Shown here in pieces: positions 1 to 54,090 of a DNA stretch of 54,090 bases. Within the stretch, counting starts at the first letter, position 1; each line of letters opens with the position of its first letter. The stretch spans positions 20,648-74,737 of the forward strand of contig MHBU01000018.1 of NCBI GenBank assembly GCA_001803395.1. The letters are read 5' to 3'. The stretch is from Methylotenera sp. RIFCSPLOWO2_02_FULL_45_14. Its GTDB lineage: Bacteria > Pseudomonadota > Gammaproteobacteria > Burkholderiales > Methylophilaceae. Both the position numbers and the translations under genes were made by a program. The notes under the pieces were generated by a model. The model was not told the origin of the DNA. It saw only the letters and a program-made list of their open reading frames with translations, and searched no databases.

Positions 1-517
1 CGCGATGGTTTGTAAAGGCGTGGTGCCGATTACAGATGCAGATACCACGCAAACTTTGCATGATGCACTCAGCAAAATGGGTGCAGAACTAATGGTAGCG
101 GCGATGGCAACTTTAGAAACAAACGCTACGCTACCAGCCACGCCGCAAGATGAAGCTTTGGTGACCTATGCGCATAAGCTTGAAAAAGCCGAAGCTGCCA
201 TTGATTGGCAAAAAAGTGCGGCTGAAATATCACGTCAAATACGCGCTTTTAACCCGTTCCCAGTCGCGCAAAGTTATTTGCGTGGCGAGGTGTGCCGTAT
301 TTGGATGGCAACCGTTGATGCAGCGCATCGTCATTCAAATGCTGTAAAAGCCGGTGAAATTATTAGCGTGCATGACGGTGTGCTGGTGGCGTGCGGCGAG
401 GGCGTGCTACATATTACCGAATTGCAAGCGCCAGGAGGCAAGCGTTTAAATGCACAAGCTTTTGTGCAGGGGCATCACTTAAAAGTGGGTGAAGTGTTCA
501 CTGAAGTTGTTGCATAG
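1..517 (+). CDS. fmt: Methionyl-tRNA formyltransferase, C-terminal part (5' end outside window)
   Basis: Formylates the amino group of Met-tRNAfMet for translation initiation, in the cytoplasm. Only about 170 C-terminal residues are present and the reading frame is open to the window edge, so the first in-frame ATG at position 5 is internal. The visible part has the linker motif TYAHKLEKAEAAIDW followed by IRAFNPFPVA, typical of the junction to the C-terminal OB-fold domain, and the LHITELQAPGGKRL strand pattern of that domain. The catalytic N-terminal domain is not in the window. htpX follows 61 bases downstream on the same strand. Confidence 0.93.
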   Translation, partial: AMVCKGVVPITDADTTQTLHDALSKMGAELMVAAMATLETNATLPATPQDEALVTYAHKLEKAEAAIDWQKSAAEISRQIRAFNPFPVAQSYLRGEVCRIWMATVDAAHRHSNAVKAGEIISVHDGVLVACGEGVLHITELQAPGGKRLNAQAFVQGHHLKVGEVFTEVVA

Positions 518-578
518 GATTGATTTTTTGTAGGTTATCGCCATCTTAAGTTCGTCGATTGATTGCGAAGGATGAAAC

Positions 579-1436
579 ATGTTAGGTAACTGGTTAAAAA
601 CAACCATTTTAATGGCAGCGATTGTTGCTTTATTCGGCACGGTAGGCGCGGCGCTGGGTGGCGCAGGCGGTATGATGATTGCGCTAATGCTTGCTGCCGC
701 AATGAATGTCTATGCTTACTGGTTTTCAGACAAAGCTGTATTGAAAATGTATGGCGCACAGGAAGTTACCGCTGACAATAGTCAATTCCGTAGTTATTAC
801 CAAACGGTTAAACGGCTGGCTGAAAACGCGCAACTCCCTATGCCTAAAGTGTATGTGATTAACGAAAGCCAACCGAATGCATTCGCTACAGGTCGCAACC
901 CAGAAAACGCCGCGGTTGCTGCCACGGTAGGTATTATGCAGATTTTAAGCGAGCGCGAATTGCGCGGTGTCATGGCGCATGAGTTAGCCCATGTAAAAAA
1001 CCGTGATACTTTAATTTCAACTATTTCAGCGACTGTGGCGGGGGCGATTGCATCGATTGCCCAATTTGGCATGTTGTTCGGCAGCGGTCGTAGTGGTAAT
1101 GGTGAGCGTAACGTGAACCCGATTATTGGCATATTGCTCATGTTGTTAGCGCCATTAGCTGCATCACTTATTCAAATGGCAATTTCACGTGCACGTGAGT
1201 TTGAGGCAGATAAAGCAGGCGCTGAAATTAGCCGTGACCCGAAAGCGTTGGCGAGCGCACTGGAGAAAATTCATCACTATGCGCATCAGATTACCAATCA
1301 AACCGCAGAAGCGCACCCGGAAACAGGACAAATGATGATTATCAATCCGTTATCAGGAATTTCGTTTGATAGTTTGTTTAACACGCATCCAAAGACTGAG
1401 GAGCGGGTGGCGCGGTTGAGGACGATGGCAATTTAA
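579..1436 (+). CDS. htpX: Membrane zinc metalloprotease HtpX
   Basis: Inner-membrane M48 zinc protease that helps clear misfolded membrane proteins. It has 285 residues, the usual family length. Two hydrophobic N-terminal segments (about residues 5-23 and 29-50) precede the zinc motif HELAH at residues 134-138, and the third ligand lies in EADKAG near residue 209. A further hydrophobic pair lies at about 150-165 and 177-198. The start is supported by AAGGA upstream of the ATG. It lies between fmt and rsmB, a common betaproteobacterial order. No heat-shock promoter was identified by eye. Confidence 0.95.
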
Positions 1437-1651
1437 AGCTGGGTGAAAAATTAATTAATTGTTACCAGGTAAATAAGTGGTTGTGCTCAGGCGATCCTTG
1501 CTGAATCCCCCAACTTTTTGCACCATCACAGGCGCGGTAGCAGAAGATTATAAAGACGCGAAGTTTCACTGCCGTAATAAGCACCCGACGAGGCGTTTAT
1601 CAAGTAAAATCAACGCTTAATCAATATGTTTTAACATTAAGAAAGTTTTAT
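1437..1651. other. Intergenic region htpX-rsmB
   Basis: 215 bases. No clear terminator, tRNA or repeat is seen. A 48-codon open stretch begins at a GTG at 1477, but it has no ribosome binding site and no family I recognise, so I do not call it a gene. Confidence 0.5.
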
Positions 1652-2956
1652 TTGTATATTTCTCAACTTATCGCCGCTGATGCTGTGCATCAAGTGTTTT
1701 CAGGTCGTAACCTTACTTTGGCGTTGCCTGCGGCGTTGTCGTTATTTCCTGCTGCTACGCCACAACAAAAAGGCGCTGCCGCAGATTTAAGCTATGGCAC
1801 TCTGCGCTTTTATGGTGAAATTGATACCTATTTAAAACAGTTGCTAGAAAAACCGCTGACGGATGAGCGTATCCATGCGTTGCTGCTGGTGGCGATTTAC
1901 CAGTTGCTGCATGATAAAGCGGATGCATTCACGGTGGTCAATCAAGCCGTGCATGCGGTCAGCCAGCTTAAAAGACCTGCGGCTAAAAGTTGGGCGAAGG
2001 GGTTGGTGAATGCAATTTTGCGTAATTTTCTACGGCAAAAAGAAGCGCTTAATGCTCAATCTAAAACCAATGAAGTGGCGACCTATTCTTATCCGCAATG
2101 GTGGATAAACAAACTCAAAACCCAATATCCTGATCATTGGCAAAACATATTGGCAATTGGTAACCAGCATCCGCCGATGACGTTGCGCGTGAATACGCAA
2201 AAAATTAGTGTACAAGACTATTTGCAATTATTAGTGCGTCAAGAAATTGAGGCTAGCCACATTGGTGCGCAAGCCGTGGAGCTTAAAAAACCTATTACCG
2301 TTGAGAAAATCCCAGGTTTTGCTGATGGTGTGGTTTCTGTGCAAGATTATGGCGCGCAGTTGGCCGCGCAATTGTTAGACGTGCAAGCTAATATGCGTGT
2401 GTTAGACGCCTGTTGTGCGCCCGGTGGCAAAACGGGGCATATTCTGGAGTTGGCCGATGTGCAAATGACAGCTTTGGATAGCGATGAAACGCGTTTGCAA
2501 CGTGTGCAAAGTAATCTCGACAGGTTGAATTTAAAGGCAACGCTGTTGGTGGGAGATGCCGCATCCACTGATTGGTATGATGGCAAGCCATTTGATAGAA
2601 TTTTGGCTGATGTGCCGTGTACCGCATCTGGCATTGTGCGGCGCCATGTGGATATTAAATGGTTGCGCCGAGAGTCAGATGTGGCTTCTTTTGTCGCGCA
2701 ACAAGCTAAAATTTTACCGAGTTTATGGCAGATGTTGACAAAGGGTGGACAATTACTCTATGTGACATGTTCTGTTTTTTATGAAGAAAATCAAGGGCAG
2801 ATAGATCATTTTTTACAACATAATACAGATGCTACCCAGTTGCCTTTGGACACATCACTCAATAACCCTCAGGCAAATATCACGCATATCAATGGTCAGC
2901 TTATTCCCTCGAACGCACATGACGGCTTTTTTTATGCCCTATTGCAAAAGAATTAA
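1652..2956 (+). CDS. rsmB: 16S rRNA (cytosine-967-C5)-methyltransferase RsmB
   Basis: Methylates C967 of 16S rRNA with S-adenosylmethionine. It has 434 residues. An N-terminal NusB-like RNA-binding domain (about 1-140) precedes a Rossmann methyltransferase domain with the SAM loop CCAPGGKTGH. Two cysteines mark the m5C family: Cys323 in DVPCTASGIVRRH and Cys373 in VTCSVF, the latter expected to be the nucleophile. The start is a TTG; it is chosen because the protein then begins a few residues before the conserved AADAVHQVFSGRNL stretch, but the upstream ribosome binding site is weak. The 3' end overlaps the next gene. Confidence 0.93.
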   Translation: MYISQLIAADAVHQVFSGRNLTLALPAALSLFPAATPQQKGAAADLSYGTLRFYGEIDTYLKQLLEKPLTDERIHALLLVAIYQLLHDKADAFTVVNQAVHAVSQLKRPAAKSWAKGLVNAILRNFLRQKEALNAQSKTNEVATYSYPQWWINKLKTQYPDHWQNILAIGNQHPPMTLRVNTQKISVQDYLQLLVRQEIEASHIGAQAVELKKPITVEKIPGFADGVVSVQDYGAQLAAQLLDVQANMRVLDACCAPGGKTGHILELADVQMTALDSDETRLQRVQSNLDRLNLKATLLVGDAASTDWYDGKPFDRILADVPCTASGIVRRHVDIKWLRRESDVASFVAQQAKILPSLWQMLTKGGQLLYVTCSVFYEENQGQIDHFLQHNTDATQLPLDTSLNNPQANITHINGQLIPSNAHDGFFYALLQKN

Positions 2957-3503
2957 ACAGCTATTTAGCATTGTAGGTTTGGTGCTATTTGCGCATTTGT
3001 CATTTGCGGCTGGCAATAGCCTGCATATTAGAAGTGCCAATTTAATTGTGTATGAAGATGATTATTTGCTGAATGCGGATGCTGAAATCAATTTTAGTTC
3101 AGAGATGGAGAAAGCGATTCTCAAAGGGTTTACCTTTAATTTTTTGATTGAATTTCAATTGTTGTCGCCGCGTCAGTACTGGTTCGATGATGAAATTGTC
3201 ACCACAGTGCAGGAGGTGAGCTTGAGCTATCATGCGCTGACGCGACAATACATCATTGTACGCAATGAGCAACAAAGAAATTATGCGAGCTTGGATGAGG
3301 CCATCGAGGATTTGTCGATTATCCAGGATTTGAAAGTATTTCAAAAGGCGCATGTTGATAAAGGTGAGCGCTATCAGGCGCTGTTGCTGATGCGCTTGGA
3401 CCATAAAAAACTACCCAAAGCTTTGCAGGTAGAGGCGATGGGCGCTAATGATTGGAAAATGACCTCGCAGCGTTTTACATGGTCACCCAACTTATTTAAA
3501 TGA
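2934..3503 (+). CDS. DUF4390 family secreted or membrane-anchored protein
   Basis: Conserved protein of unknown function found between rsmB and ntrYX in many betaproteobacteria. From the ATG at 2934 it has 189 residues, beginning with a basic stretch and a hydrophobic segment ending LSFAAG, so a signal peptide or anchor is likely. The body is a predicted beta-rich domain (ANLIVYEDDYLLNADAEI, then GFTFNFLIEF) as expected for DUF4390. ATG 2919 is an alternative start. The gene overlaps the end of rsmB, and its stop overlaps the ATG of the kinase gene (ATGA), so the three are probably translationally coupled. Its product may assist the neighbouring envelope-sensing kinase; that is inference. Confidence 0.8.
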   Translation: MPYCKRIKQLFSIVGLVLFAHLSFAAGNSLHIRSANLIVYEDDYLLNADAEINFSSEMEKAILKGFTFNFLIEFQLLSPRQYWFDDEIVTTVQEVSLSYHALTRQYIIVRNEQQRNYASLDEAIEDLSIIQDLKVFQKAHVDKGERYQALLLMRLDHKKLPKALQVEAMGANDWKMTSQRFTWSPNLFK

Positions 3504-5638
3504 AATACATCGTACTCACCAGTGCTGTGCTAGGCGCGTTATTGCTGTATTTGCTATCAAATGCGAGTGCAAATACTGCGGCATCGGGTGAGCATTACAC
3601 GCTGTTAGTTGCATTAAACATCACATTGGCGGTGTTGCTGATTACGCTGATTGCGGTTCAGCTTTTTAATTTATATCGCAATATCCGTGAACGCGTCATG
3701 GGTAGTCGCTTTACGCTACGTCTGTTAGGCTCATTCGCGCTGATGGCGTTTATTCCTGGTTTAATTGTTTATGTGGTATCGGTGAATTTTTTAACGCGCT
3801 CGATTGAATCATGGTTCAATGTCAAAGTGGAATCAGCGCTTGAAGGCGGGTTAAACCTAGGGCGAACCGCTTTAGATATTATGTTGGCAGATGTGAAAGA
3901 AAAAGGCGAGAGTATGGCCACTAGTCTCGCTTTTCAGCCAGCAAATACGCACTTTTCCATGTTGAATGATTTACGTGAAAAAAGTGGTATCCAAGACGTG
4001 ACCCTGCTGACGCCGCAAGGTAGAATTTTAGCGGTTTCTAGCAGTGACTCTACTAGTTTTTTACCTGAGCTGCCCAGTGTGACGCAGTTAAGGCAGGCAC
4101 GCCTGCGCATTTATGGCAACATAGAGCCGATTGCAGGTAAAGGCCTATATTTGCGCGTGTTAGCACCCGTAAGTGTGCAAGACATGGCAGGTGAAACGCG
4201 AATTTTACAGTTATTGCAACCTGTGCCCAAGTCTTTGGCGACCACGGCGGAGGCGGTGCAAGATGTGTATCAAGACTATCAGCAGTTATCTTACAGCCGC
4301 ACAGCGTTGAGAGAAGTGTTTGCACTCACGCTTACCTTGGTGATGATGTTAGCCATGCTCACAGCGGTAGCGATCGCCTTTGTGCTAAGTCGCAAGTTAT
4401 CTGCACCACTAACGGTGTTGGCAGAAGGTACCAAAGCGATTGCCAGTGGCGATTACAGCACCATGTTACCTGCGCATGGTAAAGATGAACTAGGTGTGTT
4501 GGTGCAATCTTTTAACAGCATGACGCAGCAGTTAGGAGACGCCACCAAAGCGGCGGATAGAAACCGTGCGCGGGTTGAGGCGGCACGTGGCTATTTGGAA
4601 ACCATACTGGCGCATTTGTCTTCCGGTGTGCTGGCGCTAAATGAGCGAGGGGAACTGCGTACCTTTAATGAAGCCACTGTTAATATATTAGGTGTTTCGT
4701 TAGAGGGTTACGTGGGTTTTACGCCAGATAAAATTATCGCCAAACAAGCGCAGCTCGCTAATTTTTTTGAAGCGATTGCGATGAATAATCAGCATGACGT
4801 CACTGTAAAAAATGGGCAAAAAGACGATGCGCAAACACAAATTGAACTAGCAACCGCGCAGGGTAAACAAATTATTACGCTACGTGGCACCCGCTTGCCA
4901 GATGGTGGTTATGTGGCAGTATTTGACGATGCTACAGCCATGGTACAGGCGCAGCGTGACGCCGCGTGGGGAGAAGTGGCTAGGCGCTTGGCACATGAAA
5001 TTAAAAACCCACTTACGCCTATACAATTATCGGCAGAGCGCATGGCGCATAAATTGCTCAGTAAATTAGACGTGGCCGATGCGGAAATTTTAAAACGTTC
5101 AACTGAAACCATTGTGAACCAAGTAGATGCCTTGAAGAAAATGGTGAATGAATTTAGTGAATACGCACGATCGCCAGCGCCACATTTAGATAAATTGGAT
5201 TTAAATGCATTGATTCGTGATGTGGTGTCACTTTATGATTTACCCAAAATTAAAATAGAATTGTCACTCGCAACGCAAGCTTGTACGATTAGGGGCGACA
5301 GCACTATGTTGCGCCAAGTGCTGCATAACTTGCTACAAAATGCACAAGATGCGCTTGCAACAGAGGTATCCCCCGTGATTGTGGTAAAAACAGCTATAGT
5401 GGATGACCTGTTAGTGCTGACAGTGCAAGATAATGGCAGCGGTTTTTCTGCAGACATGATGCCGCATGCTTTTGAACCCTACATGACTACTAAATCTCAC
5501 GGTACCGGGCTAGGCTTAGCCATCGTGAAGAAAATTATTGAAGAACATAAAGGCAGTATTAAAATTGAAAATGCATCGCATTTTGATGCAAATGAAACAG
5601 GCGCAATTGTGACAATTAGCTTTCCGCTTTTGAGTTAA
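3500..5638 (+). CDS. ntrY: NtrY-like membrane sensor histidine kinase
   Basis: Inner-membrane sensor kinase, 712 residues. Transmembrane segments lie near residues 3-20, 38-58 and 75-95, then a periplasmic region of about 180 residues and a further segment near 278-298. HAMP, PAS, HisKA and HATPase_c domains follow. The phosphoacceptor is His499 in AHEIKNPLTP. The N box HNLLQNAQDAL and the G boxes DNGSGF and GTGLGLAIVKK are intact, so it should be an active kinase. It overlaps the DUF4390 gene by four bases, and the regulator gene follows 43 bases downstream. The signal it senses is unknown; family members have been tied to nitrogen and redox control. Confidence 0.92.
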   Translation: MKYIVLTSAVLGALLLYLLSNASANTAASGEHYTLLVALNITLAVLLITLIAVQLFNLYRNIRERVMGSRFTLRLLGSFALMAFIPGLIVYVVSVNFLTRSIESWFNVKVESALEGGLNLGRTALDIMLADVKEKGESMATSLAFQPANTHFSMLNDLREKSGIQDVTLLTPQGRILAVSSSDSTSFLPELPSVTQLRQARLRIYGNIEPIAGKGLYLRVLAPVSVQDMAGETRILQLLQPVPKSLATTAEAVQDVYQDYQQLSYSRTALREVFALTLTLVMMLAMLTAVAIAFVLSRKLSAPLTVLAEGTKAIASGDYSTMLPAHGKDELGVLVQSFNSMTQQLGDATKAADRNRARVEAARGYLETILAHLSSGVLALNERGELRTFNEATVNILGVSLEGYVGFTPDKIIAKQAQLANFFEAIAMNNQHDVTVKNGQKDDAQTQIELATAQGKQIITLRGTRLPDGGYVAVFDDATAMVQAQRDAAWGEVARRLAHEIKNPLTPIQLSAERMAHKLLSKLDVADAEILKRSTETIVNQVDALKKMVNEFSEYARSPAPHLDKLDLNALIRDVVSLYDLPKIKIELSLATQACTIRGDSTMLRQVLHNLLQNAQDALATEVSPVIVVKTAIVDDLLVLTVQDNGSGFSADMMPHAFEPYMTTKSHGTGLGLAIVKKIIEEHKGSIKIENASHFDANETGAIVTISFPLLS

Positions 5639-5681
5639 GTAAAATTTTTTAATACCAAATTTATATATTTAGAAAAACAAC

Positions 5682-6995
5682 ATGGCATCAAAACATATAT
5701 TAGTCGTTGACGATGAAATAGGCATACGCGAGTTATTGCGCGATATTTTGCAGGATGAAGGCTATCGCGTTGATCTGGCTGAAAATGCAGCTGCAGCACG
5801 TGCATTACGTCTGCACGAGCGGCCAGATGTGGTGTTGCTGGATATTTGGATGCCCGATTGTGATGGCATTAGCTTACTCAAAGAGTGGGCAAATGCCGGC
5901 TTGCTCACCATGCCTGTAGTGATGATGTCCGGCCATGGCACCATTGATACCGCGGTTGAGGCAACGCGTATCGGTGCTTTTGATTTTTTAGAAAAACCGA
6001 TTGCGCTACAAAAATTATTAAAAACGGTAGCCACTGCATTAAAGCATAGCGAACAGTTGCCAAAATCTGAAATGAGTTTGGTTAACTTGGGCAAAAGCCC
6101 AATCATATTAGCTTTAAAAGAGCGTTTAGATAAAATAGCCGCCAGCGTAAACCATAGCCCCAGCCCTGTATTGTTCATCGGGCACAAAGGTGGCGGTGTC
6201 GAGTTATGTGCACGCTTTTTACAAAATGCCGATACGCCATGGCTGCAACTCACCGAGTTGAGTGAATTAGTTAACGCACCTTTAGGTATTTTAGAGCAGG
6301 GTCGAGAGGGTGTGGTCTATATTGCCGAAATAGCTGAACTCAATAAAACCGAGCAAAAGGGCTTGCTGCTGCTGATTACAAAAGCAGATAAATACAATGT
6401 GCGCGTGGTGTGCAGCACCAGCCAAAACCTACCAAAATTGCAGGCTGAAGGATTGTTTGACCACAATTTATTGCAAATTCTATCTGCGGTTTCATTACGC
6501 GTGCCAGCGCTTGAAGAGCATAAAGAAGATATTCCGGATTTGGCGATTGCCATTGCCAATTTGCAATTTGAGCTTGCAGATATACCTTATCGTGAGTTTG
6601 ATATTGCGGCGTTAAATGCGTTGCGTAATGCAAGCTGGCCTGGAGATTTAGCGCAGTTGGATGCGGTGGTTCGCAACTTAATTCAAACCAGCTTGGGTGA
6701 AAAAATCACATTAGAAGACGTCAAGAGAGTTCTGCACCAATTTGACGACGCAGTACACATGAACGCTAAGGTGCAAACCGCTGAAATTTCCAATACGACG
6801 GATACGCATCCTGAGATATTAACTAACTTTAATCAATCTTTGCGAGAAGCGCGTGACGATTTTGAGCGGCGTTATTTTGCCTATCACATCAAAAATGTAA
6901 CAGGTAACATGAGTAAGTTAGCTGAAATAGCAGGTTTAGAACGCACCCATTTGTATCGAAAATTAAAGCAGTTGGGTATTAAAATTAAGGGCTAG
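5682..6995 (+). CDS. ntrX: NtrX-like response regulator with degenerate AAA+ domain
   Basis: Partner of the upstream kinase, 437 residues. The receiver domain (1-120) is intact, with acidic DDE near the N-terminus, Asp54 in LLDIWMP and the conserved Lys in EKPI. The central domain keeps the general layout of a sigma54 activator, including LRVPALEEHKEDIP, but its Walker A position reads GHKGGGVE (residues 167-174), Walker B reads VYIAEIAEL (Ala215 for the usual Asp), and no GAFTGA loop exists. The C-terminal Fis-type helix-turn-helix (GNMSKLAEIAGLERTHLYRKL, read as two parts) is intact. It is therefore probably a DNA-binding regulator that does not hydrolyse ATP or remodel sigma54. Confidence 0.88.
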   Translation: MASKHILVVDDEIGIRELLRDILQDEGYRVDLAENAAAARALRLHERPDVVLLDIWMPDCDGISLLKEWANAGLLTMPVVMMSGHGTIDTAVEATRIGAFDFLEKPIALQKLLKTVATALKHSEQLPKSEMSLVNLGKSPIILALKERLDKIAASVNHSPSPVLFIGHKGGGVELCARFLQNADTPWLQLTELSELVNAPLGILEQGREGVVYIAEIAELNKTEQKGLLLLITKADKYNVRVVCSTSQNLPKLQAEGLFDHNLLQILSAVSLRVPALEEHKEDIPDLAIAIANLQFELADIPYREFDIAALNALRNASWPGDLAQLDAVVRNLIQTSLGEKITLEDVKRVLHQFDDAVHMNAKVQTAEISNTTDTHPEILTNFNQSLREARDDFERRYFAYHIKNVTGNMSKLAEIAGLERTHLYRKLKQLGIKIKG

Positions 6996-7064
6996 CCTCA
7001 ACCTGAAATGGTGATTAACCGCCGATGCACGCAAGCGGCATGCAAAGGGCGGGCGTTAGAAAAT

Positions 7065-7685
7065 ATGTCAAAAGAAAACTTACAGCATTTACGGCAGCTG
7101 GTGGCGCAACAGGCGGCACGTATGATGGCAGAGGATGGCATTTCTGACTTTGCCTACGCTAAAAAGAAAGCTGGGCGGCAACTTGGTGCCATTGATAACA
7201 GCATACTGCCCTCAAACGCCGAAGTTGAAGAAGAACTCAAACTGTACAACGCACTTTTTCTAAGTGACGAGCAGCCAGAAAACTTACGTGAATTGCGTAA
7301 AAATGCACTCTTTACCATGCAAATGTTAGAGAAATTCAACCCGCATTTAACCGGTGCAGTGTTAGATGGTACTGCTGGCATGTTTTCTGAAACACATATT
7401 CATTTGTTTGCAGACAGCATCAAAGAAGTGGAAATGTTTTTACTTAACCAACAAATTCCGTTTGATGTAAATGAAAAATCTTATCGCATTTTGAACGATG
7501 GTAAGCGTGACAAAAAAGGCGATAGTCGCAAAACAGTACCTGTTTTTACCCTGGAAACTGATACAGGTTTAATTAAACTGAGTGTGTTTGAAGTGGATGA
7601 CATTAGGGTGGCAACCAAACGCGCTGCGGATGGCCGCAGTGCTGAGCGATTGAATACTGATGGCGTAAAGTCTCTAATTGATTAG
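7065..7685 (+). CDS. Conserved hypothetical protein
   Basis: 206 residues from the ATG at 7065 (MSKENLQHLRQLV). The frame is open upstream to 7008, but the upstream ATG adds a low-complexity basic stretch unlike a conserved N-terminus. The protein is soluble, with no signal peptide or membrane segment. It has a helical N-terminal part containing ARMMAEDGISDFAYAKKKA, a central FNPHLTGAVLDGTAGMFSET and a C-terminal FEVDDIR. I recall similar betaproteobacterial proteins lying near hemB, sometimes given doubtful names such as nucleotidyltransferase or ligase; I cannot confirm a function. It follows ntrX by 69 bases and may share its transcript. Confidence 0.75.
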   Translation: MSKENLQHLRQLVAQQAARMMAEDGISDFAYAKKKAGRQLGAIDNSILPSNAEVEEELKLYNALFLSDEQPENLRELRKNALFTMQMLEKFNPHLTGAVLDGTAGMFSETHIHLFADSIKEVEMFLLNQQIPFDVNEKSYRILNDGKRDKKGDSRKTVPVFTLETDTGLIKLSVFEVDDIRVATKRAADGRSAERLNTDGVKSLID

Positions 7686-7701
7686 GCTAAGTTAGCGTAG
7701 C

Positions 7702-7877
7702 TAATAAACCGATGGTAGCGATTTATTCCATACCACAATTTGGTTTCTGCCTGCATATTTGGCAGTGTATAACGTCTGGTCGGCAACGCGCATTAAATTA
7801 ACGTGATGTTCAAAACACTCGCCATCGCCCATATTAAAACGACCCCAATCGATAGCGTGATTTTAATAATGTTTCCA
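7702..7877 (-). pseudogene. Remnant of a GGDEF (diguanylate cyclase) C-terminus
   Basis: Reading the minus strand from about 7877 gives KITLSIGV, the conserved strand near the end of GGDEF domains. A one-base frame change then gives FNMGDGECFEHHVNLMR, followed by VADQTLYTAKYAGRNQIVVW and a stop at 7704-7702. ADQxLYxAKxAGRN is the standard GGDEF terminal helix motif. The catalytic GGDEF sequence and everything before it are absent, and hemB begins directly upstream on this strand. This is therefore a decayed 3' fragment of a diguanylate cyclase gene, not a working gene. Confidence 0.8.
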
Positions 7878-7888
7878 TCTTTGTTTCT

Positions 7889-9704
<1,816 letters not shown>

Positions 9705-9730
9705 ATTGGTTTCGCTATTACATTTCTAAA

Positions 9731-10186
9731 TTATTGATATTTTTGTCCATTCAGCATGATCCATCCAGCGTCGTGGTCACCCTGTGGGGCATGATGTGTC
9801 CAATGGATAATGCCGCCTTTTGGATTGTATATATACTCACCATTGAAAGAAACTTCATCGCCAACTTGTAATGGTACTCTGGGTGCCAAGTCTATATTGT
9901 GCGCAAATAGCAGGGTTTGCTGCGTGTTGATTTTTACCAAAAATTTTTGATGTCGTGAGCCTTTGTGATCATCGGCCAAAAGTTTAACCACAACGCCTTT
10001 ACCACTGACTTGTATCTCACTATGCTTTGCGGCAAAAGCTTGTTCAATCGCGGAGTTACTAACTTCAATAGCAGTAGCTGCACTGGCAACTTCATGCGGT
10101 TGCACTTCATCTGCAACAGGTTGCTCGCAAGCGCCTAATGCAAGTGCTAAAAATAGAGCAAATAAAAGTCGGGTGATCACACTCAT
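9731..10186 (-). CDS. DUF3465 domain lipoprotein
   Basis: 151 residues. The N-terminus MSVITRLLFALFLALALGAC is a lipoprotein signal with lipobox LGAC and Cys19 as the probable lipid site. The rest matches the DUF3465 pattern: KGSRHQKFLVKI, LLFAHNIDLAPRVPL, VGDEVSFNGEYIYNPKGG, IIHWTHHAPQGDH. These suggest a small beta-barrel domain with several histidines. Function is unknown. Its start overlaps the trpD stop (ATGA-type, four bases), so it is translated with trpD although nothing links it to tryptophan synthesis. Confidence 0.85.
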   Translation of the reverse strand: MSVITRLLFALFLALALGACEQPVADEVQPHEVASAATAIEVSNSAIEQAFAAKHSEIQVSGKGVVVKLLADDHKGSRHQKFLVKINTQQTLLFAHNIDLAPRVPLQVGDEVSFNGEYIYNPKGGIIHWTHHAPQGDHDAGWIMLNGQKYQ

Positions 10187-11199
10187 GTATTTGTCATTGC
10201 GATTAACTGCTGCAATTTTTGCATGGCTTTGCCGCTATCAAGCATTTCAGCTGCGGTTGCGATGCCTGCCTGAAGGCTAGGCACTATTCCAGACACATAA
10301 ATGGCAGCGCCTGCATTGAGCAGCACTATGTCGCGCGCGGCACCGGTCTTACCCGCTAACACCTCTAAAATCATGACTTTTGATGCATGGGCATCATTCA
10401 CTTGTATGCTGGCTAAGTCGTGTAAACTTAAGCCAAATTGGCTTGGGTTAAGTGTGTATTCACTAACTTTTCCATCTTTAAGTTCTGCTACATAAGTGTC
10501 GCCAGTAAATGAAATTTCATCCATGCCATCAGCACCGCAGACCACCATCACCTGTTCGTTGCCGAGTTGCTTTAACACGTGAGCTAGTTTGCTAGTCAAT
10601 GCAGCAGAAAACACGCCCATCACTTGGCGCTTGGCGTTAGCGGGGTTGGTGAGTGGGCCCAATAAATTGAATAGGGTGCGCACGCCAAGCTCACGTCTTA
10701 CCGGGGCTGAGTGCTTCATCGCGCTATGATGATTCGGGGCAAACATAAACCCCAAGCCAATGCTATTGACACAGTTTGCTACTTGTTCAGGCGTTTGGTT
10801 TACATTAACACCTAAAACTTCCAATACGTCTGCGCTGCCGCAGGTAGAGGATACTGAGCGACCGCCATGCTTAGCGACTTTTGCGCCAGCTGCGGCTGCA
10901 ACAAAAGCACTGACGGTAGAAACATTAAAGGTTTGTATGCCGTCACCACCCGTACCGCAGGTGTCAATTAAATGGGTTGAGTCTTGAATACTAACCTTGG
11001 CTGAGAGTTCTCGCATCACGCTTGCCGCAGCGGCGATTTCATCTACGGTTTCACCTTTAATGCGTAGTGCTACCAGTAAGCCGGCGATTTGTGCAGAGGT
11101 TAACTCGCCTGCCATTACTTGGCGCATTAAGTTTTGCATCGTGTCAAAGCTTAAATCTTGACCATTGATGACATGATTAAGGGTTTGTGAATAGTTCAC
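10183..11199 (-). CDS. trpD: Anthranilate phosphoribosyltransferase
   Basis: Transfers phosphoribose from PRPP to anthranilate, the second dedicated step of tryptophan synthesis. It has 338 residues, the normal length of a monofunctional TrpD. The PRPP loop CGTGGDGIQTFNVST is intact, as are KHGGRSVSSTCGSADVLE, FMFAPNHHSAMKH and LGVRTLFNLLGPLTNPA. Its first codon overlaps the last base of trpG, and its last codons overlap the DUF3465 gene. Confidence 0.97.
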   Translation of the reverse strand: MNYSQTLNHVINGQDLSFDTMQNLMRQVMAGELTSAQIAGLLVALRIKGETVDEIAAAASVMRELSAKVSIQDSTHLIDTCGTGGDGIQTFNVSTVSAFVAAAAGAKVAKHGGRSVSSTCGSADVLEVLGVNVNQTPEQVANCVNSIGLGFMFAPNHHSAMKHSAPVRRELGVRTLFNLLGPLTNPANAKRQVMGVFSAALTSKLAHVLKQLGNEQVMVVCGADGMDEISFTGDTYVAELKDGKVSEYTLNPSQFGLSLHDLASIQVNDAHASKVMILEVLAGKTGAARDIVLLNAGAAIYVSGIVPSLQAGIATAAEMLDSGKAMQKLQQLIAMTNT

Positions 11200-11783
11200 T
11201 ATGCGGTAGCTTTCAAGGTTGGTGCTTTCAAAAAGTTATTCAAAAGCGCGTGGCCGTGTTCAGTCAGGATAGACTCAGGATGGAACTGCACACCTTCAAC
11301 GGCTAGCGTTTTATGACGCACGCCCATAATCTCGCCATCGTCAGTCCAAGCGGTAATTTCTAAACAGTCTGGCAAAGTTTCTTTTTCGATGACCAATGAG
11401 TGGTAACGCGTTGCTGTATATGGATTAGGTAAACCTTTAAAGACGCCAATGTTTTTATGATGGATTAGCGAGGTTTTACCATGCATCAATTGTTTGGCAT
11501 GAACAATGTTGCCACCAAATGCTTGACCAATGCTTTGATGACCTAAACATACGCCCAGCAATGGAATCTTCCCCGCAAACTCTTTAATGAGTGGCACGCT
11601 AATGCCAGCCTCGTTCGGTGTGCAAGGGCCTGGTGAAATAACGATATGATCCGGCTTGAGTTCGGCTACTTTGGCTAAATCAATTTCATCATTACGATAC
11701 ACTAGCACATCTTCGCCAAGCTCACCCAAATACTGTACTAAGTTGTAGGTGAACGAGTCATAGTTATCTATCATTAATAGCAT
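11199..11783 (-). CDS. trpG: Anthranilate synthase glutamine amidotransferase component
   Basis: Supplies ammonia from glutamine to TrpE; it may also serve 4-amino-4-deoxychorismate synthase, as in bacteria where one subunit does both. It has 194 residues from the ATG at 11783 ([20 protein letters not shown]), chosen because AGGA lies six bases upstream; an earlier ATG at 11816 gives an atypical extension. The class I amidotransferase triad is visible as Cys in [13 protein letters not shown] and His/Glu in [13 protein letters not shown]. trpE is not next to it in this window. Confidence 0.96.
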
Positions 11784-12040
11784 GTGACATCCTAATGTAT
11801 TGAAATTATTAAACAAATCATTTAATAGTTAATTTGCAGACTAATCTCAAACGGAAAAATTACTGCATAACGGACTATTTTACCAACGCTTAAAAACTAC
11901 GTACAGGTAAATGCGCAAAATGGTGAAAAGAAATGTGTAGATTTGTCGCTTGGATAAACTATGTGGATCCAAGTGTAGAATGACAGAAGTTCCCTAAGCG
12001 TGACATCCACGTGCCAGCATTTAAAATTCAGGAGAATAAA
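11784..12040. other. Divergent intergenic region trpG / small lipoprotein
   Basis: 257 bases that must hold both promoters. I see no convincing trp leader peptide with tandem Trp codons and no clear terminator. A short inverted pair TTGGATAAAC/GTGGATCCAAG around 11950-11972 is weak. Confidence 0.4.
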
Positions 12041-12244
12041 TTGATTAAGTTATGGGTATTTTGTGTGTTATGTGCGCTTTCATTAGGCGCATGTGAGAAA
12101 GAAAAGCAAGCGTCGGCAGAAGTGGGTGCGGTGCCTAAACAAATTATGGATAAAGTCACCAGCGATATTAACGCTGCCACGGTGATGGCGGATGAACGAT
12201 TAAAAGCAGGTGAAAATCTAGATGCGCCAGAGAGCACGCAATAA
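12041..12244 (+). CDS. Small hypothetical lipoprotein
   Basis: 67 residues if translation begins at the TTG at 12041. That codon sits six bases after AGGAG (12030-12034), which decides the start; an ATG-free extension upstream to 12011 lacks such a site. The N-terminus IKLWVFCVLCALSLGAC is a lipoprotein signal with lipobox SLGAC. The mature part is short and charged (EKEKQASAEVG, then a helix with MDKVTSDINAATVMADERLKA). It may be a small coiled outer-membrane lipoprotein. I do not recognise the family. Confidence 0.7.
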   Translation: MIKLWVFCVLCALSLGACEKEKQASAEVGAVPKQIMDKVTSDINAATVMADERLKAGENLDAPESTQ

Positions 12245-12375
12245 TCTAACATTAGATATCTTGGCACGAATGGTTTTTGACCTTAAACATTAAATGGTTG
12301 CTGTTTCGACTTATGCCGTTCCCGCCTACACCGTTCCCTGAGCCTGTCGAAGTGGCTGCATCAAGGCTACAATAG
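12245..12375. repeat. Convergent spacer with a widespread short repeat motif
   Basis: The spacer between the lipoprotein and thiO contains CCCTGAGCCTGTCGAAG at about 12337-12353, a short sequence found scattered between genes in many bacterial genomes. It also has CATCAAGGCTACAA (12358-12371), which recurs exactly at about 44007-44020. Confidence 0.5.
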
Positions 12376-13455
12376 TTAACAAACGTAAGCATATGCTGTC
12401 GCATCAATTCGCGGTTCTTCACCCAATATCAAGGCCGTAACTAATTTTGCACTTGCTGGCGCCATGGTCAAGCCGTATCTAAAATGGCCAGTGTTTAGAA
12501 ACAAGTTTTTAATGGTAGGGTGCGCACTAATAGTGGGTAAGTTCTCTGGCGTGCCAGGGCGCAGTCCGCTCCAATGCTTGATAATGGGCTGATTTTTTAG
12601 CTCGGGCATAATCGCCTCCGCTTTTATGCGTAATTCATCACGCACTGCTTCAGTGATGCCATTATCAAAGCCCACGTCTTCGAGTGTGCTACCCGCTAAT
12701 AAATAGCCATCAAGGCGCGGTATCATGTAAAAGCCTTCCCGATACACCATTTGTTCAAGGTTGTGTTTAGGTTGGTAGAGCAGTATTTGCCCGCGCATGG
12801 GTTTGATGTTGAGTTTTGCGCTGGTTTCTTTGAGTAAATCAAAACTCCATGCACCTGAAGTGACTACAAATTGATCTGCACTTAATTTTTCACCATTAAC
12901 GGTTTGCCACTCGTTGAGTTGCTGCGTTTCTTGTAGTGGTGCCAGTTGTGTATGCTCTAACATGGTGACGTTGTGTTGCTCCAGCCATTTGCGCATGGCT
13001 TGCATCAGGTAAGGCGGGCGAACTTGGCAAATAGTGGGTAGCCACAGTGCATCTTCTCCACTTAAAGATTGCACCTTAAAAGCGGAGGCTTTAACGGTCT
13101 GTGCAGGCACCTGATTTTTCTCACACCAGGACACTGCTGCATGCTTGTCAAACGCGGGTAGCAGTAAAAAACCTGATTGTGCAAAGTGTGCATCTACGCC
13201 TGTTTCAAGTAGCAAACGTTGGCTAAGTTCTCGATAAAAATTTGCACCATCGCGGGTCAAGTTGTTTACCGCCTCAGAGTATTGCCAAGGCAGTAGTGGA
13301 AAAATAATGCCGCCACCTGCCCATGACGACTCACCTGAGGTTTGGCTGGCAATTTGGTTGCGTTCTACAATGGTGACGCGGCAGCCTCGATTCACTAATT
13401 CCATCGCGGTCATGCAGCCCACGATGCCGCCGCCGATAATCATTACATGTGTCAT
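12376..13455 (-). CDS. thiO: FAD-dependent glycine oxidase ThiO
   Basis: DAO-family flavoprotein, 359 residues, expected to oxidise glycine to the imine used for the thiazole of thiamine. The FAD-binding IGGGIVGCMTAMELVNRG is at the N-terminus, followed by ESSWAGGGIIFPLLPW, characteristic of ThiO. Near the C-terminus SGLRPGTPENLPTIS and NTGHFRYGLTMAPASA match the flavin/substrate region. No thiS or thiG lies next to it, so a general amino-acid oxidase is possible. The start ATG is 17 bases after the end of the antiporter gene upstream on this strand. Confidence 0.87.
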   Translation of the reverse strand: MTHVMIIGGGIVGCMTAMELVNRGCRVTIVERNQIASQTSGESSWAGGGIIFPLLPWQYSEAVNNLTRDGANFYRELSQRLLLETGVDAHFAQSGFLLLPAFDKHAAVSWCEKNQVPAQTVKASAFKVQSLSGEDALWLPTICQVRPPYLMQAMRKWLEQHNVTMLEHTQLAPLQETQQLNEWQTVNGEKLSADQFVVTSGAWSFDLLKETSAKLNIKPMRGQILLYQPKHNLEQMVYREGFYMIPRLDGYLLAGSTLEDVGFDNGITEAVRDELRIKAEAIMPELKNQPIIKHWSGLRPGTPENLPTISAHPTIKNLFLNTGHFRYGLTMAPASAKLVTALILGEEPRIDATAYAYVC

Positions 13456-13472
13456 AACTGCGTGCCTATTTC

Positions 13473-15458
13473 CTATTTAGTGGCCACACGCCCGGTAAGC
13501 AATGCGTTCTGGGCGTTGATTAGCCCGGTAGGTTGGCCTAGCAGCACAATGACATCACCTTCCGCGAGCAGACTTTCAAGTGTGAGCTGTGCGCCGTTAG
13601 AATTAGGGCGGCGGATAGATTTGATTTCTACGTCAAAGCTGTCCAATTGCATTTCGGCCAGGTATCGGCCAATGGCATAAGCCCCTGCTGAAATAATGAC
13701 CGAGTGCAGGCGCACTTGCTGTTTTTCCAGCGATTCATCTTCCACATCTGAAATACCATGGAAATAGCCTTTAAATAATTTATAGCGCTCTTCACGAAAT
13801 AAACGAATGCGTTTAACCACACGGTTAAGTGGTACGCCAAGCAACATGAGTGCATGTGAAGCCAGCATCAGGCTACCCTCTAAAATTTCAGGCACGACTT
13901 CAGCGGCGCCTGCCGCACGCAGGGTTTCCATGTTGGAATCATCCACGGTACGCACAATGACAGGCAACTGAGGGTAGCTCTCTTGCACAATATGTAAAAT
14001 TTTCATGGCGGCACGGTTATCGGCATAACTAATCACTAAGGCTTTGGCACGCGCACCACCTGCGGCTTCAAGCACCACGCGCCGTGCGGCATCGCCAAAC
14101 ATGACGTTTTCGCCCGCGGCGGCAGCTTCTAACACGCGTGAAGGGTCGATATCCAATGCTACATAGGGAATATTTTCTTCTCGCAGAAAACGCCCTAAAT
14201 ACTGGCCGCTACGCCCATAACCGCAGATAATGACATGATTATGTAAGTGCTTACCAACGTCGTCAATGTCTTGCACTATCTGGCCGCTATTGCGGTTATA
14301 GCTACTGACTAAGCGCCTTGCAATGCGCCCGTTGTATTGAATCAAAATTGGTGCCAGCACCATAGATAGTAGCGAGGCGGCGAGTACTAGTTGCAACGCC
14401 TGACCGCTAATCAGTTTTTGCTCCACACCTAAAGCTAGAATGACAAAGCTAAATTCGCCCGCTTGTGCGAGTATCACGCCAGTGCGGATCGCTACACCAG
14501 CTTCGTATTTTACAAAACGCACCACAATTGCCACGATTGCGGCTTTGAAAAATATGAATGCCACTAAAATTAACAAGACCAAGCCTATATTGTTAACAAT
14601 TTGCTGTATATCTAATAACATGCCCACGCTGATAAAAAAGAGACCCAGCAAGATGTCGCGGAAGGGTGAGATGTCCGATTCCACTTGGTAGCGATATTTT
14701 GTTTCTGAAATCAGCATGCCTGCAATAAATGCACCTAGCGCGTAGGATAAACCCGCCATTTTGGTGGCAAACGCTAATAATAACGTCACCATCAACACAT
14801 TCATCACAAATAACTCACGTGAACGTTGGCTTGCTACTAAATTAAACCAAGGGTTGATCAGCCATTTACCGATGGTAAATAAAAACAATAGCATGGCGGC
14901 AGCTTTAAGCATGGCTAAACCAAATACATCAAGCAAGTTGGCATCAGCAACACCCAGCGCTGGAATCAGCACTAAAATTGGCACCACGGCAATGTCTTGA
15001 AATAACAGTACGCCGATGCTCAGGCGACCATGGCGCGAGTTTAAATCAATGCGCTCAGCTAAAATTTTAGAAACGATCGCCGTAGATGACATGGCTAATG
15101 CCGTGCCAACGACAAAAGCAGCTGGCCAATTTAGACCTGCAAGTTTAGCCACGCCCATAGTCAAAGCCAGCGTGATGATGACCTGCGCGCCGCCTAAGCC
15201 CAGTACTTTTTTACGCATGGCGTAAAGCTGCGGCAAGCTAAACTCTAAGCCAATACTAAACATCAAAAACACAATACCAAATTCCGCAAGCTCCCTGTTG
15301 GCTTCAGTGTTTGGAAGTAAACCAAAAGTATGAGGGCCTAATGCTAAACCCACTAAAAAGTAAGCCAACATGGCAGGTAATCTAAATGCACGAAACAGCG
15401 CCACAGCGAGTACGGAGCTGATAAGTAGAATTAAAATTAAAGGCAGTGTGTCAAACAT
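13473..15458 (-). CDS. CPA2-family cation/proton antiporter with RCK domains (KefB/YbaL type)
   Basis: 661 residues. About 380 N-terminal residues form a dozen hydrophobic segments of the Na/H exchanger fold, including FLMFSIGLEFSL and the discontinuous-helix region LSSTAIVSKIL. A TrkA-N (RCK) nucleotide-binding domain follows, with the Rossmann turn CGYGRSGQYLGRFL. A TrkA-C domain ends the protein (SIRRPNSNGAQLTLESLLAEGDVIVLLG). It probably exchanges K+ or Na+ for H+ across the inner membrane under control of NAD(H) or a related ligand. Glutathione control as in KefB/C is not shown by the sequence, so I give no symbol. Confidence 0.88.
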   Translation of the reverse strand: MFDTLPLILILLISSVLAVALFRAFRLPAMLAYFLVGLALGPHTFGLLPNTEANRELAEFGIVFLMFSIGLEFSLPQLYAMRKKVLGLGGAQVIITLALTMGVAKLAGLNWPAAFVVGTALAMSSTAIVSKILAERIDLNSRHGRLSIGVLLFQDIAVVPILVLIPALGVADANLLDVFGLAMLKAAAMLLFLFTIGKWLINPWFNLVASQRSRELFVMNVLMVTLLLAFATKMAGLSYALGAFIAGMLISETKYRYQVESDISPFRDILLGLFFISVGMLLDIQQIVNNIGLVLLILVAFIFFKAAIVAIVVRFVKYEAGVAIRTGVILAQAGEFSFVILALGVEQKLISGQALQLVLAASLLSMVLAPILIQYNGRIARRLVSSYNRNSGQIVQDIDDVGKHLHNHVIICGYGRSGQYLGRFLREENIPYVALDIDPSRVLEAAAAGENVMFGDAARRVVLEAAGGARAKALVISYADNRAAMKILHIVQESYPQLPVIVRTVDDSNMETLRAAGAAEVVPEILEGSLMLASHALMLLGVPLNRVVKRIRLFREERYKLFKGYFHGISDVEDESLEKQQVRLHSVIISAGAYAIGRYLAEMQLDSFDVEIKSIRRPNSNGAQLTLESLLAEGDVIVLLGQPTGLINAQNALLTGRVATK

Positions 15459-15750
15459 TAGAATCAGAATTTATAGAGTGTCGTTGTTTATTTGTCATTG
15501 TTTCACATGTGAGTTAAATATGGCGAGTGAGTTTGATTTTTTTATTTAATAAATTCTACTCAATTTTGGGATGCATGTGAGGTTGCAATAGCAAAATCTA
15601 TGCCCAATGTGAATTTTTTTGATCAATTTCACCCAAATTGTGACAATTCATTGTGCATTAGGCTTTATCGCTAGGGCATTCCCTTTTATACTAGCTGATA
15701 AATGTTTCATTATTAATTTAGCTAAAATTGAGTGTATAAATTTAATCGCA
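15459..15750. promoter_or_regulatory. Divergent promoter region antiporter / kdsD
   Basis: 292 bases, AT-rich. TATACT at 15687-15692 is a possible -10 box toward kdsD, but its -35 partner is poor. Another AT-rich stretch GTATAAA lies near 15733. The short palindromic-looking TTGTGACAATTCATTGTGCA lies around 15637-15656. None is strong. Confidence 0.35.
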
Positions 15751-16773
15751 ATGTCTTCACCTTTTAACAAACAATCTGTTAACAAAAACCAGCCTGCATT
15801 GTTCAATCAGCAGCACACATTATCATTGGCGCAAGAGGTTTTGCAGCTTGAAGCCAGTGAAATAGATGCGCTAGCTAAACGACTTGATCACCATTTTAGT
15901 GATGCAGTTGCCCTCATTTTGCAATGTAGGGGGCGCGTTGTCGTAAGCGGCATGGGTAAGTCGGGCCATATTGGCGGCAAAATAGCCTCTACGCTGGCGA
16001 GCACTGGCACCCCTGCGTTCTTTATGCACCCTGCTGAAGCGAGTCATGGTGATTTGGGCATGATTACTGCAGGTGACATTGTCATTGCGCTTTCTAACTC
16101 TGGTGAAAGTGATGAAATTCTTGCCATTGTGCCGCCGCTTAAAAGGTTGGGCGCAAGTATTATTGCAATTACAGGCAACGACGCTTCCAGTTTGGCTAAA
16201 GCCGCAGATATTCATCTAAGCGCGCATGTGACAAAAGAAGCCTGCCCGCTAGGTTTAGCACCAACGTCAAGCACGACAGTTGCGTTGGCACTTGGTGATG
16301 CACTCGCTTTGTGTGTGCTGGATTTACGCGATTTTACCGCAGAAGATTTTGCGCGCTCCCATCCTGGCGGTAGTTTGGGACGTCGCTTATTAGTGCATGT
16401 GAGTGACCTAATGCGTACAGGAGACGGCACGCCGCAAGTGACTGCAAATGCTACGCTTGCCGAGGGCCTGCTTGAAATGTCGCGCAAGGGTTTGGGTTTA
16501 ACCGCTATTGTTGACGCAGAGAATAAACCGATTGGAATTTTTACTGATGGTGACTTACGCCGCACATTTGAGCGCAACATCAATATTATGAGTGCCAAAA
16601 TTTGTGATGTGATGCATGCTAACCCAATCACCATTCATCAAGATCAATTGGCGATTGTTGCGGTTGAAATCATGGAGCAGCGTAAAATCAATGGCTTGCT
16701 AGTAATCAACGACGTTGGTGTGCTGGTGGGTGCGTTAAATATGCATGATTTGTTATTAGCGAAGGTGGTTTAA
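15751..16773 (+). CDS. kdsD: D-arabinose 5-phosphate isomerase (KdsD/KpsF)
   Basis: Interconverts ribulose 5-phosphate and arabinose 5-phosphate, the first step to Kdo of lipopolysaccharide. It has 340 residues from the ATG at 15751 (MSSPFNKQSVNKN); the frame is open upstream to 15619, but that stretch is unlike the family. The SIS domain has GMGKSGHIGGKIASTLASTG, the sugar-phosphate loop SNSGESDEI and HPGGSLGRRL. Two CBS domains follow (DLMRTGDGTPQV and CDVMHANPITIHQ starts). The stop is directly followed by the GTG of kdsC. Confidence 0.95.
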   Translation: MSSPFNKQSVNKNQPALFNQQHTLSLAQEVLQLEASEIDALAKRLDHHFSDAVALILQCRGRVVVSGMGKSGHIGGKIASTLASTGTPAFFMHPAEASHGDLGMITAGDIVIALSNSGESDEILAIVPPLKRLGASIIAITGNDASSLAKAADIHLSAHVTKEACPLGLAPTSSTTVALALGDALALCVLDLRDFTAEDFARSHPGGSLGRRLLVHVSDLMRTGDGTPQVTANATLAEGLLEMSRKGLGLTAIVDAENKPIGIFTDGDLRRTFERNINIMSAKICDVMHANPITIHQDQLAIVAVEIMEQRKINGLLVINDVGVLVGALNMHDLLLAKVV

Positions 16774-17352
16774 GTGGGTTTAGACAGTATTAACAAAGCG
16801 TTAACTATCAATAAAGACCTAATTAGGCGCTTACAGAACATCAAGTTGTTGATACTGGACGTAGATGGCGTGATGACTGATGGTGGGCTTACTATCGGTG
16901 ACGATGGGCAGGAATATAAAACTTTCCACGCGCACGATGGTTTAGGCATGAAGCTGTTAAAAGCATCAGGGGTATCACTGGCCATTATCACTGGACGCAC
17001 GTCTAATGTGGTGAAAAAACGTGCAGAGAGCACGGGTGTTGCGCATTTTTACCAAGGTGCCGAGGATAAACTGGAAGCATTTCGTGATTTGATGCAGTCT
17101 AGCGGTTTGCAAGCTGAGCAATGTGCCTTTATGGGCGATGACGTGGTGGATTTGCCGCCCATGCTGCAATGTGGTGTGGCCATTGCCGTGCCAGATTCAC
17201 CACTCTTGTTACTAGAACGTGTACATTATGTGACGCGCAAAGCAGGCGGCCGTGGTGCGGTGAGAGAGGTGTGTGAATTGATTATGCAAGCACAGGGGTC
17301 ATTTGATGCGCAAATGGCACAATTTTTAACACAAGCCAGCATTGCTAATTAG
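16774..17352 (+). CDS. kdsC: Kdo-8-phosphate phosphatase
   Basis: HAD-type phosphatase that releases Kdo from Kdo 8-phosphate. It has 192 residues with a GTG start immediately after the kdsD stop. The nucleophile motif is LLILDVDGVMTDG, motif II is AIITGRTS and motif III/IV is CAFMGDDVVDLPPM. No cap domain is present, as expected for KdsC tetramers. It sits in the operon kdsD-kdsC-lptC-lptA-lptB-rpoN. Confidence 0.96.
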   Translation: MGLDSINKALTINKDLIRRLQNIKLLILDVDGVMTDGGLTIGDDGQEYKTFHAHDGLGMKLLKASGVSLAIITGRTSNVVKKRAESTGVAHFYQGAEDKLEAFRDLMQSSGLQAEQCAFMGDDVVDLPPMLQCGVAIAVPDSPLLLLERVHYVTRKAGGRGAVREVCELIMQAQGSFDAQMAQFLTQASIAN

Positions 17353-17404
17353 GCGAATTGACGGTGATGGTTGATACAGTGCATTGCGCGATGGAAAACC
17401 AGGC

Positions 17405-18145
17405 ATGGGGAAACCAAGCATGTATGTAGGCGCACGTTCCACCATTGGATTTCCGCTGGCGTTACTTTTGTTACTTGCCTTACTTAGTTTTTGGATTGAC
17501 AAAAGTGTACAGCCAGCCGCGCCAAAAATAGACGGCAGCAGTCGACATGACCCGGATTACATCATGAGCAATTTTGTAACGACGCAAACCGATATTAACG
17601 GCGACTTACGCTATAAACTGGCGGCGGCAGAAATGCGGCATTTTCCAGATGACGATACTACGCATTTACAAAAGCCACGTTATACGCAGTTTGCGGTAGG
17701 TAAACCCTACACACAAGTTGAAGGTTTGCGCGGTTACATATCCAGTAATGGAGAAGAAGTAGAGCTTGTAGATGATGTGAAGGTAACGCGCCAGGCCTTT
17801 GCGGGCAAGGGTGAGATGACGATAGAAACGGATTACCTCAAAATTCGTCCCAATGAAGAATTGGTGACTACGGAAAGCCCAGTGATCATTAGACAAGCCC
17901 CTAAAACGGTGATTTATGCCACCGGGATGATTTATGAAAAGAAAAAACGTACCGTGACCTTGCTACATAAAGTACGCGCACATTATGAGCGACCTATCAC
18001 GGCAACTAATAAAACTAAGCCTGTCGTTAATAGTAAAATTAAGGCCGGTACTAATAAAGTTAAGTCAAATGCCAAGCCGGCGGCAACTGACCAGGCAGTA
18101 AAATCCAGCAGCACAAATACACGCATTCGGAGACGCTATGAATAA
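17405..18145 (+). CDS. lptC: Lipopolysaccharide transport protein LptC
   Basis: Bitopic inner-membrane protein that links the LptBFG transporter to the periplasmic LptA bridge. From ATG 17405 it has about 246 residues. TTG 17384 and ATG 17420 are alternatives, and none has a clear ribosome binding site. One transmembrane segment (FPLALLLLLALLSFWI) is followed by a beta-jellyroll domain with YIMSNFVTTQTDINGDLRY and GEMTIETDYLKIRPNEELV. A C-terminal tail of about 45 residues is Lys/Asn/Thr-rich and probably disordered, longer than in E. coli LptC. It overlaps lptA by eight bases. Confidence 0.9.
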   Translation: MGKPSMYVGARSTIGFPLALLLLLALLSFWIDKSVQPAAPKIDGSSRHDPDYIMSNFVTTQTDINGDLRYKLAAAEMRHFPDDDTTHLQKPRYTQFAVGKPYTQVEGLRGYISSNGEEVELVDDVKVTRQAFAGKGEMTIETDYLKIRPNEELVTTESPVIIRQAPKTVIYATGMIYEKKKRTVTLLHKVRAHYERPITATNKTKPVVNSKIKAGTNKVKSNAKPAATDQAVKSSSTNTRIRRRYE

Positions 18146-18830
18146 GCAAGTAATCACCGCCAAGCCTCATTTAATGATAAGCATTATGCTACTTGGCTTG
18201 TCATCATTGAGCTTTTCTCATCAGGCATTGGCAGAAGCGGCTGATCGTGATAAACCTATTGATTTGGAGGCGGACTCAGTAAAAGTAGATGATGCCAAAC
18301 AAATCAGCACCTACTCGGGCAATGTCATCTTAACGCAGGGGACGCTGATTATTCATGCGGATAAGCTCATTGTGCGCGAAGATAAAGAGGGCTTTCAGCA
18401 CAGCACCTCGTTGGGTAACCCCACCACGTTTAAACAAAAGCGTGAAGGTAAAAATGAATACATGGAAGGCAGTGCGCAGCGTATTGAGTACGATGGGCGT
18501 ATGGATAAAGTGCAGCTTTATACCAAAGCTTGGGTAAAACGCGGTGAGGATATCGTACACGGTGATTACATTATGTATGACGCCAACGCAGAGTACGCTG
18601 AAGTACTTGGTGGCGGCTCCGCTACGCCAGGCGCACCAAGTGGTCGCGTGCGTGCAATTATTCAGCCAAAAAATAAAAAAGCACCGGCAACTAATACGCC
18701 GCCCGCTAAACCTGCAGAGCCCGCCGGCACAATTAAACCATCCAACCCGGTCAGCACTAATGATGTGGTGCCAACTGTGAAAAACATGCGTTTCAGCCGC
18801 AGTTTAGAAGTTAGTCCTCAGCCCAAATAA
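18138..18830 (+). CDS. lptA: Lipopolysaccharide transport periplasmic protein LptA
   Basis: Forms the periplasmic bridge carrying LPS to the outer membrane. It has 230 residues. An N-terminal signal peptide (LMISIMLLGLSSLSFSHQAL) ends near the Ala-rich LAEAADRD. The OstA-type beta-jellyroll follows, with DLEADSVKVDDAKQISTYSG, NVILTQGTLIIHADKL and a second strand set QRIEYDGRMDKVQLY. The C-terminal 60 residues are Pro/Ala/Lys-rich and likely disordered. The gene overlaps lptC by eight bases and lptB follows ten bases later. Confidence 0.93.
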   Translation: MNKQVITAKPHLMISIMLLGLSSLSFSHQALAEAADRDKPIDLEADSVKVDDAKQISTYSGNVILTQGTLIIHADKLIVREDKEGFQHSTSLGNPTTFKQKREGKNEYMEGSAQRIEYDGRMDKVQLYTKAWVKRGEDIVHGDYIMYDANAEYAEVLGGGSATPGAPSGRVRAIIQPKNKKAPATNTPPAKPAEPAGTIKPSNPVSTNDVVPTVKNMRFSRSLEVSPQPK

Positions 18831-18839
18831 AGATAGAAC

Positions 18840-19565
18840 ATGATGAGCGAACTCGTTGTAGAAAATTTGCGTAAATCTTACAAAGCACGCACCGTGGTGC
18901 AAGATATTTCTTTGACGATTAAAAGTGGTGAAGTCATCGGCTTGTTAGGGCCAAATGGCGCAGGAAAAACCACAAGTTTTTACATGATGGTGGGTTTGGT
19001 CGCGTTAGATGCAGGTAGAATTTTACTGGACGGCAAAGATTTAAGCCGTATGCCCATTCATATGCGCGCTAGGTTAGGCTTATCTTATTTGCCGCAGGAA
19101 CCATCCATTTTTCGTAAATTAACCGTGTCTGAAAACATTCTGGCGATATTGCAATTACAAGACATTTCTGAAGAAGCAATGGATGAAAAACTAGAGTCTT
19201 TGCTCGAAGAGTTACATATTACGCATATTCGCGATAGTGCCGCTGTGAGCTTGTCTGGTGGCGAGCGTCGCCGTGTTGAAATAGCGCGTTGTTTAGCTTC
19301 AGACCCAAGTTTTATTTTGTTAGATGAGCCGTTTGCAGGGATTGACCCGATTGCGGTGATCGACATTCAACAAATTATTCGTTTTTTAAGCGCGCGCAAT
19401 ATCGGCGTATTGATTACCGACCACAATGTGCGCGAAACTTTAGGTATTTGTGATCGTGCTTATATTGTGAACGAAGGCCATGTATTTGCTTCTGGCATCC
19501 CAAGTGAAATTGTCGCTAGCGAAAGTGTACGAGAAGTCTACTTGGGTAAAGATTTTCGTCTATGA
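18840..19565 (+). CDS. lptB: LPS export ABC transporter ATP-binding protein LptB
   Basis: Cytoplasmic ATPase that powers LPS extraction with LptFG. It has 241 residues. Walker A is [13 protein letters not shown], the Q loop lies in [11 protein letters not shown], the signature is [16 protein letters not shown], Walker B is [13 protein letters not shown] and the H loop is [12 protein letters not shown]. Two adjacent ATG codons (18840 and 18843) could start it. The stop overlaps the rpoN start by four bases. Confidence 0.97.
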
Positions 19566-21166
19566 AGCAAGGGTTGCAGCTTAAATTCTCGCAAAATCTA
19601 TCGTTGACGCCACAGTTGCAACAGGCGATACGCTTGTTGCAACTTTCGACATTGGAGTTAAATCAAGAAATTGATGTGCTCATGCAAACCAATCCACTGC
19701 TAGAAAGAGGGGATGACAATGAGGATGAATACGGCAACCCTACTGAGGTTGCCAGCGAGGATGCCTCACTAACAGTGGCTAGTAGTTCAGTAGAAGCGGT
19801 ACAGGAAGATAGCAAAACACAAGAAGATGAGACTGTTGATCGTGAGTTTTCAGCGGATGACTTTGAATTTAATGCAACGGAGTTAGGTGCATCAGCGTTA
19901 AATATATCAGAGCCAAGCCAGCTTGCCGAAACTCCAGCATATGAAGCAAGTACGGAGTTTTCTGATACATTTTCAGCTGAATTTAATGATGAATTTGACG
20001 AGTTTTCAAATGGCAGTCGCTGGGATGAAAACACTGCGCCAGCTGATGACGATAGCGATTATAAGCCACAAGAAACTTTGCAAATTAGCTTGCGTGAACA
20101 TTTGTTATCACAATTAAAGCTGATGCCGTTATCCGCGCGCGATCAATCCCTCACTATGTTACTTGTGGATAGCATCAATGAAGACGGCTATTTAGAAGAG
20201 TCGCTCGAAGCGCTTGCCGAGCAAATGCCAGTAGAGCTTGAAATTGATGCGCTAGAGTTACAAACTGCCTTGCATCATGTGCAGCACTTGGATCCATTAG
20301 GGGTAGGTGCGCGTAGCTTAAGTGAGTGCTTGCTATTGCAGTTGCAGGCACTACCTGAAGAAACACCGCATTTAGCATTGGCTAAATTGGTGGCGAAACA
20401 ATACTTGCCAGCGCTAGGTGCGCGTGATTTTGCAAAGCTGCGTAAAGAGTTAGGGTGTGATGAGCCTATACTTAAACAAGTGCAACAGCTGATTACCAGC
20501 TTGAATCCAAGGCCTGGCAGCGCATTTACGCTAATAGGCTCTGAGCATTATATTCAGCATGAGGTGATTGTTAAAAAGGTCAAAGGTATTTGGATTGCCA
20601 GCCTGAATGATAGTGTGATTCCTAAACTTAAAATCAACCAATTGTATGCGGGCATTTTAAAGCGTAATCGTGATAGCTCTAGCCAGTACTTGCAAAGCCA
20701 AATGCAAGAAGCCAAATGGATGATTAAAAACATCCAGCAACGATTTTCAACGATTTTGCGTGTGTCACAAGCCATTGTTGACCGCCAACGTAACTTTCTA
20801 GAATATGGCGAAGTGGCAATGCGTCCATTGGTGCTGCGCGAAATTGCGGATGAGCTTGGTTTGCATGAATCTACCATTTCGCGGGTGACAACCAGTAAGT
20901 ATATGCTCACTCCGCGCGGCTTATTTGAACTTAAATACTTTTTTGGTAGTTCAGTAGCAACCGATAGCGGCGGCACTTGTTCGGCCACGGCGATACGCGC
21001 CCTGATCAAGCAATTGGTAGAGCAGGAGAATCCTAAAAAGCCGTATTCAGATAATCAAATTACAGCTTTGCTAGCTAAGCAAGGCATTGTGGTGGCACGG
21101 CGTACCATTGCAAAATATCGAGAGTCCCTGAATATAGCACCTGCAAGTTTAAGAAAATCGCTTTAA
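19562..21166 (+). CDS. rpoN: RNA polymerase sigma54 factor
   Basis: Directs RNA polymerase to -24/-12 promoters. It has 534 residues, somewhat long because region II is an extended acidic stretch (about residues 50-160, rich in Asp, Glu and Ser). Region I is [19 protein letters not shown] with the Gln-rich activator-contact sequence. The core-binding domain, the helix-turn-helix [16 protein letters not shown]-type region ([19 protein letters not shown]) and the RpoN box [10 protein letters not shown] are intact. The last 51 codons are repeated with 17 base changes at 22873-23025, across an insert, so the present 3' end may be a recombinant allele. Confidence 0.96.
21014..21166. repeat. Direct repeat copy 1: last 51 codons of rpoN
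   Basis: This 153-base segment and 22873-23025 align without gaps at an offset of 1859 bases. I count 17 single-base differences; 16 leave the protein unchanged (counting the stop TAA/TAG) and one changes Ala (GCT) to Asp (GAT). Such a silent-biased pattern fits two alleles that diverged while both were functional. Confidence 0.95.
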
Positions 21167-21429
21167 AAACTGCCGCGCGAAAATATAGCAAGAGGATTAA
21201 AAAAATAATTTTGCTCGTGCTACAGTAGTTGCCGGTTCGGGGAATGGAAACCGACTTTGTATATTAAAGCCGCATTCAATGCTAAATTTTAGGTAGTGCA
21301 AAATAATAATGTAATGATTTTATTTGATATTTTAATTGGTGATTTTGAATGGCATTCATTTTTGACGCATTTAAAGCCGTTAAATAGGATGTCTACTTTA
21401 TGTTGCCATTCATAAAGACAAGGATAAAT
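21167..21429. other. AT-rich non-coding left end of the rpoN insert
   Basis: 263 bases with low GC. A weak hairpin CGGTT...AACCG lies near 21234-21252. No terminator for rpoN with a clear T-tract is seen, and no integrase or attachment site. Confidence 0.4.
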
Positions 21430-21786
21430 ATGGAGACTGCAAACCACTACGGCAATATGCGTTTCGCAATGTTTACCGTTTTCACTGTAATAGTCGGTGC
21501 ATTGATGGCTTTCCCATTCTCTGCGGAACATAAAATTTTTATTGATAATGAACGCAACCGCTTATTCCTAAGTGCGGTTGGCTTTACTCTTTCAGTTCTA
21601 TTTGGACTATCGCAGCACAGAATTTCATGTCTAGTTATTTTTTATCAAGAAGCTGCGTTTAATGAAACAAACTTCAAAAAACCCGATGGCCATAAGTGCT
21701 GGAAATATATTGCCCAACTCACAATGCTTTCGCCATATTTTTTCTCTGCATTATTTTGGTTAATTTTTGCTTTTGGTGGGGTTTAA
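21430..21786 (+). CDS. Hypothetical membrane protein, insert gene 1
   Basis: 118 residues from the ATG at 21430, which has AAGGA (21420-21424) five bases upstream; an upstream ATG at 21400 is less likely. Three hydrophobic segments are visible: MFTVFTVIVGALMAFPF (about 12-28), FLSAVGFTLSVLFGL (about 45-60) and MLSPYFFSALFWLIFAF near the C-terminus. The loop between the second and third contains several aromatic and charged residues. I do not recognise the family. It lies in AT-rich DNA between two copies of the rpoN 3' end, so it was probably acquired. Confidence 0.7.
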   Translation: METANHYGNMRFAMFTVFTVIVGALMAFPFSAEHKIFIDNERNRLFLSAVGFTLSVLFGLSQHRISCLVIFYQEAAFNETNFKKPDGHKCWKYIAQLTMLSPYFFSALFWLIFAFGGV

Positions 21787-21855
21787 TTTAGCTAACTCAT
21801 TCATTCAAGTGGGATGCCTAATGGTGAGGCTACTGAAAAAATCTTTACAAGCGCT

Positions 21856-21884
21856 ATTACATATTAGCAACTCATTTGTATAAT
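21856..21884 (+). promoter_or_regulatory. Candidate sigma70 promoter for insert gene 2
   Basis: TATAAT (21879-21884) is a perfect -10 box, with ATTACA (21856-21861) as -35 at a 17-base spacing. A transcript would begin near 21891, just before the strong AAGGAG of the next gene. It suggests the insert carries its own promoter. Confidence 0.5.
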
Positions 21885-21911
21885 ACCCATAAGTTATCAA
21901 GGAGAATGTAT

Positions 21912-22286
21912 ATGGAAATTCTTGGGTATGTTGGTTTCTCAATATTAATTTTTTTGGCATTCACTTGGACAATTGGTGTCCGTGTGCAACTTGCTGCTGG
22001 TGTTCCTACAATATTCGGAGCCTTATTTTTTCTGATAGCAGCATTTGTTCTTTTTGTTTCAGGTTTGAATAAACTTCATTCACTTTGGATTGTTCTAACA
22101 GGCTTCTGCCTTATATTTTTTATTAATCTGCTTTCTATATATGCTCCATTTGTTTACGGTATATTTCAGTTAATTGCCAGTGTATTTGCTGATATTGTGA
22201 GGGTTGGAATACCTGAAGAGAAAATTAGGGCAGCGCAAGATGCTGATGCGAGGGCTGCCATAGAGCGGTGGAGAGAAAAGCAATAA
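21912..22286 (+). CDS. Hypothetical membrane protein, insert gene 2
   Basis: 124 residues from the ATG at 21912, chosen because AAGGAG (21899-21904) lies seven bases upstream; the ATG at 21906 is too close to it. Three hydrophobic segments are visible (about 5-20, 28-50 and 55-90, the last possibly two helices), followed by a charged C-terminal helix with PEEKIRAAQDADARAAIERW, probably cytoplasmic. I do not recognise the family. A candidate promoter sits directly upstream, and the third gene starts 20 bases after the stop, so the two probably form one transcript. Confidence 0.7.
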   Translation: MEILGYVGFSILIFLAFTWTIGVRVQLAAGVPTIFGALFFLIAAFVLFVSGLNKLHSLWIVLTGFCLIFFINLLSIYAPFVYGIFQLIASVFADIVRVGIPEEKIRAAQDADARAAIERWREKQ

Positions 22287-22306
22287 TCTAAAAAAAGGTT
22301 GTTATT

Positions 22307-22744
22307 ATGCTGGATATCGTTTTTGTTGTTCTTTTTGCATCGTATTTTATAGTCGCAGCTAAAGTAGAGCAGTGGAATACCATTTCGATACTTGGGTTCA
22401 AATCATATACCCCTGAAGGGTTTTTGAGGGCACCTAAAGTTTATATGCTTGTTAGTGCTTTTCTATTTTCTATTTTATTTGTATTTTCGTTTTTCACTGA
22501 AAATATACCCTTATATATCAGTCTGTTTCTAGTTGTGATTGGATGGGGTGTTGTGCAAATCGTTGGAAGAAAACAAGCATTCAACAACTATCGAGAAGTT
22601 CATGCAGATTTGTATGCATCAGGCGGTCAATTCTTAGATGCCCCTTATAATCAAGAGGAATTAGCTGAATTAGCAGTTGAATCCAGAATTACGGATAAGG
22701 AGCTCCATGCCAAACTAATTAAATTTAGAAAATGGGGAATGTAA
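22307..22744 (+). CDS. Hypothetical membrane protein, insert gene 3
   Basis: 145 residues with a modest AAAAGG upstream of the ATG. The first segment (IVFVVLFASYFIVAA, residues 4-18) is followed by a polar stretch of about 30 residues. Two adjacent helices come next (VYMLVSAFLFSILFVFSFF and YISLFLVVIGWGVVQIV). The last 55 residues are soluble and charged (NNYREVHADLYASGG, ELAELAVESRITDKEL). I do not recognise the family. It is the last gene before the rpoN remnant. Confidence 0.68.
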   Translation: MLDIVFVVLFASYFIVAAKVEQWNTISILGFKSYTPEGFLRAPKVYMLVSAFLFSILFVFSFFTENIPLYISLFLVVIGWGVVQIVGRKQAFNNYREVHADLYASGGQFLDAPYNQEELAELAVESRITDKELHAKLIKFRKWGM

Positions 22745-23183
22745 TCTTGTGTTAAGTCATCAATTAAGGCTGTTGAGCTAAATAAGGTGGATAATTTGTT
22801 GTTTATTGTGGGTAAGGAAATATTTTTTCGAATTGGCAGGTTCCGCCCACGCTATAAAGCTGATTAAAAAAACTGGTCGAGCAGGAGAATCCTAAAAAGC
22901 CGTATTCAGATAATCAAATTACAGATTTGCTGGCTAAGCAAGGCATCGTGGTGGCACGCCGCACCATTGCAAAATATCGAGAATCACTTAATATCGCGCC
23001 AGCAAGTTTAAGAAAGTCACTCTAGGGTATTTTTAAGCATCAAGCTTTAATAAAGCCCGCAAAAATTTCTCGTTTTCCTTAGCACAGAGGCGATTTAACG
23101 TAGTAAACTGAAACTGTTCGACAAGCTTTGAATTTTAGCAATTTGATTAAAACTTGAAGAATACTTAACAAAAGGAGCAAGTC
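22745..23183. other. Intergenic region between insert gene 3 and hpf, with rpoN remnant
   Basis: 439 bases. The first ~95 hold nothing I can name. From about 22838 a weakly similar, indel-bearing stretch leads into the clean rpoN 3' copy (22873-23025). The remaining ~158 bases are the likely original rpoN-hpf spacer and should contain the hpf promoter; no strong -35/-10 pair was found by eye. Confidence 0.6.
22873..23025 (+). pseudogene. Second copy of the rpoN 3' end (51 codons incl. stop)
   Basis: This encodes the end of sigma54 including the complete RpoN box ([16 protein letters not shown]) and ends in TAG. No start codon or upstream domain exists. A run of seven A residues just before it breaks the frame relative to rpoN, and similarity fades upstream of about 22838. 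It sits where the resident rpoN end should be, next to hpf. It is therefore probably the displaced original 3' end, though the reverse origin cannot be excluded. Confidence 0.9.
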
Positions 23184-23510
23184 ATGAATTTACAATTAAC
23201 TGGCCATCATTTAGAAGTAACCCCTGCTTTGCGCGACTATGTCACAAGCAAATTAGCTCGAATTAGCAACCACTTTGACCATGTAATCGATGTCAAAGTG
23301 ACACTGAGTGTTGAAAAGCTCGCCCAAAAGGTTGAAGCAACACTGCACGTGCCTGGTAATGACTTACACGCTGAATGCCAAGATGAAAATATGTACAGCG
23401 CGATTGATATGTTGACCGACAAACTTGACCGTCAAGTGGTGAAACACAAAGAAAAAAATGCAGACCATCACAAAACAAATGGCGCAGTTAAACATCAGCA
23501 AGTTGATTAA
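23184..23510 (+). CDS. hpf: Ribosome hibernation-promoting factor, short form
   Basis: Binds the 30S decoding region and promotes inactive 100S ribosomes in stationary phase. It has 108 residues, the short form with no C-terminal dimerisation domain. The N-terminus MNLQLTGHHLEVTPALRDYV and the Asp/His-rich middle match the family, followed by a basic His/Lys tail. AAAGGAG upstream of the ATG is a strong ribosome binding site. Position next to rpoN is conserved in proteobacteria, which marks the rpoN insert as the odd element here. Confidence 0.95.
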   Translation: MNLQLTGHHLEVTPALRDYVTSKLARISNHFDHVIDVKVTLSVEKLAQKVEATLHVPGNDLHAECQDENMYSAIDMLTDKLDRQVVKHKEKNADHHKTNGAVKHQQVD

Positions 23511-23543
23511 AAAATAATTTTATCTAGTAATTTTTCTCAAACT

Positions 23544-24488
23544 ATGGCTCAAATCAACGTCGCTGAGCTATTCAAACAAACCCGCCGTAAGCTCAAACTG
23601 AGTTGGGTAGCAGGGCTTAACGGCGGGTCTAATACCCTCACTAGCGAAACGGTCACCAAACCTTCTTTGGCACTCATCGGGCATCTCAATTTTGTACACC
23701 CTAACCGTGTACAAGTGCTGGGTTGTGCCGAAATGGATTATTTACGTAGCTTGCCATCAGGCGATGCAGTACGTGCGATAGAAAATTTATATTCTACTGA
23801 CTTGGCCGCTGTGATTGTAGCTAATGGTGAAAAAGTACCTGAATCACTCTCGATCGCTGCTGACAGCCATGCTGCGCCATTGTTTACTTCGACGCTGCGT
23901 AGCCCTGAGTTAATGGATATTCTAAGCCATTTTTTGGCGCAAGCCGTGGCAGACTCCGCAACCTTGCATGGTGTTTTTATGGAAGTGCAGGGTTTTGGCG
24001 CATTGATTAAAGGTGAAGCCGCCATTGGTAAAAGTGAGCTTGCATTAGAGCTTATTTCACGCGGACACCGACTGATTGCTGATGACATTGTTGATTTTTA
24101 CCGAACCTCTCCCGAGCGCGTTGAAGGCCGTTGCCCGCCGTTGCTGCAAGATTTTTTAGAAGTGCGTGGTTTAGGCATTTTAAATATCCGAGCGTTATTT
24201 GGTGATAATTCAGTCAAACCCACCAAACCGCTGGACCTGATTATTCAGCTGGAAATGGCAGATAAGCTGGCACCACAACTGCTCGATAGACTCAATATTA
24301 AAATGCAACATGAGGAAGTGCTAGGGGTAAAGGTGTCTAAAGTGCATATCCCCATTGCCGCAGGCCGCAATATTGCGGTGTTGGTTGAAGTGGCGATTCG
24401 CAACCACATGTTATTATTGCGTGGAATCAATGCCACCAGGCAATTTACGCAGCGCCAGCAGCGCGAGATGAAAAAGAACAGAATTTAA
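23544..24488 (+). CDS. hprK: HPr kinase/phosphorylase
   Basis: Phosphorylates HPr on Ser46 and reverses the reaction according to ATP, phosphate and pyrophosphate. It has 314 residues. The P-loop reads GEAAIGKSELALEL; its fourth residue is Ala where Gly is usual, but the essential GKS is kept. The HPrK signature LEVRGLGILNI is present, and ISRGHRLIADDIVD carries the catalytic Asp pair. rapZ follows eight bases after the stop. ptsN, often found between hpf and hprK in betaproteobacteria, is absent here. Confidence 0.95.
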   Translation: MAQINVAELFKQTRRKLKLSWVAGLNGGSNTLTSETVTKPSLALIGHLNFVHPNRVQVLGCAEMDYLRSLPSGDAVRAIENLYSTDLAAVIVANGEKVPESLSIAADSHAAPLFTSTLRSPELMDILSHFLAQAVADSATLHGVFMEVQGFGALIKGEAAIGKSELALELISRGHRLIADDIVDFYRTSPERVEGRCPPLLQDFLEVRGLGILNIRALFGDNSVKPTKPLDLIIQLEMADKLAPQLLDRLNIKMQHEEVLGVKVSKVHIPIAAGRNIAVLVEVAIRNHMLLLRGINATRQFTQRQQREMKKNRI

Positions 24489-24496
24489 ATATCAAG

Positions 24497-25363
24497 ATGA
24501 AACAATTGGTGATTGTCACAGGCCTTTCTGGCTCAGGTAAGAGTATTGCGTTACGGGCGCTTGAAGATAGCGGCTATTATTGTATTGATAATTTACCTGC
24601 CACGATGTTGCCGCAAATTGCCGATCACTTGCAATCAAAAAGTGAGTATTCCGCGCATTTGAATACCGAGAACCATGATCGTGTGGCAATTAGTATTGAT
24701 AGCCGCACGGCTGCAATTGAGACCTTGCCAGCACATATTGAGCATCTAAAATCGCAACACATTGATACGCAAGTGTTGTTTCTGGAATCTAACGTTGAAA
24801 CTTTGGTGAAAAGATTTAGTGAAACGCGACGCAAACACCCTTTAAGTAAAGACTCAACCACACTTGCTGAAAGCATTGCCTCTGAGCGTGAGCTGTTAAG
24901 CGGTTTAGGCAGTTTGGGACACGTGATTGATACTAGCCACCTCAGCGCCAACACCTTGCGTGGCTGGGTAAAAGACGTGGTTTCAAGCGAGCATGCAGGC
25001 TTGACGCTGTTATTTACATCATTTGGTTTTAAGCATGGCATCCCGCTCGATGCCGACTTTGTATTTGATGTACGCTGCTTGCCAAACCCGCATTATGATC
25101 CACTGTTACGTGACCTCACAGGGCGAGATGCGCCAGTACAGGCTTTTTTACAGGATCATGCAACAGTCAATGAAATGCTTACGGATATTCGTCATTATGT
25201 AGAAAAATGGCTACCTTGCTTTGTGATTGATAACCGTAGTTATTTAACGGTAGCCATTGGCTGTACGGGTGGGCAACATCGTTCGGTCTATTTTGTGGAG
25301 CAACTAAGTCAACACTTTAGACCGAAACAAAAAGTATTGACTCGACACCGAGAATTAAAATAA
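24497..25363 (+). CDS. rapZ: RNase adapter protein RapZ
   Basis: P-loop protein that in E. coli binds the GlmZ small RNA for RNase E and so tunes glucosamine-6-phosphate synthase. It has 288 residues. Walker A GLSGSGKSIALRALED is at the N-terminus and the C-terminal domain holds FDVRCLPNPHYDP, TVAIGCTGGQHRSVYF and a basic end RPKQKVLTRHRELK. Whether a GlmZ-like RNA exists in this organism cannot be told here. It is part of the hprK-rapZ-PTS run. Confidence 0.95.
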   Translation: MKQLVIVTGLSGSGKSIALRALEDSGYYCIDNLPATMLPQIADHLQSKSEYSAHLNTENHDRVAISIDSRTAAIETLPAHIEHLKSQHIDTQVLFLESNVETLVKRFSETRRKHPLSKDSTTLAESIASERELLSGLGSLGHVIDTSHLSANTLRGWVKDVVSSEHAGLTLLFTSFGFKHGIPLDADFVFDVRCLPNPHYDPLLRDLTGRDAPVQAFLQDHATVNEMLTDIRHYVEKWLPCFVIDNRSYLTVAIGCTGGQHRSVYFVEQLSQHFRPKQKVLTRHRELK

Positions 25364-25429
25364 TAGCAATATCCCAACACTTGTAACAGGTATTCAACTA
25401 GCACTTAAGTTTTTAAAGTAGAGAAGATA

Positions 25430-25840
25430 ATGATCGGTATTTTAATCATCGCACACGGCAGTTTAGGAGAAAGCTTGATGAACTGCGCAAAACATGTGAT
25501 AGGCAATACGCCTAAGCAAGTGGCTTTTATTGGCGTGAATACCCAAGATGACCCCTGCATTTTGCTGCCCAAAGTACAAGCCTTGGTTGCCGAGCTTAAT
25601 AGCGGTGAAGGCGTTTTAGTGCTTTCAGACATGTATGGCGCAACGCCTTGCAATATTGTTAGTAAGTTATTAAAACCAGGTGTGATAGAAGGTGTTGCCG
25701 GCGTGAATATGCCCATGATAGTGCGCACCATGACGTATCGGCATGAATCGCTGTTGGCATTGGTAGAAAAAGCCGTGAGTGGTGGGCGTGAAGGTGTGGT
25801 GCATTTCGACCAAGAACATTGCGACAGGTATGAGGCGTAA
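25430..25840 (+). CDS. PTS IIA component, mannose family (regulatory)
   Basis: 136 residues, a single EIIA-Man domain. The expected phosphorylated histidine is His9 in IIAHGSLGESL. DMYGATPCNIVSK and VAGVNMPMIVR match the family. No IIB, IIC or IID partner is encoded nearby, so it probably accepts phosphate from HPr for regulation and not for sugar import. HPr follows 61 bases later, across a tandem repeat. Confidence 0.92.
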   Translation: MIGILIIAHGSLGESLMNCAKHVIGNTPKQVAFIGVNTQDDPCILLPKVQALVAELNSGEGVLVLSDMYGATPCNIVSKLLKPGVIEGVAGVNMPMIVRTMTYRHESLLALVEKAVSGGREGVVHFDQEHCDRYEA

Positions 25841-25862
25841 AACGTGATACGGTTGTCAGTTC

Positions 25863-25905
25863 AATGACTGGGTTAAATATAAATGACTGGGTTAAATCTA
25901 AATGA
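25863..25905. repeat. Tandem 19-base repeat ending at the HPr start codon
   Basis: AATGACTGGGTTAAATATA (25863-25881) is followed by the same 19 bases with one change (25882-25900), then AATGA. Each unit begins with AATG, so ATG codons stand at 25864, 25883 and 25902, one in each frame; the third starts HPr. The first opens a 13-codon frame whose TGA (25903-25905) overlaps the HPr ATG; the second opens an 8-codon frame ending at 25909. Confidence 0.9.
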
Positions 25906-26171
25906 TTAGCAAAGAGCTAGAAATCATCAATAAATTGGGGCTACATGCGCGTGCCTCCACCAAGCTTACGCAAACGGCTAGTAAGTTTTCTAGTGAGATA
26001 TGGATCGCACGTAATGATCGCCGTGTGAACGCTAAAAGCATTATGGGTGTGATGATGTTGGCGGCGGCTAAAGGCGCTGTTGTCACTTTAGAGGCTAACG
26101 GGGAAGATGAAGTAGCTGCGATTGATGCCTTAACTGCGTTGATTGAAGATTACTTTGGCGAAGGCGAGTGA
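25902..26171 (+). CDS. ptsH: Phosphocarrier protein HPr
   Basis: Carries phosphate from EI (on His15, GLHARAS) to IIA; also the substrate of HprK at Ser46 (NAKSIMGVMML). It has 89 residues. Both sites are intact, which agrees with the hprK gene 1.4 kb upstream. The ATG has no clear Shine-Dalgarno sequence and is overlapped by the stop of a tiny upstream frame, so coupled initiation is possible. Confidence 0.95.
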   Translation: MISKELEIINKLGLHARASTKLTQTASKFSSEIWIARNDRRVNAKSIMGVMMLAAAKGAVVTLEANGEDEVAAIDALTALIEDYFGEGE

Positions 26172-26194
26172 TTTTTCATGAGCGGAATTAAAAA

Positions 26195-27943
26195 GTGACC
26201 AGCTTTAGCATTCATGGTGTAGGTGTTTCTAGCGGCGTTGCCATTGGGCAAGCGCACTTGGTTTCTAACGCATTGTTAGAAGTAGTGCATTACCAATTGC
26301 CCAAGCATTTAATTGACGATGAAATTAAACGTTTTAGTGACGCAATCGCCACCGTTAAAGCTGATTTGGAGCAAATTAACAGCAGTTTGCGTAAAAATGC
26401 ACCGGCTGAAATAAGTGCATTTATTGGCACGCATTTGATGATGCTAGAAGATAAGTCTTTATCTGAAATACCTAAAGATATTATCAGAAATGAACAATGT
26501 AATGCCGAGTGGGCAATCAAGCTGCAAATGGACGACATTGTTGACCAATTTGAGCAAATTGAAGATGAGTATCTGCGTGAGCGCAAGCAAGATGTCATCC
26601 AAGTGGTTGAACGTATTATCAAGGTATTATTGGGGCACCAGAACCAATTAACTTCAGCGCAGCAAACTAGCGTTCTACATCAGGAACGCAAACTTATTCT
26701 GGTAGCACACGACATTTCACCGGCAGATGCCATTCAATTCAAACAGCATCAGTTTGCCGCATTTATTACCGATGTAGGAGGTGCGACTTCACACACGGCT
26801 ATTCTGGCGCGCAGCCTGAATATCCCATCGATTGTTGCATTACAGCGTGCACGTGATTTAATCAATGATGGTGAGTTGATTATTGTGGATGGTGACTTAG
26901 GCGTTGTCATTGTTAGTCCATCCAAAGAGATTTTGGCGGAATACAAACTGCGCCAAGAACAGTGGGAGCTTGAGCAACAAAAGTTACAGCGCATTAAAAC
27001 CACCAAAGCCATCACGATAGATGGCACGGTCATTGAGTTGTTCGCCAATATTGAAGTGCCTGAAGACGTTGCTGCAGTTAAAGCGGCAGGCGCTACAGGT
27101 ATAGGCTTATATCGTACCGAATTTTTATTTATGAATCGGCGCGACATGCCCGATGAAGAAGAACAGTTTGTCGCCTATAAAACTGTGGCACAAGCCATGA
27201 AGGGCGCGCCAGTCACCATTCGCACCTTGGATTTAGGCGCAGATAAGCAAATGAACCCCGATAGCGTGGTGAATTGTGCTAATCCGGCTTTAGGCTTACG
27301 CGCAATTCGTTTATGTTTATCAGAACCGCAGATTTTTCATACGCAATTGCGCGCTTTATTACGTGCCTCGCATTTTGGCAATGTTAAAATTTTAATTCCT
27401 ATGCTTTGTACGCTGGCAGAGCTGCGCCAAACTAAATTGCTGCTAGAACGCGCAAAACAAAGTTTGCGTAAAGAGAATATTCTATTTGATGAAAATATTG
27501 CGCTGGGTGGCATGATAGAAATCCCTGCAGCCGCCATCAATGCTGAAGCCTTTGCCAATGAATTAGATTTTTTGTCTATAGGCACTAACGATTTAATTCA
27601 ATATACCTTAGCCATAGACCGCACAGATGACGCTGTTGCGCATTTGTATAATCCATTGCATCCATCGGTGCTGAAATTGATTTCCATGACGATTAAAGCT
27701 GGCGCTAAACTAGGTAAGTCAGTTTCGGTATGTGGTGAAATGGCGGGCGATGTAAAACTGACTAAACTCCTTATTGGCATGGGCTTGCGGCAGTTTTCGA
27801 TGCATCCTTCGCATATTCTTAGTATTAAGCAGCAAGTTTTACACAGCCAATTAGTCACGCTGGATGCCCAGGCGCGTAAAATACTTGGGCTAACGGATAT
27901 AGAAAAAATTGAACCACTTGTGGCAAAATTTAATCTCAATTAA
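26195..27943 (+). CDS. ptsI: Phosphoenolpyruvate-protein phosphotransferase (Enzyme I)
   Basis: Takes phosphate from phosphoenolpyruvate and passes it to HPr. It has 582 residues, the usual EI length, beginning at a GTG. The phospho-histidine motif is GGATSHTAILARSLNIPS, the PEP-binding region has GLYRTEFLFMNR and TLDLGADK, and the C-terminal active site has SVCGEMAGD with the catalytic Cys. It completes a PEP-EI-HPr-IIA chain with no permease in the window, which suggests a regulatory phosphorelay. Confidence 0.96.
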   Translation: MTSFSIHGVGVSSGVAIGQAHLVSNALLEVVHYQLPKHLIDDEIKRFSDAIATVKADLEQINSSLRKNAPAEISAFIGTHLMMLEDKSLSEIPKDIIRNEQCNAEWAIKLQMDDIVDQFEQIEDEYLRERKQDVIQVVERIIKVLLGHQNQLTSAQQTSVLHQERKLILVAHDISPADAIQFKQHQFAAFITDVGGATSHTAILARSLNIPSIVALQRARDLINDGELIIVDGDLGVVIVSPSKEILAEYKLRQEQWELEQQKLQRIKTTKAITIDGTVIELFANIEVPEDVAAVKAAGATGIGLYRTEFLFMNRRDMPDEEEQFVAYKTVAQAMKGAPVTIRTLDLGADKQMNPDSVVNCANPALGLRAIRLCLSEPQIFHTQLRALLRASHFGNVKILIPMLCTLAELRQTKLLLERAKQSLRKENILFDENIALGGMIEIPAAAINAEAFANELDFLSIGTNDLIQYTLAIDRTDDAVAHLYNPLHPSVLKLISMTIKAGAKLGKSVSVCGEMAGDVKLTKLLIGMGLRQFSMHPSHILSIKQQVLHSQLVTLDAQARKILGLTDIEKIEPLVAKFNLN

Positions 27944-27968
27944 TTACTTAAATATCGAAAGACTTATC

Positions 27969-28310
27969 ATGACTACCGAAATTATTGTGCCTAATAACGA
28001 TGATAAAAACATTGCCACCATTACCCACTTGGGTGGCACGGTGTTTTCGTTCATCCCTGCCTTAATCGTGTGGTTACTTAAAAAAGATGATAGTGCATAC
28101 CTCACAGCACAGGCAAAAGAGGCACTGAATTTTCAGCTGACGGTTCTGTTGGCACAATTTGTTGCAGGCATTTTAGTGTGGCTTTTGATAGGATTTTTGT
28201 TAGTCCCCATTATTTGGCTAGCCAATATTGTTTTTTGTATTATCGCCGCCATCTCTACTAGCAAGGGCGAAACTTATCGCTATCCGCTAACTTTACGCCT
28301 AATCAATTAA
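27969..28310 (+). CDS. DUF4870 small membrane protein
   Basis: 113 residues from the ATG at 27969 (MTTEIIVPNNDDKN). DUF4870 features are clear: ATITHLGGTVFSFIPALIVWLLKKD, which I split as the first helix ending in the charged loop KKDDSAYL, then QAKEALNFQLTVLL and two hydrophobic helices ending in GETYRYPLTLRLI. Three transmembrane segments are expected. Function is unknown. It sits between ptsI and prlC with short gaps on both sides. Confidence 0.88.
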   Translation: MTTEIIVPNNDDKNIATITHLGGTVFSFIPALIVWLLKKDDSAYLTAQAKEALNFQLTVLLAQFVAGILVWLLIGFLLVPIIWLANIVFCIIAAISTSKGETYRYPLTLRLIN

Positions 28311-28334
28311 AGCCCAATTTAAGGATTTCCTGCT

Positions 28335-30377
28335 GTGACTATCGAAGCATTACAAAACAACCCACTATTGCATTTTTCTGGTCTACCTAAATTTAATGAA
28401 GTTAAAGCCGAGCATGTTTCCCCTGCCGTTGATTATTTGCTCAATGAAGCCAGGGCAACGATTACTGCACTTGCCAGTAGTGAAGCCACTGTTAGCTGGG
28501 ATAGTTTTGCAGAGAAACTTGAAGACATGGAAGAAAAGTTGTCACGTGCCTGGTCGCAAGTCGGCCACATGAACGCGGTGGTCAATAGCCCTGAGTTACG
28601 TGAGGCTTATAATGATAACTTATCTAAACTTACCGATTTCTACGCAGATTTAGGCCAAGATGAACGTCTTTATGCCAAATTTCGTGCCTTGCGCGCCAGC
28701 AATGAGTTTGATGCCCTCACGCCCGCTCAGAAAAAAATTATAGAAAACGAACTGCGTGATTTCCGTCTTGGTGGCGCTGAATTGCCTGCTGAGCAAAAAG
28801 CGCGCTTTAAAGCTATTCAAGAAGAGCTTTCAAAACTTTCATCCAAGTTTGAAGAAAATGTACTCGACACTACCAATGAATATGCGCTGTATGTAGAAGA
28901 TGCCAATACTTTACAAGGTATTCCCGAAGACGTGTTGCAAGCGGCATCCGAGGCGGCAAAAACTGATAGCAAATTGGGTTGGAAATTTACCTTACACTTT
29001 CCTTCTTATTTACCCGTACTGCAATACGCCGAAAATCGCCCCTTACGTGAAACGCTTTACCGCGCTTACGCCACGCGTGCTTCCGAGTTTGGCAACCCCG
29101 AATGGGATAACACGCCGATTATTATGCAAATTCTCAAATTACGTCATGAAGCAGCACAGCTACTTGGTTTTGCCAATTACGCTGAACTCTCAATCATCAC
29201 CAAAATGGCCGAATCCGCCCAGCATATAGAAGATTTTTTGCAAGACTTGGCTGCAAGAGCTAAGCCCTATGCCCTTAAAGACAAAGCAGAGCTTGATGAG
29301 TATGCAACAAAACTCGGCATTGTCGATATGCAAGCATGGGACGTTGCCTATGTTTCAGAGAAATTACGTGAAGAAAAATATGCGTTTTCTGACCTGGAAG
29401 TAAAACAGTACTTCCCGGAAAGTAAAGTACTTGCCGGCTTATTCAAAGTGGTGGAAACCATATTTGGTATACACGTGAGCCAAACTGAAGCCCCAGTGTG
29501 GCATGAAACTGCAAGTTTTTATGCTATTAATGACCATGCCGGAAAATTGATTGGTCAGTTCTATTTAGATTTGTACGCACGTAACAATAAACGTGGTGGC
29601 GCCTGGATGGATGAAGCCATCACGCGCCGCAAAGTGGCGGGTGAACTCACCATACCTGTGGCGTACTTAACCTGTAATTTTTCTGCACCAGTGGGTGATA
29701 AGCCAGCGCTGTTTACACACGATGAAGTGCTCACCATGTTCCATGAGTTTGGTCATGGCCTGCATCACATGCTGACTGAAGTTGATTACTACAGCGTATC
29801 TGGCATCAAAGGGGTGGAATGGGATGCCGTAGAACTTCCCAGCCAGTTCATGGAAAATTTTTGCTGGGAGTGGGAAGTGTTGCGCAATATGACCGCCCAC
29901 GTTGAAACTGGCGAGCAATTACCACGCACACTGTTTGATAAAATGGTCGCCGCTAAAAACTTTCAGGCCGGCATGCAAACCATGCGTCAAATTGAATTTT
30001 CATTGTTCGATATTCGCCTGCATAGTGAGTTTGACCCATATGGCTCAGCCACCGCACTAGACCTGATTGAATCGGTGCGTGATGAAGTGGCGGTAGTGCG
30101 CCCACCCAAATGGAACCGTTTTCCGCATAATTTTACCCATGTTTTTTCGGGTGGCTATGCTGCTGGCTATTACAGTTACAAATGGGCAGAGGTCTTATCC
30201 GCTGATGCCTACAGTATGTTTGAAGAAGACGGTGTTTTATCAAGAGAAGCTGGTCAACGCTACTGGCAAGAGATCCTGGCGCAAGGTGGCTCTCGTCCAG
30301 CACTGGAGTCATTTACTGCATTCCGTGGGCGTGAACCAAATATCGATGCACTGTTACGCCATAACGGCATGGTTTAA
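28335..30377 (+). CDS. prlC: Oligopeptidase A (M3 metallopeptidase)
   Basis: Cytoplasmic zinc peptidase that degrades signal peptides and other oligopeptides. It has 680 residues with a GTG start. The zinc motif HEFGHGLHHML is present; the third ligand lies downstream in the GVEWDAVELPSQFMENFCWE stretch. Length and the N-terminal NPLLHFSGLPKFNEV match the family. xth follows nine bases after its stop. Confidence 0.95.
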   Translation: MTIEALQNNPLLHFSGLPKFNEVKAEHVSPAVDYLLNEARATITALASSEATVSWDSFAEKLEDMEEKLSRAWSQVGHMNAVVNSPELREAYNDNLSKLTDFYADLGQDERLYAKFRALRASNEFDALTPAQKKIIENELRDFRLGGAELPAEQKARFKAIQEELSKLSSKFEENVLDTTNEYALYVEDANTLQGIPEDVLQAASEAAKTDSKLGWKFTLHFPSYLPVLQYAENRPLRETLYRAYATRASEFGNPEWDNTPIIMQILKLRHEAAQLLGFANYAELSIITKMAESAQHIEDFLQDLAARAKPYALKDKAELDEYATKLGIVDMQAWDVAYVSEKLREEKYAFSDLEVKQYFPESKVLAGLFKVVETIFGIHVSQTEAPVWHETASFYAINDHAGKLIGQFYLDLYARNNKRGGAWMDEAITRRKVAGELTIPVAYLTCNFSAPVGDKPALFTHDEVLTMFHEFGHGLHHMLTEVDYYSVSGIKGVEWDAVELPSQFMENFCWEWEVLRNMTAHVETGEQLPRTLFDKMVAAKNFQAGMQTMRQIEFSLFDIRLHSEFDPYGSATALDLIESVRDEVAVVRPPKWNRFPHNFTHVFSGGYAAGYYSYKWAEVLSADAYSMFEEDGVLSREAGQRYWQEILAQGGSRPALESFTAFRGREPNIDALLRHNGMV

Positions 30378-30386
30378 GGTTAAGTA

Positions 30387-31157
30387 GTGAAATTTGCGAC
30401 TTGGAATGTAAATTCTCTAAATGTCAGGTTGCCGCATGTGCTGGACTGGCTGCGTGATAACCAGCCAGATGTGCTTTGCCTGCAAGAAACCAAGCAAGAA
30501 GATAGTAAGTTTCCCTACGAGGCATTTAAGCTAGCAGGCTATCAGGCAGCCCATATCGGGCAAAAAACCTATAACGGTGTGGCTATTTTAAGTCGCCATA
30601 CTTTGACTGATATTCAGTGTAACATCCCAAATTTTAATGACGATCAACAGCGCGTAATTGCAGCGAACATCAACGATATTCGCGTTATTTGCGCTTATAT
30701 TCCAAATGGGCAGGCGGTGGGTTCTGACAAATATCAGTACAAAATGCGCTGGCTGAGTGCGCTGACAGATTGGCTTAAAATAGAACTGGCAGCGCATCCT
30801 AAGCTGCTGGTATTGGGGGACTACAATATTGCGCCAGAGGATCGAGATTGCCATGATCCTGCAGCATGGATAGACCAAGTGTTAGTATCTCCACCCGAGC
30901 GAGAAGCCTTTCAAAACCTGATTGCATTAGGCTTACATGATAGCTTTAGGTTGTTTGAACAACCGGAAAAAAGTTTTAGCTGGTGGGACTACCGCATGAT
31001 GGGTTTCAGGCGTAATTTCGGCATGCGTATCGATCATATATTAGTGAGCAAGGCACTTGAAGCTTTTTGCAAATCAGCGCACATAGACAAGGCGCCGCGT
31101 AAACTGGAGCGCCCCTCTGACCACACGCCGGTTGTATTAGAGGTTAGCTTTACCTAA
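30387..31157 (+). CDS. xth: Exodeoxyribonuclease III
   Basis: Mg-dependent apurinic/apyrimidinic endonuclease and 3'-5' exonuclease of base-excision repair. It has 256 residues with a GTG start. Family motifs are intact: KFATWNVNSLNVRLPHVLDW, LCLQETKQED, LGDYNIAPEDRD and RIDHILVS, with the terminal SDHTPVVLEV. It is convergent with the penicillin-binding protein gene, only 18 bases away, and no clear terminator lies between them. Confidence 0.95.
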   Translation: MKFATWNVNSLNVRLPHVLDWLRDNQPDVLCLQETKQEDSKFPYEAFKLAGYQAAHIGQKTYNGVAILSRHTLTDIQCNIPNFNDDQQRVIAANINDIRVICAYIPNGQAVGSDKYQYKMRWLSALTDWLKIELAAHPKLLVLGDYNIAPEDRDCHDPAAWIDQVLVSPPEREAFQNLIALGLHDSFRLFEQPEKSFSWWDYRMMGFRRNFGMRIDHILVSKALEAFCKSAHIDKAPRKLERPSDHTPVVLEVSFT

Positions 31158-31175
31158 CTGGTCATTTAATGTGGG

Positions 31176-33656
31176 TTAATGCGGGTTGAGAAACTTCTCG
31201 GCAGGATTGGCAACTGATTTTTGCGCCCCTTTTGGCTGTTGAGGTTCAGGGGGTTTTGAGTTGCTCGGTTTAGGTGTTAAAGCCATGTCCGGCTGTAACA
31301 TCCTTTGCGCCTGGCTGAGTGGCGGTTCATCAGAAGCTTCTGCATCGTCAAGCATGGATGGTAAAGGAATTTCAATTTCAGGAGGCGGGTTTTCATGATA
31401 GAAGTATTCGTAAATACCATTTTCGTCATTATCAGCACGAATGCCTGTTGTCGGGTCAATTCTTAGTTCCATCACACCATCTGGAATAGGGGTGTCATTG
31501 ATTGGTAAACCTCGCAATGCGGTTGCCATGTATTTAATCCAAATAGGTAGCGCTGCCGAGCCTCCTGTTTCACTCCCGCCAAGGCGCCGAGGTTTATCAA
31601 ATCCTACCCATGTAATGGCAACTTGCTTGGGGCTATACCCTGCAAACCAAGCGTCAAAATGGTCATTCGTTGTGCCGGTTTTGCCAGCAATATCGCTACG
31701 CCCTAATTGTAAAGCTTTAGTGGCTGTGCCGCGTTTAATCACATCTTGCATCATGGAATTCATGATAAACGCATTACGTGCATCAATCACGCGTGGTGCG
31801 CCATCTTTTGCCCGAACAAATTTTGTTTCTGAAATCACCTTGCCATTTTGATCTACAATTTTTGCAATTAAATAGGGTTTGACACGATAGCCGCCATTAG
31901 CAAAAACAGCATAAGCACTGGCCATTTGCCATGGCGTGGTAGAGCCGGCACCAAGTGCCATAGTAAGGTAAGCAGGATGGTCTTTTGCGGCAAAGCCAAA
32001 GCGGGTAATGTAGTCTTGCGCGTAATTGGGGCCTATCGTTTGTAAAACACGAATAGACACCATATTTTTAGATTTAACTAATGCTTGCCTTAAGCGAATC
32101 GGGCCATCAAACGTACTATCAAAATTTTGAGGTGACCACGCCTTACTACCAGTTTCGCCAGCCGAAAAATTTAAAGGCGCATCTTCTACAATAGTGGCTG
32201 GTGTAAATCCTTTTTCCAGCGCGGCAGAATAAACAAAAGGCTTAAAACTTGAACCTGGCTGGCGCTGTGCCTGCGTGACGTGGTTGAATTTATTAGTATT
32301 AAAATCAAAACCGCCAACTAAAGCACGGATTGCGCCTGTTTCAGGATCCAATGCCACTAGCGCAGATTCCACCTGTGGCAATTGTACGATACGCCAACCA
32401 TTGCTATTTTTGGATGATGCACTTTTTAATATGCGGATAATTGCACCTGGTTTTAATAACCGTTTTGCCGGGTCTTTTTCATTAAGCGCTTTTTCTACTA
32501 AGGCCAAACCTTTGCCAGTGATCTCAATATCGTCCCCACGTTTTGTATGCACTTGAATAGATTTTTGCGACAAGCTGGTAATAACTGCGGGTATTAGTCC
32601 ATTAGAGATATCAATTTCATCCAATGCGTCATTCCAGGCTTTTATTTTATCCTCAGAGGTAAGCGCTTCGATATTCAGTATTTTTTCAGGCCCACGATAG
32701 CCGTGGCGTAGATCATAGTCCAAAACACCTTCTCTAATTGCCACGTTTGCCGCTTCTTGATTCGCTTTAAGAATAGTGGTGTAAACATTCAAGCCGCTAC
32801 TGTAAATATCCTCTTGATATTGCGCATATAAACTTTCCCGCACAATTTCCGCAACGTAATCTGCGGCTAAGTCACGCGATTGTTTGGAAGTTTTAAAGCG
32901 CAACGGCTGTTTTAGCGCATCCTGATAGACCGGTTCTTTAATAAAACCATAGCGGTACATGTCATGCAACACTTCACGTTGGCGGCCAAGTGCCCGCTTA
33001 GGGTTGGTAAATGGGTTGTAACTGGAAGGTGCTTTGGGCAAGCCCGCTAATAAAGCGGTTTCTGCTAAATTTAATTTGTCTAATGGCTTGCCGTAATATA
33101 CTTGTGAAGCAGCGGCAAAGCCATAAGAGCGTTGCCCAAGATAGATTTGGTTAATGTAAAGTTCAAGTATTTTATCTTTACTTAAGCTGTTTTCAATTTT
33201 AATGGCGAGTAGCGCCTCATTGATCTTGGTAATGAGCGTGCGTTTGCCATTGGGCGGGGTGAAAAAGTTTTTAGCAACTTGCATGGTAATGGTGCTGGCA
33301 CCCTCGTGGCTTACCCCAGTCACATTGTTTTTAATCGCGCGCAATATGCCTTTAACATCAACACCGCTATGTTGATAAAAGCGACGGTCTTCGATGGCGA
33401 GCACAGCGTCCGTCATGTTTTTTGGTACATCCTCAATTTTAATGTAGGCGCGGCGTTCTTCGCCAAACTCGCCGATTAAATAGCCATCTTCAGAGTAAAC
33501 GCGCAATGGCAGTTTAGGGTGATAATCCGTCAGTGCCTCAAGTGAGGGCAGTGCCGGGTAAATAAGCGCTGCGGCGATGCCCACCAATGCAAATACTGAT
33601 AAGCTGCCAACCACTAAAGTTGAAAAAGAATACTGCCACCATTTATTGAGTGTCAT
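31176..33656 (-). CDS. mrcA: Penicillin-binding protein 1A (bifunctional)
   Basis: Class A PBP that polymerises and cross-links peptidoglycan. It has 826 residues. One N-terminal membrane anchor is followed by the GT51 transglycosylase domain (IEDRRFYQHSGVDVKG, EGASTITMQVAKNFF), a mid OB-like insert and the transpeptidase domain with SxxK in PGSSFKPFVYS, SxN in KSKNMVS and KTG in IAGKTGTTNDH. The C-terminal tail is Pro/Lys/Gln-rich. It is divergent from pilM, the usual betaproteobacterial and pseudomonad arrangement. Confidence 0.96.
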   Translation of the reverse strand: MTLNKWWQYSFSTLVVGSLSVFALVGIAAALIYPALPSLEALTDYHPKLPLRVYSEDGYLIGEFGEERRAYIKIEDVPKNMTDAVLAIEDRRFYQHSGVDVKGILRAIKNNVTGVSHEGASTITMQVAKNFFTPPNGKRTLITKINEALLAIKIENSLSKDKILELYINQIYLGQRSYGFAAASQVYYGKPLDKLNLAETALLAGLPKAPSSYNPFTNPKRALGRQREVLHDMYRYGFIKEPVYQDALKQPLRFKTSKQSRDLAADYVAEIVRESLYAQYQEDIYSSGLNVYTTILKANQEAANVAIREGVLDYDLRHGYRGPEKILNIEALTSEDKIKAWNDALDEIDISNGLIPAVITSLSQKSIQVHTKRGDDIEITGKGLALVEKALNEKDPAKRLLKPGAIIRILKSASSKNSNGWRIVQLPQVESALVALDPETGAIRALVGGFDFNTNKFNHVTQAQRQPGSSFKPFVYSAALEKGFTPATIVEDAPLNFSAGETGSKAWSPQNFDSTFDGPIRLRQALVKSKNMVSIRVLQTIGPNYAQDYITRFGFAAKDHPAYLTMALGAGSTTPWQMASAYAVFANGGYRVKPYLIAKIVDQNGKVISETKFVRAKDGAPRVIDARNAFIMNSMMQDVIKRGTATKALQLGRSDIAGKTGTTNDHFDAWFAGYSPKQVAITWVGFDKPRRLGGSETGGSAALPIWIKYMATALRGLPINDTPIPDGVMELRIDPTTGIRADNDENGIYEYFYHENPPPEIEIPLPSMLDDAEASDEPPLSQAQRMLQPDMALTPKPSNSKPPEPQQPKGAQKSVANPAEKFLNPH

Positions 33657-33859
33657 GAATAATATATTTTCTATTTAATTGATGCATAGTATGCCATTAT
33701 AAATTGCTCTGGCGAACACTGTGAATAAACTATGTAATAAAGACCTAAAATAGAGGTGTAAATAAAAAATTGCTTTACAGGGGTTAAACTTGTTGCTAGG
33801 ATTTAATGTAATTTATTAGAAACGTGCGTAACTAACGAAATCAGAAAAGGAATTTCAAT
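33657..33859. other. Divergent promoter region mrcA / pilM
   Basis: 203 AT-rich bases between the two divergent genes. Both promoters should lie here. No strong -35/-10 pair and no repeat was identified by eye. Confidence 0.35.
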
Positions 33860-34933
33860 TTGAAATTCAGCTTTTTTACAGAATCAACACCACCACTCAT
33901 CGGTATAGACATTAGTTCTACTTCCGTCAAGATGGTCGAACTCGGCAACGATAGTCGCGGCGGCTATAAGCTAGAGGGTTACTCAATCTCACCTTTGGCC
34001 AAAGACGCCATGGTTGATGGCAATGTGGGTGACCTTGACAAAGTGGCTGACGCAATCAAACTTGCGTGGAAGTTGCTTGGCTCGGGCGAGAGGCGTGTGG
34101 CGCTGGCTTTGCCTTCCTCTGCGGTGATCAGTAAAAAAGTCATCATGTCGGCTGGCTTGCGTGAACAAGACATGGAAGCTCAAGTCGAGGCTGAAGCAAA
34201 TCAATACATCCCGTTCCCGCTTGACGAAGTCAATATAGATTTTCAAGTGTTAGGCCCCACACCTAATAACCCTGATGAAGTTGAAGTGCTGATTGCAGCA
34301 GCGCGTAAAGAAAAAATTGAAGACCGTGTAGTAGCAGCAGAAAGCGCAGGGCTCAAAGTAGTCATCATGGATGTCGAATCGTATGCTACGGAAGCAGCCT
34401 ATGCTTTGGTCGCAGGACAGTTGCCTGATTCTGGGCGTAAGCAAACTGTCATGATCGTCGATATTGGCGCCACCATGATGCACATCAATGTGTTGCATGA
34501 TAACAAACCCGTTTATGCACGTGAGCAAAATTTCGGCGGCAGTCAGTTGACGCAAGAAATTCAGCGTCGCTTTGGATTGTCATTAGAAGAAGCCGAGATT
34601 GCCAAGCGCAAAGGTGGCCTGCCAGAAACTTACGAAAGTGAAGTGCTGCAACCGTTTGTGCAGTTGCTGGCGATGGAAGTTGCAAGAGCGCTCCAGTTTT
34701 TCACTAGTTCAACACAATATCATCGTGTTGATCATATAGTGTTAGCCGGTGGCTGCGCTACAATTCCTGAAATTGACATTACGGTTCAAGATCGTACTCA
34801 GGTAAATACGCTAGTTGCAAACCCATTTCACAGCATGGGACTTGGCGCAAGAGTCAGGCAACAACAGGCAACAACAGATGCACCAGCGTTACTAATTGCT
34901 TGCGGACTGGCAATGCGAGGCTTAACGATATGA
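33860..34933 (+). CDS. pilM: Type IV pilus assembly ATPase-like protein PilM
   Basis: Actin-like cytoplasmic protein that docks on PilN to align the type IV pilus machine. It has 357 residues from a TTG start at 33860, supported by AAAAGGAA upstream. Actin-fold motifs are visible: PLIGIDISSTSVKMVEL at the N-terminus, VMIVDIGATMMHINVL in the middle and IVLAGGCATIPEID toward the end. It begins the pilMNOPQ operon; its stop overlaps the pilN start. Confidence 0.95.
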   Translation: MKFSFFTESTPPLIGIDISSTSVKMVELGNDSRGGYKLEGYSISPLAKDAMVDGNVGDLDKVADAIKLAWKLLGSGERRVALALPSSAVISKKVIMSAGLREQDMEAQVEAEANQYIPFPLDEVNIDFQVLGPTPNNPDEVEVLIAAARKEKIEDRVVAAESAGLKVVIMDVESYATEAAYALVAGQLPDSGRKQTVMIVDIGATMMHINVLHDNKPVYAREQNFGGSQLTQEIQRRFGLSLEEAEIAKRKGGLPETYESEVLQPFVQLLAMEVARALQFFTSSTQYHRVDHIVLAGGCATIPEIDITVQDRTQVNTLVANPFHSMGLGARVRQQQATTDAPALLIACGLAMRGLTI

Positions 34934-35517
34934 TACGTGTCAATCTACTCCCTCATCGTCAAATCAGAAGAGAAGCCAGGCAGCGTGAATTTGGCCTAAT
35001 GGCAATATTTACAGCCATCGCTGCCAGCGCAATTGTTTTTATGGGTTACACCGTTATCAATGGTCAAGTTGAAACACAATTAGAGCGCAATCAACGTTTA
35101 GATGCGGCTATTGTTAAGCTCGATAAAGAAATTGCAGACATCAAAGATTTAAAAGATCAAATCAGTGCCATGCTTGAGCGTAAACAGGTGGTTGAGAATT
35201 TACAAACTAATCGCAGCCAGGCTGTTGTTGTGTTTGATGAATTGAGTCGCCAATTACCAGAAGGCATGTACTTAAAAAGCGTTAAACAGCAAGGCAACGT
35301 TATTACAATTGAAGGAGTAGCCGATACCAACGCCAGGGTAGCAACGCTGGTGCGAAACTTTAATACATCAAATTGGCTAGAATCACCCGTTTTGATTGAA
35401 ATTAAGGCGGTGACGGTGAATAACGTAAAACATAATATGTTTACTTTAAAAGTGAATCTTAAAGCACCTAAGCTGGAAACTGAAGATGCTAAGCCAAAAG
35501 ATGGAAGTCAATCATGA
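34930..35517 (+). CDS. pilN: Type IV pilus assembly protein PilN
   Basis: Bitopic inner-membrane protein whose N-terminal peptide binds PilM. It has 195 residues from the ATG at 34930 (MIRVNLLPHRQIRREARQRE), which carries the conserved IRVNLLP motif; the upstream ATG at 34900 lies inside pilM and is rejected. One membrane segment (FTAIAASAIVFMGYTVI) is followed by a coiled coil (about 45-95) and a ferredoxin-like domain. ATGA overlaps occur at both ends of the gene. Confidence 0.95.
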   Translation: MIRVNLLPHRQIRREARQREFGLMAIFTAIAASAIVFMGYTVINGQVETQLERNQRLDAAIVKLDKEIADIKDLKDQISAMLERKQVVENLQTNRSQAVVVFDELSRQLPEGMYLKSVKQQGNVITIEGVADTNARVATLVRNFNTSNWLESPVLIEIKAVTVNNVKHNMFTLKVNLKAPKLETEDAKPKDGSQS

Positions 35518-36170
35518 AATTAGATGATTTCAGTAATATAGACATCAATAATGCCGGTAGTTTACCTGCGCCAGTTAAAGCGGTGTTGTTGACAGGCGTT
35601 TTTTTGGTGTTGGTTGCGCTCGGATATTATTTTTTATGGAGCCCAGCGTTGGAGTCGCTGGATACTGAGAAAAATAAAGAGCAGGAGTTAAGAAAAGTTT
35701 TTTTAGATAAAAAAAGTCAAGCCATCAATCTAGAAGCTTACCGAGCGCAAATGGTAGAGATTGAAAAAACATTTGGTGCTTTATTAAAACAGTTGCCAGA
35801 TAGATCTCAAATGGATGGCTTGCTAACAGATATTAACCAAGCTGGATTAAGCCGGGGTTTGGAATTTGAGTTATTTAAACCGGGACAAGAGTCTCAGGCA
35901 GATTTCTATGCTGAAATGCCGATATCAATAAAATTGCTGGGTACTTATCATGATTTAGGTGCCTTTGCGACAGACATCTCAAAACTGTCCCGCATCGTAA
36001 CTTTGGGTGATATTTCTGTTGCAAATCAAAATAAAGATGTTAAACCATCATCTACGGATGCGGTGTTGGTCATGGAGGCGGCTGCTAAAACTTATCGTTA
36101 TTTAGATGCAGATGAAGTGGCCGCAAAACGCAAAGCGGCTAAAGATAAAGCTAGCAAGAAAGGTAAATAA
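35514..36170 (+). CDS. pilO: Type IV pilus assembly protein PilO
   Basis: Partner of PilN in the inner-membrane alignment complex. It has 218 residues. A short cytoplasmic tail and one membrane segment (VLLTGVFLVLVALGYYFLW) precede a coiled coil and a periplasmic domain with QLPDRSQMDGLLTDINQAG and FKPGQE, conserved in PilO. The C-terminus is Lys/Ala-rich. It overlaps pilN by four bases; pilP follows after five bases. Confidence 0.95.
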   Translation: MKLDDFSNIDINNAGSLPAPVKAVLLTGVFLVLVALGYYFLWSPALESLDTEKNKEQELRKVFLDKKSQAINLEAYRAQMVEIEKTFGALLKQLPDRSQMDGLLTDINQAGLSRGLEFELFKPGQESQADFYAEMPISIKLLGTYHDLGAFATDISKLSRIVTLGDISVANQNKDVKPSSTDAVLVMEAAAKTYRYLDADEVAAKRKAAKDKASKKGK

Positions 36171-36175
36171 TCCCC

Positions 36176-36718
36176 GTGAGTGATTGCCTAAAACCGAAAT
36201 TAACATCGAATACATACTTAAAGCTAGTTTTAAGTTGCCTGTTAACGGTAGCGTTGGTTGCATGTAGTGGTAATGATGGCGATGATCTTGACCAGTATAT
36301 GCGTGATGCCGCTAAAGATGTAAAGCCTAAAATCAAGCCGCTACCTGAAGTGAAGCCTTATTTGGCATTGCAATATAACGCAGATGGTGTTTTGATCGAC
36401 CCGTTTCGAGCACGTAAGGCTATTAGCAAATCAGGTGTGCTGCAACCTAATTCAAATAGACCCAAAGAGCCTATGGAGTCTTATCCGCTTGAAAGCCTGA
36501 AGTACGTCGGCATGCTATCAAAAAGCAAGCTGACTTATGCGCTACTTAAAACGCCTGATAACGCAGTGCAACAAGTTAAGCTTGGCAATTATGTCGGTCA
36601 GAATTTTGGTAGAGTCACGCAAATTACGGGTAGCGAAATTGTACTTAAAGAAATAGTACAGGATGATCTTTCTGGTGATTGGGTAGAGCGCATTTCAACT
36701 TTAGCGTTACAAGAGTAA
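36176..36718 (+). CDS. pilP: Type IV pilus lipoprotein PilP
   Basis: Lipoprotein connecting the PilNO complex to the secretin PilQ. It has 180 residues with a GTG start. The signal LVLSCLLTVALVACSGNDG has a lipobox LVAC. The HR domain (about 100-175) includes YPLESLKYVGML and the beta strands KLGNYVGQNFGRVTQI. Its place between pilO and pilQ is the standard order. Confidence 0.93.
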   Translation: MSDCLKPKLTSNTYLKLVLSCLLTVALVACSGNDGDDLDQYMRDAAKDVKPKIKPLPEVKPYLALQYNADGVLIDPFRARKAISKSGVLQPNSNRPKEPMESYPLESLKYVGMLSKSKLTYALLKTPDNAVQQVKLGNYVGQNFGRVTQITGSEIVLKEIVQDDLSGDWVERISTLALQE

Positions 36719-36732
36719 TTTAAGAAATTAGT

Positions 36733-36764
36733 AATCCATGGAGTTAAGAATCCATGAAATTAAG
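36733..36764. repeat. Short tandem repeat in the pilQ leader
   Basis: AATCCATGGAGTTAAG (36733-36748) is followed at once by AATCCATGAAATTAAG (36749-36764), a 16-base duplication with two changes. Each unit includes an ATG, so the pilQ leader has several possible start codons. Confidence 0.8.
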
Positions 36765-36776
36765 AAACAAGGTGAA

Positions 36777-38954
36777 ATGATGAAAACAAATATGTGGATG
36801 GCTAAAATTTTACAAGCAGCCCTGTTGCTGGGGCTAACAATGTTTTCAGGATTGCTATTAGCTGAAGATCAGTCGGCGTTAGCCAATAAAATTGAAAGCA
36901 TAGACTATTCCACCTTATCTGGAGGAAGGGTCAGTATTCGTGTAAAAACAACACTACCACTTAAAAATCCACCCGCTGGATTTACGCTCAACAATCCATC
37001 ACGTATTGCATTAGATTTTCCGCAAGTTGGCAATGGTCTTGCAAAAAACAATATCACAGCAGACCAAGGTTCACTAAAAAGCATTACCTTAGCGCAAGGC
37101 AAAGACCGCACGCGTTTAGTGCTGAATTTGTCTAAAAATGTAGGCTACAGCACGACCGCAAATGGCAATGAAGTCACTATCATGCTGCAAGGCAATGAAG
37201 TGAGCGCGAATAATGTGGTAGAAACCAAGTTTTCAGAGCCGAGTTTAGGGGCTCAGTCAGTCACCATCAATAACGTTGATTTTGCACGCGGTAAAAATGG
37301 AGAAGGACGCATTATTGTTGATTTATCTGATGCATCAGCGGGTATTAACATTAAGCAAAAAGGTAAAACTATCGTCGTTGATTTTATCAATACGGATGTG
37401 CCTGCAAACTTGCAACGCCGTTTGAATGTCACCAATTTCAATACGCCGGTGATCTATGTGGACACCATGAAACAAGGCAAAAATGGCCGCATGATTATTG
37501 AGCCCAAAGGTAACTGGGAGCAATCAGCGTATCAAGCTGATAAAAAATTCATTATTGACGTGCGTCAAGTGGTTGAAGACCCAAACAAGTTAGTGCGTGG
37601 CTCTAAACCTGGTTACGCGGGCGAGAAGCTATCATTAAACTTTCAAAATATTGAGGTGCGCTCAGTGTTGCAAGTCATTGCAGATTTTACCGGGCTTAAC
37701 ATTATTACCAGTGACACGGTTACCGGTAATTTAACCTTGCGCTTAAAAGATGTGCCTTGGGATCAGGCACTTGAAATTATTCTGCAGAGTAAGGGCTTGG
37801 ATAAACGTAAGAATGGCAATGTAATTTTGGTTGCACCTGCCGATGAGATCGCTGCAAAAGAAAAACAGGCGTTTGAAAGTCAGCAACAAATTGATGATGT
37901 TGAGCCAATGAAAACAGAGGTATTCACGCTAAATTACATGAAAGCTGAATCACTCAAAGACATTTTAAGTGACCCCAAACAAAAGCTGCTCTCAAAACGA
38001 GGTAGTGCGGTGCTTGACCCACGTACGAATACAGTATTTGTGCAAGATACCGCTAAGTATCTTGAGCAAGTACAAGCGATTATTAATAAAACAGACGTGG
38101 CAGTGAAGCAAGTAATGATTGAGTCGCGCTTAGTGATTGCCGATGATAAATACAGCAAGGCGCTGGGTGCAAAGTTTGGGGTTACGCAAACAGGGTCTCC
38201 AGGTAGAACATTCAGCACGGTAAGTGGCTCGATGGGCAATAGGCCAACTGCATATACTCCTGCAACTGGTACAATTCCTGCATCGTACACACAGGGTACA
38301 CATAATGGCGCAATTCAAACTGCTGTTACCGGAGGTGCCGTCACAACCAGCTCTGATGGGCTGCCTGACCTGATGTCCAACTTGCCCGTTGCAAAGGCCT
38401 TCGGCTCTTTTGCTTACAGCCTGTTTCATCTGCCAGCTGGTTTACTGCTGAACATGGAATTAACGGCGATGGAATCCGACAAGCGCGGTAAAATTGTTTC
38501 TAGTCCGCGTGTCACAACCGCAAATCAGCATAAAGCTAAAATTGCTGCAGGTACCGAGATACCCTACTTGCAAGCTTCTAGCAGTGGCGCTACGAACGTA
38601 GCTTTTAAGGCCGCGGTGCTTAGTCTGGAGGTGACGCCACAAATCACGCCTGATGACAAAATCATCATGGATATTGATGTTAAGAAAGATCGGGTGGGAA
38701 CAGTCTTCAGCGGTATCCCCTCAATTGACACGCAAAATATCCAGACGCAGGTGCTTGTGGGCAATGGGGAAACGGCTGTGCTTGGCGGCATTTATGAGCA
38801 AATAGAGCGTGATGATGTAGAGAAAGTGCCATTTTTTGGCGACTTGCCAATCATGGGTAATTTGTTTAGGAAGAAGGAAAGAGTAAGCGACAAAACAGAA
38901 CTGCTGATATTTATTACCCCAAAAATCGTGGATGATGGTTTAGCTTTGAAATAA
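36777..38954 (+). CDS. pilQ: Type IV pilus secretin PilQ
   Basis: Outer-membrane ring through which the pilus passes. About 725 residues from ATG 36777, chosen because an AAGGTG-type site precedes it and a signal peptide (ILQAALLLGLTMFSGLLLA) follows directly; ATG 36738 is an alternative. Two AMIN domains (about 35-250) are followed by an STN/N0 domain (SLNFQNIEVRSVLQVIADFT), an N1 domain and the secretin domain ending VPFFGDLPIMGNLFRKKERV. A Ser/Thr/Gly-rich loop lies near residues 480-520. Confidence 0.95.
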   Translation: MMKTNMWMAKILQAALLLGLTMFSGLLLAEDQSALANKIESIDYSTLSGGRVSIRVKTTLPLKNPPAGFTLNNPSRIALDFPQVGNGLAKNNITADQGSLKSITLAQGKDRTRLVLNLSKNVGYSTTANGNEVTIMLQGNEVSANNVVETKFSEPSLGAQSVTINNVDFARGKNGEGRIIVDLSDASAGINIKQKGKTIVVDFINTDVPANLQRRLNVTNFNTPVIYVDTMKQGKNGRMIIEPKGNWEQSAYQADKKFIIDVRQVVEDPNKLVRGSKPGYAGEKLSLNFQNIEVRSVLQVIADFTGLNIITSDTVTGNLTLRLKDVPWDQALEIILQSKGLDKRKNGNVILVAPADEIAAKEKQAFESQQQIDDVEPMKTEVFTLNYMKAESLKDILSDPKQKLLSKRGSAVLDPRTNTVFVQDTAKYLEQVQAIINKTDVAVKQVMIESRLVIADDKYSKALGAKFGVTQTGSPGRTFSTVSGSMGNRPTAYTPATGTIPASYTQGTHNGAIQTAVTGGAVTTSSDGLPDLMSNLPVAKAFGSFAYSLFHLPAGLLLNMELTAMESDKRGKIVSSPRVTTANQHKAKIAAGTEIPYLQASSSGATNVAFKAAVLSLEVTPQITPDDKIIMDIDVKKDRVGTVFSGIPSIDTQNIQTQVLVGNGETAVLGGIYEQIERDDVEKVPFFGDLPIMGNLFRKKERVSDKTELLIFITPKIVDDGLALK

Positions 38955-38994
38955 GTAAAATCAGCAAAATCTGACAGCGTGTTAAGATTGTCAT

Positions 38995-39026
38995 AAAATG
39001 CCCATCATATTTGTGATGGGCATTTT
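38995..39026 (+). terminator. Rho-independent terminator after pilQ
   Basis: AAAATGCCCATCA and its complement TGATGGGCATTTT form a long stem around a short loop, with T residues at the end. It can work in both directions and separates the pil operon from aroK. Confidence 0.85.
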
Positions 39027-39067
39027 GCTTTACAAGGTGCAGTTTTTAGGAACAAGGGTATTTTTAA

Positions 39068-39574
39068 TTGGATAACATTTACTTTATAGGCCTGATGGGT
39101 GCTGGCAAAACGACTATTGGCCGTTTGCTGGCAAAACAATTGGGTCGTGATTTTTACGATTCTGACGTTGAAATTGAGCGTAAAACGGGTGTAAAAATCC
39201 CTTTAATTTTTGACTTAGAAGGTGAAGATGGTTTTCGTAAACGCGAAACTGCGACCATTGAAGAATTGACCCAGTTAAAAAACATTGTCATGGCAACAGG
39301 CGGTGGTGCGGTATTGTTGCCAGAAAATAGAGCGCTGCTTAAACGCAATAGCAAAATAATCTATTTGCGTGGCAAGGTCAATGATTTATACCAGCGTACA
39401 CGTCATGATAAAACTCGCCCATTATTACAAGGTGGCAATTTGCGGCAAAAACTTGAGCGTTTATATATCCAGCGCGACCCAATTTACACCGGCTTGGCGG
39501 ATTACATTGTAGATACTGGCGCGCAATCAGCCGTAGAAATTACCCATACCATTGAACAGTTATTAACAAATTAA
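39068..39574 (+). CDS. aroK: Shikimate kinase
   Basis: Phosphorylates shikimate at O3 in aromatic amino-acid synthesis. It has 168 residues with a TTG start and AAGGG upstream. Walker A is FIGLMGAGKTTIGRLLA, the shikimate-binding region is DSDVEIERKTGVKIP, and ATGGGAVLLPENRALL plus the lid arginine in RHDKTRPLL are intact. aroB follows 24 bases later. Confidence 0.96.
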   Translation: MDNIYFIGLMGAGKTTIGRLLAKQLGRDFYDSDVEIERKTGVKIPLIFDLEGEDGFRKRETATIEELTQLKNIVMATGGGAVLLPENRALLKRNSKIIYLRGKVNDLYQRTRHDKTRPLLQGGNLRQKLERLYIQRDPIYTGLADYIVDTGAQSAVEITHTIEQLLTN

Positions 39575-39598
39575 ATTAACACTAAACTCAACATACAA

Positions 39599-40705
39599 AT
39601 GCAAACACTCAAAGTAGAATTAGCCAATAGAAGCTACCCAATACATATTGGGCGCAATTTAATTGCAGATGCCAGCCTCATATTGCCCCACCTAAAACGT
39701 AAACATGTCGCCATTGTGACCAACACCACAGTTGCGCCATTATATTTAGACAAATTAACGCAAACGTTACAAACTGCGGGTGTTTCTGTAATCCCTATTA
39801 TTCTGCCAGATGGCGAAGCCTATAAAAACACAGAAACGCTCAATAAAATTTACGATGCCTTGTTGCAAAATCGCTGCGAGCGCAGCACAACGTTGATAGC
39901 GCTTGGCGGCGGCGTGATTGGCGACTTAACAGGCTATGCGGCGGCAACTTATTTGCGCGGCGTGCCATTTATACAAATCCCCACTACGCTGCTTTCTCAG
40001 GTGGATTCATCCGTAGGCGGCAAAACCGGCATCAACCACCCGCTGGGTAAAAACATGATAGGTGCTTTTTACCAGCCACAACTGGTGCTGGCTGATATTG
40101 ATACCTTACAAACATTACCAGCAAGAGAATTTTCTGCAGGCATGGCAGAAGTCATTAAATATGGCTTAATCCGCGATGCAGAATTTTTTGATTGGCTAGA
40201 AGTGAATATCGCCAAACTCATGGTGTTAGATGAAGCCGCATTGAGCTACGCCATCTACCGCTCATGCCAAAACAAAGCAGAAGTCGTGGCGCTTGATGAA
40301 CACGAAAACGGTGAACGCGCACTGTTAAACCTGGGCCACACTTTTGGCCACGCTATTGAAAACGCAATGGGTTATGGCGTATGGCTGCATGGCGAGGCCG
40401 TAGCGGCAGGCACCATGATGGCGGCAGATTTATCGCAACGCATGGGCTGGCTAACCAGTGATGAAGTAAAGCGCATATTTGCGCTATTAACAGCGGCTAA
40501 CTTACCATTACAAGCACCAAAATTAGGCGTAGATAAATATCTGGATTTAATGCAGTTAGATAAAAAAGTAGCCGATGGAAAAATTAGATTAGTATTGCAA
40601 CAAGGCATTGGTAAAGCCGTGATTACCAGCGACTATGATGCTGAAAAATTAAAAGAAACATTGGCGCTAAACTATCGGCACGAGGTCGTGCCTCCTACAA
40701 GGTAG
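39599..40705 (+). CDS. aroB: 3-dehydroquinate synthase
   Basis: Converts DAHP to 3-dehydroquinate, using NAD and a metal ion. It has 368 residues. NAD-binding [39 protein letters not shown] and the metal histidines in [13 protein letters not shown] and [10 protein letters not shown] are present. The last nine residues (RHEVVPPTR) and the stop codon are read from a REP-like palindromic pair that overlaps the gene end, so the C-terminus was probably remodelled by the repeat. Confidence 0.95.
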
Positions 40706-40724
40706 GAGCGACGACCTCGTCGCG
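40678..40724. repeat. Head-to-head REP-like pair (BIME-like) at the aroB stop
   Basis: Left unit, minus orientation, 40678-40698: stem GCACGA/TCGTGC with a GG loop, then CTCCTAC. Right unit, plus orientation, 40702-40724: GTAGGAG then stem GCGACG/CGTCGC with an ACCT loop. The units share the GTAGGAG head and have different but fully paired stems. The TAG of the right unit (40703-40705) is the aroB stop codon. A GTAG head followed by a stem-loop is the layout of REP elements moved by RAYT transposases. Confidence 0.85.
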
Positions 40725-40737
40725 AAATGGATAATAT

Positions 40738-41862
40738 ATGAACAATCTCGCCCCCTACGCCGCCAATCCTGCATTATCCATAGGCCGCCAATTTAACGAG
40801 CCGCCATCCTCTACCCGCAACGCCTTCCAACGCGATCGTGACCGCATTATCCACTCCACCGCCTTTCGCCGCCTGGAATACAAAACGCAAGTATTTGTAA
40901 ACCACGAAGGTGACTTATTTCGCACCCGCTTAACGCACAGCCTGGAAGTCGCCCAAATGGCGCGTGGCATCGCGCGTACACTCAACCTGCATGAAGATCT
41001 CACCGAAGCCATCGCATTAGCGCATGATCTGGGTCACACCCCATTTGGCCATGCCGGGCAAGACGCACTCAATGCATGTATGCGTGATTTTGGCGGCTTT
41101 GAACACAACCTGCAATCATTACGCGTGGTAGAGCAGCTAGAACAGCGCTACGCCGAGTTTGACGGCTTAAACTTAACCTTTGAAGTGCGTGAAGGCATCC
41201 TCAAACATTGCTCCATTAAAAATGCCAAACAGTTGGGCGACGTAGGCCAGCGCTTTATAGATAAAACCAGCCCCAGTTTAGAAGCGCAACTCACCAACTA
41301 CGCTGATGAAATCGCCTATAACAACCATGACATTGATGATGGCCTGCGCTCAGGCTTAATCACCATAGAACAATTATCCAAAGTCGAACTGTTTGCGCAA
41401 AATTTGGCAGAGGTAAAAACTAAATACCCAAAATTAGAGCAGAAGCGTCTAATACACGAAACCGTACGCCGCATGATCAACACCCTGGTGGTGGATTTAT
41501 GCACGCAAAGCGCACACAACATTGCACAACACCAACCGCAAAGCATTGCCGATATTCGCCAGCTACCGCCATTGGTAAATTTTAGTGATGAAATTGCCGC
41601 GCAAAATCAAAAACTCAAACAATTTTTACGCAAAAATCTATACCACCATTATAAAGTCAACCGCATGAGCGCAAAAGCCACGCGCATCGTGCGCGAGCTG
41701 TTTGCCGTGTTTTTTGAAAATACAGGCTTATTGCCCAACGAATTTCAAACCTACGCTGAAATTGACAAACCTCGCGCAGTGGCAGATTACATTGCCGGTA
41801 TGACCGACCGCTATGCCATCCGCGAGCATCGTAAATTGTTTACGGTAGAAGAGTATTTGTAG
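40738..41862 (+). CDS. dgt: dGTP triphosphohydrolase-like protein (HD domain)
   Basis: Hydrolyses dNTPs to nucleosides and triphosphate, controlling nucleotide pools. It has 374 residues, the shorter type common in betaproteobacteria and alphaproteobacteria. The HD metal residues are in [36 protein letters not shown] and [15 protein letters not shown]. The C-terminus is intact. The TAG stop (41860-41862) is part of a REP-like GTAG head, as in aroB. Confidence 0.92.
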
Positions 41863-41990
41863 GGGCGACGACCTAGTTTAGCAACACTTGCCAGCAAGCT
41901 GGCTTTAGTGTTGATTATCAGTTTTATCTGGCGCGAAAAATGGTGCTATGAATTCCATCACTGCAATTGGCACGTGATCTTGCCTCCTAC
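41859..41990. repeat. REP-like pair with a second hairpin element (H1) in its left unit
   Basis: A plus-orientation REP head and half-stem GTAGGGGCGACGACCTAG (41859-41876) is cut by hairpin element H1. H1 spans about 41877-41929, with outer stem CAACACT/AGTGTTG and inner stem GCCAGC/GCTGGC around AA. The tail GGCGCGAAAAATGG then resembles the tail CGTCGCGAAATGG of the intact REP at 40718-40730. A degraded minus-orientation REP (GCACGTGATCTTGC then CTCCTAC, 41971-41990) closes the pair. Confidence 0.75.
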
Positions 41991-42095
41991 ATACGACTTT
42001 TCAAGTGCTTTAGCGCTTAGCAAATTAGCAATACTTGCCTGCGAAGCGGGCTTAGTAGTGTTTATCAGTTTCTCCTGATCGGAGTGCCCGTGGTA
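41990..42095. repeat. P element interrupted by hairpin element H2
   Basis: 41990-42020 is identical over 31 bases to 42096-42126, and 42080-42096 is identical over 17 bases to 42132-42148. Between them, 58 bases (42021-42078) replace the AAAA (42127-42130) of the intact copy. The inserted part is H2: outer stem CAATACT/AGTAGTG (one mismatch), inner stem GCCTGC/GCGGGC with a GAA loop, then TTATCAGTTT. Confidence 0.9.
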
Positions 42096-42147
42096 CATAC
42101 GACTTTTCAAGTGCTTTAGCGCTTAGAAAATCGGAGTGCCCGTGGTA
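42096..42147. repeat. Intact P element
   Basis: 52-base palindromic repeat. AAGTGCT/AGCGCTT pair around TT, flanked by TTTTC/GAAAA-type and CGA/TCG pairing, and ending GGAGTGCCCGTGGTA. A third copy at 43834-43884 has the stem AATGGCT/AGCCATT, a different sequence with pairing kept. Confidence 0.88.
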
Positions 42148-42213
42148 CAAAAATCCTTATGTTGCAAATTTACAACAAATGTAAATAATTGTGACAAAAA
42201 TGCTAACTTTAGG

Positions 42214-42242
42214 TTGTGTCAGCCAAATCACTTGGGTATATT
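42214..42242 (+). promoter_or_regulatory. Candidate sigma70 promoter for the porin
   Basis: TTGTGT (42214-42219), a 17-base spacer and TATATT (42237-42242). The -35 box is poor but the -10 box and spacing are good. It would give a leader of about 170 bases. Confidence 0.4.
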
Positions 42243-42418
42243 AACCACACCTTCTTGATGAAGCTACTTGTAAGCTAGTCTTGCAAAGTAGTGAAAGTCG
42301 AGAGAGTTTGCAAACTTTCTCTTGCGTTTATTGCTACAGCCGGCTTGCCGGCACTGGCAAAAAATAAAAGAGGTAAAACTTAAGTAACACAAACGCAATA
42401 TATTTTATGGAGATTTAT

Positions 42419-43636
42419 ATGAAAACAACAATTAAATTAGCAGTTGCTTCAGCTTTAATCGCTGCAGCTTCAAGCGCTAACGCTGGTATTATTATTCCAG
42501 CTGGCGATTGGACAGTAGACATTAACGGTAACGTGAATGCTTATTTCATCCACAACCGTTCATCAGACAACAACACTGTTTTAGGCGGTTTGGCAAATAC
42601 TGAATCTGGTAATGCAGACAATAATAGCTCATCATCAAGCATCAACACTGGGTTATTGCCTTCATGGTTAGGTGTTTCTGGTAAAACACGTCAAAACGAC
42701 TTGGACGTTGGTTTCACAATCAGCTTCCAACCAGGTGCATCAGGTAAAACATCATTATCTGCTGGCGCTGCCAGTAATTCTGAATTCCGTCAAGCATCTA
42801 TCACATTCGGTGACAAATCATGGGGTTCTATCAAAATCGGTAAAGACTTAGGTGTTTTCGGTTCTGATGCTATTCTAAGTGACATGACATTGTTAGGCGT
42901 TGGCTCACAAGGTCTTGTTGGTACAGCGGGTGGTACTACAACTACACTAGGTCGTATCGGTACTGGTTACCTGTATGCTGACTTCAATGGTCAAATCAAC
43001 TACACATCACCAAATTGGAATGGTTTCAGCTTTGTTGCTGGTATCGACCAACCATTAAATACATTGAACCTAGCTGGTGGTGCAAGCACTGCTTCAACAG
43101 GTGCTCAAAAAACGCCAGGTTTCGTGGGTAATGTTTCTTACTCATGGGCTGGTGATGTAGCTGGTAAAGTTTGGGCTGAAGCTAAAACACAAAACGTTGA
43201 GTATGGTGGCACTGTTGGTAAAGAACGTGCAACTGCTTTTGGTATCGGTGCTAAAGTTGATGTTGCTGGTTTTGGTTTAGTAGGTTACTACTATGACGCT
43301 GATGGTGTTGGTACAACAGCATTCTTGATGGACGGTGTTGCTGCTAACGGCAAATCACGTGATTCAGACGGTGGTTACGTACAAGCTACTTACACAATCC
43401 CAGGTGTTGGTACTAAATTGGGCGTTAGCTGGGGTATCAGCAAGCTTGATGAAGCATCAGGTGAAGTTGCTACAACTTTAGTTAAAGAAAATGAAATGTG
43501 GACAGTTGGTGCTTACCATCCACTTACAAAACACTTGAACTTGGTTGCTGAGTACTCACAAGTTACTGCTGAAAACCATGCAGGTGCTGAAAACGAATCA
43601 GACATTGCTTCAGTAGGCGCAATCTTATTCTTCTAG
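42419..43636 (+). CDS. Gram-negative outer-membrane porin
   Basis: 405 residues from the ATG at 42419 (MKTTIKLAVASALIAAASSANA), with GGAG upstream. A typical signal peptide is cleaved after ANA, leaving a beta-barrel rich in Gly, Ser, Thr and aromatic residues and ending in Phe-Phe, the usual outer-membrane insertion signal. TRQNDLDVGFTISFQ and SIKIGKDLGVFGSDAILSDM match general porins. Codons are unusually uniform (GGT, GCT, TCA), as expected for a highly expressed gene. The substrate is unknown. Confidence 0.9.
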   Translation: MKTTIKLAVASALIAAASSANAGIIIPAGDWTVDINGNVNAYFIHNRSSDNNTVLGGLANTESGNADNNSSSSSINTGLLPSWLGVSGKTRQNDLDVGFTISFQPGASGKTSLSAGAASNSEFRQASITFGDKSWGSIKIGKDLGVFGSDAILSDMTLLGVGSQGLVGTAGGTTTTLGRIGTGYLYADFNGQINYTSPNWNGFSFVAGIDQPLNTLNLAGGASTASTGAQKTPGFVGNVSYSWAGDVAGKVWAEAKTQNVEYGGTVGKERATAFGIGAKVDVAGFGLVGYYYDADGVGTTAFLMDGVAANGKSRDSDGGYVQATYTIPGVGTKLGVSWGISKLDEASGEVATTLVKENEMWTVGAYHPLTKHLNLVAEYSQVTAENHAGAENESDIASVGAILFF

Positions 43637-43642
43637 GATAAC

Positions 43643-43658
43643 GCAGGGTTAACCCTGC
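43643..43658. other. Perfect palindrome just after the porin stop
   Basis: GCAGGGTTAACCCTGC is a perfect 16-base palindrome seven bases after the stop. It may protect the 3' end of the mRNA or assist termination. Confidence 0.7.
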
Positions 43659-43681
43659 TTTAGAATTGAAGTTTAAATAAA

Positions 43682-43707
43682 AACGGCATTTTCGGATGCC
43701 GTTTTTT
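43682..43707 (+). terminator. Rho-independent terminator of the porin
   Basis: AACGGCAT/ATGCCGTT stem around TTTCGG followed by a T-run. Confidence 0.92.
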
Positions 43708-43741
43708 TATTTTAAGCAAGCGTAGCCTCGATGCAATGAAT

Positions 43742-43817
43742 CAGAAAAACTGATAAGCACTACTCAGAATAAACTGATAAGTACTACTAAACCCGCTTCG
43801 CAGGCAAGTATTACTAA
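43742..43817. repeat. Hairpin element H3 (minus orientation) with partial duplication
   Basis: A complete copy with ACTGATAAGTACTACTAA, apex CCCGC-TTC-GCAGG (43792-43804) and CAAGTATTACTAA. It is preceded by a repeat of its left end: CAGAAAAACTGATAAGCAC begins at 43742 and CAGAATAAACTGATAAGTAC at 43765. Confidence 0.85.
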
Positions 43818-43833
43818 TAAACCAGCAAGCTGG

Positions 43834-43884
43834 CATACGACTTTTCAATGGCTTTAGCCATTAGAAAATCGGAGTGCCTGTGGT
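43834..43884. repeat. P element copy 3
   Basis: Matches the P element at 42096-42147 except in the hairpin stem, which is AATGGCT/AGCCATT here, and two changes near the end. Both sides of the stem differ together, keeping seven base pairs. Confidence 0.88.
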
Positions 43885-44026
43885 GTAAGTATTGCTAAAT
43901 GCAATCGAGGGATAACGTAACGGATCCCCCTCGATTACGCTGCGCTTTCACTCAGAATAATGAGCTTTAGCTCATATATTCTGTGGGGAAGACCTTCACG
44001 GTCTCATCAAGGCTACAAATTCCTAC

Positions 44027-44052
44027 AACGGCAACTTCGGTTGCCGTTTTTT
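44027..44052 (+). terminator. Orphan rho-independent terminator
   Basis: AACGGCAAC/GTTGCCGTT stem with a TTCG tetraloop and a T-run, very strong. The porin already has its own terminator 320 bases upstream, so this one may end a short unrecognised transcript from the hairpin mosaic or act as a back-up. Confidence 0.88.
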
Positions 44053-44167
44053 ATAGCTTAAAATTTATGAGTCACTTAGCGGGAATGAGATGGGGTCAGC
44101 TCAGTCTGATTCCACTTTACACATATTTGAGTATGCGTGAAGGTTACGTTCGCTACAGTTTCATTAT

Positions 44168-45565
44168 TTATTCGTCTATCCCTAATTCCTGAATTTTTCT
44201 GGTTAGCGTGTTGCGCCCCATACCTAGTTGAGTGGCAGCTTCAATGCGGCGGCCGTGGGTATGCGCTAAGGCTTTTTCGATTAAGATGCGTTCAAATATC
44301 TGTGTGCGGGTTTCCAGTACGTTTTGTTCACCGCGATTCAATGCATCACTTACTTCAGCGGCAAGGGCTTCTTGCCATGTAGTGGTTGCGCTGGTTTTGA
44401 TGTTGTCTTCTTTTAGTTCTGGAGGTAGATCGGCGATGTCGATGTTTTGACCTGGTGCCATCACCGTTAGCCAGTGGCATACGTTTTCTAGTTGGCGTAC
44501 ATTGCCGCTCCAGTTAACGGCGCTTAGGTATTTAAGTGCGGCTACCGAGGGTTGTTTGGCTTCTACGCCGAGCTCGGTGGCGCTGTGTTGTAGAAAATGT
44601 TTTATCAGTAATGGAATATCTTCACGGCGCTCACGCAGTGCCGGCAGTCGCAGCCTAATGACGTTCAGGCGGTGAAATAAGTCTTCACGAAATAATCCGG
44701 TTTTAACGCGTTCTTCTAAATCTTGGTGGGTGGCGGCAATAATGCGTACATTAACTTTAATCGGTTGGTGACCACCTACGCGGTAAAATTGGCCGTCACT
44801 GAGTACGCGCAGCAGCCGTGTTTGCAGGTCGGCTGGCATGTCGCCGATTTCATCTAAAAACAATGTGCCGGTGTCCGCTTGTTCAAAGCGCCCGCGGCGT
44901 GAGGCTGCGGCACCCGTAAAGGCGCCACGCTCATGGCCAAATAGTTCTGATTCGAGTAAGTCTTTGGGGATAGCCGCAGTGTTAATGGCAATAAAAGGTT
45001 TGTCTGCACGTGGGCTATGGCGGTGCAGGGCGCGCGCTACCAGTTCTTTACCGCTGCCAGATTCACCGTTGAGCAGTACGGTGGCATGGGAGCGGCTTAA
45101 ACGCCCAATGGCTCTAAACACCTCTTGCATTGAGGGTGCTTGGCCGATGATTTCAGGCGTTTCTTCTGTGCTGATATTGTTTGCAGTTTCAGAGGCTTGC
45201 CTAGTGCTTTCATCGACTGCGCGTTTGATAATATCAATGGCTTGATCAACGTCAAATGGTTTTGCCAGGTATTCAAATGCGCCACCTTGAAACGCTGCCA
45301 CTGCGCTTTCAAGGTCTGAATATGCGGTCATGATGATGACGGGAATATCGGGGTATTGCCGCTTGATTTCGCTTAAAAAATCTAAACCAGAGCCGTTGGG
45401 CATGCGAATGTCGCTGACCACGACTTGCGGTTGTTCGCGCTCTAGTGCGTTTAGCGCTTCAGCCACAGATGAGAAGGTTTTAAATTCTAAATCTGTGCGC
45501 GCAAGGGCTTTTTCAAACACCCAGCGGATAGATTTGTCGTCGTCGATGATCCAGATTGGTTTCAT
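44168..45565 (-). CDS. glnG: Nitrogen regulation response regulator NtrC
   Basis: Sigma54-dependent activator of nitrogen-starvation genes. It has 465 residues from the ATG at 45565 (MKPIWIIDDDKSIRWVFEKA); an upstream ATG at 45613 would read through repeat DNA and is rejected. The receiver has the phosphorylated Asp in VVVSDIRMPNGSG. The AAA+ domain is intact, with GESGSGKELVARAL, GAFTGAAASRRGRF and TLFLDEIGDMP. The C-terminal Fis-type helix-turn-helix is GRRIEAATQLGMGRNTLTRK. Together with rpoN and the glnA promoter it forms a complete regulatory set in this window. Confidence 0.96.
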   Translation of the reverse strand: MKPIWIIDDDKSIRWVFEKALARTDLEFKTFSSVAEALNALEREQPQVVVSDIRMPNGSGLDFLSEIKRQYPDIPVIIMTAYSDLESAVAAFQGGAFEYLAKPFDVDQAIDIIKRAVDESTRQASETANNISTEETPEIIGQAPSMQEVFRAIGRLSRSHATVLLNGESGSGKELVARALHRHSPRADKPFIAINTAAIPKDLLESELFGHERGAFTGAAASRRGRFEQADTGTLFLDEIGDMPADLQTRLLRVLSDGQFYRVGGHQPIKVNVRIIAATHQDLEERVKTGLFREDLFHRLNVIRLRLPALRERREDIPLLIKHFLQHSATELGVEAKQPSVAALKYLSAVNWSGNVRQLENVCHWLTVMAPGQNIDIADLPPELKEDNIKTSATTTWQEALAAEVSDALNRGEQNVLETRTQIFERILIEKALAHTHGRRIEAATQLGMGRNTLTRKIQELGIDE

Positions 45566-45601
45566 GTGGTTCTCAAAATAATATTTAATATGTGCATAGA
45601 T

Positions 45602-45713
45602 GTAAGAGCGCAATCAGAACAAACTGATAAGCACTACTAAGCCAGTAAACTGGCAAGTATTGCTAATTTATTGCGCGAATGGTTTTAGTTATCGCGAATA
45701 AATTCGCTCTTAC
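45602..45713. repeat. Nested repeat: REP-like pair with H4 in the loop of one unit
   Basis: Left unit: GTAAGAGCGCAAT (45602-45614) pairs with ATTGCGC (45670-45676) through a perfect 7-bp stem. Its loop of 55 bases is a complete H element in minus orientation, apex GCCAGT-AA-ACTGGC (45641-45654). Right unit, minus orientation (45694-45713): stem GCGAAT/ATTCGC, then CTCTTAC. The complement of positions 45710-45712 (TAA) is the ntrB stop codon. Confidence 0.88.
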
Positions 45714-46804
45714 ATCGTAATCGCAACAGGTTTAACCGCTGTGGTTTCTATGGGTAATAAAATCGTAAAGCACGTATTGCCTGGTTCACTATTACATTCA
45801 ATCATGCCGTGATGCTGCGTAATAAAAGTTTGCGCTAAGGTTAAACCTAAGCCTGAGCCACCCTCAGAACCTGATACTAAGGGGTAAAAAATGCGGTCGC
45901 GAATGTCGGCTGGGATGCCAGGTCCGTTATCAATAATTTCTAACTTAATGGCGACACGGTAACGCTTTCTTGCCAGTGTGACTTGCCGTTCAGCACGTGT
46001 TCTAAAGGTGATCTGGCTGGCTGGCGTTTTATGCGCTTGCATGGCTTGTACGGCATTGCGCGCAATGTTCAAAACGGCCTGAATCAGTTTTTCGCGGTCA
46101 CCGATCAGTTCGGGAAGACTTAAATCATAATCACGTTTGATGAGTATTGATTGAGGGGACTCTGCAAGCAACAGGCTTCTTACGCGCTCTAATACCTCAT
46201 GGATATTGGTCGGTTGGTACTTTGGCACGCGATGCGGGATAAGCAGTCTATCCATCAGCATTTGCAGTCTGTCGGCCTCTTTAATAATCACTTGCGTATA
46301 TTCACGCAGGCTGGGTGACGGTAGCTCGTGCTCAAGCAGTTGCGCGGCACCGCGCAAACCACCAAGCGGATTGCGGATTTCATGCGCTAAATTTCGTAAT
46401 AGCTCGGCATTGGCTTGTTGTTGAATTAGCATGCGTTCTTCACGCGCGATACGCAGTTGCGCATCCATCGGCTGAAATTCTAAAATCAAACTGGCGGCAG
46501 GGGATTCAATGGGGGTGACGGTGCAGGTGACAGCAAAAGAATGATGTCGATGGGTGCTAATGGTAAATTCATGCTCCCGAAACGGGCTTTGCTGTTGAAT
46601 GGCGTTGTTGATAGCGAGCATGAGAATGCCGCAGTCTGGAAACACCTCGCTCATTTTCAGCCCAATGACTTGATTAGCGCTAAAGGCAAAAATAATTTCA
46701 GCGCCTGGGTTCATATAGACCACGCGCTGATGATCATCAAGCAAGATAATCGCGGTAGCTAAATGCTCTAGTCCCGCAAAGTGGTCAGGCGTTGATTGCA
46801 CCAT
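45710..46804 (-). CDS. glnL: Nitrogen regulation sensor kinase NtrB
   Basis: Soluble histidine kinase/phosphatase that controls NtrC in response to PII proteins. It has 364 residues. A PAS domain (about 10-120) is followed by the H box RNLAHEIRNPLGGLRGAAQL, an N box IARNAVQAM and G boxes DNGPGIPADIRD and GGSGLGLTLAQTF. The start ATG has a poor ribosome binding site and lies inside an inverted repeat. The stop codon is contributed by a REP-like head; the repeats separate it from ntrC by about 145 bases. Confidence 0.95.
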   Translation of the reverse strand: MVQSTPDHFAGLEHLATAIILLDDHQRVVYMNPGAEIIFAFSANQVIGLKMSEVFPDCGILMLAINNAIQQQSPFREHEFTISTHRHHSFAVTCTVTPIESPAASLILEFQPMDAQLRIAREERMLIQQQANAELLRNLAHEIRNPLGGLRGAAQLLEHELPSPSLREYTQVIIKEADRLQMLMDRLLIPHRVPKYQPTNIHEVLERVRSLLLAESPQSILIKRDYDLSLPELIGDREKLIQAVLNIARNAVQAMQAHKTPASQITFRTRAERQVTLARKRYRVAIKLEIIDNGPGIPADIRDRIFYPLVSGSEGGSGLGLTLAQTFITQHHGMIECNSEPGNTCFTILLPIETTAVKPVAITM

Positions 46805-46843
46805 AGTAGTATTGAATCCATCATTATCAGTAATAATACTATG
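46802..46843. repeat. Inverted repeat covering the ntrB start codon
   Basis: CATAGTAGTATT (46802-46813) and AATAATACTATG (46832-46843) pair at 11 of 12 positions. On the minus strand the right arm of the mRNA hairpin contains the ntrB ATG. It could be an operator or a translation-limiting hairpin. Confidence 0.65.
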
Positions 46844-46898
46844 AATAAAGCAAAAGTTGAGCCAACTAAAAAGATGGTTGTAAATTAACTTAGTCTGG

Positions 46899-47414
46899 CT
46901 ATTTTAGAGAATCCAGTTCTTTTTGCAGGAGCTCAATATTTTTTTGGTGGTTATCAACATCCGCTTGCAAGGTTTTCATTTTTTCTTCAAACTTTGGCAC
47001 ATTGCGGAAAGTTTTGCCATCGGCAGCTTTGTAAACTTCAGGCTTGGATTCACCCTCGGTATAAGCTTTTTTTGCTTGCTCTAAAGCAGATTTTTCAGCA
47101 GCGAGTTCATTTTGTAAAATTTCTTTGCGTTTATCATCACGCTGGTTTTGCGTATTTTTGTCAACGCGAGGAAAGCCCTCCGGTGTGGGGGTACGCTTAT
47201 TTGCTGTGCTACCACTTGATGCTCTGGCACGGTCATTGGAGATTACGTTGGCATCTGGATCTAACTCCAGGCGGGTGGAGCCTTTTGATTTGATATTAGA
47301 GTAGGTAACGCGGCCATCTGCATCTACATGTTTATAGATTTCAGCAAAGGCTTGGCTTGAGAGCGCAAGTGTAATCGTAAGTGCAATCAATGATAAAAAT
47401 AAGTGTTTTTTCAT
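46899..47414 (-). CDS. DUF4124 domain protein with coiled coil, exported
   Basis: 171 residues. Signal peptide MKKHLFLSLIALTITLALSS ends near QAFA. A DUF4124 domain follows (EIYKHVDADGRVTYSN, about 25-60). The C-terminal half is Lys/Glu/Gln-rich and predicted coiled coil (ILQNELAAEKSALEQAKKAY, then LQADVDNHQKNIELLQKELD). Function is unknown. Proteins of this type often lie between glnA and ntrBC in betaproteobacteria, as here. Confidence 0.85.
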   Translation of the reverse strand: MKKHLFLSLIALTITLALSSQAFAEIYKHVDADGRVTYSNIKSKGSTRLELDPDANVISNDRARASSGSTANKRTPTPEGFPRVDKNTQNQRDDKRKEILQNELAAEKSALEQAKKAYTEGESKPEVYKAADGKTFRNVPKFEEKMKTLQADVDNHQKNIELLQKELDSLK

Positions 47415-47526
47415 GGGCTTAGTTTAGTAGAGTTGAACAATTTAGGCAACATGTCATAACTGCCATACGCGCAGAACGCCTGGTATGTTGCATTAGTTGA
47501 CAGGCTATCAGTTGGTGATTGCAAAT

Positions 47527-47555
47527 AAAAAAGCACGCTTATCGCGTGCTTTTTT
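47527..47555 (-). terminator. Rho-independent terminator of glnA
   Basis: AAAAAAGCACGC/GCGTGCTTTTTT stem around TTATC. It can act in both directions and lies 25 bases past the glnA stop. Confidence 0.93.
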
Positions 47556-47579
47556 ATTACTTACTAGTTTAACAACACG

Positions 47580-48989
47580 TTAGCATGAGTAGTACAAACC
47601 AAATTCAGCTGGGTGTGGTGTCATACGCATTTTGTTCACTTCTTCCATTTTCAGGTTGATGTAAGCATCAATCCAGTCGTCAGTAAATACGCCGCCACGG
47701 GTTAAGAACTCGCGGTCATTATTTAAGGCCTCAAGTGCTTCTTCTAGTGAAGCGCATACGGTTGGGATTTGTGCATCTTCTTCTGCCGGTAGATGGTACA
47801 AATCTTTGGTGGCTGGTTCACCTGGGTGAATTTTGTTTTGAACGCCATCTAAACCTGCCATCAACAAGGCTGAGAAAGCCAAGTATGGGTTAGCGATTGG
47901 GTCTGGAAAGCGCGCTTCAACACGGCGACCTTTGTCAGAATGCACAAAAGGAATGCGAATAGAAGCAGAGCGGTTTTTAGCAGAGTAAGCTAATTTTACT
48001 GGCGCTTCAAAGTGTGGCACTAAACGTTTGTATGAGTTGGTCCCTGGGTTGGTAATTGCGTTTAAAGCGCGCGCATGTTTGATAATGCCGCCGATGTAGT
48101 AAAGCGCAAATTCGCTCAAGCCCGCATAGCCGTTACCAGCAAACAAGTTTTTGCCGTCTTTCCATACTGATTGGTGTACGTGCATGCCGCTGCCGTTATC
48201 ACCTGCAAATGGTTTAGGCATAAATGTGGCTGTTTTACCGTAAGCATGTGCTGTGTTTAAAATGACGTATTTTTGAATTTGCGTCCAGTCAGCACGTTGC
48301 GTTAAGGTGCTGAATTTAGTGCCGATTTCACATTGGCCAGCGGTTGCTACTTCATGGTGATGCACTTCAACAGGTACGCCCATCGCTTCTAATGTCATAC
48401 ACATGGCAGAGCGGATGTCGTGCAATGAATCGACTGGAGGCACTGGGAAGTAGCCGCCTTTAACGCCTGGACGGTGACCAGTGTTGCCGCCTTCAAATTT
48501 TTCATTGGATGACCAAGCGCCTTCTTCTGAGTTGATGCGCACTGAGCAGCCGCTCATTGAAACATCCCATTGAATGCTGTCAAAAATGAAGAACTCTGGC
48601 TCTGGGCCAAAATAGGCAGTGTCACCCAAGCCCGTTGACTTTAAGTACGCTTCAGCACGTTTTGCTAAAGAACGTGGATCACGCTCGTAGCCTTTGCCAT
48701 CGGTTGGGTCAACTACGTCGCAAGTTAGAATAAGGGTTGGTTCATCCATAAATGGGTCGATGTTTGCTGTTGATGGATCTGGCATCAATTGCATGTCTGA
48801 TGCTTGAATACCTTTCCAGCCTGCGATTGAAGAGCCATCAAACGCGTGGCCTTCAGTAAATTTTTCTTCATTAAAGTGTGACACAGGTACCGTTACGTGC
48901 TGCTCTTTACCGCGTGTATCAGTAAAACGAAAATCAACAAACTTAATGTCGTTATCGATGACCAATTTCATTACATTTTCCACTGACAT
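47580..48989 (-). CDS. glnA: Glutamine synthetase, type I
   Basis: Makes glutamine from glutamate, ammonia and ATP. It has 469 residues, the length of GSI-beta. Conserved signatures: [36 protein letters not shown], the glutamate loop [18 protein letters not shown] and the adenylylation region [10 protein letters not shown] with its Tyr. Regulation by adenylylation is therefore expected. The promoter region carries a sigma54 site and two NtrC-type sites. Confidence 0.98.
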
Positions 48990-49050
48990 TAGAATCTCCT
49001 ATGATGGTGTGGGTTAAAATAAAACAGATTAAAATTCAACTCAGTAGATT

Positions 49051-49066
49051 AGCAGGAAACATGCCA
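49051..49066 (-). promoter_or_regulatory. Sigma54 promoter of glnA
   Basis: On the minus strand, TGGCATGTTTCCTGCT has the -24 GG and -12 GC elements ten bases apart, as sigma54 requires. It lies about 60 bases upstream of the glnA ATG. Confidence 0.88.
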
Positions 49067-49126
49067 GTCTGAAAAGGTCAAACCCCTATTATTTTATTGG
49101 GATGTGAAAACTGGCGTTAATAGTTC

Positions 49127-49141
49127 GCACTAAAAAAGTGC
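49127..49141. promoter_or_regulatory. NtrC binding site 1 upstream of glnA
   Basis: GCAC-N7-GTGC, a perfect match to the NtrC palindrome core, about 69 bases upstream of the -24 element. Confidence 0.85.
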
Positions 49142-49157
49142 GCATTGTGATTTTTTT

Positions 49158-49172
49158 GCACTAATAGTGTGC
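49158..49172. promoter_or_regulatory. NtrC binding site 2 upstream of glnA
   Basis: A second perfect GCAC-N7-GTGC, centred 31 bases from the first, close to three helical turns, so two NtrC dimers would lie on the same DNA face. Confidence 0.85.
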
Positions 49173-49276
49173 GCTATTGGGTATGGGTATTTTGTGGGAT
49201 TTAAGGCTATACTTTAAAACTAGTGGAAAACGTAGAAGCAAGCATAAAAATTGTAAATTTTAAGAAAGCGATCATC

Positions 49277-49741
49277 ATGAGTCATCAACAGGAAATTTTA
49301 GCGGTAGCGCAACAACGCGCGCTAGAAAAAAATCTACCTTATGCCGGAGCATTAACACCGCAGGAGGCTTTTGAAATTTTGCAAGAAAATCCAAAAGCGT
49401 TGTTAGTTGATGTGCGTACCCAAGCTGAGCTGGATTTAGTTGGGCGTGTACCAGCCGCGCTGAATGTAGAATGGGCATTTTACCCGGGTATGGTGGCGAA
49501 TGCGGATTTTGCCAAGCAATTAGTTGCTGAGCTTAATAAACGCCATGTTGATAAAGATTCAGCGTTGATTTTTTTGTGCCGTACCGGAGGCCGCTCAAGT
49601 AATGCGGCAACGGTAGCCGCATCGCTCGGATTTACGCAAGCTTACAATACCTTGGAGGGTTTTGAAGGCGAGGCCAATAGCCATAAACAACGCACACTGA
49701 TTAACGGCTGGAGGCATGCTGGTTTGCCTTGGACTAATTAA
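49277..49741 (+). CDS. Rhodanese-like domain protein
   Basis: 154 residues from the ATG at 49277 (MSHQQEILAVAQQRA); the frame is open upstream to 49223 but without conserved sequence. A single rhodanese domain is present, with LLVDVRTQAELDLVGRVP and the active-site loop FLCRTGGRSSNAA, whose Cys is the expected persulfide carrier. The loop is six residues, as in sulfurtransferases. The physiological acceptor is unknown. aroE follows three bases after its stop, suggesting one transcript. Confidence 0.9.
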   Translation: MSHQQEILAVAQQRALEKNLPYAGALTPQEAFEILQENPKALLVDVRTQAELDLVGRVPAALNVEWAFYPGMVANADFAKQLVAELNKRHVDKDSALIFLCRTGGRSSNAATVAASLGFTQAYNTLEGFEGEANSHKQRTLINGWRHAGLPWTN

Positions 49742-49744
49742 ATA

Positions 49745-50587
49745 ATGCTTGATCAATATGCCGAACCTTTGAGTGGTATTGACCGCTACGCGGTCGTGGG
49801 TAATCCAATCGCACATAGTAAATCTCCGTTAATTCATACAGAGTTTGCAAAACAAACGCATCAAAATATAAGTTACGAGCGTGTGCTTGCGCCCTTGGAT
49901 GGTTTTGAGGCGACGATTAGGGATTTGATGCAGCAAGGCTTTAAGGGCGTGAATGTGACGGTGCCGTTTAAGTTTGAGGCTTATGCCCTCTGTGATTACC
50001 ATACTGAACAAGCCAAATTAGCGGGTGCCGTGAATACCATCAAATTTACCGAGCATGGGATATGGGGCAACAATACGGATGGCGATGGTTTAATTGCCGA
50101 CATTACGCATAATCTTAACACCCTCATTGAAGGTAAGCGCGTGTTGCTACTGGGTGCTGGCGGCGCGGCTGAGGGCGTTTTTCAGCCGCTGTTAGTGCAA
50201 AAGCCTGCAAAGTTGGTGGTTGCCAATCGTACTTTAGATAAAGCCGAGAACATGGTGAGCAAGTCGCTTGATAAGACTAGCCAAGTGACGGCTTGCACCT
50301 TTGAAGACTTAAAAAATCAGCAGTTTGATATTGTGATCAATGCCACTTCAGCTGGCTTGAGTGACATGGCGTTGCCTGTCCCGAGTAGTGTGTTTGCAAA
50401 AAACTGTTTGGCCTACGACATGATGTACGGTCGCGAGACTCCGTTTATGCAGCAAGCGCGTGCAAGTGGGGCGCAGGTTGCGGATGGATTGGGCATGTTG
50501 GTTGAGCAAGCTGCAGAAGCGTTCAATTACTGGCGAGGCGTGCGACCAGAAACAAAATCTGTGATGAACATAGTAAGTGCGTTATAA
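49745..50587 (+). CDS. aroE: Shikimate dehydrogenase (NADP)
   Basis: Reduces 3-dehydroshikimate to shikimate. It has 280 residues. The shikimate-binding Ser and Lys are in VGNPIAHSKSPLIH and GVNVTVPFKFEAY, and the Asp in GNNTDGDGL. The NADP-binding turn is LLGAGGAAEGV, followed by VANRTLDKA with the arginine that favours NADP. mtgA starts directly after the stop. aroB and aroK lie 9 kb away, so the pathway is split into two groups here. Confidence 0.96.
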   Translation: MLDQYAEPLSGIDRYAVVGNPIAHSKSPLIHTEFAKQTHQNISYERVLAPLDGFEATIRDLMQQGFKGVNVTVPFKFEAYALCDYHTEQAKLAGAVNTIKFTEHGIWGNNTDGDGLIADITHNLNTLIEGKRVLLLGAGGAAEGVFQPLLVQKPAKLVVANRTLDKAENMVSKSLDKTSQVTACTFEDLKNQQFDIVINATSAGLSDMALPVPSSVFAKNCLAYDMMYGRETPFMQQARASGAQVADGLGMLVEQAAEAFNYWRGVRPETKSVMNIVSAL

Positions 50588-51319
50588 ATGCTAAGTTGGT
50601 TAATGAATCGAAATTCAGCAGCGCCATTAACCGTGGGTGGTTATTTGGAACGTGGTTTTGTGTTGTTTGTGGCGTTTGTACTGTTGTATCAGGTTTGGAT
50701 ATTTTTGCACATTTGTTGGTGGATTAAATTTAATCCGCACTCCAGCGCTTTTATGCAGAATCGCTTAGCCATTATTCAGGAAAAATCTCCCGATGCAGAG
50801 CTTAAGCATAAGTGGGTTGAGTACTCTAAAATTTCTAACCATTTAAAGCGCGCGGTCATTGCATCAGAAGATGCAAAATTTTTAGACCATGAAGGTTTTG
50901 ATTGGGAAGGCATTCAAAAGGCCTATAAAAAAAACCTGAAAAAAGGCAAGATTGTGGCGGGCGGTTCCACCATTAGTCAGCAACTGGCTAAGAATTTATT
51001 TTTATCCACAAAACGCACGCCTTGGCGCAAAGGGCAAGAGGCTATTATTACGGTGATGCTGGAAAACATACTGACTAAACGCAGGATTTTAGAAATATAT
51101 TTGAATGTGATCGAGTGGGGTAATGGTGTGTTTGGTGCCGAGGCGGCGGCAAGACATTATTACAAAACTAGCGCATCGAAGTTGAGTGCAGGCCAAGCGG
51201 CAAGGTTAGCGGCAATGATTCCCAACCCGCGTTTTTATGATGCCCACAAATTTACGCCTTATTTAAATCGGCGTGCTGCGACTATTCAAGCCAGAATGGG
51301 GATGGTGGAAGTGCCATAA
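50588..51319 (+). CDS. mtgA: Monofunctional biosynthetic peptidoglycan transglycosylase
   Basis: GT51 enzyme that polymerises lipid II. It has 243 residues. One N-terminal membrane segment (FVLFVAFVLLYQVWIFLHI) is followed by the catalytic motifs ASEDAKFLDHEGFDW, GGSTISQQLAKNLFL, RKGQEAIITVMLE and RILEIYLNVIEWGNGVFG. No transpeptidase domain is present. It starts immediately after the aroE stop. Confidence 0.95.
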   Translation: MLSWLMNRNSAAPLTVGGYLERGFVLFVAFVLLYQVWIFLHICWWIKFNPHSSAFMQNRLAIIQEKSPDAELKHKWVEYSKISNHLKRAVIASEDAKFLDHEGFDWEGIQKAYKKNLKKGKIVAGGSTISQQLAKNLFLSTKRTPWRKGQEAIITVMLENILTKRRILEIYLNVIEWGNGVFGAEAAARHYYKTSASKLSAGQAARLAAMIPNPRFYDAHKFTPYLNRRAATIQARMGMVEVP

Positions 51320-51488
51320 TATTATAGCTAGTCTCTTAAATTAAAGTCACATCTTGTTATTCTTCGCTATGCTCAGAATGACAGTTTTTTTAGTCAATAA
51401 AATCCTGCTATTATTTAAAGGATTAGCTATAGCGTAATACGCCGTACGGAACTGCGTTAATACGCCTTATATAGCCTAACAAATTGAG
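51320..51488. repeat. Convergent spacer mtgA / uvrA with short repeats
   Basis: The complement of about 51355-51382 reads TGTCATTCTGAGCATAGCG followed by AAGAATA, a hairpin motif widely scattered in bacterial genomes. Then GCGTAATACGCC (51432-51443) and GCGTTAATACGCC (51454-51466) are near-identical direct repeats. No classic terminator is seen. Confidence 0.5.
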
Positions 51489-54090
51489 TTAAAGCATTGG
51501 TTTTAAGTATTTGGCCGTATAACTTTCTGAACTTTGCGCCACTTGCTCAGGGGTACCTTCGGCAATAATAGTGCCGCCGCCATCGCCGCCTTCTGGACCC
51601 ATATCGACAATCCAATCGGCGGTTTTAATCACGTCCAGGTTATGCTCAATAATCACAATGGTGTTGCCTGCATCGCGCAAACGATGAATCACATCAAGTA
51701 ATAATTGAATGTCGGCAAAATGTAAGCCCGTGGTTGGTTCATCCAAAATGTACAAGGTGCGGCCGGTATCACGTTTGCTGAGTTCTAACGCCAGCTTGAC
51801 GCGCTGTGCTTCGCCGCCTGAGAGTGTTGTCGCGCTTTGCCCGAGGGTGATGTAACCCAAGCCTACATCTAACAAGGTTTGTAGTTTGCGGGCAATCACA
51901 GGTTGTGCGCTAAAAAAGGCGCGCGCTTGTTCAACGGTCATGCCTAAAATTTCGTGAATATTTTTACCTTTGAATTGAATCTCTAGCGTTTCACGGTTAT
52001 AACGATGTCCCTTACACACATCGCAAGGTACGTAAACGTCAGGTAAAAAGTGCATTTCAACGCGGATGACGCCATCACCTTGGCAGGCTTCGCAACGTCC
52101 ACCTTTGACGTTAAATGAGTAGCGACCTGGTCCGTAGCCACGTGCACGGCTTTCAGGCACGCCTGCAAATAAATCACGAATCGGTGTGAATAGCCCGGTG
52201 TAAGTGGCAGGGTTAGAGCGCGGCGTGCGTCCGATGGGGCTTTGATCGACATCGACGACTTTATCAAAAAATGCCAAGCCGTCAATCTCACCATAGGCGG
52301 CGGGTTCGGTGCTGCTGCCATATAAGTGCTGCGCAACAATACGGTAAAGCGTGTCGTTAATCAGTGTAGATTTTCCGCTGCCTGACACGCCGGTGATGCA
52401 ACTGAGCAAGCCGACTGGTAGATTTAAAGTGACATTTTTTAGATTATTACCGGTGGCGCCGGTCATTTTGAGCCAGCGTGTAGAATCTGGTGCGGTACGT
52501 TTTTTGTTGTAAGTGATCTGGCGTTTGCCACTCAGGTATTCACCTGTCAGTGAATTTACATTGTCTTTAATTTGATTAGGCGTACCTTCTGCCACAATGT
52601 GCCCACCATGTTCACCTGCGCCGGGGCCAATATCCACCACATAATCAGCTGCCATAATCGCATCATGGTCATGTTCCACCACAATCACGCTATTGCCAAT
52701 GTCACGCAGGCGTTTGAGTGTATCTAACAAGCGGTCGTTATCACGCTGGTGTAAGCCAATAGATGGCTCATCCAGCACATACATCACGCCAGTTAAACCG
52801 CTGCCGATTTGTGAGGCTAAACGAATGCGCTGCGCTTCGCCGCCTGATAGCGTTTCAGCAGAGCGTGACAGTGATAAATACTCTAAACCAACGTTGGTCA
52901 AAAACTTAAGGCGGTTACTGATCTCTTTAACAATCTTGTCAGCAATCGCCAGTTTCGCACCTGATAATTCAAGCGTATCAAAGAAAGTAAGTGCTAACTT
53001 TAATGGCACTTGGCACACTTCGTGAATGTTCTTGTTGCCGACTTTTACATGGCGCGCTTCTTTGCGCAAGCGCGTACCGGCGCAATCGGGGCAGCTTTGC
53101 GAATTTAAGTATTTTGCCAGCTCTTCGCGCACGGTTTGCGAATCAGTTTCGTGATAGCGGCGTTGCAGGTTATTTAAAATGCCTTCAAACGTATGTATTT
53201 TTTGATAAAACACTCCACGCTCATTCAGGTATTTAAACCCAATTTCTTCTTTACCGCTGCCGTTAAGCAATAACTTTTGTACGTGTTCAGGCAGTTTTTC
53301 AAATGTGGTATCCAGGTCAAAACTATAGTGCGCCGCCAAGCTTGATAACATTTGAAAGTAAAATTGGTTGCGTCTGTCCCAGCCTTTAATCGCACCTGCC
53401 GCTAACGACAAATGCGGAAAAGCTACCACGCGTTTGGGATCAAAAAAGTTAATGTTGCCTAAGCCATCGCATTTGGGGCAGGCGCCCATCGGATTGTTAA
53501 ATGAGAACAGGCGCGGTTCTAGCTCTGCAAGTGAGTAGTCACACGCCGGGCATGAAAACTTGGCAGAAAACAAATGTTCTTTATCGGTTTCCATCTCAAC
53601 TGCAATGGCTTTGCCTTCGGCTAAACGCAAGGCAGTTTCAAACGACTCAGCAATGCGCTGTTTCATATCGGCTTTAACTTTGATGCGATCAACTACGACA
53701 TCCACACTATGTTTGGTGGTTTTTGCTAGTTGGGGCAGGGCATCGACTTCATAAATTTTGCCATCCACGCGCAGTCTTACAAAGCCTTGTGCTTTGAGCT
53801 CTTCAAACAAATCAACTTGCTCGCCTTTGCGGTTAGACACGACGGGCGCCAATATCATAAGTTTGGTGTCTTCAGGTAGCGCCAGTACGCTATCGACCAT
53901 TTGGCTCACGGTTTGCGCTTCAAGCTTAATGCCGTGTTCTGGGCATTCAGGGTCGCCAGCACGGGCGTATAGCAGGCGCAGGTAATCGTGAATTTCTGTT
54001 ACCGTACCCACGGTTGAGCGCGGATTGTGCGAGGTGGATTTTTGCTCAATAGAAATGGCAGGTGATAGCCCTTCAATCAAATCAACATCG
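51489..54090 (-). CDS. uvrA: UvrABC excinuclease subunit A (5' end outside window)
   Basis: DNA-damage recognition ATPase of nucleotide excision repair. About 866 C-terminal residues are present; the frame is open to the window edge ([17 protein letters not shown]), so the N-terminal ~75 residues are missing. Two ABC signature motifs ([18 protein letters not shown] and [18 protein letters not shown]), the second Walker [17 protein letters not shown], two Walker B regions ([22 protein letters not shown]) and two CxxC zinc modules ([16 protein letters not shown] and [15 protein letters not shown]) are intact. Confidence 0.97.

Follow-up and report, generated by a model that had tools for sequence, protein, structure and literature searches.

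A small folded element, H, that looks like a mobile parasite of other small mobile repeats in Methylotenera

Element H of Methylotenera sp. RIFCSPLOWO2_02_FULL_45_14 has the look of a tiny mobile parasite whose hosts are other small mobile repeats. Comparison of its copies shows fixed ends, a two-hairpin fold, clean insertion after A or T, a preference for repeats and self-insertion at about one place. We give even odds to the reading of H as a miniature, non-autonomous insertion element, approximately 53 bases long and REP-like in style, for which RAYT-type Y1 transposases act as movers in trans. The element was followed from a stretch of 54,090 nucleotides (the window) into the rest of this genome and into samples of its genus, family and order.

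Sequence comparison delimits H as an element of ~53 bases, TTAG...CTGA/CTGG, that folds into a long imperfect hairpin followed by a small TCAG/CTGA hairpin. After four of 142 H matches were dropped by length (<40 or ≥70 bases), 121 blocks were obtained, 110 of them unique; the genus loci were taken from the matches listed, and most of the 24 copies of one genome (G070) lie outside the fetched set. TTAG, rather than the GTAG or CGTC tag of REP classes, begins 102 of the 110 unique blocks, and CTGA or CTGG ends 103 of them. Across 118 distinct copies, in an alignment that was fitted to the structure, 14 of 20 stem pairs have changed on both sides, and covariation scores 0.265 vs. 0.119 after shuffling, with none of 500 shuffles as high; the earlier observation that the apex varies while pairing is kept holds. 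H is, like a REP, a short imperfect palindrome with many dispersed copies (17 full copies in this genome by covariance model scan, up to 33 per genome); tandem arrays of it exist, and H carries no gene, unlike the full insertion sequences that target REPs. Rfam gave no match for H in the window at the gathering threshold, and none with E up to 0.1 at five H loci. H was found in 32 of 52 genomes of the genus sample, in 5 of 60 of the family sample (its own included), and in its own genome alone of the 150 drawn from the order. The bacteria that carry it, Methylotenera and its kin, live on one-carbon compounds.

All four copies that the earlier note had placed in the window were recovered by the covariance model (R1 scores of 53.9–83.0 bits), and their surroundings, read from the sequence, are as follows:

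41859..41936, plus strand: REP1b-like host cut by H1, GTAGGGGCGACGACCTAGT / H1 / CGCGA
41878-41931, plus strand: H1, TTAG...CTGG (53.9 bits with R1, 65.4 bits with R2)
41990..42098, plus strand: P element cut by H2, ...GCGCTTAGCAAA / H2 / TCGGAGTGCCCGTGGTAC
42025-42078, plus strand: H2, TTAG...CTGA (83.0 bits with R1)
42096-42148, plus strand: intact P element, the paralogous empty site for H2
43722..43910, plus strand: REP2 host with outer H in its loop, GTAGCCTCGATGCAATGAA ... ATGCAATCGAGG; a further ten REP2 hosts carry H likewise placed
43741..43898, minus strand: outer H at the H3 site, interrupted by P and by inner H in the order TTAGCAATACTT / P / CCAGCTTGCTGGTTTA / inner H / GTAGTGCTTATCAGTTTTTCTGA
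43764-43817, minus strand: inner H at the H3 site, of the TTAGTA subtype (81.4 bits with R1)
43834..43886, plus strand: P in the 5′ arm of outer H (ACTT/P/GCCAGC on the minus strand, one base ambiguous)
43929..44016, minus strand: second REP2 host, which holds Q
43948..44004, plus strand: Q, 57 bases, TCAC...GGTCT, two hairpins (identical sequence from L015)
45602..45676, plus strand: REP1 host, GTAAGAGCGCAA / H4 / TTTATTGCGCGAA
45614-45666, minus strand: H4, TTAG...CTGA (67.3 bits with R1, 79.4 bits with R2)

The nesting described in the earlier note stands with several amendments. H1 does lie inside a REP, the host being a degenerate GTAGGGGCGACGACC..CGCGA REP, and the same arrangement recurs at three other loci (L035, L117, L165). 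H2 had been thought to replace the AAAA of a P element; this was wrong, as H2 comes after AAAA, and the intact P (...GCTTAGAAAATCGGAG...) differs from the filled one (...GCTTAGCAAA/H/TCGGAG...) by one A-to-C change, the joined flanks of H2 matching an uninterrupted copy at 38 of 40 positions. The "H3" site consists of two H copies, outer and inner; insertion of P into H has a second case elsewhere (L134), and Q in the second REP2 is the fifth nested element of the window. H4 is in the loop of a REP, as proposed, without filling it exactly: it sits between GCGCAA and TTTATTGCGC of the GTAAGAGCG REP, at one loop end, and this REP1 host forms the left member of an inverted pair of REPs, with the other member, judged by the inverted arms, at ~45695-45715.

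By flank pattern, 16 of the 17 copies in this genome and 70 of the 110 unique blocks in the genus sample lie within another repeat, so that the case that would have told against the earlier note, H lying mostly outside palindromes, did not arise. These labels were defined after the flanks had been inspected and uninterrupted copies were sought afterwards in the fetched DNA; on a stricter count, which admits only target families also seen uninterrupted, or H itself, the figures are 14 of 17 and 57 of 110. Uninterrupted copies in the fetched DNA number 17 for REP1, 6 for REP1b, 14 for REP2, 10 for P, 6 for Q and 4 for REP6; the CTGAGC element has a sole true one (L174), its other three being H itself, and the CGTC palindrome and GCGTCAT element, with 9 blocks together, have none there. 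The hosts include at least five sequence classes of GTAG REP (REP1, REP1b, REP2, REP6 and one beside the RAYT of L233). Small repeats are the landing ground of H, and to that extent the earlier idea that it targets hairpin DNA is partly supported.

Empty sites, for which the earlier note had asked, are both paralogous and orthologous. When the flanks of H were joined, 12 of 17 sites matched an uninterrupted copy elsewhere, compared with 83 of 1500 noncoding controls (174 of 1500 at the loosest cut, 16 identities); the count is 11 of 17 without L026, a self match through its tandem copy. An orthologous REP1 is empty in this genome (L204) and filled by H in two relatives (L202, L203); a REP2 upstream of a RAYT next to a pilin gene is empty in L011 and filled in L113; and L150 has one H where L154 has a tandem H with a nested H. 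In empty/filled pairs the joined flanks equal the intact repeat, and there is no target duplication, as for miniature elements derived from IS200/IS605. A MITE with terminal inverted repeats and target duplication was rejected as a description of H on the same observation. Both this lack of duplication and the strand asymmetry of the hairpins are as expected of Y1 elements.

The base immediately before H is A or T in 109 of 110 blocks (p about 1e-23), or 53 of 54 when counted by cluster (p 4e-11); the four bases before H show no conservation beyond this one tightly constrained position, unlike the tetranucleotide of IS200/IS605. The earlier suggestion that H targets hairpin DNA survives insofar as sites lie in small repeats; unpaired tips are at most weakly enriched. 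Tight stems of ≥6 occur at the junction in 3 of 54 site clusters vs. 3.65% of 39,981 controls, stems of ≥7 in 3 of 54 vs. 1.46%, and stems of ≥10 in 2 of 54 vs. 0.24%, with controls drawn from REP-rich neighborhoods and a test that is blind to long loops and bulges; the excess of hairpin tips is weak and rests on three cases. Folding of joined flanks gave ≥6 pairs across the junction in 37.6% of 109 blocks vs. 36.9% of 2200 controls, and stacking at the junction is weaker than in the adjoining sequence for 5 of 12 target families.

H also enters itself: eight H-in-H blocks in six contexts share about one place of insertion. The inner copies are mostly of the TTAGTA subtype; the arms of the outer copies differ yet pair internally, their contexts differ, and they match un-nested sisters (L017/L043, L016/L028, L154/L150). 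Q and P, which are unrelated to H, nest likewise. H and Q enter REP1b at one spot (CGT/CGCGA) and enter H near GGCTTA/GT (Q within about two bases), and one nest has the order REP1 > H > Q > Q (L026). Tentatively, H, Q and P would be unrelated folded elements of 53–57 bases with common integration spots in other folded repeats, and a common machinery would recognize a hairpin as recipient and insert folded single strands there, making the three a guild of hyperparasites of REP/RAYT, nested up to four deep; we hold this broader idea to be possible and rather less than probable.

On the preferred reading, H would travel in the form of a folded DNA single strand that a RAYT-type Y1 (HUH) transposase excises and inserts in trans, the candidate movers being the RAYTs that serve the GTAG REPs in many genomes of the genus; an H within a REP would also be carried along when that REP is copied. 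This genome encodes three Y1 proteins, and each matches REP-associated tyrosine transposase, one of them barely reaching the cut-off. Among 52 genus genomes, 24 have both H and Y1, 8 H only, 6 Y1 only and 14 neither (p = 0.003, a value that ignores descent and includes several incomplete genomes). All eight genomes with at least five H have Y1, and the eight Y1-free genomes with H have 1–3 copies. On the other side, G070 has 24 H vs. a single incomplete Y1 match, and G095 and G099 have 6 and 8 Y1 matches vs. 1 and 2 H. The REP beside a RAYT contains H at three loci (L113, L114, L233). Scanning of 54 Y1 stretches found H in six (five distinct), always inside a REP or P and once 1.3 kb off; RAYTs, which the earlier note had proposed to look for, are present, and none in these stretches has H as its own terminal repeat, in which H differs from REPs. 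One candidate for such a repeat (G094, contig C118) was rejected, as the gene is adjoined by REP1 and H lies inside P.

The main competitor to this reading makes H a passenger that seldom inserts on its own: a small number of old insertions, in REP1, REP1b, REP2, P and others, would have multiplied as the RAYTs of the host repeats copied these with H inside. For 40.6 of 69 H copies the nearest neighbor is in the same host family (5.6 when shuffled), position and orientation of H are constant in all ten REP2 and all four REP1b hosts, and the nine blocks of the CGTC palindrome and GCGTCAT element have no uninterrupted copy in the fetched DNA. Since H copies in one host family are mutually nearest, part of the spread may be composite copying. 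As a full account it is nonetheless unlikely, if to be taken seriously: the mostly TTAGTA inner copies sit in diverse outer copies with un-nested sisters, REP1 hosts H in both orientations, and a Mu-like phage contig holds H twice.

An RNA intermediate, which has reportedly been proposed for the spread of cyanobacterial small dispersed repeats, seems improbable here, although RNA would fold alike and compensatory changes suit RNA or single-stranded DNA equally. We think marginally less of a different mover, be it a site-specific recombinase (IS110 type, for instance) or some other enzyme: IS110 elements are described as targeting REPs (PMC1525189; PMC11208160) and H subtypes associate with target families, but guide-like complementarity between H and its targets is absent, matched pairs scoring like shuffled ones. 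Least credible is the mosaic that the earlier note had offered, made by template switching at hairpins during replication with no element at all. Several junctions do fall at palindrome loops or discontinuities and the nests are complex, as in L026; because the ends of H are fixed (>100 of 110 blocks) this is very unlikely, and junctions are exact against empty sites and H stems co-vary.

Among known systems, SDR1 and SDR4 of Nostoc were reportedly described by Elhai in 2008 as tiny, with compensatory changes, and nested in their own copies and in other repeats; H resembles them in self-nesting and compensatory changes. SDRs are reported to be 21–27 bases long and cyanobacterial, and by size and taxon H would not be one of them. 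GTAG/CGTC-tagged REPs and REPINs come with RAYT transposases (PMC3733652, PMC8266576, PMC3116915); as far as the cited passages describe them, H is similar in being short, dispersed and intergenic, with a bulged-stem hairpin, a four-base tag before the stem and RAYT-bearing genomes, and differs in its TTAG tag, its two hairpins and its place inside GTAG REPs. Insertion of REPs within palindromes is itself described for A. variabilis, T. roseum and H. neapolitanus (PMC3733652, section 7). Insertion sequences that target REPs enter them at fixed places, sometimes the symmetry axis, which H shares with them; these are full elements with transposases (PMC1525189). Mitochondrial double-hairpin elements and GC clusters are short mobile hairpins with selected stems that merge and shuffle, and H is like them in its mobile hairpin and kept stems; GC clusters, in the passages cited, are organellar and have putative AG or ACT target duplications, whereas H has none (PMC4478555, PMC2800124).

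In H, the nesting, the orthologous pairs of empty and filled sites and the sharply defined ends let the order of insertions and the precise junctions be read off, which would allow a direct test of whether RAYTs insert folded single strands into other REPs. To our knowledge, the spread of REP-like sequences is still poorly understood, and few insertions can be traced. Within a bacterial genome, small repeats can themselves serve as the chief landing sites of other small repeats.

H is an element of about 53 bases, TTAG...CTGA/CTGG, whose lower stem, TTAGCAATACT/AGTAGTGCTTA, carries an inner bulge and an apical stem (GCCAGC/GCTGGC) and is followed by a small hairpin, TCAG-T5-CTGA. The earlier note proposed a covariance-model scan of the genome and its relatives. 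A model built on four copies (R1) returned 17 full copies (84.8 to 50.9 bits) in the source genome, which contains the window and comprises 2.1 Mb in 35 contigs; the next match, at only 21.3 bits, is an H interrupted by Q, another small folded element. A wider model (R2) detected H in 32 of 52 genomes from the genus, with a maximum of 33 copies per genome, and none outside the source genome in a sample of 150 genomes of the order; Methylotenera MAGs are the majority of named records with H. That the apex differs among copies while its pairing is kept was borne out: across 118 distinct copies, in an alignment fitted to the structure and leaning to it, 91.8% of cells pair, two-sided changes occur at 14 of 20 pairs, and covariation scores 0.265 vs. 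0.119 for shuffled and ≤0.073 for slid partners. Head-to-tail arrays of 2 to 4 copies without spacer also occur (L140:586-796, L090, L103, L144, L139, L166, L171). One genome, G070, holds 24 copies, many low-scoring, and one incomplete Y1 match; its set is maybe an old, dying population.

The copies in the window are intergenic, among genes that we take from their open reading frames to be dgt-, porin-, ntrC-, and ntrB-like, and H4 adjoins the start of the ntrC-like gene. In the same dgt-porin gap of a relative (L112:1098-1469), a gene for a RAYT (REP-associated tyrosine transposase, of the Y1 kind) lies between P elements, each with H. For the survey of hosts, 142 matches, of which 138 were kept, were merged to 121 blocks, 110 of them unique.

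Hosts of the 110 unique H blocks, by flank pattern
GTAG REP classes: REP1, 10; REP1b, 4; REP2, 10; REP6, 1
Small folded elements: P, 14; Q, 4; H itself, 8
CGTC-type palindrome, 4; GCGTCAT element, 5
CTGAGC element, 5; TTTCGTG element, 4
Three orthologous sites, 19: presumed tRNA-Ser, 7; presumed rpmI region, 6; third site, 6
Others, 21, including L097, by eye in another GTAG palindrome

Rather than lying mostly outside palindromes, H is inside a host repeat in 69 blocks (70 including L139, a REP2 case missed by the pattern) and at 16/17 source-genome copies, the rpmI site being the sole exception. A stricter count, which leaves out the CGTC, GCGTCAT, and TTTCGTG families because the examined DNA held no clear uninterrupted copy, gives 57/110 and 14/17. 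Joined 20 + 20 flanks match an uninterrupted copy elsewhere (at least 24 identities; reference, 108 kb of the source genome) at 12/17 sites, or 11/17 without a self match at L026, vs. 83/1500 noncoding control positions (p about 3e-10 for 11/17). Part of this association may come from the copying of composites, because the nearest neighbor of an H lies in its own host family far more often than when shuffled (40.6/69 vs. 5.6/69).

The empty sites sought were found. At one REP locus the source genome reads GTAGGAGCGCAATTTATTGCGCGA; G094 has GTAGGCGCGCAATTTA, H, TTACGCGAC, and G093 has GTAGGCGCGCAATTT, then a nest of H copies, then TTACGCGAC. Where a RAYT adjoins a pilin gene, the REP2 upstream of it is empty in the source genome (L011) and filled by H in G087 (L113). 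Such pairs indicate that insertion is precise, without duplication. The single H of L150 corresponds in L154 to a tandem pair whose second copy contains a third H. At ntrC-ntrB the REP with H is absent from most relatives compared, so that site says little.

Nested elements and Q
Window 43764, L016, L017, L154, L121, L137: H in H
Window 43948-44004, 57 bases: Q, TCAC...GGCT or GGTCT (GGYCT), two hairpins

The inner H is mostly of a TTAGTA subtype, and its insertion point is GGCTTA|GTA, or a close variant of this, in outer H copies from differing contexts; L129 shows the context of the window again, the L167 case is irregular, and in L121 and L137 the outer H is degenerate. Since the arms of outer copies vary but remain paired (CAATACT/AGTATTG, CTGTACT/AGTACAG, CAGTACT/AGTACTG), and these copies have un-nested counterparts that match them in the same context, the cases look like separate insertions. 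Read by eye, Q lies in the apex loop of P (L140, L145, L153), in the apex of Q (L140), in REP1b at H's insertion point (L209), and in H, no more than about two bases from the H-in-H point (L026), and P lies in H twice, at ACTT|GCCAGC. Q, present also in L081 (about 1240-1330 and 1790-1890), has REP2, REP3, P, H, and Q itself among its hosts; in G084 a repeat whose loop is occupied by Q stands on either side of a RAYT.

The earlier note suggested, as one of two readings, that H targets hairpin DNA. Insertion inside small repeats is shown; a preference for unpaired tips is not, since sites fall in loops for REP1, REP2, and the CGTC palindrome and in stems for REP1b and REP6, stacking at the junction is weaker than at neighboring steps in 5/12 host families, and a tight-hairpin test found no enrichment at 6 base pairs and, above that, a weak enrichment that comes from three cases. 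Of the 110 blocks, 109 have A or T at base −1, and base +1 is mostly T (80 blocks) or C (19); no shared target sequence was found beyond these positions. REPs within palindromes have already been reported (PMC3733652, section 7), as have insertion sequences at the symmetry axis of REPs (PMC1525189); a literature search, with most subscription journals outside its reach, found no description of H or of Methylotenera repeats.

H also recurs beside genes. It precedes a tRNA gene, presumably of serine type, by ~2-5 bases in seven genomes (L032, L036, L096, L120, L098, L100, L163; tRNA identity confirmed by Rfam at L032); one of the seven (1 of 60 sampled from the family) is of another genus and has H at the same place as the genus genomes do. 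An orthologous H with variable arms adjoins what we take from the coded peptide to be rpmI in several species (L021:1501, in the source genome, L054, L160, L033, L110, L170, L053:580-633), which may mean that it is old or that the gene benefits from it.

The earlier note also called for a search for a RAYT or other Y1-type transposase in genomes with H. The source genome has three Y1 proteins, all matching the NCBIfam REP-associated tyrosine transposase (one just at the cut-off, 80.2 vs. 80 bits), and two of the genes lie between GTAG REPs of their own. Across the 52 genomes, some incomplete, 24 have both H and Y1, 8 H only, 6 Y1 only, and 14 neither (p = 0.003, Spearman 0.50, with no correction for descent or incompleteness); Y1 is present in all 8 genomes that contain at least five H, and the 8 Y1-free genomes with H have 1-3 each. 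None of 54 Y1 stretches scanned, some overlapping, contains a Y1 gene whose own ends are H. According to PMC8266576, folded single strands are what TnpA-REP acts on, and stem irregularities and the tag matter; both features are present in H, in another form. We infer that H is moved by a Y1 route. Two copies lie on a Mu-like phage contig (L252, 7105-7157 and 9533-9584) with PHROGs matches to tail sheath, transposase, and DNA transposition protein; there H has landed on DNA that is itself mobile and could take it from cell to cell.
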